From Methanospirillum stamsii (GTDB taxonomy: Archaea > Halobacteriota > Methanomicrobia > Methanomicrobiales > Methanospirillaceae), in the NCBI RefSeq assembly GCF_003173335.1, contig NZ_QGMZ01000018.1, positions 62,001 to 126,000 of the forward strand: a stretch of 64,000 bases of DNA. Reading direction: 5' to 3'. Under the pieces are notes generated by a model. That model was given only the letters and a program-made list of their open reading frames with translations, was not told the DNA's origin and made no database searches. Shown one piece after another: positions 1 through 64,000 of this stretch (the first letter of the stretch is position 1; each line of letters starts with the position of its first letter). A program made the translations under genes and the position numbers.

Positions 1-1767
1 GGTCTTTCTGCACTTGCCGGTTTTATCGGCATGTTCTCTGCAACAAAAGCAAATGTCCGGACTGCAAATGCAGCACGGCAGGGAATGGCATCGGCCTTTA
101 AGGTCTCATTCTCTGCAGGCATGGTCATGGGTCTGACAGTCGTCGGACTTGGTATGATGGGTCTTTCCCTCATGTTCTTCCTGATGACCAGCATTACCGG
201 TGTTACGGATGAGGCAACCATCAGTATTCTTTCCGGTTTCTCCCTTGGTGCATCGTCTATTGCACTCTTTGCCCGTGTCGGTGGCGGTATCTTTACCAAA
301 GCAGCCGATGTCGGTGCAGACCTTGTCGGGAAGGTTGAAGCAGGAATTCCAGAGGATGACCCCCGTAACCCCGCTGTGATTGCTGACAATGTTGGAGACA
401 ATGTCGGTGATATCGCCGGTATGGGTGCTGACCTTTATGAGTCATATGTTGGTGCAGTCATTGCAACGATGCTTATCGGTGCAACTGCAGGGATGGCAAC
501 CCAGTTCCCTGGTGTTCCATCAATGAACCTGATTGCCCTTCCGATGCTCATTGCAGGTCTTGGAATCATCGCCTCAGTTATTGGTTCTTTCTTTGTCAGA
601 ACCAGCAAGAATGAGGCACATGCAATTCACAAGGCATTCAACTCAGGAACCTTTGCAGGACTTCTCCTCACAGTTGCTGCAGTTTACATCCTTGTCGAGA
701 TGCTTGCTCCGGGTAATATTGGAATCTTTTTTGCATGTATTGCCGGTCTTGTAGGCGGATTCCTCATTGGAATTGTGACTGAGTACTACACGTCTTATGA
801 TCACAAGCCTACCCAGTCCATTGTTAAGTCTGCAGAGACCGGGGCTGCAACAGATATCATCGCAGGTCTTGCAGTCGGTATGGAGTCAACCTTTATTCCG
901 GTGCTCATTGTTGCGGTAGCAATCCTGATTGCAAACCACTTTGGTGGCATTTATGGTGTTGCCCTTGCCGGTGTCGGTATGCTTGCAACCCTTGGTATTA
1001 CTCTGTCAGTTGATGCATACGGACCGATTGCAGACAATGCCGGTGGAATTGCCGAGATGAGCCATCAGGGACCCGAAGTTCGTTCCATCACTGATACTCT
1101 TGATTCAGTCGGAAACACTACCGCAGCAATCGGAAAGGGATTTGCCATCGGTGGTGCAGCACTTACCGCTCTTGGTCTTTTTGCAGCATACACCCAGGCT
1201 GTAAAGCTTGAAATGGTCAACATGCTTGAACCGGTAGTCTTCGTCGGTATTCTTATCGGTGCCATGCTTCCGTTCCTGTTCTCATCCTTTGCGATGAAGG
1301 CAGTCGGAAAGGCAGCAGGATACATCGTTGAAGAAGTCCGTCGCCAGTTCAAGGAAATCCCCGGACTTATGGAAGGAAAGCAGGATCCTGACTATGCATC
1401 CTGTATTACCATCTCAACCAATGCAGCACTTAAAGAGATGATAATCCCCGGAGTCATGGCAATCGCTGCTCCAATCGTGATTGGAATTGCTCTTGGTTCC
1501 CATGCTCTTGCAGGTCTTCTTGTCGGTTCTATCTCTGCCGGGTTCCTGTTAGCCGTTATGATGGCAAACTCCGGTGGAGCCTGGGACAACACCAAGAAAT
1601 ATATTGAACAGGGCCACTCCGGTGGAAAAGGTTCCTTTGCCCACAAGGCAGCGGTAACCGGTGACACTGTCGGAGATCCGTTCAAGGATACCGCAGGGCC
1701 AGCTCTTAACATTCTGCTTAAATTAATGGCAATTGTTGCAGTGGTCTTTGCACCTATCTTCCTGTAA
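1..1767 (+). CDS. hppA: Membrane-bound ion-translocating pyrophosphatase (5' end outside window)
   Basis: Integral membrane enzyme that couples pyrophosphate hydrolysis to pumping of H+ or Na+. The reading frame is open from base 1 with no stop, so the start and roughly the first 80-100 residues lie upstream; 588 codons are visible. Substrate-site motifs are intact: [38 protein letters not shown], and [16 protein letters not shown] near the C-terminus. The segment [10 protein letters not shown] (1111-1140) has Ala and Gly at the positions where K+-independent pumps have Lys and Thr, so this should be a K+-dependent enzyme; such enzymes are often Na+ pumps. About 14 hydrophobic segments are visible. 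The family call is firm; the pumped ion is inference. Confidence 0.96.
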
Positions 1768-1868
1768 ATTCGGGAAATACTCTTTTTTTCTCACCTGAAA
1801 CGTGTCGCGTATCATGTGAGTTCTGCCGAAATTCTCTTGAACTCATACAACATGATCATGGTATCACC

Positions 1869-4418
1869 ATGATCCCATTGCAGGACCTGGCTTGTTACGG
1901 AAAAGACGGATTATCTTCAGAATCCGTTCTGGAATCACGAAAAACATATGGAAAAAATGAACTCACTCCCCCAAAACGGATTCCGGTCTTTAAACAATAC
2001 CTGGAAAAATATCAGGATCCGATAATCCGGATTCTCCTTGTTGCAGTAGTCCTTTCTGCAGTTGTTGCCATACTGGAAGGCAATAGTCTTATCGATACCA
2101 TTGGTATTGCACTTGCGGTCATATTAGCAACGACCATTGCTTTTTTAACCGAATACCGGAGCAACCGGGAGTTTGACGCGTTAAATGCAATGCGGGAGGA
2201 TACTGCTGTCAAGATAATCAGGAATAACAGTCCCTCCACTATCCCGATGAGGGATGTCGTCGTTGGTGATGCCATACTCCTTGAAGCAGGAGATATGGTG
2301 CCGGCAGATGGGTATCTCCTCGTTGCATCTGACATCGAAACCGATGAATCCGCCTTTACCGGAGAGAGTGAGCCGGTTAAGAAGAATGATCATGATGTCG
2401 TTTTGAAAGGATCATACATCACCAACGGCAGGGGAACGATGATTGCGGGGGCTGTTGGCGATCTGACAAAAATGGGGATGATAGCCTCATCGCTGGTTGA
2501 AGGGACACGGCCGGAGACCCCTTTGCAGATAAAATTAAAAGATCTCGCACACCTGATCAGCAAATTCGGGTATATCATGGCCGGTCTTATCATTGCACTG
2601 GTGCTGGCCCAGGAATTTTTAGGTGGTGCTCCTCCACAGACTCCGCTTGAGGTCTTCTCTGTCCTTTTGCATGCCTGTATGTTTGCGGTTGTCATCATCG
2701 TCGTCTCGGTCCCGGAAGGTCTGCCGGTCAGTGTCACGGTGTCACTGGCCCTTACCATGGGGAAAATGACCCGGGCAAAAAGTCTTGTCAGACGGATGAT
2801 TGCCTGTGAGACGGTTGGTTCAGTTACCGTCATCTGCACAGACAAAACCGGAACGCTCACGATGAACCAGATGGAGGTAGCCGCATCATCCATTGAGGTT
2901 CCGGAAGAAATTTCGGGTCTTCCTTCCTCTTCTGCCGAGTGGATTACTCTTAATGCTGCCGTAAACAGCACCGCAGAACTTGAGCACACCGGGGAGAAGA
3001 TGATAACCGTCGGGAACTCAACCGAGGCTGCCCTTCTCCGCTGGCTTCACCGGGCAGGAATCATGTATCCTGAAATCAGAAAGGCAATCCCGCCGGTCCA
3101 TCAGGACTTTTTCAACTCGAAAAAGAAACAGATGTCCACCATAGTCCGATTCGGAGACAAACAGGTAATCCTGGTTAAAGGAGCTCCGGAGATCGTTGCA
3201 TCACGGTGTAGCCCTGCTCCCGAATTAAAAAATCTTCACCATCTTGCAGAGCGGGCGATGAGAACGCTGGCATTTGCACATGCTGAGATAAGATCAGAGG
3301 GAGATGAGCCCGATACTCTTATCTGGGATGGATACGTCGGAATCAGGGATGAAGTCAGGCCCGATGTACCGGAGGCTGTGAAAACCTGTAATGATGCAGG
3401 AATCACGGTAAAAATGGTCACCGGCGACAGCCCTGAGACAGGTGCAGCCATTGCCAGGGAAACGGGAATTCTGACCACAGGATCCATTATGACCGGACCA
3501 GAATTCCGGGAATTATCTGAGGAAAAAAGAAGAGAAGTGGCCAGAGGAATCCAGGTCCTCGCACGTTCAGAGCCTCATGACAAATTACTATTAGTAAAAG
3601 CCCTTCAGGCAAACGGAGATGTTGTCGCAGTTACCGGAGATGGGACAAATGATGCACCGGCTCTCCGGAATGCTGATGTAGGTCTTGCGATGGGAATTGC
3701 TGGAACCGAGGTTGCCAGAGAAGCAAGTGATATCATTCTTCTGGATGACTCATTTCCTACGATTGAACGAGCAGTATGGTGGGGAAGGGCATTATTTGAA
3801 AACATCCAGCGGTTTTTGATATTCCAGCTGACCATTAACATTTCGGCTGCAATCCTTACGTTTACTGCCCCGTTACTTGGTTTTAATCCTCCCTTTACGA
3901 TTATCCAGCTCCTCTGGATTAACATCATCATGGATTCACTTGCCGCTCTTGCCCTCTGCTCTGAGTCCCCTCATCCGGCCCTGATGAGCAAAAAACCAAT
4001 TCCGCGAACTGCATCGGTCATCACCCCGTACATGAAACATGCAATCCTCATCACCGCCGGAATATACATTGTAGCTGGAATTGCCGGACTCTGGATTGGA
4101 CTTCCATTCATGGAGACTCCCGGGCAGCAGGCAACAGCATTTTTCGCAGGATTTGTTCTGGCACAGGTCTGGAATGGAATGAACTGCCGGGGTATTAACG
4201 GGGTTATGCCTCCGTTATTCAAAGGAAACCCGGTCTTTTATGGTATAATGGGGCTTATTGTTGTGATCCAGATCCTTATCGTGCAGTTTGGAGGAGAGAT
4301 ATTTGATACTGTGCCCTTAAGCCCGTTCCAATGGACAATAATTGGTATCGGGACGATGCCTGTTTTACTTATCTGGCCTCTCCTCCGGATAATGGCCCGT
4401 AAATTAGGAAATCTCTAA
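1869..4418 (+). CDS. P-type Ca2+-transporting ATPase (P2 type)
   Basis: Cation pump of the plasma membrane, 849 residues. The N-terminal cation-ATPase domain (residues about 5-70) is followed by the actuator domain with TGES at about 164, the membrane motif PEGLPVSV near 280, the phosphorylation site DKTGTLT with the aspartate at about 325, the nucleotide-binding domain, MVTGDSPETG near 517 and GDGTNDAP at about 590, then the C-terminal membrane helices. Length and the PEGLP motif match Ca2+ pumps of the SERCA/PMCA group; there are no N-terminal heavy-metal domains. It lies 101 bp after the pyrophosphatase and probably has its own promoter. Ca2+ rather than Na+ or Mn2+ specificity is inferred from overall resemblance. 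Confidence 0.92.
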   Translation: MIPLQDLACYGKDGLSSESVLESRKTYGKNELTPPKRIPVFKQYLEKYQDPIIRILLVAVVLSAVVAILEGNSLIDTIGIALAVILATTIAFLTEYRSNREFDALNAMREDTAVKIIRNNSPSTIPMRDVVVGDAILLEAGDMVPADGYLLVASDIETDESAFTGESEPVKKNDHDVVLKGSYITNGRGTMIAGAVGDLTKMGMIASSLVEGTRPETPLQIKLKDLAHLISKFGYIMAGLIIALVLAQEFLGGAPPQTPLEVFSVLLHACMFAVVIIVVSVPEGLPVSVTVSLALTMGKMTRAKSLVRRMIACETVGSVTVICTDKTGTLTMNQMEVAASSIEVPEEISGLPSSSAEWITLNAAVNSTAELEHTGEKMITVGNSTEAALLRWLHRAGIMYPEIRKAIPPVHQDFFNSKKKQMSTIVRFGDKQVILVKGAPEIVASRCSPAPELKNLHHLAERAMRTLAFAHAEIRSEGDEPDTLIWDGYVGIRDEVRPDVPEAVKTCNDAGITVKMVTGDSPETGAAIARETGILTTGSIMTGPEFRELSEEKRREVARGIQVLARSEPHDKLLLVKALQANGDVVAVTGDGTNDAPALRNADVGLAMGIAGTEVAREASDIILLDDSFPTIERAVWWGRALFENIQRFLIFQLTINISAAILTFTAPLLGFNPPFTIIQLLWINIIMDSLAALALCSESPHPALMSKKPIPRTASVITPYMKHAILITAGIYIVAGIAGLWIGLPFMETPGQQATAFFAGFVLAQVWNGMNCRGINGVMPPLFKGNPVFYGIMGLIVVIQILIVQFGGEIFDTVPLSPFQWTIIGIGTMPVLLIWPLLRIMARKLGNL

Positions 4419-4437
4419 AAAATGAACTCTAATTTTT

Positions 4438-5751
4438 TTACTCTTCATCCGGGGAAGAGAGGGGAGTTACCAGGATCTTATCGATTCTGTGCCCATCCAT
4501 ATCAATTACTTCATATTCATATCCGTTCCACGGGATTGATTCCCCTTCTTCCGGGATATTGCCAGTAACATAAAGGATAAATCCTGCCATAGTCCTGAAG
4601 TATCCTTTTGTTGATTCATCTGTGCAATCAATTCCGGTGAGTTCATAAAGTTCCTCCGGAGATGTCCGGCCATCAACAAGCCAGGAATTATCATGCCTTT
4701 TAACTACCAGTGGATGTTCTTCATCATTATCCACTCGTGAGAAATCCCCTATTAATGCCTCAAGAAGATCATGAAGGGTAATCATACCGATAACTGAACC
4801 ATACTCATCAATAATTACGGCAAGAGGGGAGGTTGCAGTCTTGAACTTTCGAACCAGCTCAAGTGCGTTTATATGATCTGGAACTACGAGTATCTCCTTT
4901 AAGACCGGAACCAGATCCGTAAACGCGTTTGTCTGTGAATAAACCCAGATGTCCCTGACGGAAACTACTCCGACAACTGAGTCAAGTGCATCTTTGTAAA
5001 CCGGATACCTCGTATGATTTGAATTTTTCATAATCTCGATGTTGTCAGACAGAGGATTATCGATATCAAGGGCAATAATATCCGGACGTGGGATCATCAA
5101 ATCTACAATTTTACTATCCCCGAATTCAAATACACTCTCAACAATATCCTGTTCAGCTTCATCAATAATACCGGATTCTGTTCCCTCTTCGAGAAGGAAG
5201 TGGATCTCTTCTTCAATGATATCCGGATTTTTCGATGCAGAAATTCCCAGAACTTTTACCAGAATGTGGGTAAGTCCTGAGGTAAGGTAAGAAAATGGTG
5301 TAAAAATCCGGGTAATAAGAACAAAAACCGGAGCAATTGTGCAGGCGATCTTTTCAGGATTAGCCAGACCAATCCGTTTTGGTACAAGTTCACCGATGAC
5401 TATTGAGAAGTAGGTGATGATGAGGATGATTATTGTCAGGCTGATTGCAGAACTATAATCACCAATCATAGGAATTGATGAAAAATATGGTTCGAGGATC
5501 TGGGAGAATTTTGCTCCTCCGTATGCTCCGGTACATATCCCGACAAGAGTGATGCCTATCTGAATAGAAGATAAGAATGAGGTTTGATCTTCCATTAATT
5601 CAATCGCTGCTTTAGCCCCGGTATTACCCTCTGATGCCAGTTGTTTTAACCTGGTTTTCCGGGATGAAACCAACGCAAATTCTGCCATTGAAAAAAAACC
5701 GTTCGCGATAATGAGTATAGAAAGGAAGATTGTATCAACAATGATTGTCAT
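4438..5751 (-). CDS. CNNM/CorC (UPF0053) transporter-like protein with CBS pair
   Basis: Membrane protein of the HlyC/CorC/CNNM family, implicated in Mg2+/Co2+ or Na+-linked efflux. Domain order: DUF21 with four hydrophobic helices (residues 1-180), a CBS pair (about 200-325), and a C-terminal CorC_HlyC domain (about 345-425). The start was placed at ATG 5751 so that the protein begins directly with the hydrophobic MTIIVDTIFLSIL; a GTG at 5778 would add nine residues, and neither has a strong ribosome binding site. It converges on the P-type ATPase with 19 bp between stops. The 220 bp upstream is very AT-rich and separates it from a divergent gene. Confidence 0.9.
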   Translation of the reverse strand: MTIIVDTIFLSILIIANGFFSMAEFALVSSRKTRLKQLASEGNTGAKAAIELMEDQTSFLSSIQIGITLVGICTGAYGGAKFSQILEPYFSSIPMIGDYSSAISLTIIILIITYFSIVIGELVPKRIGLANPEKIACTIAPVFVLITRIFTPFSYLTSGLTHILVKVLGISASKNPDIIEEEIHFLLEEGTESGIIDEAEQDIVESVFEFGDSKIVDLMIPRPDIIALDIDNPLSDNIEIMKNSNHTRYPVYKDALDSVVGVVSVRDIWVYSQTNAFTDLVPVLKEILVVPDHINALELVRKFKTATSPLAVIIDEYGSVIGMITLHDLLEALIGDFSRVDNDEEHPLVVKRHDNSWLVDGRTSPEELYELTGIDCTDESTKGYFRTMAGFILYVTGNIPEEGESIPWNGYEYEVIDMDGHRIDKILVTPLSSPDEE

Positions 5752-5998
5752 ATTTCTCGGTAAAAAATTGTAATACACAATGGAGTTTTTCTTAATAAAT
5801 CTTTTATGTATATTACGTTTAGAACATTTTTTGTCCTTCTAATTTTTGGAACACTATGGTTTTTTTAAATGTTTGGAATTTTTTTATCGTATTTTGATTA
5901 TTTATTGAAATGATTCACCATACGTCATTAAAATCGATGAACATACAAGAGCTAAATTGTATACACATATGAATCCGTCAGACTAATATTCATGAGAA

Positions 5999-7540
5999 AT
6001 GTACGAAATTTACCCCACCCGATTTCTTACCGATCCTGGTCCTTCTTTTGATCTCATATCAGATGTCTGGTTTCCCCGGTTTTCAGACACTGCCCGGTTT
6101 GAAGAACTTTATGACGAAGAAAAGGAATGTGCAGAGCAGATACTTCTTGATCTGACCGGGTTTATTCTCTATTACCAGAATTGTATCCCTGAAGCATGGT
6201 CTTTTTCCCATATCGAGCATTGTCTTTTGATTGACTTTCCGAGAAGTCTCTCTAGGAGTAAGGAGTATGAATGTTGCATCCACACTGTTTTTTGTACCTT
6301 TTTTGCATTCTTAAATGAAGAGAACCTAATTTCTGATGCTGAAAAGATAATCTGTTCTCTTCCATCCATTGAGGATGAATTCTTTGAGGCGATAGAAGAT
6401 GTCAATCTCTATAGTACCAGAAAGGCTCTCATCGTTTCGGCAATGGATGATGGGATAGATGTGAATGATTCAGATGCCCTGGATGATTATCTTCTGGACA
6501 TTGCGCATCGGGAGATGGAAGGTATTGACCCGGATATTTATGAAAAAATTAATGAGGTCATGAAATCGTGGGTATTTCCTTTTTCTGACTCACGATACCT
6601 GGCTGCAATTCATGAGGCAGATGGAGATGATCTGGTTCTTATCATATCATTGCTCCTTGGAAGTTTAACTGTGGAAGAGGGAATCCCGCCACTGGAATGG
6701 GATAAGGATTCAATTCTTCATGCGATACAAACAATGCTTATCCCTTATCCATTCAAAAAAAGAACCCGTGAAACCTGCATTCCAATTCTTCGTGCTTTCT
6801 TTACCTACCTTGGAGATGAACATCTTCAGCCTCACGCTCATGAGATCGCTGATTTTATCCTCCCCCTACACGAAGAGATGATCTCTTATACGCCAAATCC
6901 GGATAATGAAGTCGAATTTTTCTTTGCACAGTCAGTCCTGGAGTCCGGGGTGGACATAAATGAAGAGGCGATTGGAGAGTTTCTGGATGAGAACAAAGAG
7001 GCGCTTATCCTTGATTATATCAGTTCAAAAGGTCCTGGTGCTTTTGATGTTCTCCTTAAAAATAGCGGATTCAATCCGCAAGTGATTGATTCACCAAGAA
7101 AAACTGTTGAACTTTCATCAATTCCAAAAGCAAATCGGGAGTGGTTTATCACAATAACTGATATGATTGATACATTCTGTGATGAGAGACTGGATGATGA
7201 ATATGCAGACATCTGTCGGTATGTAGCAGGAAAACTTGCACGAAAACGCGATTGCCAGGTATCGAGGGGAAAGATTACGATATGGGCATCAGGAATTATC
7301 TATGCTGTCGGACAGATTAATTTCCTCTTCGATAAATCCTTTGAACCATATCAGTCGGCCTCTGATATTTGTAAGTACTTTGGAACAAGTAAAAGTACCG
7401 TATCACAAAAAGCACAGATGATCCGGGATCTTATCGGAATGGGCGGACATTGGGACCCGGAGTATTCAACTTCCCGGATGATGAAAAAGAATCCGTTTGA
7501 AAGGTTCTTAATGTCCGGTTCCGGATTAATATTCAAATAA
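5999..7540 (+). CDS. DUF6398-type C-terminal domain protein with unassigned N-terminal region
   Basis: A 513-residue soluble acidic protein. The last ~140 residues (ITDMIDTFCDERLDDEYADI through KSTVSQKAQMIRDLIG) match my recollection of the DUF6398 domain, with a helix-turn-helix-like stretch SDICKYFGTSKSTVSQKA near residue 460; a nucleic-acid-linked role is possible but unproven. The first ~370 residues are helical, rich in Asp and Glu, with short repeated themes (DDGIDVNDSDALDDYL near 150; SGVDINEEAIGEFLDENKEA near 320), suggesting two related helical modules. No catalytic motif is recognisable. It is monocistronic, with an AT-rich upstream region and convergent neighbours downstream. Function unknown. 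Confidence 0.85.
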   Translation: MYEIYPTRFLTDPGPSFDLISDVWFPRFSDTARFEELYDEEKECAEQILLDLTGFILYYQNCIPEAWSFSHIEHCLLIDFPRSLSRSKEYECCIHTVFCTFFAFLNEENLISDAEKIICSLPSIEDEFFEAIEDVNLYSTRKALIVSAMDDGIDVNDSDALDDYLLDIAHREMEGIDPDIYEKINEVMKSWVFPFSDSRYLAAIHEADGDDLVLIISLLLGSLTVEEGIPPLEWDKDSILHAIQTMLIPYPFKKRTRETCIPILRAFFTYLGDEHLQPHAHEIADFILPLHEEMISYTPNPDNEVEFFFAQSVLESGVDINEEAIGEFLDENKEALILDYISSKGPGAFDVLLKNSGFNPQVIDSPRKTVELSSIPKANREWFITITDMIDTFCDERLDDEYADICRYVAGKLARKRDCQVSRGKITIWASGIIYAVGQINFLFDKSFEPYQSASDICKYFGTSKSTVSQKAQMIRDLIGMGGHWDPEYSTSRMMKKNPFERFLMSGSGLIFK

Positions 7541-7737
7541 TCCTTTTTTTGCACAGGGCATAGAAATACGGGGCCACCATGGTTCATCCTCTGGATGTAA
7601 ATGTTCAGACGATTTTCCCTTAACCTGATGCCGTTGTGATTAGCTTCTCTCATATCGGCTATTGAGATAGAACCTTCAACCGGGCATTAGAAGGAATTAT
7701 TTTTTTTGTTTCTTTGCTGATAGGTTACCCTCCTTTT

Positions 7738-8418
7738 TTATTTTTTTCTCAACAGGTATACAATTAGAGAGAAAGAAGACATTACGAACATCAGAAGAAG
7801 AACCAGAACTACCAGATACCAGAGATTTAGGTCCAGGTATTCCTGGATGGCAAACATCGAGACGCCAATGAGATAACTCTGCACCATTGTTCCGATGAAC
7901 ACCGCGGTAAATATCTGGTACGGGCTCATCCCCAGGATTCTTCCAAGAATTGATCCCCCGATGGAACCGGATCCCTGCAGCGGAAGAAATATAAAAGTAA
8001 TCAGTCCCATAAAGCAGAAACGCTCCACCCAGCTATGTTTGGAAAGATAATTACTACCATTCTGAACCAGGAAATAAACCCATCTTCCTAATATTGGAAT
8101 CTTGCAGACGAAATTAAAATTCCAGAGCATGAATAGGCACAATACCATATCTACATAGGTAAAGACAAAACAGACCGTCTGCCAGGAGAATCCTAATGCA
8201 ATTGCTGCGGGGATAATCGATTCTTTTCCGGCCGGGGGAATAAAGTAGAGAAAAATGAGGCTGACTATCTGAATAAACTGCGGGTTATCATACATTATCC
8301 AGAGGGTCAGGATAAGAAGAGCTCCAAGGATAAAGGGTATCACGAATAACAATAAACGATGTATTCGTTTCTGATTATCTGTTATTCGCGATATATCCAC
8401 CCACTCAGAAAATTTCAA
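7738..8418 (-). CDS. Small multidrug-export-like (COG2426 type) membrane protein
   Basis: A 226-residue membrane protein with about six hydrophobic segments. The central pattern (YFIPPAGKESIIPAA, later LPLQGSGSIGGSILGRILGM) resembles the putative small multidrug export family, in which a re-entrant P-x-x-G-S/T-G motif is followed by a Gly-rich helix. The start is TTG at 8418: GGTGAT, a perfect anti-16S match, lies eight bases upstream and no in-frame ATG is nearby. It follows the flippase-like gene by 17 bp, so the two are probably co-transcribed. Actual substrate unknown; the family name is historical. Confidence 0.7.
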   Translation of the reverse strand: MKFSEWVDISRITDNQKRIHRLLLFVIPFILGALLILTLWIMYDNPQFIQIVSLIFLYFIPPAGKESIIPAAIALGFSWQTVCFVFTYVDMVLCLFMLWNFNFVCKIPILGRWVYFLVQNGSNYLSKHSWVERFCFMGLITFIFLPLQGSGSIGGSILGRILGMSPYQIFTAVFIGTMVQSYLIGVSMFAIQEYLDLNLWYLVVLVLLLMFVMSSFSLIVYLLRKK

Positions 8419-8435
8419 CTTTTTATCACCGGATC

Positions 8436-9524
8436 TTATTTTTCACTTGTAACTTCTCGCTTTACAATGAGAATGGTCCCGATAAGTCCGAGCAGAACAT
8501 TCAGGTAAAACATAATCAATCTCCATAAAAGGATGAAAACACCCAGAATGGCTGTCGGAACAAAGAGAGCGTATAGCGAGGTTGCTGAAATCTCTGCAAT
8601 TCCTGATGCTCCCGGAGTGAGTGGAACCATACTGACAAGAGCGATGATTATCTGGGCAAACATGGAATTCCCAAGCGATGGCGGAAGACCAAGACCCATC
8701 AGAATGATGGAAGCAATACTGAACTCTGTAATCCAGAATAACAGTGAAAAGATAAATCCCTGAAAAACTCCGCCTTTCCCACAACCTGCAAAAGATGCAA
8801 GACCGGAGGTGAAATGATCATATTCCTCATCGGTTCTCGAGATAAAACGTCCAACTGATTGTGAGGGAAATTTTCTGAAAATCCAGTTGAGCAGATTCAT
8901 GAGCCTGATTTTCACCTGAACCGGATATTTTCCGGCAAGGATTAACAGCAGGTCAAAGAATAACAAAAGACCTATGGAGAAGAAGATGACTGCAACAAAG
9001 ACATCACCAAGTGCTGCAATCACATCCCACATAAGCAGGAGAGCTGCTACTGCAAGAATTACCAGAATAATTGCATCTAAAAACCGTTCGGTTATCACAA
9101 CCGCAGTCGCATCACCTACTTTCATCCCTGATTTATAGAGTTCATGAATCCTGATCGGCTCACCCCCGGCAGAACTCGGGGTTATTGCGGCGACCAGAAG
9201 ATTTGCAATCACTGCCAGATAACAGGTTTTGAAAGCAACCCGGTGTCCGAGTGCCAGACACAAGACCTTAATCCTCTGGGCCCAAAGTCCAAACGATAAA
9301 AACCGTAGTCCAATTGCAAGACAGAGAAAATAGCTATTGAAATTCTTTAAATATTGAAATGTCTCTTCATTAAAGGTAGAGAAGAGAATAATAACCAAAA
9401 CGATTGCACTGAATGCAAAAGAGCCATATACCCACAGTTTCCGTTTATCCACGTTTCTCTCCGGAATTTGATTCCCTTTTAATGGGCTCTGATATCTGAA
9501 GTATCTATCATTGTAGGAATTCAT
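8436..9524 (-). CDS. Flippase-like integral membrane protein (LPG synthase TM region/UPF0104)
   Basis: A 362-residue polytopic protein of the UPF0104 / lysylphosphatidylglycerol-synthase TM-region family. Seven or eight hydrophobic helices are visible, with family motifs TPSSAGGEPIRIHELYK (about 115-131) and TERFLDAI shortly after, and a Gly-rich VPLTPGASGIAE near 300. Members lacking the soluble synthase domain, as here, are proposed to handle lipid-linked sugars or lipids; haloarchaeal AglR-type proteins in glycosylation loci are an example. First gene of a probable two-gene operon with the downstream small multidrug-export-like protein. Substrate is inference. Confidence 0.85.
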   Translation of the reverse strand: MNSYNDRYFRYQSPLKGNQIPERNVDKRKLWVYGSFAFSAIVLVIILFSTFNEETFQYLKNFNSYFLCLAIGLRFLSFGLWAQRIKVLCLALGHRVAFKTCYLAVIANLLVAAITPSSAGGEPIRIHELYKSGMKVGDATAVVITERFLDAIILVILAVAALLLMWDVIAALGDVFVAVIFFSIGLLLFFDLLLILAGKYPVQVKIRLMNLLNWIFRKFPSQSVGRFISRTDEEYDHFTSGLASFAGCGKGGVFQGFIFSLLFWITEFSIASIILMGLGLPPSLGNSMFAQIIIALVSMVPLTPGASGIAEISATSLYALFVPTAILGVFILLWRLIMFYLNVLLGLIGTILIVKREVTSEK

Positions 9525-9856
9525 CCTATTCTCGACATAATGATCATATACGACCCCTATCTCTATGGAAAAATAGCCGTGAATTCCTGGTATTTGCTCT
9601 TTATGTCCCGGTCTTTTATCAAATCACTACGCGCATACCTGGGTGTCTTAATTGCCCTTAAATCAGAGAGATTTCACAAAAATCTCTTTAAAAATCGATT
9701 TTATACTGGCCCGCTATTGTCCATTAAAACGGGTCATATCATTCATCAGCTCGTGTTGAGATCCTGGTATAGAGGCCCTTTAAAATGAAGATCTAAAAAA
9801 TGGTCAAATAGTGCTTAAATTACTATTATGCTAAAAAATATGGGATTTCTGAATAT
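9525..9856. other. Intergenic region with an AT-rich hairpin
   Basis: A 332 bp stretch upstream of the flippase operon and downstream of the symporter gene, both on the minus strand. An inverted repeat AGAGATTT/AAATCTCT occupies 9667-9687 with a 5-base loop and can be extended by wobble pairing. Next to it on the minus strand is a TATA-like TTTTTAAAG. I see no convincing gene: an 82-codon plus-strand frame at 9540-9788 lacks a ribosome binding site and protein-like composition. Confidence 0.5.
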
Positions 9857-11413
9857 TTAAGAATCATACGTCTTATTCTTCATTCCCAGTTGATACACAA
9901 CCATCACAATAATAGAAATGGGCAATGCAATGACCAGGGGATCGATGACCGTCCATGGTGCACCGAGGATGGTTACCGCTCCGGTCAGCATCTGTGATAT
10001 TCCCAGAACCTTTGCTTCTGCGGTATGAACAAAGACGGTCCACAAGAACCAGATGACCGTTCCAACGATCATACTGACTACTGCTCCTGTCCGGGACGGA
10101 TTTTTCGCGTACACTCCTACTGCAAATGCCGGAAGAAATGCTGATGCACAAAGTCCCATGAACATCGCGGTTGCCCGGGCGATAATCCCTGCCGGCATTG
10201 CAAGTGCCAGTAAAACACTGACTACCATCATGACAACGCATCCAATCTGGTTTGCCCGGAGAGATATGGCACATCTCTGTCCCCTGCCCCAGATGTCACA
10301 GACAAGAGCGGTTCCCATCGTATGGTATAATGAGGAGAGTGTTGACATGGCAGCTGAGAGCAGGGTGAGCATGAATATGATAACAAAGAGATCAGGCATT
10401 GCCATGTTGATGTAGAGAGGGATCACTGAGTCGACGTTTCCCCCTGCTGCATCAACGGCGATTTTTCCCATATGCTGATAGAAATAGACATTGGTAAGAG
10501 CCCCGACGGTAAAGGCAACTCCGGTCATCATCAGGATAAAAGGGCCACCGATGAGGACTGCACGATTCAGGGAGCGGTTCTCTTTTGCTGTCATGAACCT
10601 GACAACCAGCTGGGGCTGGGCAAGAACTCCGATTCCAACCCCGAGAACCAGGGTGGTCACCAGGGTAAACCATATTGGAGATCCAAGTTCCGGCATCGAT
10701 GCCCATCCGGTCATTCCCTGTCCTGCAAGGGCTTCAGGAACCAAGGAAGACATGGCTGCAAGAGCCTTATGACCTGCTGTTACTCCTCCTAAATAGATAT
10801 ATGTCAAAACGAGGAGAATGCTCATCCCGATAAGCATGACGGCTCCCTGAAATGCATCAGTATACATGACTGCAATCAGACCGCCATAAATTACGTATAT
10901 CGCTACAACAATGGCAAATCCCAGAAGGGCGGTTGTATACGATATTGAAAGCGTTGTTTCAAGGAACCGGGCACCTCCTATCAGGACGGCTGCCGTATAG
11001 AGGGGCATTCCAAGCAGGATGATAATTCCGGAGATAAGCTGCAACTTTGGAGTGTGGAAGATCTTTCCCATCAGGTCCGGGAAGGTGAGTGCACCGGTTT
11101 CTGCTCCTTTTTCCCTGGTTTTCTTCCCGAATAACACAAAGGCCAGAAGAATTCCTATTCCAATATTAAAAACCGTCAGCCATATCATTCCCATTCCAAG
11201 GTTTGCGGCAACTCCTCCGAAACCGACAATTGCGGAGGTGGAGATGAATGTTGCTCCATACGAGAGAGCAATGACAACCGGGTGACTGGCTCTTCCGGCA
11301 AGAAGATAATCTTCGGCATGAACGGTCTTTTTATAGCCCATGTACCCCAGCACCAGGGTTATTGCTACATACACCAGGACAAGAATCGTGGTTGTCAGAG
11401 GGTTAACTGCCAT
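9857..11413 (-). CDS. Sodium:solute symporter (SSS family)
   Basis: A 518-residue transporter of the sodium:solute symporter family, with about 13 hydrophobic segments. Recognisable features include YLLAGRASHPVVIALSYGAT after TM1, the conserved FGGVAANLGMG region, QPQLVVRFMTAKENRSL near 280 and LLSAAMSTLSSLYHTMGTAL near 370 (the Na2-site helix pattern with Ser/Thr). The start is ATG 11413 (MAVNPLTTT); a longer frame to 11461 runs inside the upstream micro-gene. Its first 11 bases overlap the end of that micro-gene, pointing to translational coupling. Substrate cannot be read from sequence; acetate, pantothenate, proline or other organic solutes are possible. Confidence 0.93.
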   Translation of the reverse strand: MAVNPLTTTILVLVYVAITLVLGYMGYKKTVHAEDYLLAGRASHPVVIALSYGATFISTSAIVGFGGVAANLGMGMIWLTVFNIGIGILLAFVLFGKKTREKGAETGALTFPDLMGKIFHTPKLQLISGIIILLGMPLYTAAVLIGGARFLETTLSISYTTALLGFAIVVAIYVIYGGLIAVMYTDAFQGAVMLIGMSILLVLTYIYLGGVTAGHKALAAMSSLVPEALAGQGMTGWASMPELGSPIWFTLVTTLVLGVGIGVLAQPQLVVRFMTAKENRSLNRAVLIGGPFILMMTGVAFTVGALTNVYFYQHMGKIAVDAAGGNVDSVIPLYINMAMPDLFVIIFMLTLLSAAMSTLSSLYHTMGTALVCDIWGRGQRCAISLRANQIGCVVMMVVSVLLALAMPAGIIARATAMFMGLCASAFLPAFAVGVYAKNPSRTGAVVSMIVGTVIWFLWTVFVHTAEAKVLGISQMLTGAVTILGAPWTVIDPLVIALPISIIVMVVYQLGMKNKTYDS

Positions 11414-11531
11414 CTTTGCCCTCCTTATTCCAGTTGATAGCTCCATAGATGATGCAGGCAAGTGCCAGACCTATCGCTAATGCGTACCCCATCCAGATTG
11501 CAGGGTCTGTGATACCAAATACTGAGAACAT
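11403..11531 (-). CDS. Symporter small accessory protein (42 aa)
   Basis: A 42-residue micro-protein with one membrane helix: MFSVFGITDPAIWMGYALAI leads into a hydrophobic core ending at CIIYGAINW, followed by a charged tail NKEGKDGS. Start ATG 11531 is preceded by GGAGG with suitable spacing. Its last 11 bases (ATGGCAGTTAA) are also the first bases of the symporter gene in another frame. Small single-helix proteins next to SSS transporters are annotated as symporter small accessory proteins in methanogens, and this fits well. It probably assembles with or stabilises the symporter; mechanism unknown. Confidence 0.88.
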   Translation of the reverse strand: MFSVFGITDPAIWMGYALAIGLALACIIYGAINWNKEGKDGS

Positions 11532-11735
11532 GTTTATCGAACCTCCGGTAAACTGTCAGTGAATTACAATACCGGGGACCGGAAAAGAGCCGGCCCCCTA
11601 TCTAAACACGAAGAAAAAAGAGAGATCAAATGAATTGTTATTGGAAAGGATCCACTGCTGTTTCAATTTACCACTATTGTGTGTACTCTGGTTCAGTATA
11701 AAGCTTAACCTGGTGCACTACTGTCTGTCCTATCT

Positions 11736-12608
11736 TCAGGACTGGTTTGTGATATTCATCTCCTGGGCGACAACAACGATTGAAGTGGTGGTATTGATGA
11801 GAGCAGGTGAGGTAATGGTCTCTGATCCACCTGCAATAATCCGGATCACTCCGTCTCTATACCAGTCATTATTTCCTTCGTCACGTTCGGCAACCTGGTT
11901 CCCTGGATCCACATCCATTAACATGCCGTAATTTCCTGCAATAATTCCCTTCGGGACGGTAAATGTCCGTGTGGTACTGGCCTGTCCGGTTGCCGGAACC
12001 GATCCGACTTCCCATGTTCCAAGAAGTAAAGGTTCTGCTGCCCTGACTGAACGATTTGTCAGGTACAGATCAACATTGAATTTTCCTGCGTCAGATCCTC
12101 CCCGGTTTTCAACCGCAGCGATTACCCGGATCTGATCCCCAGGCCCTGCTTTATCCGGAATGATTACTCCGGATCCGGCAAGGTCTGCATCACTTCCGTC
12201 CGGCATGGTGTCTGCAATCTGAATGGTCTTTTGCTGAACCGGTGTGGTCTCTTTTCCCATGACTTCCCTGACAAACTGGTATGCACCATCGGCAAGGTCC
12301 AGGGGAAGGAGGAATGTTTTTATGCTGGAGTAATCTCCTCCGGATGATATGGACTCCAGGTCTGCAGATCCAATTGGTACTTTTGTTGCACTTCCCTCGC
12401 TTTCATTTACCAGGTAGTATGAGATAGTAACCGGCCCGCTCTCATCTTCCCCGGCATTTTTTACCACTTCTATTACGGTGAGTGAACCCCCCGCATATCC
12501 GGTATCACTCACGATCAGTCCCTCTGATGTAATATTCACTGCTGCATGGGCCGGCAGGATGAATGCAAGGAATACTATCATCAGTACCCATCCGGTACGA
12601 ATGGTCAT
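11736..12608 (-). CDS. Secreted CARDB-domain protein
   Basis: A 290-residue exported protein. The N-terminus has a Sec-type signal (basic MTIRTG, then WVLMIVFLAFILPAHA, cleavage likely after AHA). Two CARDB (cell-adhesion-related, immunoglobulin-like) domains follow, roughly residues 28-130 and 145-260, recognisable from repeated patterns such as VIEVVKNAGEDESGPVTISY / VIAAVENRGGSDAGKFNVDL and DPGNQVAERDEGNNDW. No C-terminal anchor is obvious. It is probably a cell-surface or envelope-associated protein; binding partner unknown. Monocistronic, with a TATA-like TTTTAATATTTTATTTA stretch upstream on the minus strand. Confidence 0.85.
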   Translation of the reverse strand: MTIRTGWVLMIVFLAFILPAHAAVNITSEGLIVSDTGYAGGSLTVIEVVKNAGEDESGPVTISYYLVNESEGSATKVPIGSADLESISSGGDYSSIKTFLLPLDLADGAYQFVREVMGKETTPVQQKTIQIADTMPDGSDADLAGSGVIIPDKAGPGDQIRVIAAVENRGGSDAGKFNVDLYLTNRSVRAAEPLLLGTWEVGSVPATGQASTTRTFTVPKGIIAGNYGMLMDVDPGNQVAERDEGNNDWYRDGVIRIIAGGSETITSPALINTTTSIVVVAQEMNITNQS

Positions 12609-12884
12609 ATCAGATGATTGGAGAGCGTTCCCATAAAACCTTTCCAGTATTGCAAGAAGCCGATTTTAATATTTTATTTACCTTTAAAGCGTCATCCGGT
12701 TTTTTCCGGGTGAGTTCACCGCGGTAGATTCACATAACGGGTATGTTAGATTCCAACCAGTCCGGTGGGAAAAAAAGTATAGAGAAAATTCTGATCATTC
12801 CCTTCCCTGTGTCTTTACACCTGGACACTTACGCTGGAGGGGTTAATTTATCCAGACCTGGTGAAAAAATGAACACTATCAGGA

Positions 12885-13793
12885 TTATGGATTGCTATTC
12901 CGGGTATTTTTCAGGGAGTCAAGGTCAGGTTTGTTAAGTCCGGTTGCTTTCATGATAAACTCATCATCCATACCAAGTGAGATGAGATTTCTCGCAAATG
13001 TTATTCTTTCTTCTTCTCTTCCTTCTTCAATACCCTCTTTTCTACCCTCCTCAATTCCTTCTACCCTCCCTTCTTCTTTTGCGGCATAAACCCTTGTAGC
13101 CTGGTCAGAGAGGAAAATTTCCCTTGCTTCGTATAGTCTTTTGTTCTCCTCATTCCTGCTCATTGCCTTGAGTGTTTCAAATGCCTTTTTTATCGGCGGT
13201 TTAGTTTCTGCTGCCATATATAACTCCTCCTCGTTTCTTGCGTTTATAAATTTCAGCCAGTTTATCAGGTCTTTATTTTCATATGAGTGCGCATACCTAT
13301 GAACTTTTGGGAGTTCAAGAAAATGGATCTCGAGGGCATCGCTGAGCCTGATATCATACTTTGAATCATGAACGTGAAAACAGGTATGCAGATCATCGAC
13401 CGGGAGCAGGTAGTAATCCAGGAGGTTAATGGTAATGGTCTTATTTAGTTCATGATATTTCTGTCCGGGCAGGAACTGATCGATATACATGATCGCCCAG
13501 TAGTAAAGTGTCCTTTTATCCATTGCCGGAAGGTTGTGTAGTTGCATCTCCACATTTATCTGAACTTTAGCATCCGTTCGTGCCCGAATGTCCAGAATGC
13601 CTTCACGCTGTGTTGCTGAACAGAGGAGATGGGTGTCCAGGAGATGAAGATCCTGGATGTTTTCCGGAATAATGGTGTTTAGGAGATCAATCAGGACATC
13701 TTTACACTGGGGATCGCTGAAGAGCAACCGGAAAGCAAAGTCATTTTTTGGTGACATTATCTCGTCACCGTCACGAGTGAGAATGTATGGCAT
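12885..13793 (-). CDS. Rpn/PD-(D/E)XK nuclease family transposase-like protein, copy A
   Basis: A 302-residue protein of the Rpn (recombination-promoting nuclease) / PDDEXK_2 family. The conserved N-terminal SPKNDFAFRLLFSD and the nuclease motif D68...E82-M-Q84 (GILDIRARTDAKVQINVEMQ) are intact. The C-terminal ~60 residues form a charged helix with a repeated EGIEEGRKEGIEEGR stretch. The start MPYIL is supported by GGGAGG upstream. It is nearly identical to copy B immediately upstream, differing at scattered sites and in the length of the EEGR-type repeat, so the pair is a recent tandem duplication. Rpn proteins cut DNA and stimulate RecA-independent recombination in E. coli; they are linked to phage defence. 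Confidence 0.9.
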   Translation of the reverse strand: MPYILTRDGDEIMSPKNDFAFRLLFSDPQCKDVLIDLLNTIIPENIQDLHLLDTHLLCSATQREGILDIRARTDAKVQINVEMQLHNLPAMDKRTLYYWAIMYIDQFLPGQKYHELNKTITINLLDYYLLPVDDLHTCFHVHDSKYDIRLSDALEIHFLELPKVHRYAHSYENKDLINWLKFINARNEEELYMAAETKPPIKKAFETLKAMSRNEENKRLYEAREIFLSDQATRVYAAKEEGRVEGIEEGRKEGIEEGREEERITFARNLISLGMDDEFIMKATGLNKPDLDSLKNTRNSNP

Positions 13794-13897
13794 ACCGAGA
13801 ACCTCCCATGAGTTATTGAATAATTCTATTCATCCGTTTCGATTTCTCGGATCTTTTCATTATTCATGGAATGACGAGAGGTAATACTCCAAGGTTG

Positions 13898-13912
13898 AAA
13901 AAAGAAAAAAAA
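13898..13912 (-). terminator. Oligo-T terminator after Rpn copy B
   Basis: Sixteen bases downstream of the copy B stop, the minus strand has runs of eight and six T separated by one C. Oligo-T tracts are the usual archaeal intrinsic terminators. Confidence 0.5.
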
Positions 13913-13927
13913 TGAATGCTGTTAGGA

Positions 13928-14848
13928 TTATGGATTGTTATTCCGGTTATTTTTCAGGGAGTCAAGAGCAAGTTTGTTAAGTCCGGTTGCTTTCATGATA
14001 AACTCATCATCCATGCAAAGTGAGATGAGATTTCTCGCGACGGTTATTCTCTCTTCTTCTTTCCCCTTTTCAATCCCTTCTTCAATACCCCCTTTCCTAC
14101 CCTCCTCAATGCCTTCTACTCTTCCTTCTTCTTTTGCTTCAAAAACCCTTGTTGCCTGGTCAGAGAGGAAGATTTCTCTTGCTTCGTATTGTCTTTTGTT
14201 CTCCTCATTCCTGCTCATTGCCTTGAGTGTTTCAAATGCCTTTTTTATCGGCGGTTTCGTTTCTGCTGCCATATATAACTCCTCCTCGTTTCTTGCGTTA
14301 AGAAATTTCAGCCAGTATATCAGGTCTTTATTTTCATATGAGTGCCCATACCTATGAACTTTTGGGAGTTCAAGAAAATGAATCTCGAGGGCATCGCTAA
14401 GCCTGATATCATGCTTTGCATCATGGACATGAAAACAAGTATGAAGATCTTCGACCGGGAGCAGGTAGTAATCCAGAAGATTAATGGTAATGGTCTTATT
14501 TAGTTCATGATATTTCTGTCCGGGCAGGAACTGATCGATATACATGATCGCCCAGTAGTATAGTGTCCTTTTATCCATTGCCGGAAGGTTGTGCAGTTGC
14601 ATCTCCACATTAATCTGAACTTTTGCATCCGTTCGTGCCCGAATGTCCAGAATGCCTTCACGCTGTGTTGCTGAACAGAGGAGATGGGTGTCCAGGAGAT
14701 GAAGATCCTGGATGTTTTCCGGAATAATGGTGTTTAGGAGATCAATCAGGACATCTTTACACTGGGGATCGCTGAAGAGCAACCGAAAAGCAAAGTCATT
14801 TTTGGGTGACATAATCTCGTCACCGTCACGAGTGAGAATGTATGGCAT
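13928..14848 (-). CDS. Rpn/PD-(D/E)XK nuclease family transposase-like protein, copy B
   Basis: A 306-residue near-identical paralog of copy A; the two starts are 1055 bp apart. The active-site pattern D68, E82, Q84 is the same. Differences cluster in the C-terminal tail, where the charged repeat reads RKGGIEEGIEKGKEEE and is four residues longer, consistent with slippage in a short repeat, and in a few substitutions (for example VDDLHTC to VEDLHTC). GGGAGG precedes the ATG. Both copies appear intact and could be expressed from their duplicated upstream regions. Function as for copy A. Confidence 0.9.
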   Translation of the reverse strand: MPYILTRDGDEIMSPKNDFAFRLLFSDPQCKDVLIDLLNTIIPENIQDLHLLDTHLLCSATQREGILDIRARTDAKVQINVEMQLHNLPAMDKRTLYYWAIMYIDQFLPGQKYHELNKTITINLLDYYLLPVEDLHTCFHVHDAKHDIRLSDALEIHFLELPKVHRYGHSYENKDLIYWLKFLNARNEEELYMAAETKPPIKKAFETLKAMSRNEENKRQYEAREIFLSDQATRVFEAKEEGRVEGIEEGRKGGIEEGIEKGKEEERITVARNLISLCMDDEFIMKATGLNKLALDSLKNNRNNNP

Positions 14849-14868
14849 ATCGAGAACCTCCCATGAGT

Positions 14869-14903
14869 TATTGAATAATTCTATTCATCCGTTTCGATTT
14901 TTC
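14869..14903. repeat. 35 bp direct repeat, upstream region of Rpn copy B
   Basis: This stretch (beginning tattgaataattctattc) recurs exactly at 15116-15150, and its first ~32 bases recur at 13814-13845 upstream of copy A. It is the shared 5' region of each duplicated unit. Confidence 0.85.
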
Positions 14904-14918
14904 CGGGATATTTCCCGT

Positions 14919-15113
14919 ACCTATGAACTTTAGGGAGTTCAAGAAATGGATCTCAAGGGCATCACTGAGTCCGATATCATGCTTTGAATCATGGATATAA
15001 ACAGGTATGCAGATCATCGACCGGAAGCAGGTGGTAATCCAGAAGATTAATGGTAATGGTCTTGATTTGAGTTCATGATATTTCTGTCCGGGCAGGAACT
15101 GATCGATATACAT
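14919..15113 (-). pseudogene. Relic of a third Rpn copy (internal fragment)
   Basis: Minus-strand DNA here matches the middle of the Rpn genes: the MYIDQFLPGQKYHEL segment, the DYYLLP region and HEIHFLELPKVHRYG-like coding. Both the nuclease motif region and the C-terminus are missing, and small indels break the frame (the tail of MYIDQF...HEL is followed by shifted sequence). It is flanked on both sides by the 35 bp repeat, so it looks like a third tandem unit that lost its ends by recombination. Confidence 0.8.
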
Positions 15114-15115
15114 GA

Positions 15116-15150
15116 TATTGAATAATTCTATTCATCCGTTTCGATTTTTC
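15116..15150. repeat. 35 bp direct repeat, second copy
   Basis: Identical to 14869-14903. It bounds the third Rpn relic on its upstream side and marks the outer end of the tandem array. Confidence 0.85.
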
Positions 15151-15236
15151 AGGAATAGAATTTGTAGATGTACTTACACCCGGTCAAAAAATTTAGGCAA
15201 CAAATCCTACTCCTTTATCATGACCGGAAAAAAGGC

Positions 15237-16058
15237 TTAGGTGAGCCTAAGTCCGGACTGGTAATCAAAGGCCTTTGAGAAACTGATTATTCCGCCACTT
15301 ACTGAGGCTTTGTCTTTCATATGGTTCGTTGCCGATGTCTTATTCCAGTTCCCTTCATTACCTCGTGCCTCCATGATATCGGCGGAGAACTCAGTATTCA
15401 CTGTACCAACCGCTACCCCAAGTCCGGACACCGGGTTTGGTGTCAGATCAATATGGTATGACATGGCTGAGGGAACTGAGCCGTCTTCTGCAACGATCCT
15501 GGCTTTTGCCGATGTTGAGACCTGTGCACTATTGACATTCACCAGTGAACTATGTGCCCGGACTGTGTTACAGAACGCTGGCGCTGCAGCATCATCTGCA
15601 GATGAGAAAACACACCGCATAATGTTATCAGATTCGGTATAGTTGCCTCCGGTGCTCATCACCAATAATTCATCAGCAACAAGATGACTGCCTTCCTTGC
15701 TCTCATAACTGTAAACCTTCTCAGATTCGAAATTATGCGCTCCTCGTGCTTTATTTTGTGAGTCATAATCTACCGAACTACTCAGTGAGAGATGCCCCCC
15801 GTTGGTCATGAGAGAGTCACGGTATAGTAATGAAGCAACCTTTTCTTCAGGCCCGAATATTTTATTTTCAAGTTTACCTGACGCTATTGACCAGTCAAAT
15901 GTCGTTTCCGTTCTTACAAACCCGATAACATCAATCAGGGTTGTGATGGCAATACGCTGGTTCTCCGGAGTCGCGTTTGGAAGATAATCGGCGACTACAG
16001 CCCCCGGCGTTAATAATAATGCCAGAATTGCGATACACAGTAATCGAATACAATACAT
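15237..16058 (-). CDS. Secreted sheath-protein paralog (shorter form)
   Basis: A 273-residue exported protein homologous along its length to the 358-residue protein encoded at 18742-19818. Shared blocks include PENQ..TLIDV near the mature N-terminus, LSLS..DYDS, a pair of cysteines in RCVF and AFCN, LVN.NSAQ.ST, and a C-terminal KDKASVSGGI..F.K.F.Y.SG. It lacks the ~77-residue insertion found in the longer protein. ATG 16058 is preferred because it starts the signal peptide MYCIRLLCIAILALLLTPGA; a TTG at 16076 is the alternative. Three N-X-S/T sequons (NAT, NYT, NKT) make it a plausible AglB substrate. Probably a minor or conditional envelope component. Confidence 0.8.
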   Translation of the reverse strand: MYCIRLLCIAILALLLTPGAVVADYLPNATPENQRIAITTLIDVIGFVRTETTFDWSIASGKLENKIFGPEEKVASLLYRDSLMTNGGHLSLSSSVDYDSQNKARGAHNFESEKVYSYESKEGSHLVADELLVMSTGGNYTESDNIMRCVFSSADDAAAPAFCNTVRAHSSLVNVNSAQVSTSAKARIVAEDGSVPSAMSYHIDLTPNPVSGLGVAVGTVNTEFSADIMEARGNEGNWNKTSATNHMKDKASVSGGIISFSKAFDYQSGLRLT

Positions 16059-16140
16059 ACCCCACCAACATTGCAAATCGTATAGTTAGTGGTGGAGGTT
16101 AAGTATTTTTCAGGGGTTAAAAAAAATGTGGCGTGGTTAC

Positions 16141-18573
16141 TTATTTATAGTATCTCTCAATTTGTGATTCATCCACATCTATAGTTTCATTTGTTTCAAT
16201 GATGCGATATGGTCCGGTTGCATGAACATCATAGGGTGTGTTGGTCGTTGAATAGGGGAGAGTAAATGAATTGTTTACACTCTGCTGCCGGTAGACAAAT
16301 TCACGGCCCTGGTTGGTTACAAGGGGGAGTTCAATCGTTCCGGTTCCGGGGATGGTGTGACCTTTAACATGTTCGAAGATCTTTATGTTATGAATTTCTG
16401 CATATGTAAGATTTGAAACGATTTGAGGTGATTCATATACTAATCGGTAGGATGTTAGTGCTGGGATATCCACACAGGATCGGGTATAGTTAAAGGAAAC
16501 TTCATCTTTCTGAAGGTATTGTGGGGAGATTTTATTATTTTTTAGTTCCTCTTCATTCACAAGCATCGAGACATTTTCATTACCCATTGGGATATTAACA
16601 TAGGATATTATATTTTTTTCAGTTGCTTCCTGGAATGAGCCATCGAAATAATGCATTCTTGTAAACATTGACAAAAAGAAATCATTTTTTAGTCCTTTTA
16701 GCAGAGAAGTTTTAGCATTTTTTTTCAAGATAGTGTCAAGCATATAATTATCATAGGGATAATTTAGATGTGACCATAAAACAACTGTTGGATATACTAA
16801 ACTCAGATCATAGTTAGTTATGACATACTGGGCATTATATGGAGCAATTATCTCATTTGCAGATGATTCATTAGTTGTTAACAAAAATGAAGCAGAAATT
16901 CGAGCATCATTTTCTTGAAGAGGACTTCCTAATGGAATCCGATTTCCTATGGTCAAAATATAATGTCCAAAATTCCACCAGTTAACAATTGTGTAGGTAT
17001 TAGATGGATACGAAAACGATTCCCTATCGTATATTTTGTAATAGTCGATTCCATTATCGGGAGTGTTATTTTTTAACCAGAGGGATGTATCCATCCAGTT
17101 ACTTTTTATTGATTTTCCATAAAATGTTGGAAGGACATAAAACCCGATAGAGAGAGAAATGAGATAAAATGTGCATGATATCAGGATTACAATAAGTAAT
17201 CCTATCATCTTGGGGTCTAGATTTCTTTTTTCTAAAAAATCTTTCCTATTCTCTGAAATTATTATGGTTTTACGATATACCATGTCAAGGCATATTGCTG
17301 ATAAAATGCATATTACTGGTCCTTCGTAGTATTGATATCGTACCTGCATGATAGATATTATTGAAAGGATTACTCCCCATATAAAAAAAAACAACAAAAG
17401 CCTGTTTTTATGGAGGAATAATGTATAGCAAACAACGATAAAACCAATAAAAGAAAGCACAATTGCAATGTTATAACTTAATATCGCTCGAAGTAATGAT
17501 AATGGCTCCAGTTCATCAATTCCTGCTGTATTTCCGGAAATTTGGAAAAAACTATAAAATGAGTTAGAAAATGAGAATAGAATATCAATTATCAGGTGGG
17601 GTACTATAATATTGCAAAAAACTATGAGAAAAAGTAGACTAAAAAGAAGATATAGGCATCTCTTGTCCTTACAGATAATATACCCTTTTAAAGCATATAG
17701 AAAAACAGATGCAATAATGATTATAATTGCAACTCCAATAGCTCCATAAGTATAACTACGAATGGAAAAACCATCATATGGTACGCCGGATAAGAGATAA
17801 AGAACTGAAAATGTAGTAAATATGAGAATGTTAGAAATTAATAACTTTACAATTTTATTCATATCTTTTTCGAATATTATAAAAAAGAAATAAAAAACAG
17901 AAATTGTCAAAGCTACTATCATTATTGTTGGAATATTCATATATCCTAGAAAAAAAAGTATACCCGTTATAATACTAGTAAAAACACAATTTTTGGAAAG
18001 AACTTTTCGAGTATCACAAGTAATGTTTCGAATAATGAAGAGGTAACCTAATATGCATGCAAAAGAAATGACGACTTCCAATATGTGATGATCCAGATTC
18101 CCATACATCGAACGATATAAGAACTCTCCATTTACAATGGTTACAAAAATAGCAGATAAAATACCTACTTTTTTATTCCAAATCATCTTTCCGATTAAGT
18201 AACAAATTGGAACCATTAATAAGAATAAAACTGGCGGGAGCCATGAAACAAGCCTGATAATTTCCCCCTGGGTTGTAATGTTATTAAATATGCATAATGT
18301 CGCTCCCATAAATGGTAACAATGGCCCCCATTGAATCATCTGACCATTTGGGAAATTTAACATGGGATCAAACCATGCATATGAAGGATAATTGTGAATG
18401 ACCTGTTCAATCTGCCGGATGGTATACCAGGGATCTTCGTGCATCACTATAGGAATTATTCCTGATGAGAAATCAAGCAGAGTTTGTAAACGAAAAATCA
18501 GACCAATTAATGAAGAAATGAAGATACAAAATAAGAGCAATATTACCTTATTCGTTCTTTTTAAGGAATACAT
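16141..18573 (-). CDS. aglB: Archaeal oligosaccharyltransferase AglB (STT3 family)
   Basis: An 810-residue membrane enzyme that transfers a lipid-linked glycan to Asn in N-X-S/T sequons outside the membrane. About 12-13 hydrophobic helices fill residues 1-480, followed by a soluble C-terminal domain. Catalytic signatures: the acidic motif HEDPWYT in the first external loop (E46-D47), GNLDHHILEV near 160 (second acidic motif), and WWNFGH at 532-537, a variant of the canonical WWDYG. The gene is visibly more AT-rich than its neighbours, with many A and T runs. It lies between two related secreted-protein genes on the same strand, separated by 64 and 168 bp. Confidence 0.9.
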   Translation of the reverse strand: MYSLKRTNKVILLLFCIFISSLIGLIFRLQTLLDFSSGIIPIVMHEDPWYTIRQIEQVIHNYPSYAWFDPMLNFPNGQMIQWGPLLPFMGATLCIFNNITTQGEIIRLVSWLPPVLFLLMVPICYLIGKMIWNKKVGILSAIFVTIVNGEFLYRSMYGNLDHHILEVVISFACILGYLFIIRNITCDTRKVLSKNCVFTSIITGILFFLGYMNIPTIMIVALTISVFYFFFIIFEKDMNKIVKLLISNILIFTTFSVLYLLSGVPYDGFSIRSYTYGAIGVAIIIIIASVFLYALKGYIICKDKRCLYLLFSLLFLIVFCNIIVPHLIIDILFSFSNSFYSFFQISGNTAGIDELEPLSLLRAILSYNIAIVLSFIGFIVVCYTLFLHKNRLLLFFFIWGVILSIISIMQVRYQYYEGPVICILSAICLDMVYRKTIIISENRKDFLEKRNLDPKMIGLLIVILISCTFYLISLSIGFYVLPTFYGKSIKSNWMDTSLWLKNNTPDNGIDYYKIYDRESFSYPSNTYTIVNWWNFGHYILTIGNRIPLGSPLQENDARISASFLLTTNESSANEIIAPYNAQYVITNYDLSLVYPTVVLWSHLNYPYDNYMLDTILKKNAKTSLLKGLKNDFFLSMFTRMHYFDGSFQEATEKNIISYVNIPMGNENVSMLVNEEELKNNKISPQYLQKDEVSFNYTRSCVDIPALTSYRLVYESPQIVSNLTYAEIHNIKIFEHVKGHTIPGTGTIELPLVTNQGREFVYRQQSVNNSFTLPYSTTNTPYDVHATGPYRIIETNETIDVDESQIERYYK

Positions 18574-18679
18574 ACATACAATTTATGACTAAAGATAAAT
18601 AACAGTGTTTCTTTAATCAAAACGGTTTTTGATATGTTGAGTGAAAATGATTTAAAAAATCATGAATCTCTTAAAAACT

Positions 18680-18722
18680 AAAAAAAAACATAAAATATAC
18701 TGAAAAGTAATGCAAAAAAAAA
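18680..18722 (-). terminator. Double oligo-T terminator after the sheath-type gene
   Basis: Downstream of the stop at 18742, the minus strand carries two runs of nine T (18714-18722 and 18680-18688). Such tandem oligo-T tracts are typical archaeal terminators and fit a heavily transcribed single-gene unit. Confidence 0.65.
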
Positions 18723-18741
18723 GATTAAATCAGGGATTTAT

Positions 18742-19818
18742 TTAGAACTTAAATCCTGATTCGTAGTTAAAGGTCTTCTGGAAGTTCTTGATACCGCCAC
18801 TGACGGATGCAGTGTCCTTCCAGTTGTTGGTTGCAGACTGAACAAGGTTGTTTGCACGTGCTTCCATGATAGATCCGCCAAAGAGGGTCTTCACGGTACC
18901 GTCTGCAAATCCACTGCCAGAGTTGCTGTCAGGGGTGACTGCTATCTGATAGTTGAGCATTGCTGGAACGTCGCTGGTTGCTGCAACACTGCGGGCTGCT
19001 CCCTTGGTGGAGATCTGAGCGCTGTTGATGTTCACAAGTTCGCTCTTTGCCTTGACGACATTACAGAATGCTGGGAAGTACTCGCTCTTTGCGGTTGCAA
19101 AGACACAGCGGATGGTGTCAGCGGTCTTCTCGTAGCTACCTGCAACATCAAGAGTCCACTCTTCTGAACCGACAAGGTGGTTACCTTCGGTGCTTGCATA
19201 GGTCAGAACCTTTTCAACTTCGAGGTTGGAGAGGCCCTTGCCCTTGTCAGTTGAGTCGAAGTCAATGTTCTTGCTGAGTGAGAGCTTGCCACCGTTGCTG
19301 CGGAGAGAATCGGTCCAGGTCAGGATCATGATCTCTTCGGTTGGCTTAAGCATAGAGTTGTGGATAGCTCCTTCGGTTTTTGAAAGTGTCTTGTAATATC
19401 CAGTTGTGAACAGTGCATAGAGGTCTGACCATTTCATAGTTGCACTGACATTAGGATCAACGAGTTTGCTTGCCCAATCTGATGGGAATTCAAGTTTGTC
19501 AATACCGCCGGCTGCATTCCAAGCAAGCTCGATGAGACCTGCAGATTTTGCAGTGTTAAGTGCAGTTGCAAAGTCTGCAACATCTGCTGGTAAAGTTGCA
19601 TCAGACTCACCATCTACCTTGTATGATTCATAATCACCATCTGCAAGAGTCCACTGCATTTCACTTTCTTCGCTGACTTGTCCAGTGACATCGATAAGAG
19701 TGTCAATGGTAAAAATCTGGTTTTCTGGGACTTGTCCTGGGAGGCGGTCTGCAGCTGCAAATCCGCTAACCGCAACAAGTGCAACCAGTGCTAAAACAAT
19801 TGCGTATCCGAACTTCAC
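18742..19818 (-). CDS. mspA: Probable major sheath protein (MspA/SH type)
   Basis: A 358-residue secreted protein; signal peptide MKFGYAIVLALVALVAVSG, cleavage probably after FAAA. The mature chain is Ser/Thr/Asp-rich with alternating beta patterns, two cysteines (RCVF, AFCN), one sequon (NVS) inside a ~77-residue insertion absent from its paralog, and the C-terminus YESGFKF. Size suits the ~40 kDa amyloid-like sheath subunit of Methanospirillum, and I recall the JF-1 sheath gene lying about this far from RuBisCO; not checked. The start is GTG, with GGAGG upstream. Its own TATA box, leader hairpin and double terminator suggest strong expression. If not the sheath subunit, it is certainly a major-type surface protein. 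Confidence 0.75.
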   Translation of the reverse strand: MKFGYAIVLALVALVAVSGFAAADRLPGQVPENQIFTIDTLIDVTGQVSEESEMQWTLADGDYESYKVDGESDATLPADVADFATALNTAKSAGLIELAWNAAGGIDKLEFPSDWASKLVDPNVSATMKWSDLYALFTTGYYKTLSKTEGAIHNSMLKPTEEIMILTWTDSLRSNGGKLSLSKNIDFDSTDKGKGLSNLEVEKVLTYASTEGNHLVGSEEWTLDVAGSYEKTADTIRCVFATAKSEYFPAFCNVVKAKSELVNINSAQISTKGAARSVAATSDVPAMLNYQIAVTPDSNSGSGFADGTVKTLFGGSIMEARANNLVQSATNNWKDTASVSGGIKNFQKTFNYESGFKF

Positions 19819-19839
19819 GTAAATTTCCTCCTACATTTC

Positions 19840-19896
19840 ATGCTGATACTCTCAGCATCAACAAAACAAGGTTGTGAGTATCCTGATAAATAGTTT
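19840..19896 (-). promoter_or_regulatory. Promoter and 5' leader hairpin of the sheath-type gene
   Basis: Reading the minus strand, a TATA-like CTATTTATC lies at 19893-19885, about 70 bases before the GTG start, predicting transcription from about 19864. The short leader contains a perfect 7 bp stem ATGCTGA/TCAGCAT (19840-19858, 5-base loop), then GGAGG and the start. A stable stem just upstream of the ribosome site could protect the mRNA or tune initiation; that is inference. Confidence 0.55.
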
Positions 19897-20358
19897 CCCA
19901 AGAAAAAAATCGTCAGATGTCGATATTGAATGTGCCGGAGAGTGAAAATCACCGGTTTGAAAACCAGAGATCGCCGGGAATATTACTTTGATACGAGTCG
20001 TCCGGAGAGTCATATTAGCCTTTCAACCCCAAACTAAAAACGAAATTTCTCATGTTTATCCTTATATTGCCGGAAGAATTAGAAAAGTTATGGGGACATT
20101 GCGATATTTATCATTTTACATCCGTTTTTTTGATGTACCCTGCTTCTAACATCATAGATAGCAACTCCCGGATCTCACTTCTCATTTCAACCAGTTCAAC
20201 AGAATCTATCTCTATTTATCTCTTGGAGAGATAGTCTGTATCAGGGTTTTCAGGTGACTTCACCGGTAAATCCATCGTATGATCCCATTTGGTCAGGTAC
20301 CAATCCATTCTCCTATCCATATTTTCAAGGTAGTATAGTATCACATCAGTCTTTTCAA
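19897..20358. other. Intergenic region holding a broken minus-strand reading frame
   Basis: Downstream of the acylphosphatase relic, the minus strand from GTG 20344 to 20111 reads as protein-like sequence (begins VILYYLENMDRRMDWYLTKW) interrupted by an in-frame TAA at 20218-20216, then continues with a helical stretch EMRSEIRELLSMMLEAGYI to a TGA. It may be a second decayed gene, or two tiny peptides. I do not recognise the family. The rest (19897-20110) shows nothing gene-like. Confidence 0.35.
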
Positions 20359-20665
20359 TTAATCATCCATGTAATCCTCTCGGATAATGATGAATTCATC
20401 ATATACTCCTTCAAAGGGATGTTCAGTGACCTGGATTGACTTGATCTTAATCGAAGAGGGAAAAGACAAAATCCCTTCTTTGAATTTTTCCAGCTGGGGT
20501 ATATCCCCTTCAACAAGAATGAAAACCTTCTTTTTTGGACTGTTTTTGACATACCCAAAAAGCCAAAAGTTCATCGGCTAAATCTTCAGTATTTTCTCTG
20601 AACCAGACTCTTTGTACTTTTCCTTTAACGAATATCTGGTATTGACTCTGATCATGAACTGGCAT
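20359..20665 (-). pseudogene. Acylphosphatase with single-base frameshift
   Basis: The minus strand encodes acylphosphatase in two frames. ATG 20665 gives FVKGKVQRVWFREN with the catalytic arginine at residue 23, then the frame must shift by one base to continue GYVKNSPKKKVFILVEGD, which contains the catalytic asparagine. Removing one T from the T5 run (A5 at 20557-20561 on the plus strand) restores a 101-residue protein in which Arg23 and Asn41 fall at the classical family spacing, with ELLAF-GYVKN matching the usual ELGLTGWVRN. It is therefore a frameshifted gene, a homopolymer sequencing error, or a slippage-decoded gene. The protein would hydrolyse acyl phosphates in the cytoplasm. Confidence 0.85.
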
Positions 20666-20759
20666 TATCAAAAAAGAAGATGGGTGTTATTTTATGTCTG
20701 GCTTGTGGTAGAATAATATCTGCCCGGAAACCGATTCAGATAATGCCGGCCGTCTGAAC

Positions 20760-21485
20760 TCATCTCCTTGCAACCGTCAGGTACCCGCTGTGACACACCT
20801 TCGTCGATGGTCGTGTGCCCCGGAGGCTCCGATCCATATCCCGCATAATACTCTCATATGCCGACACTTCGGAGAACAGTTCCATGGCTGTATCATAGAC
20901 CGTCCCCATCTGTTCAAAAAACGGGGTGTAACAGACCAGGTATCCGCCGGCCCGGATCAAGGAAAAAGCATGGACAACATGTTCCTGGGTTATTCCAAGG
21001 TCAAGATGCACAATATCATAACTCCCGTCCATCATGAGCACATCCCGGTTCAGGACTTCAATATTAGGAAGGCCTGTCTCCCGGATATTCTCTAAAGCCA
21101 GATGATAAAATTCCTCTCTTCGCTCACAGGTCGTGACTCGTCCGGCAATTCCTGCAAAAAAGACTGCTGCAACACCACTCCCGGTCCCGGCATCAAGGAC
21201 ATGATCATGCTTATTCATCCCGGTAAGACCTATCACAAGCCCGATATCACGGGGGAGCATGGGTGCCCCGCTCCGTTTTGCCTGTTCAAAAAAGTCAGTT
21301 GCCCGGGGAAGACGGATGAAGAGTTCCTTTCCGGATTTTGTAGTGATTATGTCCCCCGGTTCCTTTCCAAGAAGAAGAGAAAGGTCCACCATGCCAAGGT
21401 CAGTCCCGAGGGATCCTTCTCCGGCCCTGACCACATAGTTTTTGCCCTTCCCGGACAGGATAACCCGGTCACCGGTTGATATCAT
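20760..21485 (-). CDS. trmI: tRNA (adenine-N1)-methyltransferase TrmI-like
   Basis: A 241-residue S-adenosylmethionine-dependent methyltransferase of the archaeal TrmI type, which makes m1A57/58 in tRNA. A small N-terminal beta domain (residues 1-60) precedes LPRATDFFEQAKRSGAPMLP, a hallmark of the family, and the Rossmann SAM-binding motif VLDAGTGSGVAAVFFAG near 100, then DIVHLDLG near 160. It overlaps the NAC stop-start junction by four bases (ATGA), so it is translated with the NAC-PUA-RecJ group. The tail SLRGTRPSTKVCHSGYLTVARR is typical of the family. Confidence 0.9.
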   Translation of the reverse strand: MISTGDRVILSGKGKNYVVRAGEGSLGTDLGMVDLSLLLGKEPGDIITTKSGKELFIRLPRATDFFEQAKRSGAPMLPRDIGLVIGLTGMNKHDHVLDAGTGSGVAAVFFAGIAGRVTTCERREEFYHLALENIRETGLPNIEVLNRDVLMMDGSYDIVHLDLGITQEHVVHAFSLIRAGGYLVCYTPFFEQMGTVYDTAMELFSEVSAYESIMRDMDRSLRGTRPSTKVCHSGYLTVARR

Positions 21486-21817
21486 GAGGAGAGGCGAAGA
21501 ATAGCTTCTGCGATATCCCCTTTTGTCTCAACAAGGGCTGCCTTTGCCGCTTCAGCGGTAACACTGGCTTGGGTTGCAACAAGGGTAACATCCTCTTCAG
21601 GGATTACTGCCTCGGCTTCTTCAAACCGTGGTTCACCGGTTATCTGCCAGGTGACGGTCCCTTGCATCTTCATTATCGCAACCTCGGCCTGGTCAAACAC
21701 ATACCGTCCTTTCGGAGTCGTGATGACAATCTCCTGAACATCCTCGACCGGTTTTATATCCATCCCGAGCTGTTTCATCATCTGTTTCATCTTGCGGGGA
21801 TTCATTCCTGGTAACAT
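21482..21817 (-). CDS. nac: Nascent polypeptide-associated complex protein
   Basis: A 111-residue archaeal NAC homolog that binds ribosomes and emerging polypeptides as a homodimer. The N-terminal MLPGMNPRKMKQMMKQLGM is the ribosome-contact region; a NAC beta-barrel domain covers about 20-65, and a UBA-like domain covers about 75-111 (VTLVATQASVTAEAAKAAL). Length matches archaeal NAC. It sits between the PUA protein gene (2 bp away) and trmI (4 bp overlap), an arrangement common in euryarchaea. Confidence 0.95.
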   Translation of the reverse strand: MLPGMNPRKMKQMMKQLGMDIKPVEDVQEIVITTPKGRYVFDQAEVAIMKMQGTVTWQITGEPRFEEAEAVIPEEDVTLVATQASVTAEAAKAALVETKGDIAEAILRLSS

Positions 21818-21819
21818 GA

Positions 21820-22278
21820 TTATTCCTCTTTTTGTATGCCGTGTCTTATGGAAACCGCCATTCCGGTATCAAAGGCAAGCATCTCATCTCCGGAGAGCAT
21901 CGCTTCACCGATGGCAATAAACCGGCCCTCGCCGTCCACAACCATCACCTCATCGCCGGCATGGATATCCAGATCAGCCCGGACCACATGCCTGGAAAAG
22001 AGATTTTTTCCGGCTGCAATGAAGGAGGTCACGTCATCTCTCAGTACTACCCGTCCGGATGGTCCGGGAAGGGCTGAATAGAGACGTTTTCCCCCGGCAA
22101 GTCCGAGGGTCAGTCGTCCGTCATGGGCACGAAGGGTTGCCAGGCGTTTTCCGTCAAGCAGTACCTGCCGGACTCCTCCTCTCCGGGAGGTGATAAACCG
22201 GCAGGTATCCGGAAACACCCGGCATCCAATACCCGTTCCAAACTGGAGATCTGCGATGGTCCTGACACGACTAAGCAT
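21820..22278 (-). CDS. PUA-domain RNA-binding protein
   Basis: A 152-residue protein with a PUA domain in its C-terminal half (about 70-145: HVVRADLDIHAGDEVMVVDG, FIAIGEAMLSGDEM), of the archaeal type commonly encoded beside NAC. The N-terminal half resembles the accessory domain of such PUA proteins. Its start overlaps the end of the RecJ-like gene by eight bases, indicating coupled translation. It probably binds tRNA or rRNA; no modifying-enzyme domain is present, so a specific role cannot be given. Confidence 0.88.
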   Translation of the reverse strand: MLSRVRTIADLQFGTGIGCRVFPDTCRFITSRRGGVRQVLLDGKRLATLRAHDGRLTLGLAGGKRLYSALPGPSGRVVLRDDVTSFIAAGKNLFSRHVVRADLDIHAGDEVMVVDGEGRFIAIGEAMLSGDEMLAFDTGMAVSIRHGIQKEE

Positions 22279-23659
22279 ATTGCTGCGCTAATATTCGGTT
22301 CACATCTTCGATAAATGCACGCTCATGGTCACGGGGAATAAAGGCACCCGCGGCTATCCGATGACCTCCACCGGAACAGTTCTCATGCCCCTCGCATGCC
22401 TGCGACAGTGCCTGCTGCAGGTCAACCCCCCTGCTCACAACCTCCGGCCTTGTCCGCATCGAGACCTTAGTCATCGAAGGATCAAGGGAATCCTCGCACA
22501 TGATGAGAATCGGTTTCTCCGGGTTCAGCCTGGAAAGTGCCATCCCTGCCCCGATACCCACAATGGTATCCGGAAACCTCCCGCCCACGTGAATATAGAG
22601 CATGTGGGAGAGTTCTGTCACTCCGGTGTCGGTGATATAGAGCATCACTTCCCTGATCTTGGTCCGGTGGTTCCGAAGCATATGTTCGGCCTCGCGGTAT
22701 GCAGCCACCCGGTCACCCCGGCAGATGGCTCCCCCGAGCTCAGGCCGCTGCCACCTCCCGCAGGAATTTAACATGGTTGCAAACTCCGATGCGTTCCGGA
22801 GTGATGCCTGGTGCTTATCCTCGTCCGGAAAGAGGTAATGGTCAGCAAAAAGCCGGGTTGTATCTTTTCCATGTGCCATCATCTGTTCGATGACCGCCGA
22901 GCAGACCTGTTGTTTCTGGTCAAAAGAGAGATCTTCCCAAACCGGCCACCGGTTCGGCTGCAGGGGAGTAATCCCGATACGCTCCAGAAATTTCCCTGCC
23001 CCGTCCGGGTCCCGGCTCACACCAGGAATTTCCATGTCATCCGAATAGGCCAGGGACTGAGGAAGAGGCCGTGTTGAAATTCCGTAGATATTCAGGTCAT
23101 GTTCCCAGAGTTCCACGGCTCCGGATGTTATTCCGTCCCGGAGGATCTCCCGGGCCGGACCGATAAGACAGAGGTGCTCCCTATCCATCATGTCCCCAAC
23201 ATTCCCGATGATGGCAAGTTTGGCAAGATCAGTATTGATGGTATCAAGTTCCCGGGCCAGCAGGTAGGAGACCCCGGCGGCACTCATCTTTTCATGCCCG
23301 TGGTTGAGGCAGTTGACTTCGATGAAGGGATCACTTCCCATTTCTGCCGGCTGGCTGACATGATGGTCTATAATAATTGTTCTGGAAGGGTCCAGCCCTT
23401 TCTCTATCAGCATCTGCTGTTGTCCGGAACCGAGGTCAGAGAATATTTTCAGGGAGGAATCATCCGGAATCTGGTCAAGGGTCAGGGGGTCTAACTGACG
23501 TACAAATTTTGTAGTTATATGGATACCCTGTCGGAGTAGGGCCTGTGCAAGGATCGATTCACTGCTGATTCCGTCCGCATCAATGTGGGAGATGATGGTA
23601 ATCTCCTCACAGGAACGCACTGCATCAGCAGCAGCCCTGATGTCCTCCTCAAAACTCAT
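22271..23659 (-). CDS. DHH-family phosphoesterase, archaeal RecJ-like exonuclease
   Basis: A 462-residue cytoplasmic nuclease of the DHH/DHHA1 family, resembling archaeal RecJ/GAN proteins that degrade single-stranded DNA or RNA and can bind the replicative GINS complex. Metal-binding motifs: HIDADG (H25, D27, D29), FSDLGSG near 95, IDHH near 117, NVGDMMD near 174; the C-terminal DHHA1 motif CSGGGHRIAAGAFIP is near 430. First gene of the minus-strand group recJ-PUA-NAC-trmI. It is divergent from nnr across a 100 bp region containing a palindrome. Confidence 0.9.
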   Translation of the reverse strand: MSFEEDIRAAADAVRSCEEITIISHIDADGISSESILAQALLRQGIHITTKFVRQLDPLTLDQIPDDSSLKIFSDLGSGQQQMLIEKGLDPSRTIIIDHHVSQPAEMGSDPFIEVNCLNHGHEKMSAAGVSYLLARELDTINTDLAKLAIIGNVGDMMDREHLCLIGPAREILRDGITSGAVELWEHDLNIYGISTRPLPQSLAYSDDMEIPGVSRDPDGAGKFLERIGITPLQPNRWPVWEDLSFDQKQQVCSAVIEQMMAHGKDTTRLFADHYLFPDEDKHQASLRNASEFATMLNSCGRWQRPELGGAICRGDRVAAYREAEHMLRNHRTKIREVMLYITDTGVTELSHMLYIHVGGRFPDTIVGIGAGMALSRLNPEKPILIMCEDSLDPSMTKVSMRTRPEVVSRGVDLQQALSQACEGHENCSGGGHRIAAGAFIPRDHERAFIEDVNRILAQQYA

Positions 23660-23711
23660 TCAGGTACCTATTGACTGCCGCAGAACAAGAGGGATGTGGA
23701 TCATGACATTA

Positions 23712-23735
23712 TGTACACATTAAATAATGTATACA
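23712..23735. promoter_or_regulatory. Palindrome between divergent recJ-like and nnr genes
   Basis: Arms TGTACACATT and AATGTATACA flank AAAT; one arm position is mismatched, giving a 24 bp near-perfect inverted repeat centred in the 100 bp divergent promoter region. Such a site could be an operator for a dimeric regulator acting on one or both genes. The AT-rich centre may also include a TATA element. Confidence 0.45.
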
Positions 23736-23759
23736 AAGGCGGCTAAATAGACATTCCAT

Positions 23760-25187
23760 ATGCAAACCCGGCAGTTTCCTGATGACCTGACACGGTATTC
23801 TGAATTTATCGGAGTGGGTCTTATTTCTCCGGAGGAGATGCGAAGGATAGACCGTAACGCGCAAAGTCTTGGCATCAGCGGACTGGAACTGATGGAATCC
23901 GCCGGTTCCGCTCTTTCAATGGTTGCACGTGGCTATCATGCGAAAACCATATTGATCCTGTGCGGGAGTGGAAATAACGGTGGAGACGGAATGGTCGCAG
24001 CACGCCACCTTGCAGGAGAAGCAGAGGTTTTTGTCCTCTGGTATGACTCAAAAAACCTGACCCCCTTAGCTGCGTGCCAGGCAGAACGGATGAAAAATTG
24101 CAGTGTACACAAGATCCGGTTCAGATGCAGGGAAGAAGTCTCTTCCCATGCCTCACTTTTTTCCCGGGCAGATCTCATCATTGACGCCTTACTTGGTACA
24201 GGTGGAAGAGGGACTGTCCGGGAACCGATCAGGACATGCATCGAGCTTGCCAACCAGACTCCGGCACCAATCCTGTCTGTTGATCTCCCGTCTCCCGGAA
24301 TAATGCCTGACAAGGTCTGCGCATTTCACCGGGCAAAAACAGAAGGAGCAGAAGTATACGAAATTGGGATTCCCATTCTTGCAGAGATTGCTACCGGGCC
24401 AGGTGACCTCTTACTCATGCATGACCGGAAGAGAGATGCTCACAAGGGAGCCGGGGGAGAGGTACTTGTCATCGGAGGTGGCCCGTACCAGGGAGCACCC
24501 TGGCTTTCCGGGCTTGCTGCACTCCGGGCTGGTGCCGACATTGTCAGGATTGTAACTCCCCATTACCTGCCAGAACCTGACCTAATCCATATTCCGGTCA
24601 TGGGAAACAGCATTAGCACCCCGGACCTTGACACTATCATTCCTCTATGCGAACGATCTGATGTGGTTTTGTCTGGTCCAGGCCTTGGTACCCGCTCCCA
24701 TGATGTGATTACTGCCATTGCTTCGCATATCAAAAAAGGGGTGTTTGATGCTGACAGTCTTAAGAATCCTCTCCCGCAGGCAGAAGAATCACTCTTTACT
24801 CCTCATGCAGGGGAATTCGAACGCATTACCGGAATAAAGCCTGAAGCAACTCCAAGAGTCAGGGCACAGTCAATAAAGCAGGCAGGTCTTCCCGGAACTG
24901 TACTGTTAAAGGGTCCGGTGGATGTCGTCAGTGACGGGACAAAGGTACGGTTTAACCTGACCGGGACTCCGGCCATGACCACCGGGGGAACCGGGGATGT
25001 ACTCGCCGGAGTCTGTGCAGCTCTTATGGTCGATCTCCCTGCCTTTGAGGCAGCCTGTATCGGGGCATATGTAACCGGGCGCGCCGGGGAGCAGATCACC
25101 GGAATATATGGTTGTGGCATGACTGCGAGAGATCTCCTCACTGCAATACCTCAAGTATTGTTCGGGAGAACTTCTGAGGGAGAATAA
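23760..25187 (+). CDS. nnr: Bifunctional NAD(P)H-hydrate epimerase/dehydratase
   Basis: A 475-residue metabolite-repair enzyme that restores NAD(P)H from its hydrated form. The N-terminal YjeF_N epimerase domain (about 20-215) contains LCGSGNNGGDGMVAARHL and DALLGTGGRG; the C-terminal ADP-dependent dehydratase domain of the ribokinase fold (about 225-470) contains EVLVIGGGPYQGAPWLSGLA, TPHAGEFERI and the catalytic TTGGTGDVLAG. The stop overlaps the moaC start (TAATG). The N-terminus begins MQTRQFPDDLTRYSEFIGVG; internal starts are possible but ATG 23760 gives a normal length. Confidence 0.93.
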   Translation: MQTRQFPDDLTRYSEFIGVGLISPEEMRRIDRNAQSLGISGLELMESAGSALSMVARGYHAKTILILCGSGNNGGDGMVAARHLAGEAEVFVLWYDSKNLTPLAACQAERMKNCSVHKIRFRCREEVSSHASLFSRADLIIDALLGTGGRGTVREPIRTCIELANQTPAPILSVDLPSPGIMPDKVCAFHRAKTEGAEVYEIGIPILAEIATGPGDLLLMHDRKRDAHKGAGGEVLVIGGGPYQGAPWLSGLAALRAGADIVRIVTPHYLPEPDLIHIPVMGNSISTPDLDTIIPLCERSDVVLSGPGLGTRSHDVITAIASHIKKGVFDADSLKNPLPQAEESLFTPHAGEFERITGIKPEATPRVRAQSIKQAGLPGTVLLKGPVDVVSDGTKVRFNLTGTPAMTTGGTGDVLAGVCAALMVDLPAFEAACIGAYVTGRAGEQITGIYGCGMTARDLLTAIPQVLFGRTSEGE

Positions 25188-25657
25188 TGCCAGTTTTTAC
25201 CCATCTTGATGATGACCGTGCCAGAATGGTTGATGTATCGGCAAAGGGGGAAGTCTACCGCAAGGCTGTCGCTACAGGAATAATCAATCTCCGGCCTGAT
25301 ACACTCCGGGCTATTCGTGACGGGACTGTCGTGAAAGGAAATGTCCTGGCCACCGCACGGGTAGCAGCGACTATGGCTGTTAAGGACACACCCCGGATGA
25401 TTCCGATGTGTCATGCAATTCCGGTTCATGGCATTGATATTATCTTTGATTTTACTGATACCGCAATATCTGCAAAGGTTACGGTCATCTCTGCCGGAAA
25501 AACGGGAGTTGAGATGGAAGCTCTGGTGGGAGTCAGCGCAGCCCTGCTTACCATCTGGGATATGGTAAAATCTGCTGAAAAGGACGAACATGGTCAGTAC
25601 CCGGTCACCGGTATCACGGACATCAGGGTGCTTGAAAAAGTAAAAAAGGAATTATAA
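25187..25657 (+). CDS. moaC: Cyclic pyranopterin monophosphate synthase MoaC
   Basis: A 156-residue enzyme that forms cyclic pyranopterin monophosphate in molybdopterin synthesis, needed for the Mo/W formylmethanofuran and formate dehydrogenases of methanogens. Family motifs are present: MVDVSAKGEVYRKAVA at the start, MIPMCHAIPVHG near 75, SAGKTGVEMEAL near 105 and WDMVKSAEKDE near 130. It overlaps the nnr stop by one base and is probably co-transcribed with it. No other moa gene is in the window. Confidence 0.96.
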   Translation: MPVFTHLDDDRARMVDVSAKGEVYRKAVATGIINLRPDTLRAIRDGTVVKGNVLATARVAATMAVKDTPRMIPMCHAIPVHGIDIIFDFTDTAISAKVTVISAGKTGVEMEALVGVSAALLTIWDMVKSAEKDEHGQYPVTGITDIRVLEKVKKEL

Positions 25658-25675
25658 TACTCAGGCCAAAGGCAG

Positions 25676-25751
25676 GTATATATTCTGACCGGATGACCTG
25701 TAATGGACTTTCGGGATCCGTCCCGTAAGGAATGTAGCCTGATTTCAGGCT
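25676..25751 (+). promoter_or_regulatory. L15e promoter and double-hairpin leader
   Basis: GGTATATATTCTG at 25676-25688 is a good TATA box about 80-90 bases before the L15e start. The leader contains two hairpins: CGGGA/TCCCG at 25712-25725 and AGCCTGA/TCAGGCT at 25736-25751, followed by GGTGA before the ATG. This could be an autoregulatory leader of the ribosomal operon, but no known r-protein binding motif was recognised. Confidence 0.5.
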
Positions 25752-25767
25752 GAACCTGGTGAAGTAA

Positions 25768-26358
25768 ATGACGAAATCGATGTACGCATATGTCAGGGAT
25801 GCATGGAAATGCCCTGATGAGACAGGAGTCAAGGCTCTCCTCTGGGACCGGATGCAAGTCTGGCGACGTGAAGGGAGCATTGTCCGTGTGCAGCGACCAA
25901 CACGGATTGACCGTGCACGTGCTCTTGGGTACAAGGCAAAGCAGGGAATTATTGTTGTCCGGGTGACTGTCCGCCGTGGTGGACGCCGGACCGGCAGATA
26001 TACCCGTGGACGCCGTACTGCCCGCATGGGTGTTAACAGAAAGACCATGGGCAAGAGTATCCAGCGAATCGCTGAAGAGCGTGCATGCAGGAAATACCCC
26101 AACATGGAAGCACTGAACTCGTACTGGGTCGGCGAAGATGGTCGTCACAAGTGGTACGAAGTCATCCTTCTCGATCCACATCACCCGTCCATCATTAACG
26201 ATGACAACCTGGGCTGGATAGCAAAGCCTGGTCATCGTGGCCGGAGTGAACGTGGACTGACAAGCGCCGGTGTGAAAGGCCGTGGTATGCGTAGACGTGG
26301 AACCGGAACTGAAAAGTGCCGTCCCTCTATCCGGGTTAATGCAAACCGGGGAAAATAA
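25768..26358 (+). CDS. rpl15e: Large ribosomal subunit protein L15e
   Basis: A 196-residue basic ribosomal protein of the archaeal/eukaryotic L15e family, buried in the large subunit. The start [20 protein letters not shown] and the core [40 protein letters not shown] and [20 protein letters not shown] are diagnostic. GGTGA lies upstream of ATG 25768. It opens the long plus-strand operon running to prefoldin beta. Confidence 0.97.
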
Positions 26359-26369
26359 CCTTTTTTTTA

Positions 26370-27011
26370 ATGCAGTTTTTTGACGGTTGCGTTTTACCTT
26401 ATCCTTCAGGGCAGGTGAGCAGCTCACGGTTTGCGCGCGACCTCCAAAATCTGGGTTTTTCCGGATGTGTGATGTGCGGCACGGTACCCGAAGAAATACT
26501 ATATGATGTGCCGGTCCTGACTGCCCGATACCTCACTGATATCCAGCCCCGCCTGCTCTCACGTGAGATCGGAAGGTCTGCCATGGAACATGATCTTGTG
26601 TATGTTCAGGCAGGAGATGCAGGATTTAACCGGACTGCCATCCAGACAACGGGAATTCATGTCCTCACGGATGTCCAGAACACGCCAAAGGACGGATTTG
26701 ACCGGTATTGTGCACAACTTGCCGCCGAGCGGGGTGTTGCAATCGATCTTTCTGTCCGGCCTCTTGTTGAGCTTCGTGATGTTGCAAGACAGAAGGTAAT
26801 CCGGAAATATGAGGAGATCTTCACCCTGCAAAACCGGTATGAATTCCCCCTGGTTCTCTCCAGTCACGCATCCGAAATCTGGCACCTGAAGAGTCCTCGG
26901 GAAATGATCCGGCTCTTCTCCCTTGTCTGTGATGACGAAGACCTGCTCAGATCATCTCTTGGGACTGTTTCACAGGTAAAAAATTGGGTCGGCCCTGTCC
27001 GGGAGGTATAA
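26370..27011 (+). CDS. rnp3: Ribonuclease P protein component 3 (Rpp30)
   Basis: A 213-residue subunit of archaeal RNase P, related to human Rpp30, with a TIM-barrel (PHP-like) fold; it pairs with Pop5 to activate the catalytic RNA. Recognised from the short N-terminal strand, YVQAGDAGFNRTAIQ, IDLSVRPLVELRDVARQKVI and LSSHASEIWHLKSPREMIRL. It lies between L15e (11 bp) and rnp2 (1 bp), matching the conserved euryarchaeal order. The partner protein is encoded by the next gene. Confidence 0.93.
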   Translation: MQFFDGCVLPYPSGQVSSSRFARDLQNLGFSGCVMCGTVPEEILYDVPVLTARYLTDIQPRLLSREIGRSAMEHDLVYVQAGDAGFNRTAIQTTGIHVLTDVQNTPKDGFDRYCAQLAAERGVAIDLSVRPLVELRDVARQKVIRKYEEIFTLQNRYEFPLVLSSHASEIWHLKSPREMIRLFSLVCDDEDLLRSSLGTVSQVKNWVGPVREV

Positions 27012-27012
27012 T

Positions 27013-27498
27013 ATGCGTCTTCGGCCATCCATGCGTGAAAATTTCCGGTATATCCTGATTGAGATTGTGCCGGAGATCTCATGTGAATCCCGCGATATCT
27101 ACCGGGCGACCGCTGAATCAGTGACAAGCCTGTATGGTGATAGTATCGCGAGCCTGATGTGGCCTTCAGTCATGCAGGTAGCAGGTTCATATGCAATCAT
27201 CAGATGCAGGCGCGGTATGGAGAAAAAACTCGAGACCGCTCTTGCAGCAATAAACACTATTCAGGGAACTCCTGCTGCTGTCCACTCACTCAAAACATCA
27301 GGGACAATAAAAACGCTCCAGGAAAGTATCCCAAAAGAGAGGGGATTTCGTCAGGGAAGAGTAGTCATTGCGGGGAAGACATATGATGCAGTCATTTCAC
27401 GCAGGGGAAGGATAGATCTGAAAGAAAAGGGAATTTATCTTGATATACCACGGTACATAACAGAAGAAGATACTGAGGACCTGAACTATGATGAATAA
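27013..27498 (+). CDS. rnp2: Ribonuclease P protein component 2 (Pop5)
   Basis: A 161-residue Pop5 homolog that dimerises with Rpp30 in RNase P. Family features: basic start MRLRPSMRENFRYILIEI, the RNP-like core with VAGSYAIIRCRRGMEKKLETAL, and SGTIKTLQESI. The last ~50 residues extend beyond the core domain (FRQGRVVIAGKTYDAVI), longer than many archaeal Pop5 proteins. Its end overlaps psmA by 11 bases. Confidence 0.9.
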   Translation: MRLRPSMRENFRYILIEIVPEISCESRDIYRATAESVTSLYGDSIASLMWPSVMQVAGSYAIIRCRRGMEKKLETALAAINTIQGTPAAVHSLKTSGTIKTLQESIPKERGFRQGRVVIAGKTYDAVISRRGRIDLKEKGIYLDIPRYITEEDTEDLNYDE

Positions 27499-28207
27499 TA
27501 ATCAGGCCGCGTATGACCGTGCCATTACCGTTTTCAGCCCGGATGGGAGATTATACCAGGTTGAATATGCACGGGAGGCCGTAAAACGTGGCACAACTGC
27601 AGTGGGAATAAAATGTCAGGAAGGTGTCGTCCTGATCGTGGATAAACGAATCAATTCCCGCCTGCTTGAAGCAAATTCGATTGAAAAAATATTCCGGATT
27701 GATGAACACATCGGTGTTGCATCCTCCGGACTTGTCGGAGATGCCCGCGCTCTTGTTGACCGGGCCAGAATAGAGGCTCAGATAAACCGGGTGACCTACG
27801 ACGAGCCGATAGATGTTGAGACCCTTTCAAAGAAACTGGGAGACCATATGCAGACATATACTCAGTTTGGAGGGGCAAGACCGTATGGTACTGCACTTCT
27901 CATCACCGGCATATCTGACGGTCAGTTCCGTCTGTTTGAAACCGACCCGAGTGGTACTCTGCTTGAGTACAAGGCAACAGGTATCGGTACCGGAAGACCT
28001 GCGGTCATGAAACTCTTTGAGGAGGAATACACCTTTGAATGTACAATCAGCGAGGCAATCGCTCTTGGACTTAAAGCCCTTCATGAAGCAACGGAGGGAA
28101 AATTCGACGTGAACACCGTTGAGATAGGTGTCATTACTCAGAAAGAAGGAGAGTTTAGGAAAATGTCACGGGAAGAGGTTGCATCGTATATAGAGCAGCA
28201 GCAATAA
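27488..28207 (+). CDS. psmA: Proteasome subunit alpha
   Basis: A 239-residue alpha subunit of the archaeal 20S proteasome, forming the outer gating rings. The N-terminal gate and alpha signature NNQAAYDRAITVFSPDGRLY followed by QVEYAREAVKRGTTAVGIK are unmistakable; there is no catalytic N-terminal threonine, as expected for alpha. It overlaps rnp2 by 11 bases and is followed by the SBDS gene after 21 bp with GGGAG upstream of that start. ATG 27491 is an equally possible start. Confidence 0.97.
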   Translation: MMNNNQAAYDRAITVFSPDGRLYQVEYAREAVKRGTTAVGIKCQEGVVLIVDKRINSRLLEANSIEKIFRIDEHIGVASSGLVGDARALVDRARIEAQINRVTYDEPIDVETLSKKLGDHMQTYTQFGGARPYGTALLITGISDGQFRLFETDPSGTLLEYKATGIGTGRPAVMKLFEEEYTFECTISEAIALGLKALHEATEGKFDVNTVEIGVITQKEGEFRKMSREEVASYIEQQQ

Positions 28208-28228
28208 GATGACCAGGGAGAAGAACCG

Positions 28229-28924
28229 ATGATATCACTCGACGACGCGGTAGTTGCAAAACTTGAGAGTCATGGTGAGCGGTTTGAGATACTGGTTGAC
28301 CCGGATATTGCAGCCCGGATCAGGCAGGGAGAGGAGATTCCGGTGGAGGATGCGGTTGCAGCGCTCAATGTCTTTGAAAATGCATCCCAGGCAGAACGGG
28401 CATCTGATGAAACACTGAAAAAAGTGTTTAAAACCACTGACTTTGAGCCGATTGCATTACATATCATAAAAAAAGGTGAGATACACCTCACATCAGAGCA
28501 GCGAAAGATGATGACTGCTGAAAAAAGACGGCAGGTTATCACGTTTATCGCACGTAATGCAATTAATCCACAAACCGGGCATCCACACCCGCCACAACGC
28601 ATTGACATGGCCATGGAAGAAGCAAAAGTGCACATTGATCCTTTCCGAAGCCTTGAGGAACTGGTCAAAGACACCATGAAGGCTCTTCGGCCGCTCATTC
28701 CGATTAAGTTTGAGGAGATCAGACTTGCCGTCAGAATTCCTCCGGATTATGCACCAAGGGGATATGGAGATATTTCTGCGGTAGCGGTGATTGAAAAGGA
28801 AGAATGGCAGAAAGATGGATCATGGATATGTGTTGTTGTCATTCCCGCTGGCATCCAGAACGATTTTTATGACCTGATCAATAAAATAAGCCATGGGAAT
28901 GCAGAAACTAAGATCATCAAGTAA
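28229..28924 (+). CDS. sbds: Ribosome assembly factor SBDS
   Basis: A 231-residue archaeal SBDS protein, which helps release the anti-association factor aIF6 from the large ribosomal subunit. All three domains are present: the N-terminal FYSH domain (1-85), the helical middle with HPPQRIDMAMEEAKVHIDPF (about 130-150), and the C-terminal ferredoxin-like domain. In many euryarchaea SBDS is followed by exosome genes rrp4-rrp41-rrp42; here L37Ae follows directly after 51 bp. Confidence 0.96.
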   Translation: MISLDDAVVAKLESHGERFEILVDPDIAARIRQGEEIPVEDAVAALNVFENASQAERASDETLKKVFKTTDFEPIALHIIKKGEIHLTSEQRKMMTAEKRRQVITFIARNAINPQTGHPHPPQRIDMAMEEAKVHIDPFRSLEELVKDTMKALRPLIPIKFEEIRLAVRIPPDYAPRGYGDISAVAVIEKEEWQKDGSWICVVVIPAGIQNDFYDLINKISHGNAETKIIK

Positions 28925-28975
28925 CTATAAGTGCATTTAAAGCAAATAAAAAAGGACATCTAGGAAGTTTTGAAT

Positions 28976-29263
28976 ATGGCAAAAAAAATGGTAAAAGCAA
29001 AGGGGAGGGTATCCGGCTCGACAGGAAGATTCGGTCCGAGATATGGGCGGTTTATCCGTAAACGAGTACGTGATATTGAACAGGTTGCAAAAGCTATCCA
29101 CACCTGTCCCCGCTGTGATACCGTTTCTGTAAAACGGATTGGAACCGGCATCTGGGAATGCAGAAAATGTTCATTCAAGTTTGCAGGTGGCGCATATACT
29201 CCGGCAACCCCCAACCTGAAGGTAGCCCTGCGTACCTTAGAACGGGCAGTTAAGGAGGCGTAA
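28976..29263 (+). CDS. rpl37ae: Large ribosomal subunit protein L37Ae
   Basis: A 95-residue zinc-ribbon ribosomal protein. The basic N-terminus with [20 protein letters not shown] is followed by the four-cysteine site CPRC (near 44) and CRKC (near 62), then [13 protein letters not shown] 28976 was chosen; an in-frame TTG two codons earlier is less likely, and AGGAAG lies upstream. It is followed eight bases later by rpoP. Confidence 0.95.
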
Positions 29264-29270
29264 AACCTGT

Positions 29271-29405
29271 ATGCCTGGCTCGTATAAGTGTGCCCGGTGT
29301 AAACAAAAGGTTGAGATCGATATCAATGTCCGGTGTCCTTTCTGCGGTCATCGGATCCTTTTTAAAGAACGGGGAGCGGCAATCAAAGAGCTTAAGGCCA
29401 GATGA
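29271..29405 (+). CDS. rpoP: DNA-directed RNA polymerase subunit P (Rpc10)
   Basis: A 44-residue zinc-ribbon subunit of archaeal RNA polymerase, homologous to Rpb12. The four metal ligands are in YKCARCKQ near the start and [14 protein letters not shown] in the middle; the C-terminal tail is basic. Length matches archaeal RpoP. Its stop overlaps the start of the next gene (ATGA), and it lies within the ribosomal operon after L37Ae, the usual archaeal context. Confidence 0.95.
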
Positions 29406-29809
29406 CTCTGGTCACCACCTCCCGCCGTTCGACACCTGTTATCAGATCTATTGCAAAAGACCTTGCGTTTGCGTCAGGAAGTTCCTATCTGACACGCGGA
29501 AAACATGGTATCAGAGAAATTGCCGGCGAGCATGAGTTCTTCATTGTGATAGAACAGCAAAAATCTGATGTTCTGTTGACCATTTACGATGACGGTACTC
29601 CCTGTATGAGCAGAATTATCAAAGAGCATCAGCCGGGAATCAGGGAAGGGGAAATTTTCAGGGGACTGAAAACTTCAGACAAAAAACTGGGATTAGTCCT
29701 CGAAAAATTCTGCCAGGTTATGTATGTCGATGAAGAAGGGCTCTTTCTCTCCTTTGACGGCCCTCAAAGGAGATGTAAAAAACTGGTCCTTTCCGGGGAT
29801 GATGCATGA
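29402..29809 (+). CDS. Brix-domain ribosome biogenesis protein
   Basis: A 135-residue single-domain Brix/IMP4-like protein, thought to act in rRNA processing and ribosome assembly. The opening [20 protein letters not shown] followed by [17 protein letters not shown] is the archaeal Brix signature; it is a compact version of the eukaryotic domain. It overlaps rpoP and the Pcc1-like gene by four bases on either side, so the three are translated together. Confidence 0.9.
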
Positions 29810-30066
29810 TCCATGAAGCATCATTTGTATTCTCTACTCCGGATGCCCCGCTCATCGCTGCATCTCTCATGCCGGAATCAGAATCCGAACCGGTGGGGCG
29901 GTCATGCGGGAGATGTATGATCCGGGATGACATGACTCTTGCCATAGAGATCCGCGCCGAAGATCTGACAGCCTTCCGGGCAGCAGTAAACACCTGGCTC
30001 CGGCTGGTTCAGATAGCAGAGGAGATGGTACAGACAACTAAAAAGGCGGGAACGACAAATAAATAG
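29806..30066 (+). CDS. pcc1: KEOPS complex subunit Pcc1-like
   Basis: An 86-residue CTAG/Pcc1 family protein; in KEOPS, Pcc1 forms the dimer platform for Kae1, which installs t6A37 on tRNA. The core strand and helix LAIEIRAEDLTAFRAAVNTW plus the C-terminal helix LVQIAEEMVQTTKK fit the family. Gene order rpoP-Brix-Pcc1-prefoldin beta is conserved in euryarchaea. The other KEOPS genes are not in the window. Confidence 0.9.
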   Translation: MIHEASFVFSTPDAPLIAASLMPESESEPVGRSCGRCMIRDDMTLAIEIRAEDLTAFRAAVNTWLRLVQIAEEMVQTTKKAGTTNK

Positions 30067-30078
30067 GAGGAGTTAACG

Positions 30079-30441
30079 ATGCAGAATATTTCGCCAAAAG
30101 TGCAGAATCAGATTAATATGCTCCAGCAGATGCAACAGCAGATGCAGACCATTCTATCCCAGAAGAGTCAATATGAGATGACTGCACAGGAAGCACGAAA
30201 GGCAGTCGAGGAACTGAATGATACAGATGACTCTGCTGCAGTATACATGAGTGTTGGCACTGTAGTCATGCAAAAACCTAAAGCAGAGGTTATTGCAAAA
30301 GTTACAGAGAAGATTGAAACACTCGAAATACGGATCCGGTCAATAGAAAAACAGGAGAAAATGTTACAGGAAAAATTCGAAAAACTCCAGAACCAGGTCC
30401 GTTCAGAAATCGAAGGGCGAAAAGCTCCTGAAGCTGCCTGA
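30079..30441 (+). CDS. pfdB: Prefoldin subunit beta
   Basis: A 120-residue beta subunit of prefoldin, the jellyfish-shaped chaperone that delivers unfolded proteins to the thermosome. Two long coiled-coil helices (about 1-45 and 75-115, Gln/Glu/Lys rich) flank the hairpin region with VYMSVGTVVMQKPKAEV. GGAGG precedes ATG 30079. Last gene of the operon; a T-rich stretch follows before the tRNA. Confidence 0.96.
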   Translation: MQNISPKVQNQINMLQQMQQQMQTILSQKSQYEMTAQEARKAVEELNDTDDSAAVYMSVGTVVMQKPKAEVIAKVTEKIETLEIRIRSIEKQEKMLQEKFEKLQNQVRSEIEGRKAPEAA

Positions 30442-30461
30442 TTTCTTTTCTTTTATTTAGG

Positions 30462-30546
30462 GCGAGGATTGCCGAGCCAGGTCAAAGGCGACGGATTTAG
30501 GGTCCGTTCCCGAAGGGGTCCGGGTGTTCAAATCACCCTCCTCGCA
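30462..30546 (+). tRNA. tRNA-Leu (anticodon TAG)
   Basis: An 85-base class II tRNA. Acceptor arm GCGAGGA pairs with TCCTCGC at 30539-30545, discriminator A at 30546. Anticodon stem ACGGA/TCCGT encloses TTTAGGG, giving anticodon TAG (reads CTA leucine). The variable arm is long (TCCCGAAGGGGT), and the T arm is GGGTG-TTCAAAT-CACCC. CCA is not encoded. Its 3' end is part of an 18 bp repeat that recurs at 34161. Confidence 0.97.
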
Positions 30547-30548
30547 TT
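30531..30548 (+). repeat. Putative att site (tRNA-proximal copy)
   Basis: aatcaccctcctcgcatt, covering the 3' end of tRNA-Leu plus two bases. An exact copy is at 34161-34178. Duplication of a tRNA 3' end around a segment of atypical DNA is the classic mark of tRNA-targeted site-specific integration. Confidence 0.85.
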
Positions 30549-31048
30549 AAGACAGTATGTTCAAATCGTAAGAAACTTTTAACAAAGCCACACTCTCACG
30601 CTTTTTTATGCCTCTACTGGCAACCTACACCGATATCGATAGGTTTCATTGTTTTAAACCCGATTACTCACAGAGAGTGATAGACAGCGCCTTAAAACGA
30701 GGGTAACTCTCAAATAATGACATATTCAAGTGCTATATCAAATGCCTCTATTGTATCCTCATATCAACCACAATCACATAATGGCCAACCTTTTTCTATT
30801 ACATTCATCTGCACTTTCAGCTATACGCAAAGAACTCAAGGGGAAACGGCTGGACATAAAAGAGTAGATATATCCTGATAATTTGTCTGTTCTTCCTGCG
30901 GTTGTAATGGAGAAAGGGAGGATATATGGGCAGATGAGTGTTTGGGATTAGTAAGTTGAAGAACATTTTTTAAGAGGCTAAAAAGTTCTGCTTTTCTTTT
31001 GCAATATTCTAATGGTATCAGCAGGAAACATATAGGTAGACCAAAATA
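30549..31048. other. Non-coding left part of the island
   Basis: About 500 bases without a convincing gene. A 32-codon frame at 30608-30706 (MPLLATYTDIDRFHCF...) has no strong ribosome site and may be a gene fragment. The remainder, including a minus-strand frame at 30836-31081, does not look coding. It includes the upstream region of the AlbA_2 gene; no TATA element was identified with confidence. Confidence 0.5.
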
Positions 31049-32770
31049 ATGCCCATTCCCACAAACGATGATATCCTTCAACTATTGAATCGGTTCGATC
31101 ACGTTATTGCAGATGAACTGGAGTCCAACACACTTGATTTTAAACCGTGGACCGATTCAAAATCCGACATGAAGGTCGCTATCGAATACGCGGTATGCTT
31201 CTCAAATGCAGATGGTGGAGTTGTGGTATTTGGGGTTTCCGACAAGACCCTTGGTCGTTCGAATGCGATTCATGGTGTAAAAAACTATACTCTTGACAAA
31301 TGGCGAAGAGGGATTTTTGATGGAACCAATCCCCATATCCCCGCCGAAGTAGAAGAACTAAAAGTCCCTGAAGGCACTGGACGACTTCTCATCGTTCGGA
31401 TTCCGAAAGGAGATAATCCACCATATGGGACTACACAGGGTCTCTTTAAACAACGGATTGGAAAAAATTGTATGCCGATGGACCCTGCTGCGTTCGCCTC
31501 CGCCAGGGTTTCAACCGGTTCAGTAGACTGGAGCGGTCAACCGGTCCCTGGAATTACCCTTGATTACCTCGACACTCTGGAAATTGCCAGGGCACGAGCA
31601 ATGTTACGAAGTAAAAACCCGGAGTCTGAACTCCTTAAAATGGATGATGAACCCTTTTTAAGAGGACTTGAGGCTATCCGGGGAGATAATGTGACCAATA
31701 CCGGACTCCTCCTTTTTGGAAAACCTGACATCATCTCTACTCTCTGTCCACAGAGTCAGGTGCATTATGTCCACCAGCCATCAGAAACCAGGGTAGCTCG
31801 AAATGACCAATGGAGAGTAGGTCTTCTCCAGATTATTGAGAAGATAGAAAATATCTTCTCCAGCCCGATTAATCCGGAAGAAGAGATCCAGGTTGGTCTA
31901 TTTAATCTGCGAATCCCGGCATTTCCTCTTGATGTGGTCCGTGAAGTGGTGCTTAATGCGGTGACACACCGTGATTATATAAATCCCGGAGAAGTGCTTA
32001 TCCGTCATGCAACCCAGGAACTGGTTGTGACCAGTCCAGGGGGTTTTATCGGGGGTATCACACTCCAGAATATCCTTCGTCATGAATCCGCTCCTCGAAA
32101 CCGGACTTTAGCAAATGCTTTCCTAAAACTTCGGCTTGTTGAATCAGCAGGGACCGGACGACGTAAGATATTCATCCCGATGCTCGAGTATGGAAAGCGG
32201 ATGCCCAGGTATGAGGCAGATAGTTCTCATGTTACTCTCCATATCTACGATGGAGCGTTTGATCATGCAATGGCAAGTTTTATTGCCAGATGGCACCGGG
32301 AAGGAAAAGATATTGGACTTGATGAGTTGATTGTTCTGACCTATCTCAAAGATCACCGTTTTATCAGTACAGACGATGCTACACCACTCCTCCAATTAGA
32401 TCGGGATATGGGCATTGCAGTCCTTGATAAGATGAGTCATCCGAAGCGAGGAATTCTTGAAAGAAAGGGACATACAAAAACTGCAACGTATTACCTTGCA
32501 AAACCGGTAGCAAAGGATCTCATTGGGAAGGTTGCATATTCAAAATTCAAAGGAATTGATTCTGCCAGGTATGCAGAGTTGGTCAGAGGATATGTTTCTG
32601 ATCATGGTATGATCAAGAATAAAGAATGTCGTCAATTACTGGATCTTGGTGATAGTAAATCAGCCCAGGTAGAGGCATCCCGTTACCTGAAAAAATGGTC
32701 AGAATATGATGGTTTTCTTATTGCTGAAGGGAAAGGTTCTCAACGGAAGTACTACCTCAGGGGTTCTTAA
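31049..32770 (+). CDS. Schlafen AlbA_2 domain protein with GHKL-type ATP-binding domain
   Basis: A 573-residue COG2865-type protein. The N-terminal AlbA_2 (Schlafen) domain, about residues 12-140, includes ESNTLDFKPW, the helix YAVCFSNADGGVVVFGV and the GLFKQRIGKNCMPM segment. The middle carries the HATPase_c_4 domain: REVVLNAVTHRDYINPGEVL near 295-315, VTSPGGFIGG near 330 and ESAGTGRRKI near 370. The C-terminal ~170 residues look like winged-helix modules. Such proteins are called transcriptional regulators, and related Schlafen proteins appear in defence islands. It is the only intact gene of the tRNA-Leu island. Palindromic GTTCTTAAC sites overlap its stop codon. Confidence 0.88.
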   Translation: MPIPTNDDILQLLNRFDHVIADELESNTLDFKPWTDSKSDMKVAIEYAVCFSNADGGVVVFGVSDKTLGRSNAIHGVKNYTLDKWRRGIFDGTNPHIPAEVEELKVPEGTGRLLIVRIPKGDNPPYGTTQGLFKQRIGKNCMPMDPAAFASARVSTGSVDWSGQPVPGITLDYLDTLEIARARAMLRSKNPESELLKMDDEPFLRGLEAIRGDNVTNTGLLLFGKPDIISTLCPQSQVHYVHQPSETRVARNDQWRVGLLQIIEKIENIFSSPINPEEEIQVGLFNLRIPAFPLDVVREVVLNAVTHRDYINPGEVLIRHATQELVVTSPGGFIGGITLQNILRHESAPRNRTLANAFLKLRLVESAGTGRRKIFIPMLEYGKRMPRYEADSSHVTLHIYDGAFDHAMASFIARWHREGKDIGLDELIVLTYLKDHRFISTDDATPLLQLDRDMGIAVLDKMSHPKRGILERKGHTKTATYYLAKPVAKDLIGKVAYSKFKGIDSARYAELVRGYVSDHGMIKNKECRQLLDLGDSKSAQVEASRYLKKWSEYDGFLIAEGKGSQRKYYLRGS

Positions 32771-32897
32771 CAGAGTTCTTAACATTGTTAAGAACCTCCA
32801 GGAGATGAATCCAGATATTATTGATTCATTTGATTAAATTCATCTATTTTGTAGATATTTAGAGTTCTTAACATGATCTTACATTGTTAAGAACTCT
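32763..32897. promoter_or_regulatory. Cluster of GTTCTTAAC palindromes after the AlbA_2 gene
   Basis: GTTCTTAAC occurs at 32763-32771 (overlapping the stop codon) and 32775-32783; the latter pairs with GTTAAGAAC at 32787-32795 across three bases. A second, larger inverted repeat has 13-base arms, AGAGTTCTTAACA at 32861-32873 and TGTTAAGAACTCT at 32885-32897, with an 11-base spacer. Five copies of one 9-mer in 135 bp suggest a protein-binding array or paired terminators. Confidence 0.65.
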
Positions 32898-33447
32898 TGG
32901 CTGTATAATCTTCTCTTAAAATTTTCAAGTGTCAAAGTGAATTGGTTAATCCTCGCATAACTTTTCTATGATGTGAATAAGGAGATCTTTTAGGTGGTAA
33001 ATCTCTGTGACATGCTTTGTTATTCGGGCTTATTAACTGGTATGATTAAAGTAAGGTAGAAATTTCAGTAAAATACGGATAAATTGAAATTTAATTATAT
33101 AGATCTCTAAATTTTAACTGATTTCGCAGAATAATTATATGGTGGTTTTACTTTCATGATCTGGCTCTTCAAAAAAAATATCACGTATATTATATATGAA
33201 AAATTTGGCATCATTTAAAAGTCTATTCTATATTCCTGGCTTGATACAAGAGCAAAAGGGAGCTTGTTGAGATCCGGCAGACAATCGTCTGACGAAAAAA
33301 ATTGTGAATATTGTCTCCTAGACATTCTTGAAGATTGATTCGTGGAAATCCTATCGTTCCACATCATCATCCGAAAATCTTTCTGTAAATACAATAAGGT
33401 AAAAATAAAACAATTTACCTTCAATATTGCTTCCAATCGAGTGAAAA
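32898..33447. other. AT-rich non-coding part of the island
   Basis: Roughly 550 bases of strongly AT-rich DNA with frequent stops in all frames. A minus-strand frame at 33215-33436 has an unlikely composition and no ribosome site. Nothing functional was recognised. Confidence 0.45.
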
Positions 33448-33594
33448 TTGCCCTCTTGCGGAAATAGCATTTTGGTCAAACGTAGTAAAGTTTACAAGAT
33501 ATCTATCGGTACACAGCCAATCATAACTGAAGTTCCGAAACAGATCCGGAAAATTTCAGAGACTATAAATTTTCAAATAGTCGCGAAAAATTGA
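33448..33594 (+). pseudogene. Possible AbrB-like antitoxin fragment
   Basis: A 48-codon frame from TTG 33448. The stretch KVYKISIGTQPIITEVPKQI resembles the SpoVT/AbrB fold seen in VapB-type antitoxins (usual pattern ...S..GQ.TIPKEIR). It lacks the second half of the domain and has no strong ribosome site. No toxin gene is next to it. A weak call that would need a profile search. Confidence 0.3.
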
Positions 33595-33639
33595 CCGGAG
33601 TTTAGGTTAGATATTTTGTTCCTGCTGTTGTTACCAGTG

Positions 33640-34010
33640 GATCCTATGACATTATTTCCCGGTGTCGGTTCTTTCGGGTAAAATGATCATTCGGTGGAAT
33701 CCTCCTGTCGTTGAACGGATCCCCGGTTCAGTAATTCGGGCATAAGTTGACTCTCCCGGTCGGCTTGGGGAAAGGGAAGCCGTCCGGCAGGTCAACCGAT
33801 GCCCTCTCCCCCGCTGGGAGTCCAGCGGAGAGCGGTTGTTGTCCATATCTGCGCGTGTTTTGGTAGTCGTTTCATTTACGCTGCGAGCCGCGAGATGGAT
33901 TCGAGCGGCCGTTCCTATCCTGTTCTCCCTTATCAAAGAGTATTAGTTGACACCGGTTAGATTATCGGTGTTCCCGGCTGTCCTTTACAGCCGGGGGTGG
34001 GGCAGGTTGT
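33640..34010. mobile_element. GC-rich relic block ending in an IS605-like hairpin
   Basis: This ~370 bp block is clearly GC-rich within an AT-rich island. It ends with a perfect 9 bp stem CCCGGCTGT/ACAGCCGGG (33973-33995) followed by GGTGGGGC, which resembles right ends of IS200/IS605 (tnpB) elements, whose 3' terminal region encodes a structured guide RNA. Translated frames on both strands are broken or of odd composition (a 94-codon minus-strand frame at 33652-33936 has no homology I recognise). The IS605 identity is a guess from the hairpin and base composition. Confidence 0.4.
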
Positions 34011-34160
34011 AGCATCAACCATTCCTCCCATTTTCATATATCTGGAAGAATCCCCCCCCATAGAAATAGTAATTATCACTCTCAACAAAAATTCAAAACA
34101 GACGCACTTCGTTTTTAATAAAAAAGTTACTTTTATACGATTTGAACAAAATTTCTAGAA

Positions 34161-34178
34161 TCACCCTCCTCGCATTTT
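34161..34178 (+). repeat. Putative att site (distal copy)
   Basis: Exact 18 bp copy of the tRNA-Leu 3' end (30531-30548) with no tRNA body in front of it. It marks the far boundary of the island, 80 bp before the next chromosomal gene. Confidence 0.85.
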
Positions 34179-34258
34179 AGAATATCAGATCTTGCATCAT
34201 CACGTTTTTTATTTACAGAAATCAATAACTCTCCTATCGCTGGTGATGGGTAAAAAAT

Positions 34259-36109
34259 GTGTGGGGGTTTGTGATGCAATACAGGAGAGTTATATTTTCA
34301 TATCTGCCGGTGAATAAAGGAAATTACAGGGTACTGGCATTTTTTTTTCTTATTTTCGTTACAGCCGGATTGGTAATTCTGCCAGTATCGGCAGATGAAC
34401 AGGATAAAGACAATCTTGATTCAGGTCCGGATGTTGCAATACTGGATGCAACGGTAAAAATGGATATCTCTTCCTTTGAAGAGATCCCTCTTGGCACCAT
34501 TCCGGACGAGCGACTGGTTGTAACCATAACTGTGAAGAATACAGGTAACCGTGAAGCACCCGGATATAAACTCAGGTCATTTCTGGTCAGGGTTGGCAGG
34601 GAAGATGAAATCGGCACTCAGCTTGGTGGGGAGATAACTGATGTGAGGCTTGGAGCAGGAGAAACCCGGACCTATTCCAAAACCTCGACATTACCAACCC
34701 ATTTAAAAAAGGGCCAGTACCGGGTGATGGTCATCCTTGATACCAGTAACTACTTTATTGAGCCTGATACTGACAACAACAGATTACTCAGTCAGAATAC
34801 CATCTCACCCGGAAGTTTTTCCGGAGCAGAAGGTTCTATTCCGGTCTATTCACCGGTTGAAATTACCGAACCCGGATATTATACCCTGAAACGGGATATT
34901 GACGGGGGTAATGCGGTAAATATCTTCAAAATTAAAAGTTCGGGAGTCACCTTTGATGGTGGTGGTAACACCATTCGCGGCCTTTCATCCGGTTTTACCA
35001 CTGGTGTTTACGTTGACGGAGGAGCAGCAGTCCGGGATGTTGTCATCAAAAACCTGGTTTTGGAGAATATGGATGCCGGGGTATGGCTGTATAAATCAAG
35101 CAATGGAAAAGTTGAGAACTGTGTATTCCGGAATACCGTGAACATGGGCCTCCGGCTTGACCAGTCTCACCAGAATGAAATCTCCGGGAACACCTTTGAA
35201 CATAATTCCATGGGCCTTGGTGTCTTTGAGTCAAAAGACAATATCATCTATAATAATCTCTTTAAAAATGAGCACAATGCAGTAGCAAATGACAATCTGA
35301 AAAACCAATGGAACACCGATCTTAAAAGTGGAACCAATATCATCGGGGGAAGCATGATTGGAGGAAATGCATGGTTTGATGAATCAGGCGAGGCTGGCTT
35401 TTCTGTGATGACCCAGGATTACACCAATGACGGGATATCTGACTCTCCCTATTCGATAAACCAGAATAACATAGATCTTCATCCCCTTACCATTTCAACA
35501 GTGAAATCTGCCCTTGTGCCTACACTGCAGCCCCAGGAAACACCTGATGAAGTCATGAATGAATCCTTGGTCCCTGAAGAGGAACTAAAGTGGAAAGAAT
35601 CATCAGCACCGGTAAATATAACGAAGCAGCCTGAACCACAACCAACTGAGAATATGACTGAGCCCTCTCCTGAAATTCCGGTAGATGATCAGGGCACCGA
35701 TCAGGATATCACTCCGACTCAGGAAGAAACCACCCTTTCACCATATGCTGATATTGGAGTAAAGAAAATTTCAGGACCTGAATCTGTATGTGCCGGGTAT
35801 GAATTCAACCTCACGGCAATCATTGAAAATTCCGGAGGGTATGATGCTGATAGATTTCAGGTCCGGTATTATCTGACTGAAGACAAAAAAGTCAGTCCGG
35901 ACGATACTCTGCTTGGGGAGAGAACGATGAAGGACCTTCTTTCAGGTAGTGAAAAAGAAATACGCGAATCATTTATGATCCCTGAACTCATCGGACTAAA
36001 AAACTACTACATTGCCGTTATCGTCAACACCGATAACTCTGTTTTCGAAGATAAAAAAGTAAACAATACCGGGTACTCATCCGAACGGATGGCTATCCGG
36101 AAATGTTAA
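34259..36109 (+). CDS. Secreted CARDB / right-handed beta-helix (NosD-like) protein
   Basis: A 616-residue exported protein. A hydrophobic signal segment VLAFFFLIFVTAGLVILPVS lies at about 25-45, then a CARDB domain (about 55-175: VVTITVKNTGNREAPGYKLR, EPDTDNNRL), a parallel beta-helix (about 200-420) with repeated N-x-I/V patterns such as NGKVENCVFRNTVNMGLRL, a Pro/Glu/Thr-rich linker (about 425-490) and a second CARDB domain (about 495-610). GTG 34259 was chosen because GGTGAT lies 11 bases upstream; ATG 34274 is the alternative. Probably a surface-bound, possibly carbohydrate-binding protein. It directly follows the island boundary. Confidence 0.82.
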   Translation: MWGFVMQYRRVIFSYLPVNKGNYRVLAFFFLIFVTAGLVILPVSADEQDKDNLDSGPDVAILDATVKMDISSFEEIPLGTIPDERLVVTITVKNTGNREAPGYKLRSFLVRVGREDEIGTQLGGEITDVRLGAGETRTYSKTSTLPTHLKKGQYRVMVILDTSNYFIEPDTDNNRLLSQNTISPGSFSGAEGSIPVYSPVEITEPGYYTLKRDIDGGNAVNIFKIKSSGVTFDGGGNTIRGLSSGFTTGVYVDGGAAVRDVVIKNLVLENMDAGVWLYKSSNGKVENCVFRNTVNMGLRLDQSHQNEISGNTFEHNSMGLGVFESKDNIIYNNLFKNEHNAVANDNLKNQWNTDLKSGTNIIGGSMIGGNAWFDESGEAGFSVMTQDYTNDGISDSPYSINQNNIDLHPLTISTVKSALVPTLQPQETPDEVMNESLVPEEELKWKESSAPVNITKQPEPQPTENMTEPSPEIPVDDQGTDQDITPTQEETTLSPYADIGVKKISGPESVCAGYEFNLTAIIENSGGYDADRFQVRYYLTEDKKVSPDDTLLGERTMKDLLSGSEKEIRESFMIPELIGLKNYYIAVIVNTDNSVFEDKKVNNTGYSSERMAIRKC

Positions 36110-36124
36110 TTTTTTGAAAAAAAT

Positions 36125-36730
36125 TTATTCTTCTTCAATGGTCACCGGAGTAATATTTCTCACGGTAACCTCAAAGGTGAGTGATTTGCCTGCCAGGGGA
36201 CTGTTCAGATCAAATGTCACATTTGTCACATTCATGTCCATAATGGTTGCCTGGAAGAGGTTTCCGCCATCAAAGAGTGTTACACGGTCACCGATTGTTG
36301 CATTCTCACCAGCTGGTATAAACTCAATTGGCATTGAGACAATCTGTGCCGGGTCGTACTCTCCATATCCCTCTTCGGGAGTCAGAGTGAACTTTTTGGT
36401 CTCGCCGACTTTCATGCAATGAAGTGCAGAATCAAACCCGGGGATTGCACTACCTGAACCAAGAATCAAGCTGAAGGGTTTTCCACCTTTATAGGAACTG
36501 TCAAATTCGGTTCCGTTATCAAAGGTTCCGACATAGTCAACCTCAACAATGTCTCCGTCATTGGCACCATCGACGCAGGTGACTGTTTCTTTTTCAGTGG
36601 TTACAATCGTGGCATTCTGAGTAGGTTCAGTTCCCGTGCACCCGCACATGAATGCTGCAGTGACAAGAAGAATAGCGCCGATAATACCAAGGCAGGTACT
36701 ACAGCTGCTGATAGTGAAACGATTCTCCAT
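36125..36730 (-). CDS. FKBP-type peptidyl-prolyl isomerase lipoprotein
   Basis: A ~201-residue envelope-anchored FKBP. The N-terminus has a hydrophobic signal ending in AAFMCGCTG, a lipobox with two candidate lipid-bearing cysteines. The FKBP domain (VDYVGTFDNGTEFDSSY, PFSLILGSGSAIPGFDSAL, VGETKKFTLTPEEGYGEY) carries the inserted IF/SlyD-type flap (about 125-185). Such proteins fold exported proteins outside the membrane. ATG 36730 begins a standard signal peptide; a TTG at 36772 would add 14 residues. It converges on the beta-helix protein gene with 15 bp between. Confidence 0.88.
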   Translation of the reverse strand: MENRFTISSCSTCLGIIGAILLVTAAFMCGCTGTEPTQNATIVTTEKETVTCVDGANDGDIVEVDYVGTFDNGTEFDSSYKGGKPFSLILGSGSAIPGFDSALHCMKVGETKKFTLTPEEGYGEYDPAQIVSMPIEFIPAGENATIGDRVTLFDGGNLFQATIMDMNVTNVTFDLNSPLAGKSLTFEVTVRNITPVTIEEE

Positions 36731-36797
36731 TCTCAGTTCTAGGAGAATGAGGGGGAAAAACTTCTCTGACAAATCCAGTCATTACCGGAAAACCTGA

Positions 36798-37892
36798 TCA
36801 GAATGCAGGAGTTATCATCTGGTCTGCAGGTTCATGAGCAAGACCGATTGCAGCAAGAGAACCAATTATTCCAGTTCCTCCGGCAGTATAAATGCCACAG
36901 TCCCTGGCGCAGGCGCGCGCTTCATCACAACTCACCTGGGCTGTTCTGGCCTTGATTCCAAACCCGTGTAGGGAATCAGGAATAATAAATCCTTTGTGGA
37001 TGGCAATTCCCCAACAATCCGAAATGCTTTCATCACTGATAAATCTGACCGCAGCCTTTCTGATAAGTTCAACCCTATCCGGCACAACGGCAAGTTCAAT
37101 GGCACTGCAGGAATTCCCTGCGGTTTTTTCCGGAAGATCCTGCCATAGCATGGCAATATGATGACCTATCGGGAATGTTCCGTGTAGTTCGGAGAGATAA
37201 TCAAGAAGAGATATCGCAAGAGCAAATGTTGCCCCTTCTTCAAGACTGTCAGTATTGTCAATTCCGATGATGATGTGTTCAAGGGCCTGTGTCCTGATAC
37301 ATCCCTCTGTTGAATGCTCATGGCGGACGGTATCTACTTTTAGCACCCCTTCTGCTCTTCCCATCATACCGGTGAGAGAGTGTGCCGGACCCCCGAGAGA
37401 TCTGATTCTCTGGACAATTTCATCCCCCTCACGCCAGACTCCGGTAATCGCCACTGCAGGTTCAGGCCAGAGCCCGACGGTATTATCAAATGTACCCATC
37501 CGGATAAATTCACGCAAAATAGTCCCTTCACGGATGACCCGTATCGATGGGTGGGATTTAGCATGGTGACGTCCGCAAAATGCCGCACAGGCACTGGACA
37601 GACATTCATGCACTATCTCTACCATGTCCCCGTCTACCGCAGTGAAAATCTTCCTACAGGCTGTCCGGGGGATTGCACTAACTGCTGCATACCTGCTTGG
37701 TGCCCTTCCATGCGGGTGTTTCATCACCGTAAGGCACCCTTCATCCGCCAGCCGGGAGATCCAGTCACGGGCTGTACTCCGGGGTATTCCGGCTACCTGT
37801 GCAAGTTCCTCTACAGTAAACGAGCCCTTTCGGAGGGTAAGTTTACGCATTAGCTGCAGATAGGAACGCCGGCGCTCAATTACCCCCTGCAT
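36798..37892 (-). CDS. HTH protein fused to a TiaS-like GIDxTD domain
   Basis: A 364-residue protein. The N-terminal ~75 residues form a winged helix (FTVEELAQVAGIPRSTARDW then GCLTVMKHPHGRAPSRYAA). The centre is unassigned, with CLSSACAAFCGRHHAKSHP (Cys/His cluster, possible metal site). From about residue 210, HIIIGIDNTDSLEEGATFAL resembles the GIDDTD motif of tRNA-Ile agmatidine synthetase TiaS, and the C-terminal CARDCGIYTAGGTGIIGSLAAIGLAHEP continues that likeness. It could be a methanogenesis-marker-11-type protein; unverified. Start ATG 37892 overlaps the hom stop by 17 bases, so it is coupled to hom and the ACT gene. Confidence 0.6.
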   Translation of the reverse strand: MQGVIERRRSYLQLMRKLTLRKGSFTVEELAQVAGIPRSTARDWISRLADEGCLTVMKHPHGRAPSRYAAVSAIPRTACRKIFTAVDGDMVEIVHECLSSACAAFCGRHHAKSHPSIRVIREGTILREFIRMGTFDNTVGLWPEPAVAITGVWREGDEIVQRIRSLGGPAHSLTGMMGRAEGVLKVDTVRHEHSTEGCIRTQALEHIIIGIDNTDSLEEGATFALAISLLDYLSELHGTFPIGHHIAMLWQDLPEKTAGNSCSAIELAVVPDRVELIRKAAVRFISDESISDCWGIAIHKGFIIPDSLHGFGIKARTAQVSCDEARACARDCGIYTAGGTGIIGSLAAIGLAHEPADQMITPAF

Positions 37893-38868
37893 ACCTGTCC
37901 CGAATTGAAAGGATATCTCCCAGAACAGCACTTGCAGTTTCAAGGGAACCTGCACCTTTTCCTGAAAAGACCAGGTCTCCTGCTAAATCTGTCCGGAGAA
38001 TGATGGCATTGAGTGATCCATGAACAACCAGTGGATGATGCCGGGGAATAATCCTGGGTGAGAGCCTGAAGAGGTTTTTTTCCGGAATAATCTCACCAAT
38101 CAGTCGTATTGTGGCATCCTGTTCTTCTGCGAGCCTGATGGCTTCTTCAGTAAGAAGGTCAATACCGGTAATGTCAATGTCATCGAGAGAAATACGACGG
38201 TTCCATACCGTATTTGCAAGGATGACCAGTTTTATTGCTGCATCAATTCCCTTCACATCATATGTGGGATCTGCTTCGGCATACCCGAGAGCCCGTGCTT
38301 CATCCAGTGCCTGTTTATATGAAAGCCCTTCTTCGGCCATCCGTGTCAGGATATAGTTGCAGGTCCCGTTCAGCACCCCGTAGAGAGCACGGACTTCATT
38401 ACCGCCAAGTGATTCGTGAAGGGTGTGAAGAATCGGAATTGCTCCGGCTACGGTTGCTTCAAACCTGAATAATACCCCTGCTTTATCTGCCTCCTGTTTC
38501 AGTTCATGGTAATGCAGGGCAACAGGGCCCTTGTTTGAAGTAACCACGTGGCATTTACGTGACAGAGCTGTCCGGATATATCCGGTTGCAGGTTCCCCGG
38601 TTGAAGCATCGGTCGGAGACACTTCAACCAGAACATCATATGGTGCTTTTTTCACCACATCATCTGCAGATATACCAGTTTCTCCGCATAATCCTGTTTT
38701 TTTCTTCCGTTCAAGAAGAGAGGATGGGGAAATTCCTTCAGGGGAGATCATTCCTGACCTGGAATCTGCAACACCGGTCAGAACCAGTCCAAGTTCTTTC
38801 CTGGACATTGCTTCCAGAATGCCTCTTCCTACTGCGCCGGTCCCGATAAGTGCAATACGAAAAACCAT
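37876..38868 (-). CDS. hom: Homoserine dehydrogenase
   Basis: A 330-residue cytoplasmic oxidoreductase that reduces aspartate semialdehyde to homoserine for threonine and methionine synthesis. Rossmann motif IALIGTGAVGRGILEAM at the start; catalytic region YGVLNGTCNYILTRMAEEG near 163 and EADPTYDVKGIDAAIKLVIL near 195. It lacks the C-terminal ACT domain; a separate ACT protein is encoded one base upstream, the standard archaeal arrangement for feedback control. Confidence 0.95.
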   Translation of the reverse strand: MVFRIALIGTGAVGRGILEAMSRKELGLVLTGVADSRSGMISPEGISPSSLLERKKKTGLCGETGISADDVVKKAPYDVLVEVSPTDASTGEPATGYIRTALSRKCHVVTSNKGPVALHYHELKQEADKAGVLFRFEATVAGAIPILHTLHESLGGNEVRALYGVLNGTCNYILTRMAEEGLSYKQALDEARALGYAEADPTYDVKGIDAAIKLVILANTVWNRRISLDDIDITGIDLLTEEAIRLAEEQDATIRLIGEIIPEKNLFRLSPRIIPRHHPLVVHGSLNAIILRTDLAGDLVFSGKGAGSLETASAVLGDILSIRDRYAGGN

Positions 38869-38869
38869 G

Positions 38870-39367
38870 TCAGAACTCCAGCGGTTCTATCATCAGGATC
38901 TCTTTTTGCTTTGATACATCCCGAAGTATCTCAATGGCCTTGTCCATATGCTCCCTGCTTAACGCCTTTATGGTACATTTTGCAGAACTTCGTTCCTGTA
39001 TTGCAGGCATTGCAAGGCTCATTTTTGTAACCTCTGCAAAACCGGTTTTGTCAATCCGGTCCACCGTATCTCCAAGGTTTGTATGGATAAGATGGCCTAT
39101 GAGGATGACCGACTGCTGGTAATGCATCCGTTCCTCGCCAAACCTGATAACGGTGATACCTCTCTCCTTGAAGAGGTTTAAAAGGGCAGATAGCCGTTCC
39201 TTGGGAATTTCAATGACAACTTCCACCCCGAGCGATCCCTTGTCAGATGAAAAATCATGTTCATGGATGACGGTCTTGATATTACCTCCTACATCGGAGA
39301 TGGGCATCAGTGCTGCTACCAGCTGTCCGGGAGTATCCCGGATCTCAAGTTTCATCGAGACCTGCAT
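38870..39367 (-). CDS. ACT-domain regulatory protein (homoserine dehydrogenase partner)
   Basis: A 165-residue protein with a clear N-terminal ACT domain (about 5-75: LEIRDTPGQLVAALMPISDV, GVEVVIEIP) and a second ACT-like half (about 85-160: HLIHTNLGDTVDRIDKTG, ALSREHMDKAIEILRDV). Strong GGAGG six bases before ATG 39367. It directly precedes hom, so it probably binds threonine or another amino acid and regulates that enzyme. Confidence 0.9.
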   Translation of the reverse strand: MQVSMKLEIRDTPGQLVAALMPISDVGGNIKTVIHEHDFSSDKGSLGVEVVIEIPKERLSALLNLFKERGITVIRFGEERMHYQQSVILIGHLIHTNLGDTVDRIDKTGFAEVTKMSLAMPAIQERSSAKCTIKALSREHMDKAIEILRDVSKQKEILMIEPLEF

Positions 39368-39406
39368 ATGTGTCCTCCAGCATTAACTGTAAATCTCTGC
39401 ATTTTT

Positions 39407-40351
39407 TCACCGGTATGGCGTGTCTCTGTCGGTAATAATCACCGAAAGGGAAAATCCGTCCCCAAACGGATGTTCATCATACAGCGTCGTAATCTGATGA
39501 GATCCTGTCTCATTCCCCGTCGTTTCATTCCCATAAATATCCACTGAAACACCTGCCCTGCTTAAGGAATAAACCGGATCTCCGAGAGGTGTGAACTCAT
39601 CATCCCCAAAACTGGTATTACTATAGACATTAAGGCCGGTTGCACTCTGAATTCCTGCATTTGCCAGATGAATACCTGCAGGGGGAAGAGAGAAGCTAAA
39701 TGATGTCTGCTGCATTGGTGCAATGAACACTTCCATTGTCTGGTTCTGATAGCCGGGTTTTCCTATTTCAAGAATGTGAGGTCCGGTTTCAATTCCGTTC
39801 ATTACAAAGGGAGTAACTCCGATGAGCTCCCCATCAAGCATAACAAGCGCCTTGTCCGGGTCACCAGTAAGCATCAGGCCTCCGGTAGTCCGGGAGGGAT
39901 TTGTATTTGATTCAGATACACCTGCGTTATGGACCGGAATAACCTCGCTAACCGATCCGTTATAGTTAGCATTCCCCTGATATTCTACCCGGATATATTC
40001 TGCCGGAGTATGATTCCCCCTGAAAAATTCATATCTGCCTGACTGGTCTGTCGGGACTGTTGCTACCCTTTCAAAAGGAAAGCCGGGGTTCCCATCGGGT
40101 GATGACTCAAGGCTGACACGTTTATTTCCTAAAGGAATATTATTGATATCAGTCAGTGTTCCTGTGACGGTAAATGAAACCCCCTCCGGAGGGGCATCAG
40201 GAAGTACTGAAACAGACAGTCGGGTATCTACCTTCTCCCCTACCACACCTGACACGGAAAAGGCCATAACCAGCGAAAAAAAGAGGATGATCTGGAAAAA
40301 ACAGCCCCTGCATCTGTTCTTCCCTGTTTTTCTTCCCACATCTGTTTTCAT
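39407..40351 (-). CDS. Secreted protein with Ig-like and PEGA domains
   Basis: A 314-residue exported protein: signal sequence with FFQIILFFSLVMAFSVSGVVG, a beta-sandwich domain of transthyretin/Ig type (about 45-145: SFTVTGTLTDINNIPLGNKR), and a PEGA domain (about 155-225: GGLMLTGDPDKALVMLDGEL, HILEIGKPGYQNQTMEVF). The C-terminal ~85 residues mention a small beta domain with several sequons. PEGA domains occur in surface proteins of methanogens. Function unknown. Same strand as the hom group, 39 bp downstream of the ACT gene start, but transcribed towards lower coordinates from its own 90 bp upstream gap. Confidence 0.78.
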   Translation of the reverse strand: MKTDVGRKTGKNRCRGCFFQIILFFSLVMAFSVSGVVGEKVDTRLSVSVLPDAPPEGVSFTVTGTLTDINNIPLGNKRVSLESSPDGNPGFPFERVATVPTDQSGRYEFFRGNHTPAEYIRVEYQGNANYNGSVSEVIPVHNAGVSESNTNPSRTTGGLMLTGDPDKALVMLDGELIGVTPFVMNGIETGPHILEIGKPGYQNQTMEVFIAPMQQTSFSFSLPPAGIHLANAGIQSATGLNVYSNTSFGDDEFTPLGDPVYSLSRAGVSVDIYGNETTGNETGSHQITTLYDEHPFGDGFSLSVIITDRDTPYR

Positions 40352-40441
40352 GAATTATTGCATTATTTCGTGGGAATAATCTTCAACATACCGTGCGGGG
40401 ATCATGGTGTTATTCCGATGTAACCTGATCAAAAAAACAGA

Positions 40442-41008
40442 TTAAAATGCAAATCCTGCTTTGCTACTGGTTGGAACAAATTCAGGATCGCTTTTTTCGT
40501 ACTTGATGAGAACTGCTGCAAACTCTTCAGCCGCTTCAAATCCGGATGCTGTAACGATTTTATCTTTGTATACAACCGGCTTGTTCTGAATAATCGCATC
40601 TTCCTTCATCATTTCCCTAACTGTCTGACCGGGCGCAACGGTTGCGATTTTCTTTTTCAGAATTCCTGCTTTTGCAATTACAATCGGAGCATTGTCGATA
40701 CCGGCAACCACTTTTTCTTTTGCATTGAAGATCTGGATGAGTTCAATGAGATGACGATTATTCCAGAGATGTACCTGGGTTCCCGGCCCCCCTACAATCA
40801 TGAGCGCATAATAATCACTCACGCCGGAAAGCAGAACATCCTCAAAAGTCCGGTTTACTTTTGCTTTTTTCCCTAAAACCCCCATGACAACCCCTGTGTG
40901 CGTCGATGCAAGTTCATACGTCACCCCGGCCTCCTGAAATTTTTTAACCGGTATCAGGAGCTCCTCATCTCTGAATTTTTCAGGAGGAATCGCGATGAGT
41001 ACCTTCAT
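40442..41008 (-). CDS. DJ-1/PfpI family protein lacking the nucleophilic cysteine
   Basis: A 188-residue DJ-1/PfpI-fold protein. The conserved start MKVLIAIPPEKFRDEELLIP, with the family glutamate, and YYALMIVGGPGTQVHLWNN are typical. At the nucleophile elbow, where active members read AICHGP, this protein has GIDNAP with Asp105 in place of cysteine, so protease or glyoxalase chemistry is unlikely. It may be a structural, binding or regulatory relative. Monocistronic and divergent from the GTPase-like gene. Confidence 0.85.
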   Translation of the reverse strand: MKVLIAIPPEKFRDEELLIPVKKFQEAGVTYELASTHTGVVMGVLGKKAKVNRTFEDVLLSGVSDYYALMIVGGPGTQVHLWNNRHLIELIQIFNAKEKVVAGIDNAPIVIAKAGILKKKIATVAPGQTVREMMKEDAIIQNKPVVYKDKIVTASGFEAAEEFAAVLIKYEKSDPEFVPTSSKAGFAF

Positions 41009-41095
41009 ATCATTATCACTGTAATCAGATGCATATTAACCATATGGAATCATGGGTCTGAAACTATCAAATTCACAAACAACTCTTAGATAGTG

Positions 41096-42052
41096 ATGCC
41101 AAATCTAAATATTGCCTTTCTCGGACCTGAGGACCTGGTAAAGGAACTGGGAAAAAAAGGCACCTCTACAGATATTTCTTTTTATAATCTGAAAAAAGGG
41201 GATAGTACACTCACGGTTATTGAGCCATCCCGATATCCTGAAAAACTCTCCTCCCTTTATTATGCCACTTCTCTTGCAGATCTTGCAATCCTTGTCATTG
41301 ATGAACTGAGCGCGAAACTGGGTGAGACCATTCTCATGCTGAATGCTGCAAAAATATCTGAAGGTATCCTGATTCTCCGGAATTATATTGATAAAGGACA
41401 GATTGCTCCCCTTATCAGGGGAACTGTACTTGAGCAGTACGAGGTCCTCTCTGATGATCCGGTACAGCTGCGCGAATGGCTCTGGGCACGGGTAGCCGGA
41501 CAAAAGCCAAAGAAGACAGAGGGAAAGGGCATCGTTCCTATTGATCATCATTTCAACGTAAAGGGAATCGGAACGGTAATTCTCGGATGCGTGCAGGAGG
41601 GGACTATCCACCGCCATGACCAGGTTACGGTTCATCCTCTTGGAAAGCAGATCCAAATCCGTTCCATTCAGATGCATGATGATGATGCTGAAGAAGCAAA
41701 GGCAGGTGACCGGGTGGGACTTGCACTCAAAGGGATTGAGTCAGATGATCTTGACCGCGGATATGTGTTGTCATCAGATCCCCGAATAATATCCTCGCTG
41801 AAAGTCTCCGGCAAAGCAGATATAATCAAGTACTGGCCTGAACCCCTGAAAAATCAAATGGTTCTCTATGCTGGTCACTGGATGCAGTTTATCCCTTGCA
41901 GGGTGACTGCTGTCAGTGATAACGGGGATTTTCGAAAACCTGAACTGACATTGGAATTTGAGCGTGAACTGATTTACCTCCCAGGTTCCTCTATCATTCT
42001 CCATTATCTGGAGAGTGAAAAACTCCGGATTGTCGGAACTATCACGGTATAA
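41096..42052 (+). CDS. EF-Tu/SelB-like protein with degenerate GTPase domain
   Basis: A 318-residue protein whose C-terminal half matches translation-factor beta-barrel domains: IDHHFNVKGIGTVILGCVQE begins EF-Tu domain 2 (about 155-240), with KAGDRVGLALKGIESDDLDR, and a domain-3-like region follows. The first ~135 residues occupy the G-domain position, but the P-loop GxxxxGK(S/T), DxxG and NKxD motifs are absent (FLGPEDLVKELGKKG in place of the P-loop). It therefore should not hydrolyse GTP in the normal way. It may bind tRNA or ribosomes as an adaptor. ATG 41096 chosen over GTG 41093. Followed 15 bp later by a YgiQ gene. Confidence 0.8.
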   Translation: MPNLNIAFLGPEDLVKELGKKGTSTDISFYNLKKGDSTLTVIEPSRYPEKLSSLYYATSLADLAILVIDELSAKLGETILMLNAAKISEGILILRNYIDKGQIAPLIRGTVLEQYEVLSDDPVQLREWLWARVAGQKPKKTEGKGIVPIDHHFNVKGIGTVILGCVQEGTIHRHDQVTVHPLGKQIQIRSIQMHDDDAEEAKAGDRVGLALKGIESDDLDRGYVLSSDPRIISSLKVSGKADIIKYWPEPLKNQMVLYAGHWMQFIPCRVTAVSDNGDFRKPELTLEFERELIYLPGSSIILHYLESEKLRIVGTITV

Positions 42053-42067
42053 TACTATAATACGTCC

Positions 42068-43879
42068 ATGGAAAAAACCCGGCAACCACCATTTTTACCC
42101 ATAAGCAGGACCGAACTTGCGGCCTTACACATAGAAAAACCTGATATCATCATTGTTTCAGGAGATGCCTATGTTGATCATCCCTCATTTGCCGCCGCAC
42201 TTCTTGGAAGAGTGCTCTATGATGCAGGTTTCACGGTTGCAATAATTCCCCAGCCTTCTCTTAAAAACCCGGAATCCCTCATTAGTATGGGCCCTCCCCG
42301 CCTTTTTTATGCCATATCCGGCGGAAGCGTAGACTCCATGGTGAGTAATTACACTCCTGCCCGAAAACGGAGATCTGAAGATGCATACTCGCCCGGTGGA
42401 AAAGGTGCAAGACCTGACCGGGCGGTCCTGGTATACACAGACCTCGTGCACCGGTTATTCCCTGATATTCCTATTGTAATCGGGGGGATTGAGGCATCAC
42501 TTCGCAGGTTTGCCCATTATGATTACTGGTCTGACCGGATTCGGCAGTCAATCCTGGCGGATGCACCGGCAGATATTCTGGTCTACGGGATGGGCGATCT
42601 TGCATTATGTGCCATTGCTGCAAAACTCGATGACGGGATAAATATTCACGAAATTCGTGATATTCCGGGAACTGTGTGGAAAATTTCTCCAAAAGAGTTC
42701 AGGGAGATCTCCATTCCGGGTTCGATTGAAATTCCTCCTTTTCTATCTGTCCGGGATAATAAAGAGGATTTTTGCAAAGGCCACAATATCATCTCTGAAA
42801 ACCAGGATCCGGTGTCCGGAAAAACGCTCATCCAGAGGCATCCAAAGACTATCATCATTCAAAATCCTCCGGCAAGGCCACTTACTACTCAGGAAATGGA
42901 CCGGATATACGGTCTTCCTTTCAGACGCCGTGAGCATCCTTCATATACTCTCCCGGTCCCGGCTCTATCGCCGGTCCGGTTTTCTGTTACCTCTCACCGG
43001 GGTTGCTATGGTGACTGTCATTTTTGTGCAATCTCGATGCACCAGGGAAAAATCATTCAGAGCAGGAGTAAGGAATCAATACTGGAAGAGATCAGATCCC
43101 TTACACAGGTCAAAGGTTTTTCCGGAACAATCAGCGATGTAGGCGGGCCCAGTGCCAACATGTACGGTGATTTTTGTAAGTCCTGGGAGACGAAGGGAAT
43201 CTGCAGGGATAATGATTGTATTACCTGTAAGGCGCTGATACATAGCATCTCCTCGTATCTTGATCTCCTTGACGAAGCAGAAGCGATTTCACGAGTAAAA
43301 CATGTATTCATCGGATCAGGGATCCGGTATGATCTCATCCCGCTTGATTTGGATGTCATGGCACGGATATCCTCCCATATTTCCGGGCACATGAAAGTTG
43401 CCCCGGAGCATATTGTCCCTTCTGTTACTGGGTACATGAATAAACCTGATGGTGAGGTCTTTGAAAAATTCAGAGAGTTATTTGAAAGATCGCAGAAAGG
43501 GAAAACGCGACGGCAGTATCTGGTGCCCTACCTGATATCCGGTCATCCCGGATGCACGATTAGCGATATGATTTCACTGGCTGAGTATCTGCGTGACACC
43601 AGATTATACCCGGAACAAGTCCAGGATTTTACCCCGACACCCCTGACGACGTCAACCTGCATGTATGCAACCGGACTTGACCCACGCTCGGGAAAACCTG
43701 TTCATGTTCCAAAAGATGATGAAAAAAAGATCCAACGGGCGATGCTTCGCTGGAAAGAGCCGGACAACTACTCTTATGTAAAAGAAGGACTACAGGTTGC
43801 AGGAAGAGAGGATCTTATCGGTCAGAGTGCTGACTGTCTGATTGGTTCCAGAATCCGGAAAAAACATGAAAAATCATGA
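42068..43879 (+). CDS. YgiQ-family radical SAM protein (UPF0313)
   Basis: A 603-residue radical SAM enzyme. The N-terminal B12-binding-like region (about 20-200: IIVSGDAYVDHPSFAAALLG, VIGGIEASLRRFAHYDYW) precedes the 4Fe-4S motif C313-x3-C317-x2-C320 (HRGCYGDCHFC), and the C-terminal DUF3362-type region has QVQDFTPTPLTTSTCMYATG near 515. The substrate of YgiQ proteins is not established. It is probably co-transcribed with the preceding GTPase-like gene, and its last six bases overlap the convergent AhpD-like gene. Confidence 0.92.
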   Translation: MEKTRQPPFLPISRTELAALHIEKPDIIIVSGDAYVDHPSFAAALLGRVLYDAGFTVAIIPQPSLKNPESLISMGPPRLFYAISGGSVDSMVSNYTPARKRRSEDAYSPGGKGARPDRAVLVYTDLVHRLFPDIPIVIGGIEASLRRFAHYDYWSDRIRQSILADAPADILVYGMGDLALCAIAAKLDDGINIHEIRDIPGTVWKISPKEFREISIPGSIEIPPFLSVRDNKEDFCKGHNIISENQDPVSGKTLIQRHPKTIIIQNPPARPLTTQEMDRIYGLPFRRREHPSYTLPVPALSPVRFSVTSHRGCYGDCHFCAISMHQGKIIQSRSKESILEEIRSLTQVKGFSGTISDVGGPSANMYGDFCKSWETKGICRDNDCITCKALIHSISSYLDLLDEAEAISRVKHVFIGSGIRYDLIPLDLDVMARISSHISGHMKVAPEHIVPSVTGYMNKPDGEVFEKFRELFERSQKGKTRRQYLVPYLISGHPGCTISDMISLAEYLRDTRLYPEQVQDFTPTPLTTSTCMYATGLDPRSGKPVHVPKDDEKKIQRAMLRWKEPDNYSYVKEGLQVAGREDLIGQSADCLIGSRIRKKHEKS

Positions 43880-44344
43880 AAAATCCTCATCGTCTCTTCT
43901 GGTCGGTTCAGGAATTTTCATCCCGCAACTGATACATTCTTCTATGGTGTCCGAGTATGTCCGATATGCATCTGCAAGAACAGTCGACTGGGATGTAAGA
44001 CCTGCGATGAGGATGGCCTCAAGTATTTCATCCGGATTTGCACCTTTTTTGAGTGCAGCCTGAACATGGTAATCAGTGCAGTGATTACACTGAAGTGCAG
44101 CAGATACTGCAAGACTTATCAGTTCTACAATTTTCGGTTCAAGTGTTCCGGTTTTCAGAACTGAATTTTTATACAAAAGATGCGAGACCAGGACTTCCGG
44201 TCGTTCGGCCATCCGTTCAAAAATCAGTGGAGCTCTACCATAATCCTTGCGTATTGCTTCAACCCAGTCTTTTGCAGTATCAGCAGTTCCACGCTCTATT
44301 ACCTCCCTGACAATATTTTCAAATCCATTCCTTGGTTTTCCCAT
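43874..44344 (-). CDS. Carboxymuconolactone decarboxylase / AhpD family protein
   Basis: A 156-residue helical protein of the CMD/AhpD family. The redox motif CNHCTDYH near residue 88 has the CxxC and following histidine of AhpD-type proteins, which act as thiol peroxidase partners. The helix AALKKGANPDEILEAILIAG follows as in the family. The substrate is unknown, but a peroxide-defence role is reasonable in an anaerobe. It overlaps the YgiQ gene end-to-end by six bases. Confidence 0.9.
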   Translation of the reverse strand: MGKPRNGFENIVREVIERGTADTAKDWVEAIRKDYGRAPLIFERMAERPEVLVSHLLYKNSVLKTGTLEPKIVELISLAVSAALQCNHCTDYHVQAALKKGANPDEILEAILIAGLTSQSTVLADAYRTYSDTIEECISCGMKIPEPTRRDDEDFS

Positions 44345-44448
44345 AGAGCAATCCTACACAATATTTCGCGTGCACGATGGTCAAACTTACCGGTTCATGA
44401 CTTCCGGCAGGATAATCCTTTCATTGGATAAAGTGGATCCTTAGTATT

Positions 44449-45318
44449 ATGGATGGAAAGAGAAGTGTCATTCTTCTGGCACTGGTTGTCACAGGATTTC
44501 TCCTGCTGGCCGGATGCACCAGTACATCACCTGAAGATACAGCTGTTGCGCCTGTTACAACAACCATGCCTACAAACCTTCCACCGACACTGGAAAGCAC
44601 ACATGAACCGGTGCAGGTTCAGGAACCAGATATTGGACCGTCTAATTTTGACGGTTCTGTCGTCCTGCCTCCGGATGATCTGACTATTTCGGTATCTGCA
44701 CAAAAGGATCCGGTTTATAACCAGATTACGGTGGTATTTGATGGTGGCAAAGGACAGCAGCTTGTCAGGGATATCACCGTCAGGGTAACTACTTCTGATG
44801 GCATGGTTTCTGAACAGCCACTGGATGTAAAACGGGGAAGTGAAGCAGTATTTTCCGGAACCAAAGGAAATGACCGGGTCCAGGTGGCGGTGAATTATAA
44901 AAACGGAGAATCATATCTCATCTTCGATCAGATTGTGGGTCAGATAAGAGCTCCTGAAATGACAGAGACTCCGACACCTGCCCCGGTGCCGGAATCTCAA
45001 GAAGGAGGAAAATATGACGGACCGGTTACTCAGCCACCAAAAAACCTCCTGGTATCTGTTGATGTTGACAAAGATCCGGTTTACCGTGTTATCACCGCAA
45101 CATTCAGAGGCGGTCATGGACAGACCCTGGTTAAGATGATTGAGGTTCATGCTCTTCTTTCTGATGGCAGTGAAGTGACCGAGGAACTGAGTAATAACAT
45201 CGGAGGCGAAGCAGAAATACAGGGAACTAACGGAAATGACAAGGTTCAGGTTGTTGTCTTCTATAAGAATGGTGAGCAGTATAAAATTAGTGAGAAAGTA
45301 TTCGGCCCTCGAGGCTGA
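44449..45318 (+). CDS. Lipoprotein with two tandem beta-domain repeats
   Basis: A 289-residue exported lipoprotein: signal VILLALVVTGFLLLAGC with a lipobox. After a Thr/Pro-rich linker there are two ~95-residue homologous repeats (about 65-165 and 185-288), each beginning YDGPV/FDGSV..PP, then DKDPVY..IT..F.GG.GQ.LV and ending G..GNDKVQV.V.YKNGE. I do not recognise the domain. It is probably a surface protein of beta-sandwich fold. The neighbours are also surface proteins. Confidence 0.8.
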   Translation: MDGKRSVILLALVVTGFLLLAGCTSTSPEDTAVAPVTTTMPTNLPPTLESTHEPVQVQEPDIGPSNFDGSVVLPPDDLTISVSAQKDPVYNQITVVFDGGKGQQLVRDITVRVTTSDGMVSEQPLDVKRGSEAVFSGTKGNDRVQVAVNYKNGESYLIFDQIVGQIRAPEMTETPTPAPVPESQEGGKYDGPVTQPPKNLLVSVDVDKDPVYRVITATFRGGHGQTLVKMIEVHALLSDGSEVTEELSNNIGGEAEIQGTNGNDKVQVVVFYKNGEQYKISEKVFGPRG

Positions 45319-45321
45319 ATC

Positions 45322-46245
45322 TCATCTCTTTTTTTGAAACAGAACAAGAGCAGATAAGGCTGCTCCGATACTCAGTAAACCAGCAGATGCCTGGGTAGGT
45401 TCAGGCTGTGGAGTACTTTCAGGAGTCTGCGGTATTGGCTCCGGAGTGCTTGTCACCAGGGCAGTCAGGGTTCCTGATACCGAGACGTTTTCTCCTGCAA
45501 TGATTGACGTTTCAGCGCTGAAGTCCTGGTAACCGGGAAGGGAAATTGTTACCTGCACCTTACCTGCCGGAAGATCCGGGATGGTGACCGGAGTTATCCC
45601 GACAGGAGCACCATTCATCTGGACATTTGCTCCGGACGGCTGTGAAGTTACCTGCATAGGGCCGGTTGTAACCGGAGTCAGGGAAACCCTCACCTTGGTG
45701 TTCATATTTGCTTCAACAAAAACCCGGTCTACCCAGTCCTTATATCCGGGCAGAGAAACCTGCACGATCTGGTATCCTGCTGGAATGTCTCGTAATGTGA
45801 AGATACCTGATTGATCCACAGTGCCGGCAAATGTCCCTTCAACAAACACCTGTCCACCGGGGGGACTGATTGCAAGTGATACAGTCCCGATACTTTGTGG
45901 AGGAAGAAGGGTAAGAATTCCCCTGTATACATTACTTTTTCCAGGTTTTGGTGCCTGCAATATGGTCTCATTATAGGTTGAATATCCGGGCGCTTCAATC
46001 CTGAGAAGATGATAAACCGGTTTGTTGCTTGTTTCTGCCGGAACCATCAGACTGCCTTTCTCAATCGAACCGGCAAACACATCATCAAAATAAACCGAAG
46101 CATTCTCCACATTAGATCGAATTTCATAATTTGCAACTTCTGCCTGCGTTTCTCCTGACACCGGGAACATAATGGCCCCTGAAAGGAAAATTCCTGTTAA
46201 AATGATTAGGATTTTGAAACCCGGGTTCTGACAAATACATTTCAT
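45322..46245 (-). CDS. PEGA-domain surface protein with C-terminal anchor
   Basis: A 307-residue exported protein: signal ILIILTGIFLSGAIMFPVSG, then three PEGA-type beta domains (about 35-115, 118-188, 190-262), each with the pattern G.V.V.G...G.TP and H/Q.V.VSLPGY.DW. A Pro/Thr/Glu spacer (TPEPIPQTPESTPQPEPTQA) precedes a hydrophobic anchor LLSIGAALSALVLF and a basic tail KKR, suggesting archaeosortase-like or plain membrane anchoring. First-encoded of three adjacent PEGA proteins when read by coordinate. Confidence 0.85.
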   Translation of the reverse strand: MKCICQNPGFKILIILTGIFLSGAIMFPVSGETQAEVANYEIRSNVENASVYFDDVFAGSIEKGSLMVPAETSNKPVYHLLRIEAPGYSTYNETILQAPKPGKSNVYRGILTLLPPQSIGTVSLAISPPGGQVFVEGTFAGTVDQSGIFTLRDIPAGYQIVQVSLPGYKDWVDRVFVEANMNTKVRVSLTPVTTGPMQVTSQPSGANVQMNGAPVGITPVTIPDLPAGKVQVTISLPGYQDFSAETSIIAGENVSVSGTLTALVTSTPEPIPQTPESTPQPEPTQASAGLLSIGAALSALVLFQKKR

Positions 46246-46277
46246 CTCTTATCACTCCTGAATTCAGAACTCATTAT

Positions 46278-46946
46278 TCATCTGCCTCTGCCCTGCTGCA
46301 TGTAACATGCAATGATGCAACATATCCCGGTTATCAAAAGGGAACTGAATAGCCCAGAGCCAGCTTTTGGAGTTGGCACAGGAGAAGCTGCGACAGGCTC
46401 CAGTGATCCACTCACCTGTGCCGGCGTTTCTGCTGATACAGTTACCTCTGTTCTCCAGTCCTTATATCCGGCAAGCCTTAACAGGACATCATGAGAGCCA
46501 ATCTCTGCTTCCAATGTTACCGGAGTTACTCCTTTATACAGGTCATCAACATATACCTGGACATTCGGAGGTGTTGATTCAATTATAAGAGTTCCTTGTG
46601 ACTCTTTTTCGAGGGTAACCCTGACTTCTGCAGGCAGTCCGTCCGGAACATTGACAACCAATTCCTTTGTGAAATAATCCGGATGTGATGCTGTCAGGGT
46701 ATGTTCTCCAACCGGGACTGAATCAATTACCAGAACACCTGACTCACCCACCTGACCTGCCACTCTTCCATCAATCGTAATCTCCATGCCAACCGGATTC
46801 CCGTCCACATGGAGAGATCCGGTTGCCTGGTATACCTGTCCGCTGAGATCAGGTGAGACAATACCAAGGACCGGAGCTACAAGTAAGGAAAAAAAAATGA
46901 GTGAAACAAATCCAACTCCAAATTTCGTTGTGAGAGGAACTGTCAT
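46278..46946 (-). CDS. PEGA-domain surface protein
   Basis: A 222-residue exported protein: signal FGVGFVSLIFFSLLVAPVLG, two PEGA domains (about 40-112 and 113-185; STPPNVQVYVDDLYKGVTPV, HDVLLRLAGYKDWRTEV), then a short spacer, hydrophobic LFSSLLITGICCIIACYM and a terminal GRGR. Its start overlaps the stop of the upstream PEGA gene by four bases, so the two are translationally coupled. Envelope location inferred; ligand unknown. Confidence 0.84.
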   Translation of the reverse strand: MTVPLTTKFGVGFVSLIFFSLLVAPVLGIVSPDLSGQVYQATGSLHVDGNPVGMEITIDGRVAGQVGESGVLVIDSVPVGEHTLTASHPDYFTKELVVNVPDGLPAEVRVTLEKESQGTLIIESTPPNVQVYVDDLYKGVTPVTLEAEIGSHDVLLRLAGYKDWRTEVTVSAETPAQVSGSLEPVAASPVPTPKAGSGLFSSLLITGICCIIACYMQQGRGR

Positions 46947-47791
46947 TGCTGCACCACTGGCGTTTCCAAAGGCTGCTGTGATGCTGGTTCACTTTGAGGG
47001 ATTGCAGCAGGCTCCGGTTCTGTCACAAGGACCGCTTCAACAGAGCCAAGACTTCCTCCTGTAACGGTTACATTTGCAGCCCAGTTCTGATACCCGTCCT
47101 TTCGAATTTCTACTGAGTGTTCACCTATTGAAATATCTGATAGTTCAAGAGGCGTCAATCCCTTCAGGGAGTTGTCAAGAAAGATCATTCCGCCCTCCGG
47201 GGCTGAATTTAACCGGAGACTGCCGTATGAAGACACTGTCATCGCTACCCGGTAGTCTGTAACTGCATTATCATCGACATAGAGCTGGTCGGTTATTGTC
47301 GTATTTCCTGGTCTGCGCGCTGTAACGGTGTATAAACCACGGGGAACAGTGTAATACACAAGAGTTCCGGAGTCTGGGGTAATACCCATACTTTTATCAT
47401 TCAATAAAAATTCTGCCCCGGCAGGTTCACTGTAAAATGTTACAATTCCGGTATTGTCATATGATTTATTGGTTAAATCAATTTTATATGCAATGGTCTT
47501 TCCCGGTTCGGTCTGCACAAAAGGACCGGCAAAAGAGGTACAATTGCTATATTCCATCCGGACATTATTCCATACCGGGTTTACCGTAGTGTCTATCGGC
47601 ACAACCAGGGACCCATTCCATACATATCCCATATACAGAGTATCAAAATATACCCGTGCGCCATCAATATCTGAACGAACTTCAATAAACCCGATTCCGG
47701 GTGCTGAATATACCGTTTCATCTGCTCCTGCTATACAACAGAAAAACGCAGAAAACAGCATCAGACTTGCAAGTACTATATGCCATTTCAT
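46943..47791 (-). CDS. PEGA-domain surface protein, first gene of the cluster
   Basis: A 282-residue exported protein: signal VLASLMLFSAFFCCIAGA, three PEGA-like repeats (about 30-105, 108-185, 187-260) with FYSEPAGAEFLLNDKSMGIT and HSVEIRKDGYQNWAANVTV, and a Pro/Glu tail without an obvious anchor. It carries several sequons. It heads the operon 47791 to 45322 on the minus strand. The three proteins share layout, so they probably arose by duplication. Confidence 0.84.
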   Translation of the reverse strand: MKWHIVLASLMLFSAFFCCIAGADETVYSAPGIGFIEVRSDIDGARVYFDTLYMGYVWNGSLVVPIDTTVNPVWNNVRMEYSNCTSFAGPFVQTEPGKTIAYKIDLTNKSYDNTGIVTFYSEPAGAEFLLNDKSMGITPDSGTLVYYTVPRGLYTVTARRPGNTTITDQLYVDDNAVTDYRVAMTVSSYGSLRLNSAPEGGMIFLDNSLKGLTPLELSDISIGEHSVEIRKDGYQNWAANVTVTGGSLGSVEAVLVTEPEPAAIPQSEPASQQPLETPVVQQ

Positions 47792-47917
47792 ACTTCACAT
47801 CAACCCCTATTATTGAGCATGGGCGATGAACGCTCATAATCTTTTGGAATCACTCATCCAAAAGGATCAACAAAGTATTCCGTATTTTATATAAATTAAT
47901 GAGAGGGAAAATTAAAA

Positions 47918-49462
47918 TTAGACGATAATATCGTTAACCTTGGAATTTTTTATCCGCATATAGGCCCCTTCAGTATTCATTGGATTTTTCTCGATGTAAT
48001 CCAGAACATTTTTTATCTTCTGGTAATTGTTTCTCACCTTTTTTGCATCATCTCCCTTCACTTCCTTCTCTTTATTTACGAGGAACTGGTACTTTTCATA
48101 GAGTTTGATGATGCTTTCAACGACATAAAGAGAATAATTATAGCCATTATATGTCTTTGAATTACTTTCCGGTTTTGAGAGATGGAGAACGAAGGGATCA
48201 GAGGATTTGTATGTTGTCGCAAGACCTCCGAAGAATGAAGGGCCATCCGGATTGATGTACACATATTCATCCCCGTTTCCATCAGGATATATACGGAAAG
48301 TATCGCTCTGAACATGCTCTTTTAGTCGTATTCCCACTCCGGCATGTGCAAATCCCGGATAAGCAAGAAATACAACATCATAACCATGGCCTTTAAGGAG
48401 ACTATAGAGTAATAATGCCTTGTCAAATGAGTTTCCCTTTTTATCGTGGATAATTTCAACCGGGTACCGGTTATCCGATTCATCAGTAAGGGGAATCTGC
48501 TGAACGAAATGAGCAATAAATTCCACCATCTCACGTTCGTTAAAGCTCCTGGAATTTCCTTCATAAAGAAGGGTATCCAGTATATCCCGAATTGTTTCCT
48601 CTGTGGTCGGGTCTGATAATTCCTGTGCAATCACCGGCCCCCATTCTTCAGGATTTTTCGTTGCAATATCCTTCGTATCCATGCTGATTTTCTGTGCACC
48701 AAGATATACCGATCTGTCGACCTGCAACGATACCGGAATTTCCGTGTTTGATGACAAAACGGTAAATGTACGTTCTACAAAACGTGGGTTTGCTCCGATC
48801 TCCGGCTGGACATAGGATGATGTTACAACTGCTGAGGTCTGTTGAGGGGCGGGGGGCTTTGTTTCAATAACTGACTTTACTGTCTCCGGAATAGTAAACC
48901 CACCTACATATCCGCCGGTGAGATTAAAGACCTGAATCCGGTTGTTGCCTGAATCACATATAAGAATCCGGTCATCCTTCTCCTTTTGGGTTGTCAGGAT
49001 GGTAATGCTGCCGGGGTTTTTAAATTCTCCCTGTTCTTTCCCGGCATCGCCCCAGGTTCCCAGATACGTACCATCCTTATTAAATCTGTATATACGACTG
49101 GTCACTTTATCTGAGAGGTAAATGGTACCTGACCTGTCAGATCCTATCCCGGAAATCTGCCAGAATCCATATGGCTCTGCTGCTTTTTCATCAATTACCC
49201 ATTCCACGGTGCCATTTTGGTTAATTTTGTAGATTGACTGGCCATCATCATCAGAGATGATAAAAGAATCATCAACGGACAGGGCCAGAATACCCGGACT
49301 TACCATTGACACAGCCGGAATGCCAGGAACTGTTTCATCTGGTTTGTCCTGGTTTTCATCTGATACCGGTACCGATAGAGAAAAAAGAGAACCAATCAGA
49401 ACCCCTGCCATAATACAGATTCCGGCAATGCACACGTATGTAAGAACAGCAGAGTTATTCAT
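47918..49462 (-). CDS. NHL-repeat protein with transglutaminase-like domain lacking Cys
   Basis: A 514-residue membrane-anchored protein: N-terminal helix YVCIAGICIMAGVLIGSLFS, then NHL-type beta-propeller blades (about 45-190: GTIYLSDKVTSRIYRFNKDG, RILICDSGNNRIQVFNLTGG), and a transglutaminase-like domain (about 285-420). In that domain the usual G-D-C-x-D-K is GNSFDKALLLYSLL, with Ser345 where the nucleophilic Cys should be, while the following HAGVGI histidine is kept. It may bind rather than cleave or crosslink. Located beside the PEGA cluster and probably on the cell surface. Confidence 0.82.
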   Translation of the reverse strand: MNNSAVLTYVCIAGICIMAGVLIGSLFSLSVPVSDENQDKPDETVPGIPAVSMVSPGILALSVDDSFIISDDDGQSIYKINQNGTVEWVIDEKAAEPYGFWQISGIGSDRSGTIYLSDKVTSRIYRFNKDGTYLGTWGDAGKEQGEFKNPGSITILTTQKEKDDRILICDSGNNRIQVFNLTGGYVGGFTIPETVKSVIETKPPAPQQTSAVVTSSYVQPEIGANPRFVERTFTVLSSNTEIPVSLQVDRSVYLGAQKISMDTKDIATKNPEEWGPVIAQELSDPTTEETIRDILDTLLYEGNSRSFNEREMVEFIAHFVQQIPLTDESDNRYPVEIIHDKKGNSFDKALLLYSLLKGHGYDVVFLAYPGFAHAGVGIRLKEHVQSDTFRIYPDGNGDEYVYINPDGPSFFGGLATTYKSSDPFVLHLSKPESNSKTYNGYNYSLYVVESIIKLYEKYQFLVNKEKEVKGDDAKKVRNNYQKIKNVLDYIEKNPMNTEGAYMRIKNSKVNDIIV

Positions 49463-49651
49463 TTTGAAAGGATACGATGGAATAATAATTATTTTTTCTT
49501 CTTTGGTTGTCCGGAATCTGGGAAAATATCCCGATATTTATGTTTTTTAAATTACCTGTTCCTTTAGTTGAATTTGGTGTTCTCCGGTCTTTGGAAAACA
49601 GTGTTAGGTTTTAAGAAAGTAATGAGGAGGAAAAGGAAAGAAGAGGGTGAT

Positions 49652-49972
49652 TTACCAATCTGAAAAACTGAGATAATGCATTGTTTCGAGTTGGTCAAGA
49701 AACAGGTCATCAGACCGGACCAGGTCATCTATTGTACTTTTGTGTTCGGGTTTTTCAGATTCAGGTTTTTCATATGACATGATACACAGACTGGTGTTAT
49801 ATTTTTCATCAGAATAGTGAGGGTTCTGATATCCGGTTACCTGGGGTCGATCCGGAGTATTGGGAAATTTACTTCTGGTAATCTGACTGGTGAGTGATGA
49901 GTAAGATTGAAGGGAGGGATAAGACTTGGGAAAATATTCTGCATGATGGTAGGAGGACATGGTTAGTTGCAT
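49652..49972 (-). CDS. Small hypothetical protein
   Basis: A 106-codon frame, Ser/Tyr/Glu-rich, ending in DDLVRSDDLFLDQLETMHYL. No domain, signal or membrane segment is recognised, and the ribosome binding site is weak (AAGGAA). The acidic helical C-terminus looks protein-like, but the frame could be spurious. Confidence 0.4.
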   Translation of the reverse strand: MQLTMSSYHHAEYFPKSYPSLQSYSSLTSQITRSKFPNTPDRPQVTGYQNPHYSDEKYNTSLCIMSYEKPESEKPEHKSTIDDLVRSDDLFLDQLETMHYLSFSDW

Positions 49973-50412
49973 GATATGTTCCTTGTCTGTTATGAGGGCC
50001 TAGTCAAATGGTGCTCTATACTTCTCCGGAATTCCCGGATTTCGTAAAGATCATTCACAGGTTATCCTGTGACATCACAGTGTTGGATGAAACTGCAGAT
50101 AAGGATTGAATACGAAATTACCCTGAATTCGTTCATACTGATTCAAATCGATTAAAATGGGTTCTCTCAAACTATCTCTCATATTATCCAGGAGATTTAT
50201 AAATCCGCCAATTATCATTGGCATCTACTGGCTGAAACACCTGCAGGAGATATCTCTTCAACAATCCTGATATCTCACCCAAAAAAAGATAGATCTCCAC
50301 AATTATGGTTTTAAAACCGGTTGCAACCAGTTGCAAATCTTATTTCTGCCAGGTTTTCCTGACTTGAAAACACGGGGGACGCTTCTTATGGATGATGAAA
50401 AAAGAGGAGTTA
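49973..50412. other. Intergenic region downstream of the marker operon
   Basis: A 440 bp region without a convincing gene. A short tandem direct repeat, GGTTGCAACC overlapping AGTTGCAA, lies near 50318-50338. A plus-strand peptide at 50390 runs into the marker gene and is not credible. Nothing else was recognised. Confidence 0.4.
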
Positions 50413-51351
50413 TCAGACCAGCATCCCGGTCTCAGAGAACGGTTTAACCTTCATAAGGATGTAATCCCGCATTCTTGAAGGCCGGAGGTCACAGATATCC
50501 GCGATTTTGATCCCTGATTCAATTTCCACTTCTTTTATTCTGCCTGCATAGGGATCATACGGGAGCTTTACCCTGATACCATCCATCTGTACCACCACAG
50601 GTACCGGTGATGTGACCTCATGGATATCCGGGACAGATTCTAGGATGACGTCCATCAGTCGTGCCGGAGCAATGGAAAGTGGATCTTTTGCAATACTTGT
50701 CCGTCGCTGATCAACAACCCGGGTAACTTCTGCGACAATTTCATCAAGCCGGGCCAGTTCATCCGGTTCCTTGGTCCGGTGCATAAATCTGCCCATCCCT
50801 CCGATATAACCAGCAACCGGAGGATCAATTACCTTCATCAGGGTCTCTTTTGATGGTCCGCCGCAAACAACCAGGGGTATTTTTATACCTCGTCTGAATG
50901 TAGGCATCTTCTGTTGTATGCAGGTCTCAAAGTTTCCAAAGAGATAGATGGCAAGATCGTGTTCGTTGATGATATCACGTTCTTCATCGGATAGAAGGCC
51001 TATCCTTTTGCCAAATCCTCTTGCAAGACCAATCATGTTTGTCTTTGCCCCTGCTGTCCGGAGGTACTCTGCAACATCACAGGAGGCATGGGGGAGATGG
51101 TGAATCTCAAGAGACATGGAAACCACAGCGATTTCAGTTCCGACCAGTGGTGCGGGTATCACCTCACCGGCAAGAGGGCGGGATACCGTTTTTAGTATGT
51201 CAATGTCCTCTTTCGGGACAAGAGCCTGGAGAACCACCTCCTGGGCGATCATATGTTTTTGTATGATGTACCCGCCCATATCCTCGATAAGGTCCAGGAT
51301 CTCATCATGCCTGAAAACCCCTCCTTTATACGTTATCGGGACCAGGATCAT
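50413..51351 (-). CDS. mmp7: Methanogenesis marker protein 7
   Basis: A 312-residue cytoplasmic protein found essentially only in methanogens. Recognised by MILVPITYKGGVFRHDEILD at the start, KTNMIGLARGFGKRIGLLS near 107, YLFGNFETCIQQKMPTFRRG near 140 and VVCGGPSKETLMKVIDPPVA. Mmp7 is one of the proteins of the ATP-dependent complex that activates methyl-coenzyme M reductase. Last gene of the marker operon; start overlaps the mmp17 stop by four bases. Confidence 0.93.
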   Translation of the reverse strand: MILVPITYKGGVFRHDEILDLIEDMGGYIIQKHMIAQEVVLQALVPKEDIDILKTVSRPLAGEVIPAPLVGTEIAVVSMSLEIHHLPHASCDVAEYLRTAGAKTNMIGLARGFGKRIGLLSDEERDIINEHDLAIYLFGNFETCIQQKMPTFRRGIKIPLVVCGGPSKETLMKVIDPPVAGYIGGMGRFMHRTKEPDELARLDEIVAEVTRVVDQRRTSIAKDPLSIAPARLMDVILESVPDIHEVTSPVPVVVQMDGIRVKLPYDPYAGRIKEVEIESGIKIADICDLRPSRMRDYILMKVKPFSETGMLV

Positions 51352-51932
51352 GACGCAGCCTCCATAATTCTGAACTGTTCATTTACGAGTGGCATTACAT
51401 CTTCAGGAAGGGTATTTTCACTGGCAACAAACCAGAATCTTCCTTCATGGAAGTTTTGTTTTTTCACCCTGAAACCCTCCGGACAGATGACCTGCATGGA
51501 ATATATGAGGTCTTTAAAGAGTCCTTCTGTCGGGTCGGCGACTGCAAGGCTTTCAATATCCCCTGAAGACTCATTCTCGTCTAAAATTATCTCAATGGTA
51601 AACCTGTCCGGCTGACTGATCCGGTCCTTCCCATATTTTCTCCATAAAATCTGAAGAAGATCTGCAAGATAGGTTTCATCTGCAATAGAGAGGGTGATCT
51701 TATTCTCGTCAAAGGTAACTCCGGCAAGATCTGAAACGGTAATGGTCCGGGGGACGGTCCGGGTAATACCCACGGCCACAAAAATCGGAACTCCGGGATC
51801 AATAAAGATCCGGATCTTATCTAGAACCTTTAGGAGATTATGATCAGTAATGACCGTTGATGCAATCCGCCGGTAGAGTTTTGCCCCGACAGGTTCGGTT
51901 GAATCAACCTCAAAATACTCCAGCGTTGACAT
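51348..51932 (-). CDS. mmp17: Methanogenesis marker protein 17
   Basis: A 194-residue methanogen-specific protein: LEYFEVDSTEPVGAKLYRRI at the start, LDKIRIFIDPGVPIFVAVGI and YLADLLQILWRKYGKDRISQ follow. It has no cofactor motif that I can see. In characterised methanogens Mmp17 belongs to the methyl-coenzyme M reductase activation complex with Mmp3, Mmp7, Mmp15 and component A2. Coupled to mmp7 (4-base overlap) and six bases after mmp15. Confidence 0.93.
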   Translation of the reverse strand: MSTLEYFEVDSTEPVGAKLYRRIASTVITDHNLLKVLDKIRIFIDPGVPIFVAVGITRTVPRTITVSDLAGVTFDENKITLSIADETYLADLLQILWRKYGKDRISQPDRFTIEIILDENESSGDIESLAVADPTEGLFKDLIYSMQVICPEGFRVKKQNFHEGRFWFVASENTLPEDVMPLVNEQFRIMEAAS

Positions 51933-51937
51933 TATAA

Positions 51938-53179
51938 TCAGTTCTTCTCCACGAATCCTGAAGACAGGAGTGCAGCTCCGACTGACCCGATATACTGGGA
52001 ATGATGAGGGACGACAATTTCAGTCTGAAGCAGGTTTCCCATTGCCCGGACAAGACCCTGGATAAGGGAAGTCCCACCGACCATCACAACCGGCTCTTTA
52101 ATGTCTATCTCCTGGAGCTGCTGTTCAAAGACCTGTTCCGCCACGGAGTGACAAGCAGCTGCTGCAACGTCCTCCTTTGAATGACCTTCCGCAAGGGCGT
52201 TAACCAGGCTCTGCGTCCCAAAAACAATACAATAACTGTTCATTGGAACTCCCTCTCCCATCCCTTTCATTGCGAGGGGACCAAGTTCGGTGATATCAAC
52301 ACCCAGACGTTTGGCAGTCATCTCCAGAAAACGCCCCGAGGCACCGGCACAGATACCGCCCATGGTAAACGTTCCCGGAATTCCGTCAAGGACAGATATC
52401 GCCTTGTTATCCATACCACCAATATCAATAACCGTGGAAGGCCCGTGTTGACAATCTGCCAGGAAAACAGCTCCCTTACTGTTTACCGTAAGTTCCTCCT
52501 GGATGAGATCCGCACCGATTCGCTCACCAATTAAAAACCGTCCGTACCCAGTGGTACCGATGGCATCAAGATCATCCCTTTTTACTCCGGCCTCTTCAAG
52601 GGCAAGGGCAATGACCTCATCCGAACTGTTAAGGACCTCGGTAGTCGGGCGCCACCCGGTTCCGATGATCTCATTGTCCTGCATAATGACCGCTTTTGTC
52701 GTGGATGAACCTGAATCAACCCCCATAGTAAGGCCGGTCTGACGTTCACGGGCAAGAAGAGCACGCCGGCGGGCAATCGTAGTCAGTGCCTCCATCCTGG
52801 TCAGAAGGGTTCCGGAGGTGGTTCGTTCGGTAAAAGAATAACTGACAACCGGTAGTTTTGAATGCTCATGGATGTACCGCCGGAGTTCATTTCTGACAAT
52901 CGCTGCTTCAGCACACCTGAAACACGAGGCGATAAAAACAGCATCTGCTTCTGCTGCTCCCTCCACCAGTGCAACAGCTCTTGCTATGGCAAGTTTGAGG
53001 TCGCCGGATTTTACGTCAAGACCAAAGTCCCTGAAGTTTCTGCGGATATCAGCAAGGGAGAGATCCGGAAAGAAGACCTCGGCGCCGACCGCTTCTGCTG
53101 CAGTATAGATCTCCTTCTGAACTCCGGAATATTCCGGACCACAGGAGAGCTGGGCAATCCTGACCGTCGCCTCTTTCAT
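51938..53179 (-). CDS. mmp15: Methanogenesis marker protein 15 (BcrAD/BadFG-type ATPase)
   Basis: A 413-residue ATPase of the ASKHA fold related to 2-hydroxyacyl-CoA dehydratase activators. An N-terminal methanogen-specific domain (about 1-145) holds [14 protein letters not shown]; the ATPase core begins [20 protein letters not shown], with [17 protein letters not shown] near 265, the cluster-binding [13 protein letters not shown] near 287 and [18 protein letters not shown] near 370. It is thought to drive low-potential electron transfer when methyl-coenzyme M reductase is activated. Stop and start overlap its neighbours. Confidence 0.93.
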
Positions 53180-53622
53180 GAGTTCCCCCCAAGACTGGTA
53201 AGGAAGTCTCTAACTTTTCTGACAAAGATTATCCCTTCATCTTCATCAGCCGGATAACTCAGTTCAAGGATTGGGATATTCTTTTGTTTTACCAGGAACT
53301 CCACCAGTTCATCGGTTCGTGCACATCCCATACACCCGAAGGCAAAATCGGGATTGTTTACGATGATAGCAGCCTCAGCCTGGTCAATGAGAGGACCGAA
53401 GAGAGACATTCTTCCCCTGACCCCTGAAGGAACTTCAACGGCTGCCCATTTCAGACCCTTTTTCGCATCATCAGGAGTCATCTGAAGGGGTGGAGAGTCA
53501 AGACCTGCAGTCTGAATCCGCTCCCGTATTGAAAGAGCGGTCCCGAGTGGTTTATGACCGAACCTTGCGACAAGGTCTGAAAGGATGAGACTTGTTGCAG
53601 GATAAATAAAGACTTTTGCCAT
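53176..53622 (-). CDS. mmp5: Methanogenesis marker protein 5
   Basis: A 148-residue methanogen-specific protein beginning [20 protein letters not shown], with the cysteine pair [17 protein letters not shown] near 100 and a C-terminal helix [12 protein letters not shown]. The CMGC motif may bind a cluster or metal; that is inference. It overlaps mmp15 by four bases and starts one base after the mmp6 stop. Confidence 0.92.
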
Positions 53623-54075
53623 TTATGCCTCCTGTTCAATCAATTCCATCAGACGTTTCACCGGCAGTCCCTCCGGTACTTTCTTTCTCTCATCTCCTGC
53701 CACTGGTACAGATTCCTCAAGTCGTTCAAGTCCGACTGCAATTCTCCGGATAAAACCCATCTCATACTCATGTCCAAAATATCCCGGTCGTGCTCCACCA
53801 AGATTTGCCCTGCATCGGCGGGGATCACCCGGAGGAAAACCCCTATCTTTTACGTATATATGGGCAGGATCAAACTCCCTGATATGGGCAATCACCCGCT
53901 CTACCTCTTCTTCCTTCCCGGTTATCTGAAGGCCAAAACAGGTCTCCTTTATCATGACTTCTCCTGACACCTCATATGCCCGGGCAGCAATATCGTCAGG
54001 GGTGGCCTTGTAGGATTCAACAAAGACATACTTTGTAATGGTCCCGGCATAGAGTGGAGGTATGACCCAGTTCAT
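53623..54075 (-). CDS. mmp6: Methanogenesis marker protein 6
   Basis: A 150-residue methanogen-specific protein: YVFVESYKATPDDIAARAYE, CFGLQITGKEEEVERVIAHI and KDRGFPPGDPRRCRANLGGA are characteristic. The ferredoxin-like N-terminal half and Arg-rich segment suggest a scaffold or nucleotide-binding role, not proven. It overlaps mmp3 by four bases and is one base from mmp5. Confidence 0.92.
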   Translation of the reverse strand: MNWVIPPLYAGTITKYVFVESYKATPDDIAARAYEVSGEVMIKETCFGLQITGKEEEVERVIAHIREFDPAHIYVKDRGFPPGDPRRCRANLGGARPGYFGHEYEMGFIRRIAVGLERLEESVPVAGDERKKVPEGLPVKRLMELIEQEA

Positions 54076-55595
54076 TGCCGGACCTCTCTGAAAAATGCCG
54101 TTTCTCCTTCTTCAAGCCCTGCAATCTTTTCCATATCAATTACGGTCCCTATCATATTTGTTCCTGAAAATGGTTCTGATGTAGGTCCGAACTCAGACGA
54201 ATCAACTGACCTTACGCCGACAATGCCAACTCCCTTACAGGAATCATTCGTCATTGCAAGCACTCCGGCATCAACTTTTGATTCGGGTGTGTTTTCAGGG
54301 ATAACATTCGTGGTTTTGGGGATTTTTGATTTGAATAGTGTCACTTCATCAAAAGAGAAGAGCATGGGAAGTCTTCCGATAACATGATATTTAAGGCCAG
54401 TAACTTCCCTGAATATTTTACAGGTGAGTGGAGCTCTCTTATCATCCAGGGTAATGGAAATTACCTGCTTATCAGGGATGGTAATGACTGAAACAGTTCG
54501 GTGTGAAAGTACCTCAAGAGTAGTAACCGGATTTTGACAGATAACTATCCGATCATCTCCTTCAGTATCTGCGATAAGGGCAATATGCTGCTCTTCTGCT
54601 ACTTTCCTCGCCTGGGCCAGGGACATTCCGACCAGGTCAAACATCCCCGGTTCAATTTTTATTTGAAGCCTGTCTCCCTGTTTTGCAATCTTACAGAGTT
54701 CTATCCCATGGACCACATTACCAACAACGGTATGTGCAAGACTTCTTGGAAGATCCTGGGTAAAAATATAAATTGAACCCCGCTTTTTTCCTGATGTCCG
54801 CATGAGGACTGTTCCTTCCCGTCTACCCGAACATTTTTCACAGGGAACATCGGTCCCGGCAAGGAGGTCACATCTGATATGGTTGCTAAGTTTCCCGTCA
54901 ACGGTAAAGACTGAGTCCCGCAGTGCAAGAAGCATCCGGTCAACACTCACCGCAGCTCCCGGGTCATACCCAACAGGATTTACCCCTTCAGCCCGGACAC
55001 TGATATGAGTTATTAACTCCATTCCCTCTTCAACCACAATTGAACCATCGGTTATGGTCCGGGCATCTGATGACTCTGCAAAGGAAATAACCGGCTCGAC
55101 TGATATGATGGTGTCAGACGGAGAAAGACGGTCCATCACTCCCATGCCGGAAATGACTTTTGCAATGACTCCTTTCTCTGTCGGCCCTCCATGGTCGGCA
55201 GCATGGGTCTTTTTACAAAACACCAGAAATGACCGTGCCGGATCATATCCACCACACCCAAGTGCAAGGTCTCCGCGGTCATACCGTGAAGGCTTTCGGG
55301 ATGGCGTAAAAGAAGATGAAAACGGGCCAAAACTTGCAACCTGGAGGTCCAGCCATCCGGATTTTATCCCGGAAAGATTAGATAATATCTCCCCGGCTCC
55401 TGTTTCAGGCATCGTTTCAACCACCATCTCACCTGCGGTTGTTTTTATCAGGAATTCTTTGGTTTCTGACCTGCTGACGGTTATCGGACGGATGATTCCG
55501 ATGCAAAGGTCCGGGTCGCGACCAGGCAGAACATCATCAACAGTAACACCTTGCTGAACTTCTATTAAATTTCCATCAATATGGATTGTGGGCAT
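54072..55595 (-). CDS. mmp3: Methanogenesis marker protein 3 (UPF0288)
   Basis: A 507-residue protein of UPF0288. It starts with a ubiquitin-like fold (MPTIHIDGNLIEVQQGVTVD), then regions with RYDRGDLALGCGGYDPARSF and FCKKTHAADHGGPTEKGVIA, a cysteine pair GTDVPCEKCSGRREG near 260, a cyclophilin-like stretch (IYIFTQDLPRSLAHTVVGNV) and the terminal domain GPTSEPFSGTNMIGTVIDME. Part of the methyl-coenzyme M reductase activation set; it overlaps mmp6 by four bases and follows atwA by 12 bp. Confidence 0.94.
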   Translation of the reverse strand: MPTIHIDGNLIEVQQGVTVDDVLPGRDPDLCIGIIRPITVSRSETKEFLIKTTAGEMVVETMPETGAGEILSNLSGIKSGWLDLQVASFGPFSSSFTPSRKPSRYDRGDLALGCGGYDPARSFLVFCKKTHAADHGGPTEKGVIAKVISGMGVMDRLSPSDTIISVEPVISFAESSDARTITDGSIVVEEGMELITHISVRAEGVNPVGYDPGAAVSVDRMLLALRDSVFTVDGKLSNHIRCDLLAGTDVPCEKCSGRREGTVLMRTSGKKRGSIYIFTQDLPRSLAHTVVGNVVHGIELCKIAKQGDRLQIKIEPGMFDLVGMSLAQARKVAEEQHIALIADTEGDDRIVICQNPVTTLEVLSHRTVSVITIPDKQVISITLDDKRAPLTCKIFREVTGLKYHVIGRLPMLFSFDEVTLFKSKIPKTTNVIPENTPESKVDAGVLAMTNDSCKGVGIVGVRSVDSSEFGPTSEPFSGTNMIGTVIDMEKIAGLEEGETAFFREVRQ

Positions 55596-55607
55596 TTACA
55601 CCCCTTA

Positions 55608-57212
55608 TTACTCATTTGCCATTCGTTCCCGTTCCTGCTCGGTAATCTCATCGAGCACCTCGGCAGTGGGGCCGATTTTTACAATCTTTCCAAACCGCAT
55701 CAGGGCACAACGGTCACAGATGTCCCTGACAAAGTCCATATCATGTGAAACCACGATAAATGTCTCTTCCATCTCCTCACGTGCGTGCATGATGGAATGT
55801 TTGACATCAACCTTGGTTATGGGATCCATTGTCCCGGTGGGTTCATCTAACACAACAATATGCGGTTCACGGATAAGAACCTGGGCTAACGCTACCCGGT
55901 GACGTTCTCCCTCACTTAAGGTGGATGGCAGCCTTTCAAGAATTTCACGTGCTTTTTCCTCGGTAAATCCGGCCATTCGCAGGGTGATAATGGCCTTTCG
56001 CATCGCAAGTTCTTTTGGAAAGTCAAGACCGATTGCATCTGTCAGATTATCAAGGATGGTCCGGTGAGGGAAGAGATCATATTCCTGGTGTAAGAGGCCG
56101 ATGTATTGTTTGGCCCGGCCCCGAAGGTCAAATCCGGGCTTGGTCATATCAACCCAGTCATCACCGACAAGAACTGCCAGATCGCCGCTGGTGGGTTCAA
56201 TAATTCCGGCAATCATCTTTGACAGGGTGGTTTTTCCTGCACCGGAAGTGCCGACGATACCAAATATCTCTTTATGGAATACATCAAAAGTGACCAGATC
56301 CACCGCCTTGATAAGGCCCCTGTCCACTGATATGTACCGTTTGGCCAGTTCTCGTGCTTTGAGGATATCCTTTCCAAGTTCAATTTCACAGAATTTTTCA
56401 AGGTCTGAAAACCCTTCCATGAATACCTGAACAACCTCTTCGGGAGTCCCCATCTTCTTAATCTCACCGTTTTCAAGAAGAATTGCCCTCGTCACCACAT
56501 CTTCAAGGATCTGGGTAAAGTGAGATGTGACAACCATGGACATCTCTGAATTCTTTGCTGCTTCTTCAAGCATCTTGTGAACCAGATTTGCGGTTTTTGG
56601 GTCAAGAGTTCCGGTGGGTTCGTCGGCAAACAGGCAGAAGGGTTCCTTGGCAAGTTGTCGGGCCAGCACAACCCGCTGTTTTTCTCCCCCGGAGAGGTCA
56701 CGTGCAATATGCATCATTCGGTGTGAAAGATGGACCTGATCAATAAGATCAGCGGCACGCCCGATTGCCTTCTGGGTTGGATAGTTGATGTCGTCAAGTG
56801 CGCGGATAACATTATCAATGACCCGGTCATTTCCATACAAGGCAAATGTCCGTTGGAACATGATAGCGTTCCGTTTCATGATCCGTCGTTTCAACTGTTC
56901 ATTAGCCGGATTCCAGAAGTCAATATCCTGGGAAGTCAGTTTTGACCCGCATATCGGGCATGCTTCCCCTGCATGGCTTTGTACAGTCACGTATTCACAA
57001 TTATCGCACATTGCCATGTGGTAGATGATTTTTCCGGAGGTAGGAGGTTCATCCACTCCTCGAAGAAGATGCATAAAAACAGTCTTCCCGGCACCGCTCC
57101 TGCCGATGATTCCAAGTATTTCTCCTTCCTCGAGAGAAAAGGATATATTCTTTAGGACCTCCTTTCCGTCGAAGGCCATGGTAAGGTTATCAACCGTGAT
57201 CAGGGGTCTCAT
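55608..57212 (-). CDS. atwA: Methyl-coenzyme M reductase activation component A2
   Basis: A 534-residue cytosolic protein with two ABC ATPase domains and no membrane part. Domain 1 (about 1-275): Walker [11 protein letters not shown], an inserted zinc-type knuckle with CDNC and CPIC near 70-90, signature [15 protein letters not shown], Walker [11 protein letters not shown]. Domain 2 (about 285-530): Walker [13 protein letters not shown], signature [15 protein letters not shown], Walker [11 protein letters not shown]. AtwA supplies ATP energy to reduce the Ni of F430. First gene of the marker operon; upstream on the minus strand is a TATA-like CTTTAAGAAATAAAG. Confidence 0.96.
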
Positions 57213-57283
57213 CTTGCAAACACCTTTCGTAAGGTATTGTTAGCACTGATGCCTTTTACATCTTTATTTCTTAAAGCGATTTT

Positions 57284-58123
57284 TCACGATCGGCAATCCA
57301 TATGCATTTCCTTTTTCCCTGAAGTTACACGAACAATGTCAAGGACTTCCCTGAGGTCCCGTATCCGGTACCTGGCGGTGGTAATGAGTTCTGCGGGTTT
57401 ATCTGAAGACTGCTGATTGGTCAGGATTGCAATGTCCGCGGCACGCATTGCACGAAGGTCATTTATGGAATCCCCGACCATGAGAACAAGGTCATACTGC
57501 TCTTTTAAATCACGAACGATCTGTTCCTTAATGGTAGGGGTAGCAACTCCAAATACCCGGTCCCGTGGGATTCCCAGGTAATCTGCCATCCTTTCAAGCT
57601 TTGCCTCCCGGTCTCCGGATGCAATATATGCAAAAACTCCCATCTGGTGCAGGCTGCTAATGGTTTCTTTTGCGCCGGGGAACGGAGTCCCTCCGGCAGT
57701 CACGGTATACTCTATCGTCCCAAGGCCGGTATGGACAATAATACCATTATTTAAAGCCACTATCTCCTCAGTTTTAATCTTTGACCAGATGACCCGCATG
57801 CATTCCTGAACATCCCCGATTTTCGCGTTCTGATCTTCTGTGAGGATCTTCTGGATGGTTTCCTTTTCAACTACTTTCCGGGTGCATGAGATTCCAAAAT
57901 CTATCTGCGATGTTTGCAGATATTCGGATAACAGTCTTTCAGGGTCAGCCCTGATAAAGTCCCAGGAGTGGCCATGCAGGACACAAAGAACACGTTCCGG
58001 GTCGCCAAATGTCAGCATGGTGGTCTCAACATTTTCGATTAATTCTCCATTCAGAACATTTTTTGCTATCCGGAAGGTGTGAAGCAATGTTCCGGCACTA
58101 TCAAAAACCACCGCCACAGACAT
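57284..58123 (-). CDS. HAD-family hydrolase (soluble P-type-ATPase-like)
   Basis: A 279-residue HAD-superfamily protein. Motif I reads VVFDSAGTLL: the nucleophilic aspartate is present, but the second Asp of DxD is Ala, as in phosphonatase-type (DxAGT) and some dehalogenase-like members. Motif II is YIASGDREAKLERMADYLG and motif IV VLMVGDSINDLRAMRAADIA, reminiscent of P-type ATPase catalytic domains. The N-terminal insertion (about 15-140) is a methanogen-type cap of unknown role. It is divergent from the ribose-1,5-bisphosphate isomerase gene; a sugar-phosphate substrate is possible but speculative. Confidence 0.85.
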   Translation of the reverse strand: MSVAVVFDSAGTLLHTFRIAKNVLNGELIENVETTMLTFGDPERVLCVLHGHSWDFIRADPERLLSEYLQTSQIDFGISCTRKVVEKETIQKILTEDQNAKIGDVQECMRVIWSKIKTEEIVALNNGIIVHTGLGTIEYTVTAGGTPFPGAKETISSLHQMGVFAYIASGDREAKLERMADYLGIPRDRVFGVATPTIKEQIVRDLKEQYDLVLMVGDSINDLRAMRAADIAILTNQQSSDKPAELITTARYRIRDLREVLDIVRVTSGKKEMHMDCRS

Positions 58124-58231
58124 GAAAACTCTACCTGATATTACCTGATAAACCAGATAATACCAATCGAAAGGGATCTTCAGATATAACGATCCAAGAA
58201 TTATTCCGGGTGGAAAAAAAGAAAATGTGAT

Positions 58232-59188
58232 ATGACTGTTGAGGAGACTGCAGAGAAAATCCGGACGATGGAGATACGGGGAGCGGGAAGAATTGCCCGC
58301 TATGCTGCGAAGGCATTACTTGACCATTCGCAGACCCTCAGTGGTCGTGATATGGCTTCATACCGAAAAGAGATGCAACAAGCGGCAGACCTTCTTGTCT
58401 CAACAAGGCCGACTGCAGTCTCCCTCCCGAATGCGGTAAACCTTGTAATGAAATCCCTCATGGGAGTTTCAGATATCAAAACCGCAAAAACAAATCTTGA
58501 GGAACGGGCAGCAGCATTCGTCCGACGATCAGAAGAAGCCGTATCAAAGATAGGAAAAATAGGGGCCAGAAATATCCGGGATGGTGACGTTGTCCTTACC
58601 CATTGTAACTCTGAAGCTGCTCTTGCCTGTATATTGGAGGCCCACCAGCAGGGTATGGATATTGAAGTGTATGCTACGGAAGTAAGGCCCCGGAACCAGG
58701 GACATATCACCGCTAGAACTCTATCCGATGCCGGAATAAAAACGAATTTTATTGTAGATTCAGCAGCCCGGTTTTTTATGAAAGAGGTAGATCTCTGTAT
58801 TACCGGCGCTGATGCGATTACCGTGAACGGTTCTGTTATTAATAAGATCGGGACGTCACAGATTGCACTGGCAGCCCATGAGGCACGGGTAAGTTTTCTT
58901 GTGGCTGCAGAGACATACAAATTTGCTCCCTGCACAATCGTTGGAGAGAGGATCCTCATTGAAGAGCGGTCACCTGATGAAATCCTGTCTCCTGAAATGA
59001 GGAAAGAACTCAGAAATGTAACGGTCAGAAACCCGACATTTGATATAACTCCGGCAGATTATGTAGATCTTATCATCACCGAAGCAGGGGTATTTCCACC
59101 GGAAATGGCATATACTGTCATTAGAGAACAACTGCACTGGGATAGTTCTGATTTAAGTTCTGATTACCCGTATTGTGAAGAGGAATAA
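58232..59188 (+). CDS. Ribose 1,5-bisphosphate isomerase (e2b2)
   Basis: A 318-residue member of the eIF2B-related isomerase family. It converts ribose 1,5-bisphosphate to ribulose 1,5-bisphosphate, the substrate of the RuBisCO encoded 10 bp downstream. Features: an N-terminal helical domain (about 1-115), GDVVLTHCNSEAALACILEA near 125, EVYATEVRPRNQGHITARTL near 148, and DLCITGADAITVNGSVINKI near 185 containing the catalytic Cys and Asp. RuBisCO partnership favours this over a translation-factor or methylthioribose-phosphate isomerase role. Co-transcribed with rbcL. Confidence 0.9.
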   Translation: MTVEETAEKIRTMEIRGAGRIARYAAKALLDHSQTLSGRDMASYRKEMQQAADLLVSTRPTAVSLPNAVNLVMKSLMGVSDIKTAKTNLEERAAAFVRRSEEAVSKIGKIGARNIRDGDVVLTHCNSEAALACILEAHQQGMDIEVYATEVRPRNQGHITARTLSDAGIKTNFIVDSAARFFMKEVDLCITGADAITVNGSVINKIGTSQIALAAHEARVSFLVAAETYKFAPCTIVGERILIEERSPDEILSPEMRKELRNVTVRNPTFDITPADYVDLIITEAGVFPPEMAYTVIREQLHWDSSDLSSDYPYCEEE

Positions 59189-59198
59189 GAGGAATAAC

Positions 59199-60401
59199 AT
59201 GACCGAAATTACAGCCACATATTATTTCAGACCAAAAGAAGGGGTTAGCCCGGATTGGGCAGCCAGAGCAATTGCAGAAGAACAAACCACAGGAACCTGG
59301 ACAGATATTGCTACCAGGCAGGAATATGTTCATTATCTTGACGGAATAATCGGGGATATCAAACCCTCGGGAGCCGGGTATACCTGTACCATCGGATACC
59401 CGTCTGATATTTTTGAACCGGGAAATATTCCTCAGTACCTCTCTGTTTTTGCCGGAAATCTCTTCGGCCTTTCGAAGATAGCAGCAGTCAGGCTCCTTGA
59501 TGTTGAGTTTTCCCGTGAACTTATCCCATTTAATGGACCAAAATTCGGTATCGAAGGAGTCAGAAAACTCGTGGGATCGGAGGGTCGTCCCCATGTCGGG
59601 ACCATTATCAAACCAAAAGTAGGATTAAACCCGAAAGATACTGCTGAAGTCGCCTATGAAGCAGCAATTGGGGGAGTAGACCTGATAAAAGATGATGAAA
59701 CACTCACCGACCAGAAATTTTGTCCGCTCAAGGAGCGCCTTCCCTTGGTCATGGAAAAGATGGACCAGGTTAAAAGTGAAACCGGCAGGAACGTCTTATA
59801 TGCAGTAAACATCTCAACCGCTGGCGATAAGATTGTGGAGCGGGCACGTGAAGCGGTCCGGTCAGGGGCAAATATGCTGATGATTGATGTACTGGTCTGC
59901 GGGTTTGATGCGGTTCGGGCGGTTGCAGAACAGCCGGGAATTAACCTTCCGATTCATGTCCACCGGGCGATGCATGCAGCCATGACCAGAAACCCGGAGC
60001 ATGGTATTGCAATGAGGCCTTTTTGTCGTCTTGTCCGGATGCTTGGGGGGGACCAGCTTCACACCGGAACCGTTTCAGGAAAAATGGAGCACGATGCTTC
60101 AGAACTTAAAGGAGATAACCTTACCCTGACCGGGGATTTCTTTGGCCTGAAGACAACCTTCCCGGTCGCAAGCGGAGGACTGCATCCGGGAGGAGTGGAT
60201 AAAGAGGTCCGGATGCTCGGAAGGGATATTATTCTGCAGGCAGGGGGCGGTATCCATGGTCATCCTGATGGAACCCGGGCAGGGGCTGCGGCTATGCGGC
60301 AGGCCGTGGATGCAGCACTTGCAGGTATTGCTCCGGCACAATATGCAAAGGATCACCCGGAGTTAAAGCGGGCACTGGATAAATGGGGAATTGCAAACTG
60401 A
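59199..60401 (+). CDS. rbcL: Ribulose-bisphosphate carboxylase, form III
   Basis: A 400-residue archaeal RuBisCO large chain. Catalytic residues are intact: IIKPKVGL with K138 and K140, GGVDLIKDDE with the carbamylated K164 and metal ligands D166 and E167, HVHRAMHAAMTRN (loop with His), GTVSGKMEHD (loop 6 Lys) and SGGLHPG. ATG 59199 gives the standard N-terminus MTEITATYYF; eight extra codons upstream are unlikely. It takes RuBP from e2b2 (AMP/nucleoside route) and, in M. hungatei, serves the published reductive hexulose-phosphate pathway with phosphoribulokinase, which is not in the window. Confidence 0.97.
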   Translation: MTEITATYYFRPKEGVSPDWAARAIAEEQTTGTWTDIATRQEYVHYLDGIIGDIKPSGAGYTCTIGYPSDIFEPGNIPQYLSVFAGNLFGLSKIAAVRLLDVEFSRELIPFNGPKFGIEGVRKLVGSEGRPHVGTIIKPKVGLNPKDTAEVAYEAAIGGVDLIKDDETLTDQKFCPLKERLPLVMEKMDQVKSETGRNVLYAVNISTAGDKIVERAREAVRSGANMLMIDVLVCGFDAVRAVAEQPGINLPIHVHRAMHAAMTRNPEHGIAMRPFCRLVRMLGGDQLHTGTVSGKMEHDASELKGDNLTLTGDFFGLKTTFPVASGGLHPGGVDKEVRMLGRDIILQAGGGIHGHPDGTRAGAAAMRQAVDAALAGIAPAQYAKDHPELKRALDKWGIAN

Positions 60402-60406
60402 TATAC

Positions 60407-61231
60407 ATGGAATTACCATTCGCAAAACTCCACGGAAACGGGAATGATTTTATCCTTATCGATGAGTATTCCGGGGAAAAAATACCAGACGAGATGAAAG
60501 CATCATTTGCGGCACTGTATTGTGACCGGAAGTTTGGCATAGGCGCTGACGGAGTTCTTTTTCTCCAAAAAGCTGACGGGGGGATCCTGATGCGTCTTTT
60601 CCAGCCGGACGAGAGTGAAGCCGAGATGTGCGGTAACGGAATTCGCTGTCTTGCAAAATATGCCTTTGATGCAGGATATGTAAAAAGCCCCTGTTCTATT
60701 GAAACCCTTGCAGGTCCGGTCAGGGTATCAATGGAATATGATGAAGATGGTGATTTTATGGCCGACGTTGAGATGACAGAGCCAATTTTTGATTCACCCG
60801 GGATACCTGCAAAAGGATCCGGCGACTTTCATGAAATTATCAATGGCTATGAGGTTTATGCCGCAAATACCGGAGTTCCCCATGCTGTTGTCTTTGTAAA
60901 AGATCTGGAAATGGTGGATGTCTTAAAAATGGCCCCGCCAATTCGTTTCAGCCAGCTTTTTCCCTCTGGTGCGAATGTAAATTTTGTACAGGTAAGCAGC
61001 AATAGCGCACTAAAAATCAGAACATTTGAACGGGGAGTTGAGAGTGAAACACTCTCCTGTGGTACCGGAGCTACGGCATCTGCGGCAATTGCTCACCGGC
61101 TCAAAAAGACCGGGGAAGTCGTGGAAGTCGAGACTCTGGGTGGCCCCCTGACCATTACATTAAAAGATGGAACTTTCATGAAAGGGCCTGCAGAAACGGT
61201 CTTTACCGGTATCCTGAAGTTGGATAATTAA
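60407..61231 (+). CDS. dapF: Diaminopimelate epimerase
   Basis: A 274-residue PLP-independent racemase that converts LL- to meso-diaminopimelate, the precursor of lysine. The N-terminal MELPFAKLHGNGNDFILID, the first catalytic cysteine in AEMCGNGIRCLAKYAF (near 72) and the second in ETLSCGTGATASAAIAHRL (near 220) are intact. ATG 60407 lies five bases after the rbcL stop; a start at 60383 would be inside rbcL. The pathway here is for lysine only, as archaea lack DAP peptidoglycan. Its stop overlaps the convergent membrane-protein gene by four bases. Confidence 0.95.
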   Translation: MELPFAKLHGNGNDFILIDEYSGEKIPDEMKASFAALYCDRKFGIGADGVLFLQKADGGILMRLFQPDESEAEMCGNGIRCLAKYAFDAGYVKSPCSIETLAGPVRVSMEYDEDGDFMADVEMTEPIFDSPGIPAKGSGDFHEIINGYEVYAANTGVPHAVVFVKDLEMVDVLKMAPPIRFSQLFPSGANVNFVQVSSNSALKIRTFERGVESETLSCGTGATASAAIAHRLKKTGEVVEVETLGGPLTITLKDGTFMKGPAETVFTGILKLDN

Positions 61232-61938
61232 TTTCTCTCTTTTTCTTCATTCGCCACATTTTTTTTGGTATATATACTGGCGATCTTTCCCGCTGATACT
61301 ATCAGGAGCAAAAATCCGGCCATGGTGCCAGCCATCAGGATGATCATGACAAGCGGGGAAGTCCCGAATGAATGATCTCCTCCCCTGATGAGAAGCATTA
61401 CCCCTTCAGGAATTGCCAGAGCAAAACTGCTGTGAATGGTTGCAGGATCATAACGAACCGTTTTACTAATCAGTCCGGCTAGGTGAAGTCCGGTTCCCAG
61501 AATCATTCCACCTGTCAGTAAAAGGGCGGAAATGATACTTATCTCATCAAATATTGTCCCTTCTGAAAAAACAAGTTCCCATGAGAGATATGCTGCAAGA
61601 TGCGTTAAAAACAGCAAAAGAAAAAATTCAGCCGGAAGAAAGAGTGATGATGCACTCGGCCAGAGAGAAACCCAGAATGATTCTGTCGCAATAAGAGCGA
61701 AAATACAGGACATAAGAAACCGCCTGCGGTCTCCACGCATAGAGTAAATGCCAGTGATAAACAGCAGGGTGAGGAAAAATACGATGACCATTCGTGATGA
61801 AAACCCGGAAGGCAGCACGGGAACAATTATGGCCATGGGCACAAGGGCAAGTAGTAATATTGGAAGGTCATCCCGGATACTTTTTGAACCTGAAGGTATT
61901 GCGCTATCCCGAGGATGGATGTTCCGGATGAAATCCAT
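61228..61938 (-). CDS. Integral membrane protein of unknown function
   Basis: A 236-residue protein with six or seven hydrophobic segments, charged N-terminus and a basic C-terminal tail. Motifs that might define a family (LLLTGGMILGTGLHLAGLIS; SFALAIPEGVMLLIRGGDHS) are not known to me. It is transcribed convergently with dapF with a four-base overlap of the ends, and divergently from the TPR gene across 101 bp. Function not assignable. Confidence 0.7.
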   Translation of the reverse strand: MDFIRNIHPRDSAIPSGSKSIRDDLPILLLALVPMAIIVPVLPSGFSSRMVIVFFLTLLFITGIYSMRGDRRRFLMSCIFALIATESFWVSLWPSASSLFLPAEFFLLLFLTHLAAYLSWELVFSEGTIFDEISIISALLLTGGMILGTGLHLAGLISKTVRYDPATIHSSFALAIPEGVMLLIRGGDHSFGTSPLVMIILMAGTMAGFLLLIVSAGKIASIYTKKNVANEEKERN

Positions 61939-62039
61939 AGATTATTATCTCTTTCCCTTGTGATGAATCACATCGGTTGTTCATGAATATCTTTAATGCA
62001 TTTTGCGGGTAATCCTGATACACCGGAATATAGATTTTT

Positions 62040-62777
62040 ATGGCCGATAATGTCAGTGACAAGGAAGCAGAGCGCTTGAAAAAGGAGGGGAACCAGTTTT
62101 CGGCGAATCAGAAGTTCGAGGATGCAATCCGTTGTTATGAAAAGGCATCTTCATTAAACCCGGTTGATGAAGATATATATTTCCAAAAGGGCCTTGCTTT
62201 CATGAACCTCATCAGGTACCAGGAAGCAGTCGAGGCTTTTGAGGAAGCTCTCCGATTAAACGATAAAGATGCCAGGTACTGGCTGTACATGGGCATCAAC
62301 TACTTTTTCATGGGACGATACAGTAAAGCAATACCCTGCTTTAACATGGTACTCGAGATTGAACCCGGAAATCTGCATGCGTTAAGCAATAAAGGTTCGG
62401 CACTTGCTGAAATTAACCGGCATGAAGAATCAATTCATTGTTTTGACCGTATGCTGGAACTTGTGCCCGGAGATGTCAATGCCCTGTTTAACAAGGGTAT
62501 CAGCCTGCAGAAATTGAAAGATTACAAGTCCGCAGTCGGGTGTTTTAAAGAGATCCTGAAACAGGATTCACAGGATTCAGATGCCTGGTTTGAACTGGGC
62601 AACTGTCTGGCCAGGACTGATAACTGTAAAGAAGCGATAAAATGTTACGACCGGGTTATCAGGATTGAACCAAACCATGCAGAAGTATATGATGCAAAGA
62701 TCGAATGCCTGCGAAGTCTTGGATTCAATGATGAAGCAGAGGAACTGATTGCCAAACGTGAGATGGATGAATGGTGA
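62040..62777 (+). CDS. Tetratricopeptide-repeat protein
   Basis: A 245-residue cytoplasmic protein made almost wholly of six TPR units (for example YEKASSLNPVDEDIYFQKGL, EEALRLNDKDARYWLYMGIN, NMVLEIEPGNLHALSNKGSA, DRVIRIEPNHAEVYDAKIEC), each with the W/L-G-Y/F-A-P spacing. It has no signal peptide and no catalytic domain. TPR proteins bind partner peptides; the partner is unknown. Monocistronic, 66 bp before purA. Confidence 0.93.
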   Translation: MADNVSDKEAERLKKEGNQFSANQKFEDAIRCYEKASSLNPVDEDIYFQKGLAFMNLIRYQEAVEAFEEALRLNDKDARYWLYMGINYFFMGRYSKAIPCFNMVLEIEPGNLHALSNKGSALAEINRHEESIHCFDRMLELVPGDVNALFNKGISLQKLKDYKSAVGCFKEILKQDSQDSDAWFELGNCLARTDNCKEAIKCYDRVIRIEPNHAEVYDAKIECLRSLGFNDEAEELIAKREMDEW

Positions 62778-62843
62778 TCACCATCTCCGATCATCTGTAA
62801 ATCTAAATCTTTATTTCTCCCGCTATCCTATGCCATAGGTTGG

Positions 62844-63857
62844 ATGACTTGTACAATAATCGTAGGTGGTAACTTTGGTGATGAAGGGAAGGGAAAGATT
62901 GTTTCCCATGTTGCTCACCAGGACTGCCCCACAATAATAACCCGGGGGGGTGTAGGACCGAATGCCGGTCATACCGTTATGGTCGGTGAGAAAAAGTTCG
63001 GCGTTAGGATGTGCCCTTCCGGATTTGTGTATCCTGATGCAAGGCTTATGATTGGGACCGGTGTCCTTGTAGACCCCCGTGTTTTAAAGCAGGAGATTGA
63101 TGTTCTCGGGGTAAAGGGGAGAATATTTTTAGATAACCGGTGTGCAATCATCGAAGAGTCACACATCCAGGAGGACAAAACAAACACGCACCTTTCCAAG
63201 AAGGTAGGTTCAACCGGAACCGGTTGTGGTCCGGCAAACCGGGACCGTGCTATGCGGGTTGCAAAGCTTGCGCGTGACATTCCTGAACTGAATGAATATC
63301 TGGTCGATGTACCACGAGAAGTAAACACTGCTCTTGATAAGGGAGAGAATGTTGTTATTGAAGGAACCCAGGGATTTGGGATTTCACTCTATTTTGGTTC
63401 GTATCCTTATGTAACCAGCAAGGACACCTGTGCTGCACAGATGGCTGCTGATAACGGAGTCGGGCCGACACGGGTTGATGACGTTATTGTGGTTTTTAAG
63501 GCGTTCCCCACAAGGGTGGGTGAAGGTCCGTTCTCAACCGAGATGACCAGTAAGCTGGCACATGAAATCGGGATACAGGAGTTTGGGACCGTTACCGGAC
63601 GTGAGCGACGTATAGGTAACTGGGATAGCGAAATGGCACGATATGCTGCGATGGTAAACGGTTGTACCCAGGCGGCGATTACCGGAATTGACCATGTGGA
63701 TCCCACCTGTTTTGGTGCGACTGAATTCTCCCAGCTTTCAAAAACCGCAAAGGATTTCCTCAAACAGGCCGAAGAAGATATCGGGGCACCGATAACACTC
63801 ATCTCTACCGGGCCCGAACTCTCTCAGATCATTGATATACGGGCTGAATACGAATGA
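62844..63857 (+). CDS. purA: Adenylosuccinate synthetase (short archaeal form)
   Basis: A 337-residue enzyme that ligates IMP and aspartate using GTP, the first committed step to AMP. The P-loop-like GGNFGDEGKGKIVSHVAH near the start, GGVGPNAGHT, GTGCGPANRDRAMRVAKL near 127, and VIEGTQGFGISLYFGSYPYV near 172 are typical. At 337 residues it is about 90 shorter than bacterial PurA, the usual archaeal form. Its stop overlaps the start of the following gene (ATGA). Confidence 0.96.
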   Translation: MTCTIIVGGNFGDEGKGKIVSHVAHQDCPTIITRGGVGPNAGHTVMVGEKKFGVRMCPSGFVYPDARLMIGTGVLVDPRVLKQEIDVLGVKGRIFLDNRCAIIEESHIQEDKTNTHLSKKVGSTGTGCGPANRDRAMRVAKLARDIPELNEYLVDVPREVNTALDKGENVVIEGTQGFGISLYFGSYPYVTSKDTCAAQMAADNGVGPTRVDDVIVVFKAFPTRVGEGPFSTEMTSKLAHEIGIQEFGTVTGRERRIGNWDSEMARYAAMVNGCTQAAITGIDHVDPTCFGATEFSQLSKTAKDFLKQAEEDIGAPITLISTGPELSQIIDIRAEYE

Positions 63858-64000
63858 AAAGAGAATTAAATGATATCCTCTGTTGTCCGGTCTGCAAAGG
63901 GGATCTGGAACTCGTGGTAACCGAAGAAAATGATGTGGAAATCCTGACCGGAGCCTTAATCTGCCATGCCTGCTCTGTCACCTACCCGATAGATGAAGGC
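63854..64000 (+). CDS. Trm112-like zinc-ribbon protein (3' end outside window)
   Basis: The first 49 codons of a small protein: MKRELNDILCCPVCKGDLEL, then LTGALICHACSVTYPIDEG. The two cysteine pairs (CPVC and CHAC) and the YPI motif match Trm112, the activating partner of several RNA and protein methyltransferases. It runs off the end of the window. It overlaps purA by four bases. Confidence 0.9.
   Translation, partial: MKRELNDILCCPVCKGDLELVVTEENDVEILTGALICHACSVTYPIDEG

Follow-up and report, generated by a model that had tools for sequence, protein, structure and literature searches.

An AglB paralogue between two sheath-type genes of Methanospirillum: catalytic residues kept, acceptor pocket changed

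Why should an oligosaccharyltransferase (OST) gene, aglB, lie between two genes for sheath-type (SH) surface proteins, and what might its product do there? The question is raised by three genes, SH-long, aglB and SH-short, in the window, that is, the whole 64,000-nucleotide stretch of Methanospirillum stamsii DNA analysed here (Table 1). A preliminary description of this DNA had suggested that the enzyme is a dedicated OST of its sheath neighbours, acting at their N-X-S/T sequons. The sheath identity and the gene order on which this proposal was built have stood, but ordinary sequon glycosylation of the neighbours is not supported in the form proposed.

Table 1. Coordinates of the sheath locus and of the sites discussed in the text (positions in the window).
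Feature	Positions	Strand	Remarks
SH-long	18742..19818	-	358 aa, GTG start; MspA/SH orthologue, major sheath subunit
Sheath-locus AglB	16141..18573	-	810 aa; oligosaccharyltransferase paralogue
SH-short	15237..16058	-	273 aa from ATG at 16058; SH paralogue without cap insertion
SH-long 5'-leader element	19825..19864	-	hairpin GATGCTGAGAGTATCAGCAT (19840-19859) and ribosome-binding segment TGTAGGAGGA
AglB catalytic Asp, first DXD motif (D47)	18433..18435	-	5/5 trio AglBs
AglB second DXD motif, D161-H162-H163	18085..18093	-	5/5 trio AglBs
AglB TIXE glutamate E354 (AfAglB E360)	17512..17514	-	5/5 trio AglBs; aligned to 5GMY
AglB degenerate WWDYG motif, WWNFG (532-536)	16966..16980	-	aligned across five species
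AglB DK-motif Lys position (AfAglB K618), Val593	16795..16797	-	V, I, I, D, D across five species
SH-long single N-X-S/T sequon N123, in cap	19450..19452	-	absent from other four trio species
SH-short sequon N-A-T at mature N-terminus (N34 of 279)	15975..15977	-	5/5 trio species
SH-short sequon N-Y-T (N145 of 279)	15642..15644	-	5/5 trio species
SH-short sequon N-K-T (N245 of 279)	15342..15344	-	5/5 trio species

The sheath locus and its distribution

The three open reading frames were confirmed at the positions given earlier, all on the minus strand, and SH-long and SH-short are indeed paralogous (about 47% identity). If read from a TTG, the SH-short frame extends to 16076 (15237-16076, the 279-residue numbering of Table 1); the ATG at 16058 is the more likely start since the orthologues start there. 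The middle gene encodes AglB: the Pfam families STT3, AglB_core-like and AglB_L1, covering STT3, core and peripheral domains, score 64.8, 87.7 and 47.4 bits, all above their cut-offs of 24.5, 27 and 23.6, and the predicted model (mean pLDDT 85) has the OST fold, as seen by comparison with Archaeoglobus fulgidus AglB (3WAJ; Z-score 39.9, r.m.s.d. 2.8, 675 aligned residues).

The sheath identity of the 358-residue protein holds: it is 66% identical by BLASTP to the 377-residue MspA of M. hungatei JF-1, is homologous to WP_011449234.1 and is encoded, with the same flanking genes, at the orthologous locus. SH-long is the orthologue of the proven M. hungatei sheath protein MspA/SH (WP_011449234.1, Mhun_2271), which was identified in purified JF-1 sheaths (PMC6242892). 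The 377-residue protein of genome G003 carries D43, T86, S144, N157, C257 and K363 in the residue numbering of the published JF-1 MspA/SH (PMC10593813), and we take G003 to be JF-1 and its SH-long to be Mhun_2271. SH-long shares with JF-1 MspA/SH the locus, two conserved cysteines and a layout of conserved core plus hypervariable outward cap (about residues 58-151), but the cap sequence is mostly different and contains one sequon where JF-1 has none. Judged by inspection, SH proteins begin with a hydrophobic signal sequence, and the two cysteines are conserved in long and short forms, where they align with C257 and C271 of JF-1. Between species the SH-long cap is 16-36% identical, compared with 85-93% for the C-terminal core and 68-90% for SH-short. 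The predicted structure of SH-short consists mostly of strands (mean pLDDT 73.5, with weak loops). Comparison of the SH-long sequence with solved structures gave a chance match only, Foldseek returned no reliable match of the SH-short model among viral structures, and a scan of viral contigs with SH-long and AglB, sensitive to close relatives only, found no relatives; the SH-like proteins of viruses reported in the literature may lie beyond its reach. In the genome containing the window, AglB is encoded by five genes and the SH loci number about nine, and the present locus is best explained as the principal sheath-gene locus of Methanospirillum.

SH-long, aglB and SH-short follow one another on one strand in five Methanospirillum species (G000, which contains the window, G010, G001, JF-1 and G009). 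The arrangement is conserved within one Methanospirillum clade and is no accident of a single genome. RecJ-like plus PUA, NAC and methyltransferase genes adjoin the SH-long side in every member of the genus in which the stretch is assembled, and a TruB-like gene is found on the other side in several species. In G008, G004 and G002 the same neighbourhood lacks aglB and contains two or three SH genes, and aglB is absent from the sheath locus of the lacunae-type clade. In G011 only a 181-base spacer separates SH-long from SH-short, and in G006 SH-short is preceded by other genes; this absence of aglB refers to the locus, and a copy elsewhere is possible, the assemblies of G006 and G011 being incomplete (84% and 75%, respectively). 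A tree of the three flanking proteins places both genomes inside the trio clade, beside JF-1 and G009 (100/99), and the simplest history suggested by this nesting is therefore that aglB was gained at the locus once and lost once. On this view, the ancestor of the clade that bears the trio would have acquired one AglB paralogue, placed between its SH-long and SH-short genes. Mhun_2271 has been reported as not lying in an operon (PMC6242892), and surveys report that the context of SH genes is not conserved (PMC11576556); both statements are silent on aglB. An aglB conserved between two SH genes, also in the model organism, offers a first candidate partner for sheath assembly.

Active site and divergence of the sheath-locus AglB

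In an alignment to peptide-bound A. fulgidus AglB (5GMY), D47, D161, H162, H163, E354 and R412 are found in all five trio AglBs; these are the residues which hold metal, amide and phosphate (PMC8342417). The window protein shares with A. fulgidus AglB-Long (3WAJ, 5GMY, 7E9S) the fold over 675-729 residues, both DXD motifs, the TIXE glutamate and the equivalents of Arg426 and Gln571, but differs from it in having Asn in place of the WWDYG Asp552 and Val in place of the DK Lys618, and in that its gene sits inside a sheath locus. The WWDYG position reads WWGFG in G010, WWTSG in JF-1 and SWEYG in G009, so that, with the window's WWNFG, the Asp is replaced by N, G, T or E in four of the five trio proteins, and G001 alone keeps WWDYG intact. 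A comparison set of 80 other AglBs, drawn from Methanospirillum and related genera, has this Asp in 79 cases and Glu in one. The second signature residue of the DK or MI motif is Lys or Ile; the DK lysine is present in 65 and absent in 15 of the same 80 proteins, in a region that aligns loosely, and its absence from the trio AglBs is weak evidence for a changed pocket. Changes at conserved columns concentrate around the motif (15 of 22 columns in residues 500-600 versus 17 of 73 elsewhere; Fisher p = 0.0002, for an interval picked after the motif was seen), and the trio set keeps 63 of 95 conserved columns, compared with 89 of 95 in a five-species sister AglB set. WWDXG variants among the aglB copies of multi-copy archaea have been noted earlier (PMC5131992) and resemble the present case in that the motif varies among paralogues; the available part of that source mentions neither a sheath locus, nor loss of the Asp, nor kept catalytic residues.

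The five trio proteins cluster as a single clade (100/100) in a tree built from 50 AglBs, where they adjoin other Methanospirillum AglBs. These nearest paralogues (e.g. L088 and L093) have the same domain architecture but, unlike the trio AglBs, keep WWDYG and evolve more slowly. The identity of 36-38% to the JF-1 protein had raised the suspicion that different AglB lineages were swapped into the locus, which was rejected since the five form one clade; an exchange of divergent AglB alleles within the trio clade is possible. Read from the same tree, the trio AglBs of JF-1 and G009 are separated by some 0.98 changes per column, compared with roughly 0.10 and 0.03 in two further AglB pairs from these two species (protein identities of 56% versus 91% and 97%), and across the five species the trio AglBs are 38-69% identical. 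Their reading frames are open, with per-segment dN of 0.2-0.6 and, wherever it is defined, dS of 1.4-2.8; a dN/dS ratio well below 1, together with the open frames and the kept catalytic residues, argues against decay. The low dS of SH-long was not used alone as a yardstick, because codon bias in a highly expressed gene could reduce it. The GC content of the trio aglB (33-41%) is lower than that of the SH genes beside it (44-49%) and also than that of most other AglB genes.

Divergence is distributed over the locus as a mosaic. Between JF-1 and G009, AglB residues 1-710 are 41-61% identical (fourfold-site identity 0.33-0.46) and the last 130 residues 90% identical (0.69), the nucleotide identity inside the gene rising abruptly from 0.59 to 0.83. 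The SH-long cap (36%; fourfold-site identity 0.47 on few sites) stands against a core of 94-98% (0.75-0.84), and SH-short is 89% identical (0.69); taken together, SH core, SH-short and AglB C-terminus are 89-94% identical. As the contrast at synonymous sites occurs within a single gene, it suggests that divergent alleles may have been exchanged between conserved flanks, beyond mere selection on the proteins; it concerns one species pair, the others being too diverged, and misalignment in the most divergent parts, above all the cap, could exaggerate it. AglB lineage L094/L115, which likewise varies fast, shows a similar contrast.

Sequons and the possible task of the enzyme

The sequon counts given earlier, three in SH-short (N34, N145, N245) and one in SH-long, were reproduced, and N123 of SH-long does lie in the cap, within the insertion missing from SH-short. 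This sequon is peculiar to the window species (1, 0, 0, 0 and 0 in the five trio species), so that one is observed where shuffled mature sequences of the five species predict 22.6, a pooled figure which overstates the independence of related sequences (P for single proteins is 0.003-0.09). No more than one sequon occurs in any of eight additional long SH paralogues. SH-short has 3, 3, 4, 5 and 5 sequons in the five species, which is about as expected, with three positions common to all; in the model these three fall within, or border on, segments of low confidence (17-31, 139-161 and 233-241), outside the confident strands. Asn157 of JF-1 SH has been listed as a possible glycosylation site (PMC10593813), and it is followed by F-N and forms no sequon. 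With 3-5 sequons in one form and 0-1 in the other, SH-short and SH-long might possibly be alternative sheath building blocks differing in glycan density.

We tentatively favour, as possible rather than probable, the reading that the sheath-locus AglB is an active OST whose recognition of acceptors has been altered. It is preferred over simple sequon glycosylation since SH-long avoids sequons and the sequon-reading site is the most changed part of the enzyme. From the kept metal and catalytic centre we infer that AglB can probably still use the lipid-linked glycan, while the pocket for the Ser/Thr at acceptor position +2 would have been remodelled differently in most species. The enzyme would then glycosylate envelope proteins, most likely the adjacent sheath subunits, under altered or relaxed rules, and acceptor reading and exposed SH cap would diversify together. 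It is tempting to go further and to suppose that active sheath-locus AglBs glycosylate sheath asparagines outside N-X-S/T, each species having an acceptor rule matched to its own SH cap, but we would place little confidence in so specific a version. If the favoured reading is true, an OST clade that kept catalysis and repeatedly lost the Asp which reads position +2 provides a test of how strict the sequon is in N-glycosylation.

Besides the PglB changes described below, further observations speak against an altered-acceptor OST. Two species of the clade live without aglB at the locus, the SH-long transcript may end at a T-rich spacer which follows that gene, and aglB and SH-short do not carry the SH leader.

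The changes around WWDYG also allow the protein to be seen as a pseudo-OST which glycosylates no protein, and instead binds or hydrolyses lipid-linked oligosaccharide or serves the sheath subunits as a chaperone on the translocon side. In Campylobacter jejuni PglB, W457S, D459V or the double change D459N-S492C abolish glycosylation (PMC3527161); the first is the change found in G009 and the last resembles WWNFG of the window, and several trio AglBs may therefore be inactive as OSTs. A. fulgidus AglB, moreover, has a separate hydrolysis activity on lipid-linked glycans (PMC8342417), and the kept catalytic residues also fit a pseudo-OST. However, at least one member, G001, retains the ordinary motif, and a purely structural role would not require six catalytic positions to be kept in five species. 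We consider the pseudo-OST unlikely, though still to be reckoned with.

A rapidly exchanged aglB might, alternatively, be a bystander that history placed here, serving other proteins or nearing loss, in an order that reflects general synteny. The flanking genes are conserved across the genus, also where aglB is absent, and the absence of aglB from the locus in G011 and G006, its low GC content relative to its neighbours and the fast variation of lineage L094/L115 too all fit this explanation. Yet place and strand have been retained in five species over protein identities of 38-69%, and the catalytic residues have been selectively retained, so that a mere bystander appears distinctly unlikely.

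Least convincing is the model of the preliminary description itself, an ordinary sequon-dependent OST acting on SH-short (and on SH-long where it has a sequon) to give differing glycan densities: the three SH-short sequons shared by all five species, and the loss of just the N-terminal one (LPNAT to LPGAV) in both G006 and G011, which have no aglB at the locus, speak for it, but this co-loss is a single event, the major subunit is almost devoid of sequons, the degraded part of AglB is the very pocket that reads Ser/Thr, and in lacunae-type SH genes the first and last shared positions (N28 and N248) persist with no aglB at the locus, so that we hold it to be very unlikely.

A leader hairpin of the sheath genes

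Directly upstream of SH-long, GATGCTGAGAGTATCAGCAT forms a nearly invariant hairpin of 7 bp with a 5-base loop; TGTAGGAGGA comes next, and then the start codon. Among 61 relatives, 17 contain a match (at most two mismatches over 26 bases); with at most one mismatch over 20 bases, 16 of the 393 genomes searched in the phylum do, and neither search gave a match outside family f1. Among 44 distinct contexts, 38 precede a reading frame matching the SH profile (60-440 bits), three end with the fetched stretch, and three one-mismatch copies (L216, L225 and L232) have neither the ribosome-binding segment nor an SH gene, L216 belonging to G014, a genome in which no SH was found. The leader is absent before the trio aglB and the trio SH-short, a search of Rfam gave nothing near a gathering score, and a sigma-70 promoter scan, which addresses the wrong promoter type for archaea, did not rise above shuffled sequences.

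With an RNA model, weaker copies are retrieved upstream of additional SH genes in G008, G004, G002, G005, G018, G019, G028 and G032, along with a handful of marginal hits (21-23 bits), these not preceding SH genes. Variation in the stem is mostly G-U wobble; a diverged copy shows one GC-to-AU exchange on both sides of the stem, in an alignment fitted to the model. The other two-sided change in that alignment derives from a match with E 0.037 that is probably due to chance. The leader looks like a sheath-gene-specific element which marks the principal sheath gene, and our guess is that it acts on the stability or translation of the mRNA. It could thus serve as a marker for the principal sheath gene of each genome and as a handle on the regulation of sheath genes.

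The leader of SH-long

The sequence of the 5′-leader hairpin and ribosome-binding segment preceding SH-long, the longer sheath-protein gene, is nearly invariant, and this element likewise precedes SH genes throughout family f1 (38 confirmed contexts), while a scan of 393 genomes of the phylum yielded it in none outside this family. The SH-long leader also holds an 8-codon reading frame (ATG AAA TGT AGG AGG AAA TTT ACG TGA), which is free of differences among the five trio species and whose stop overlaps the GTG start of SH-long.

Features considered
Feature	Sequence	Positions	Strand
Leader hairpin and ribosome-binding segment, upstream of SH-long	window	19825-19864	minus
8-codon frame, within SH-long leader	window	19815-19841	minus
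Two tandem PDDEXK_2-family transposase genes and third, truncated copy	window	12885-15157	
Further AglB pair (genomes G003, G009)	L094; L115	4411-6837; 4714-7116	
SH-short (genomes G011, G006), loci without aglB	L080; L122	1843-2679; 3500-4336	

AglB beyond the sheath locus

Rapid divergence also marks the further AglB pair, whose members in G003 and G009 share 67% identity at a dS of about 1.0 and are more alike at the C-terminus than in the remainder; mosaic AglB evolution thus extends beyond the sheath locus. WWDYG variants occur in other AglBs, namely LWDYG, LWDSG and WWEQG (stretches L056, L058 and L153) in genomes G019, G023 and G035, which carry SH genes as well, and IWDAG (L172) in a genome without them.

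SH-short and its surroundings

In G011 and G006, where the locus is devoid of aglB, SH-short has lost its N-terminal sequon (LPNAT to LPGAV) and still possesses the other two shared sequons. In the window, the transposase array, comprising near-identical genes of 302 and 306 residues and the truncated copy (14914-15157), stops just past SH-short.
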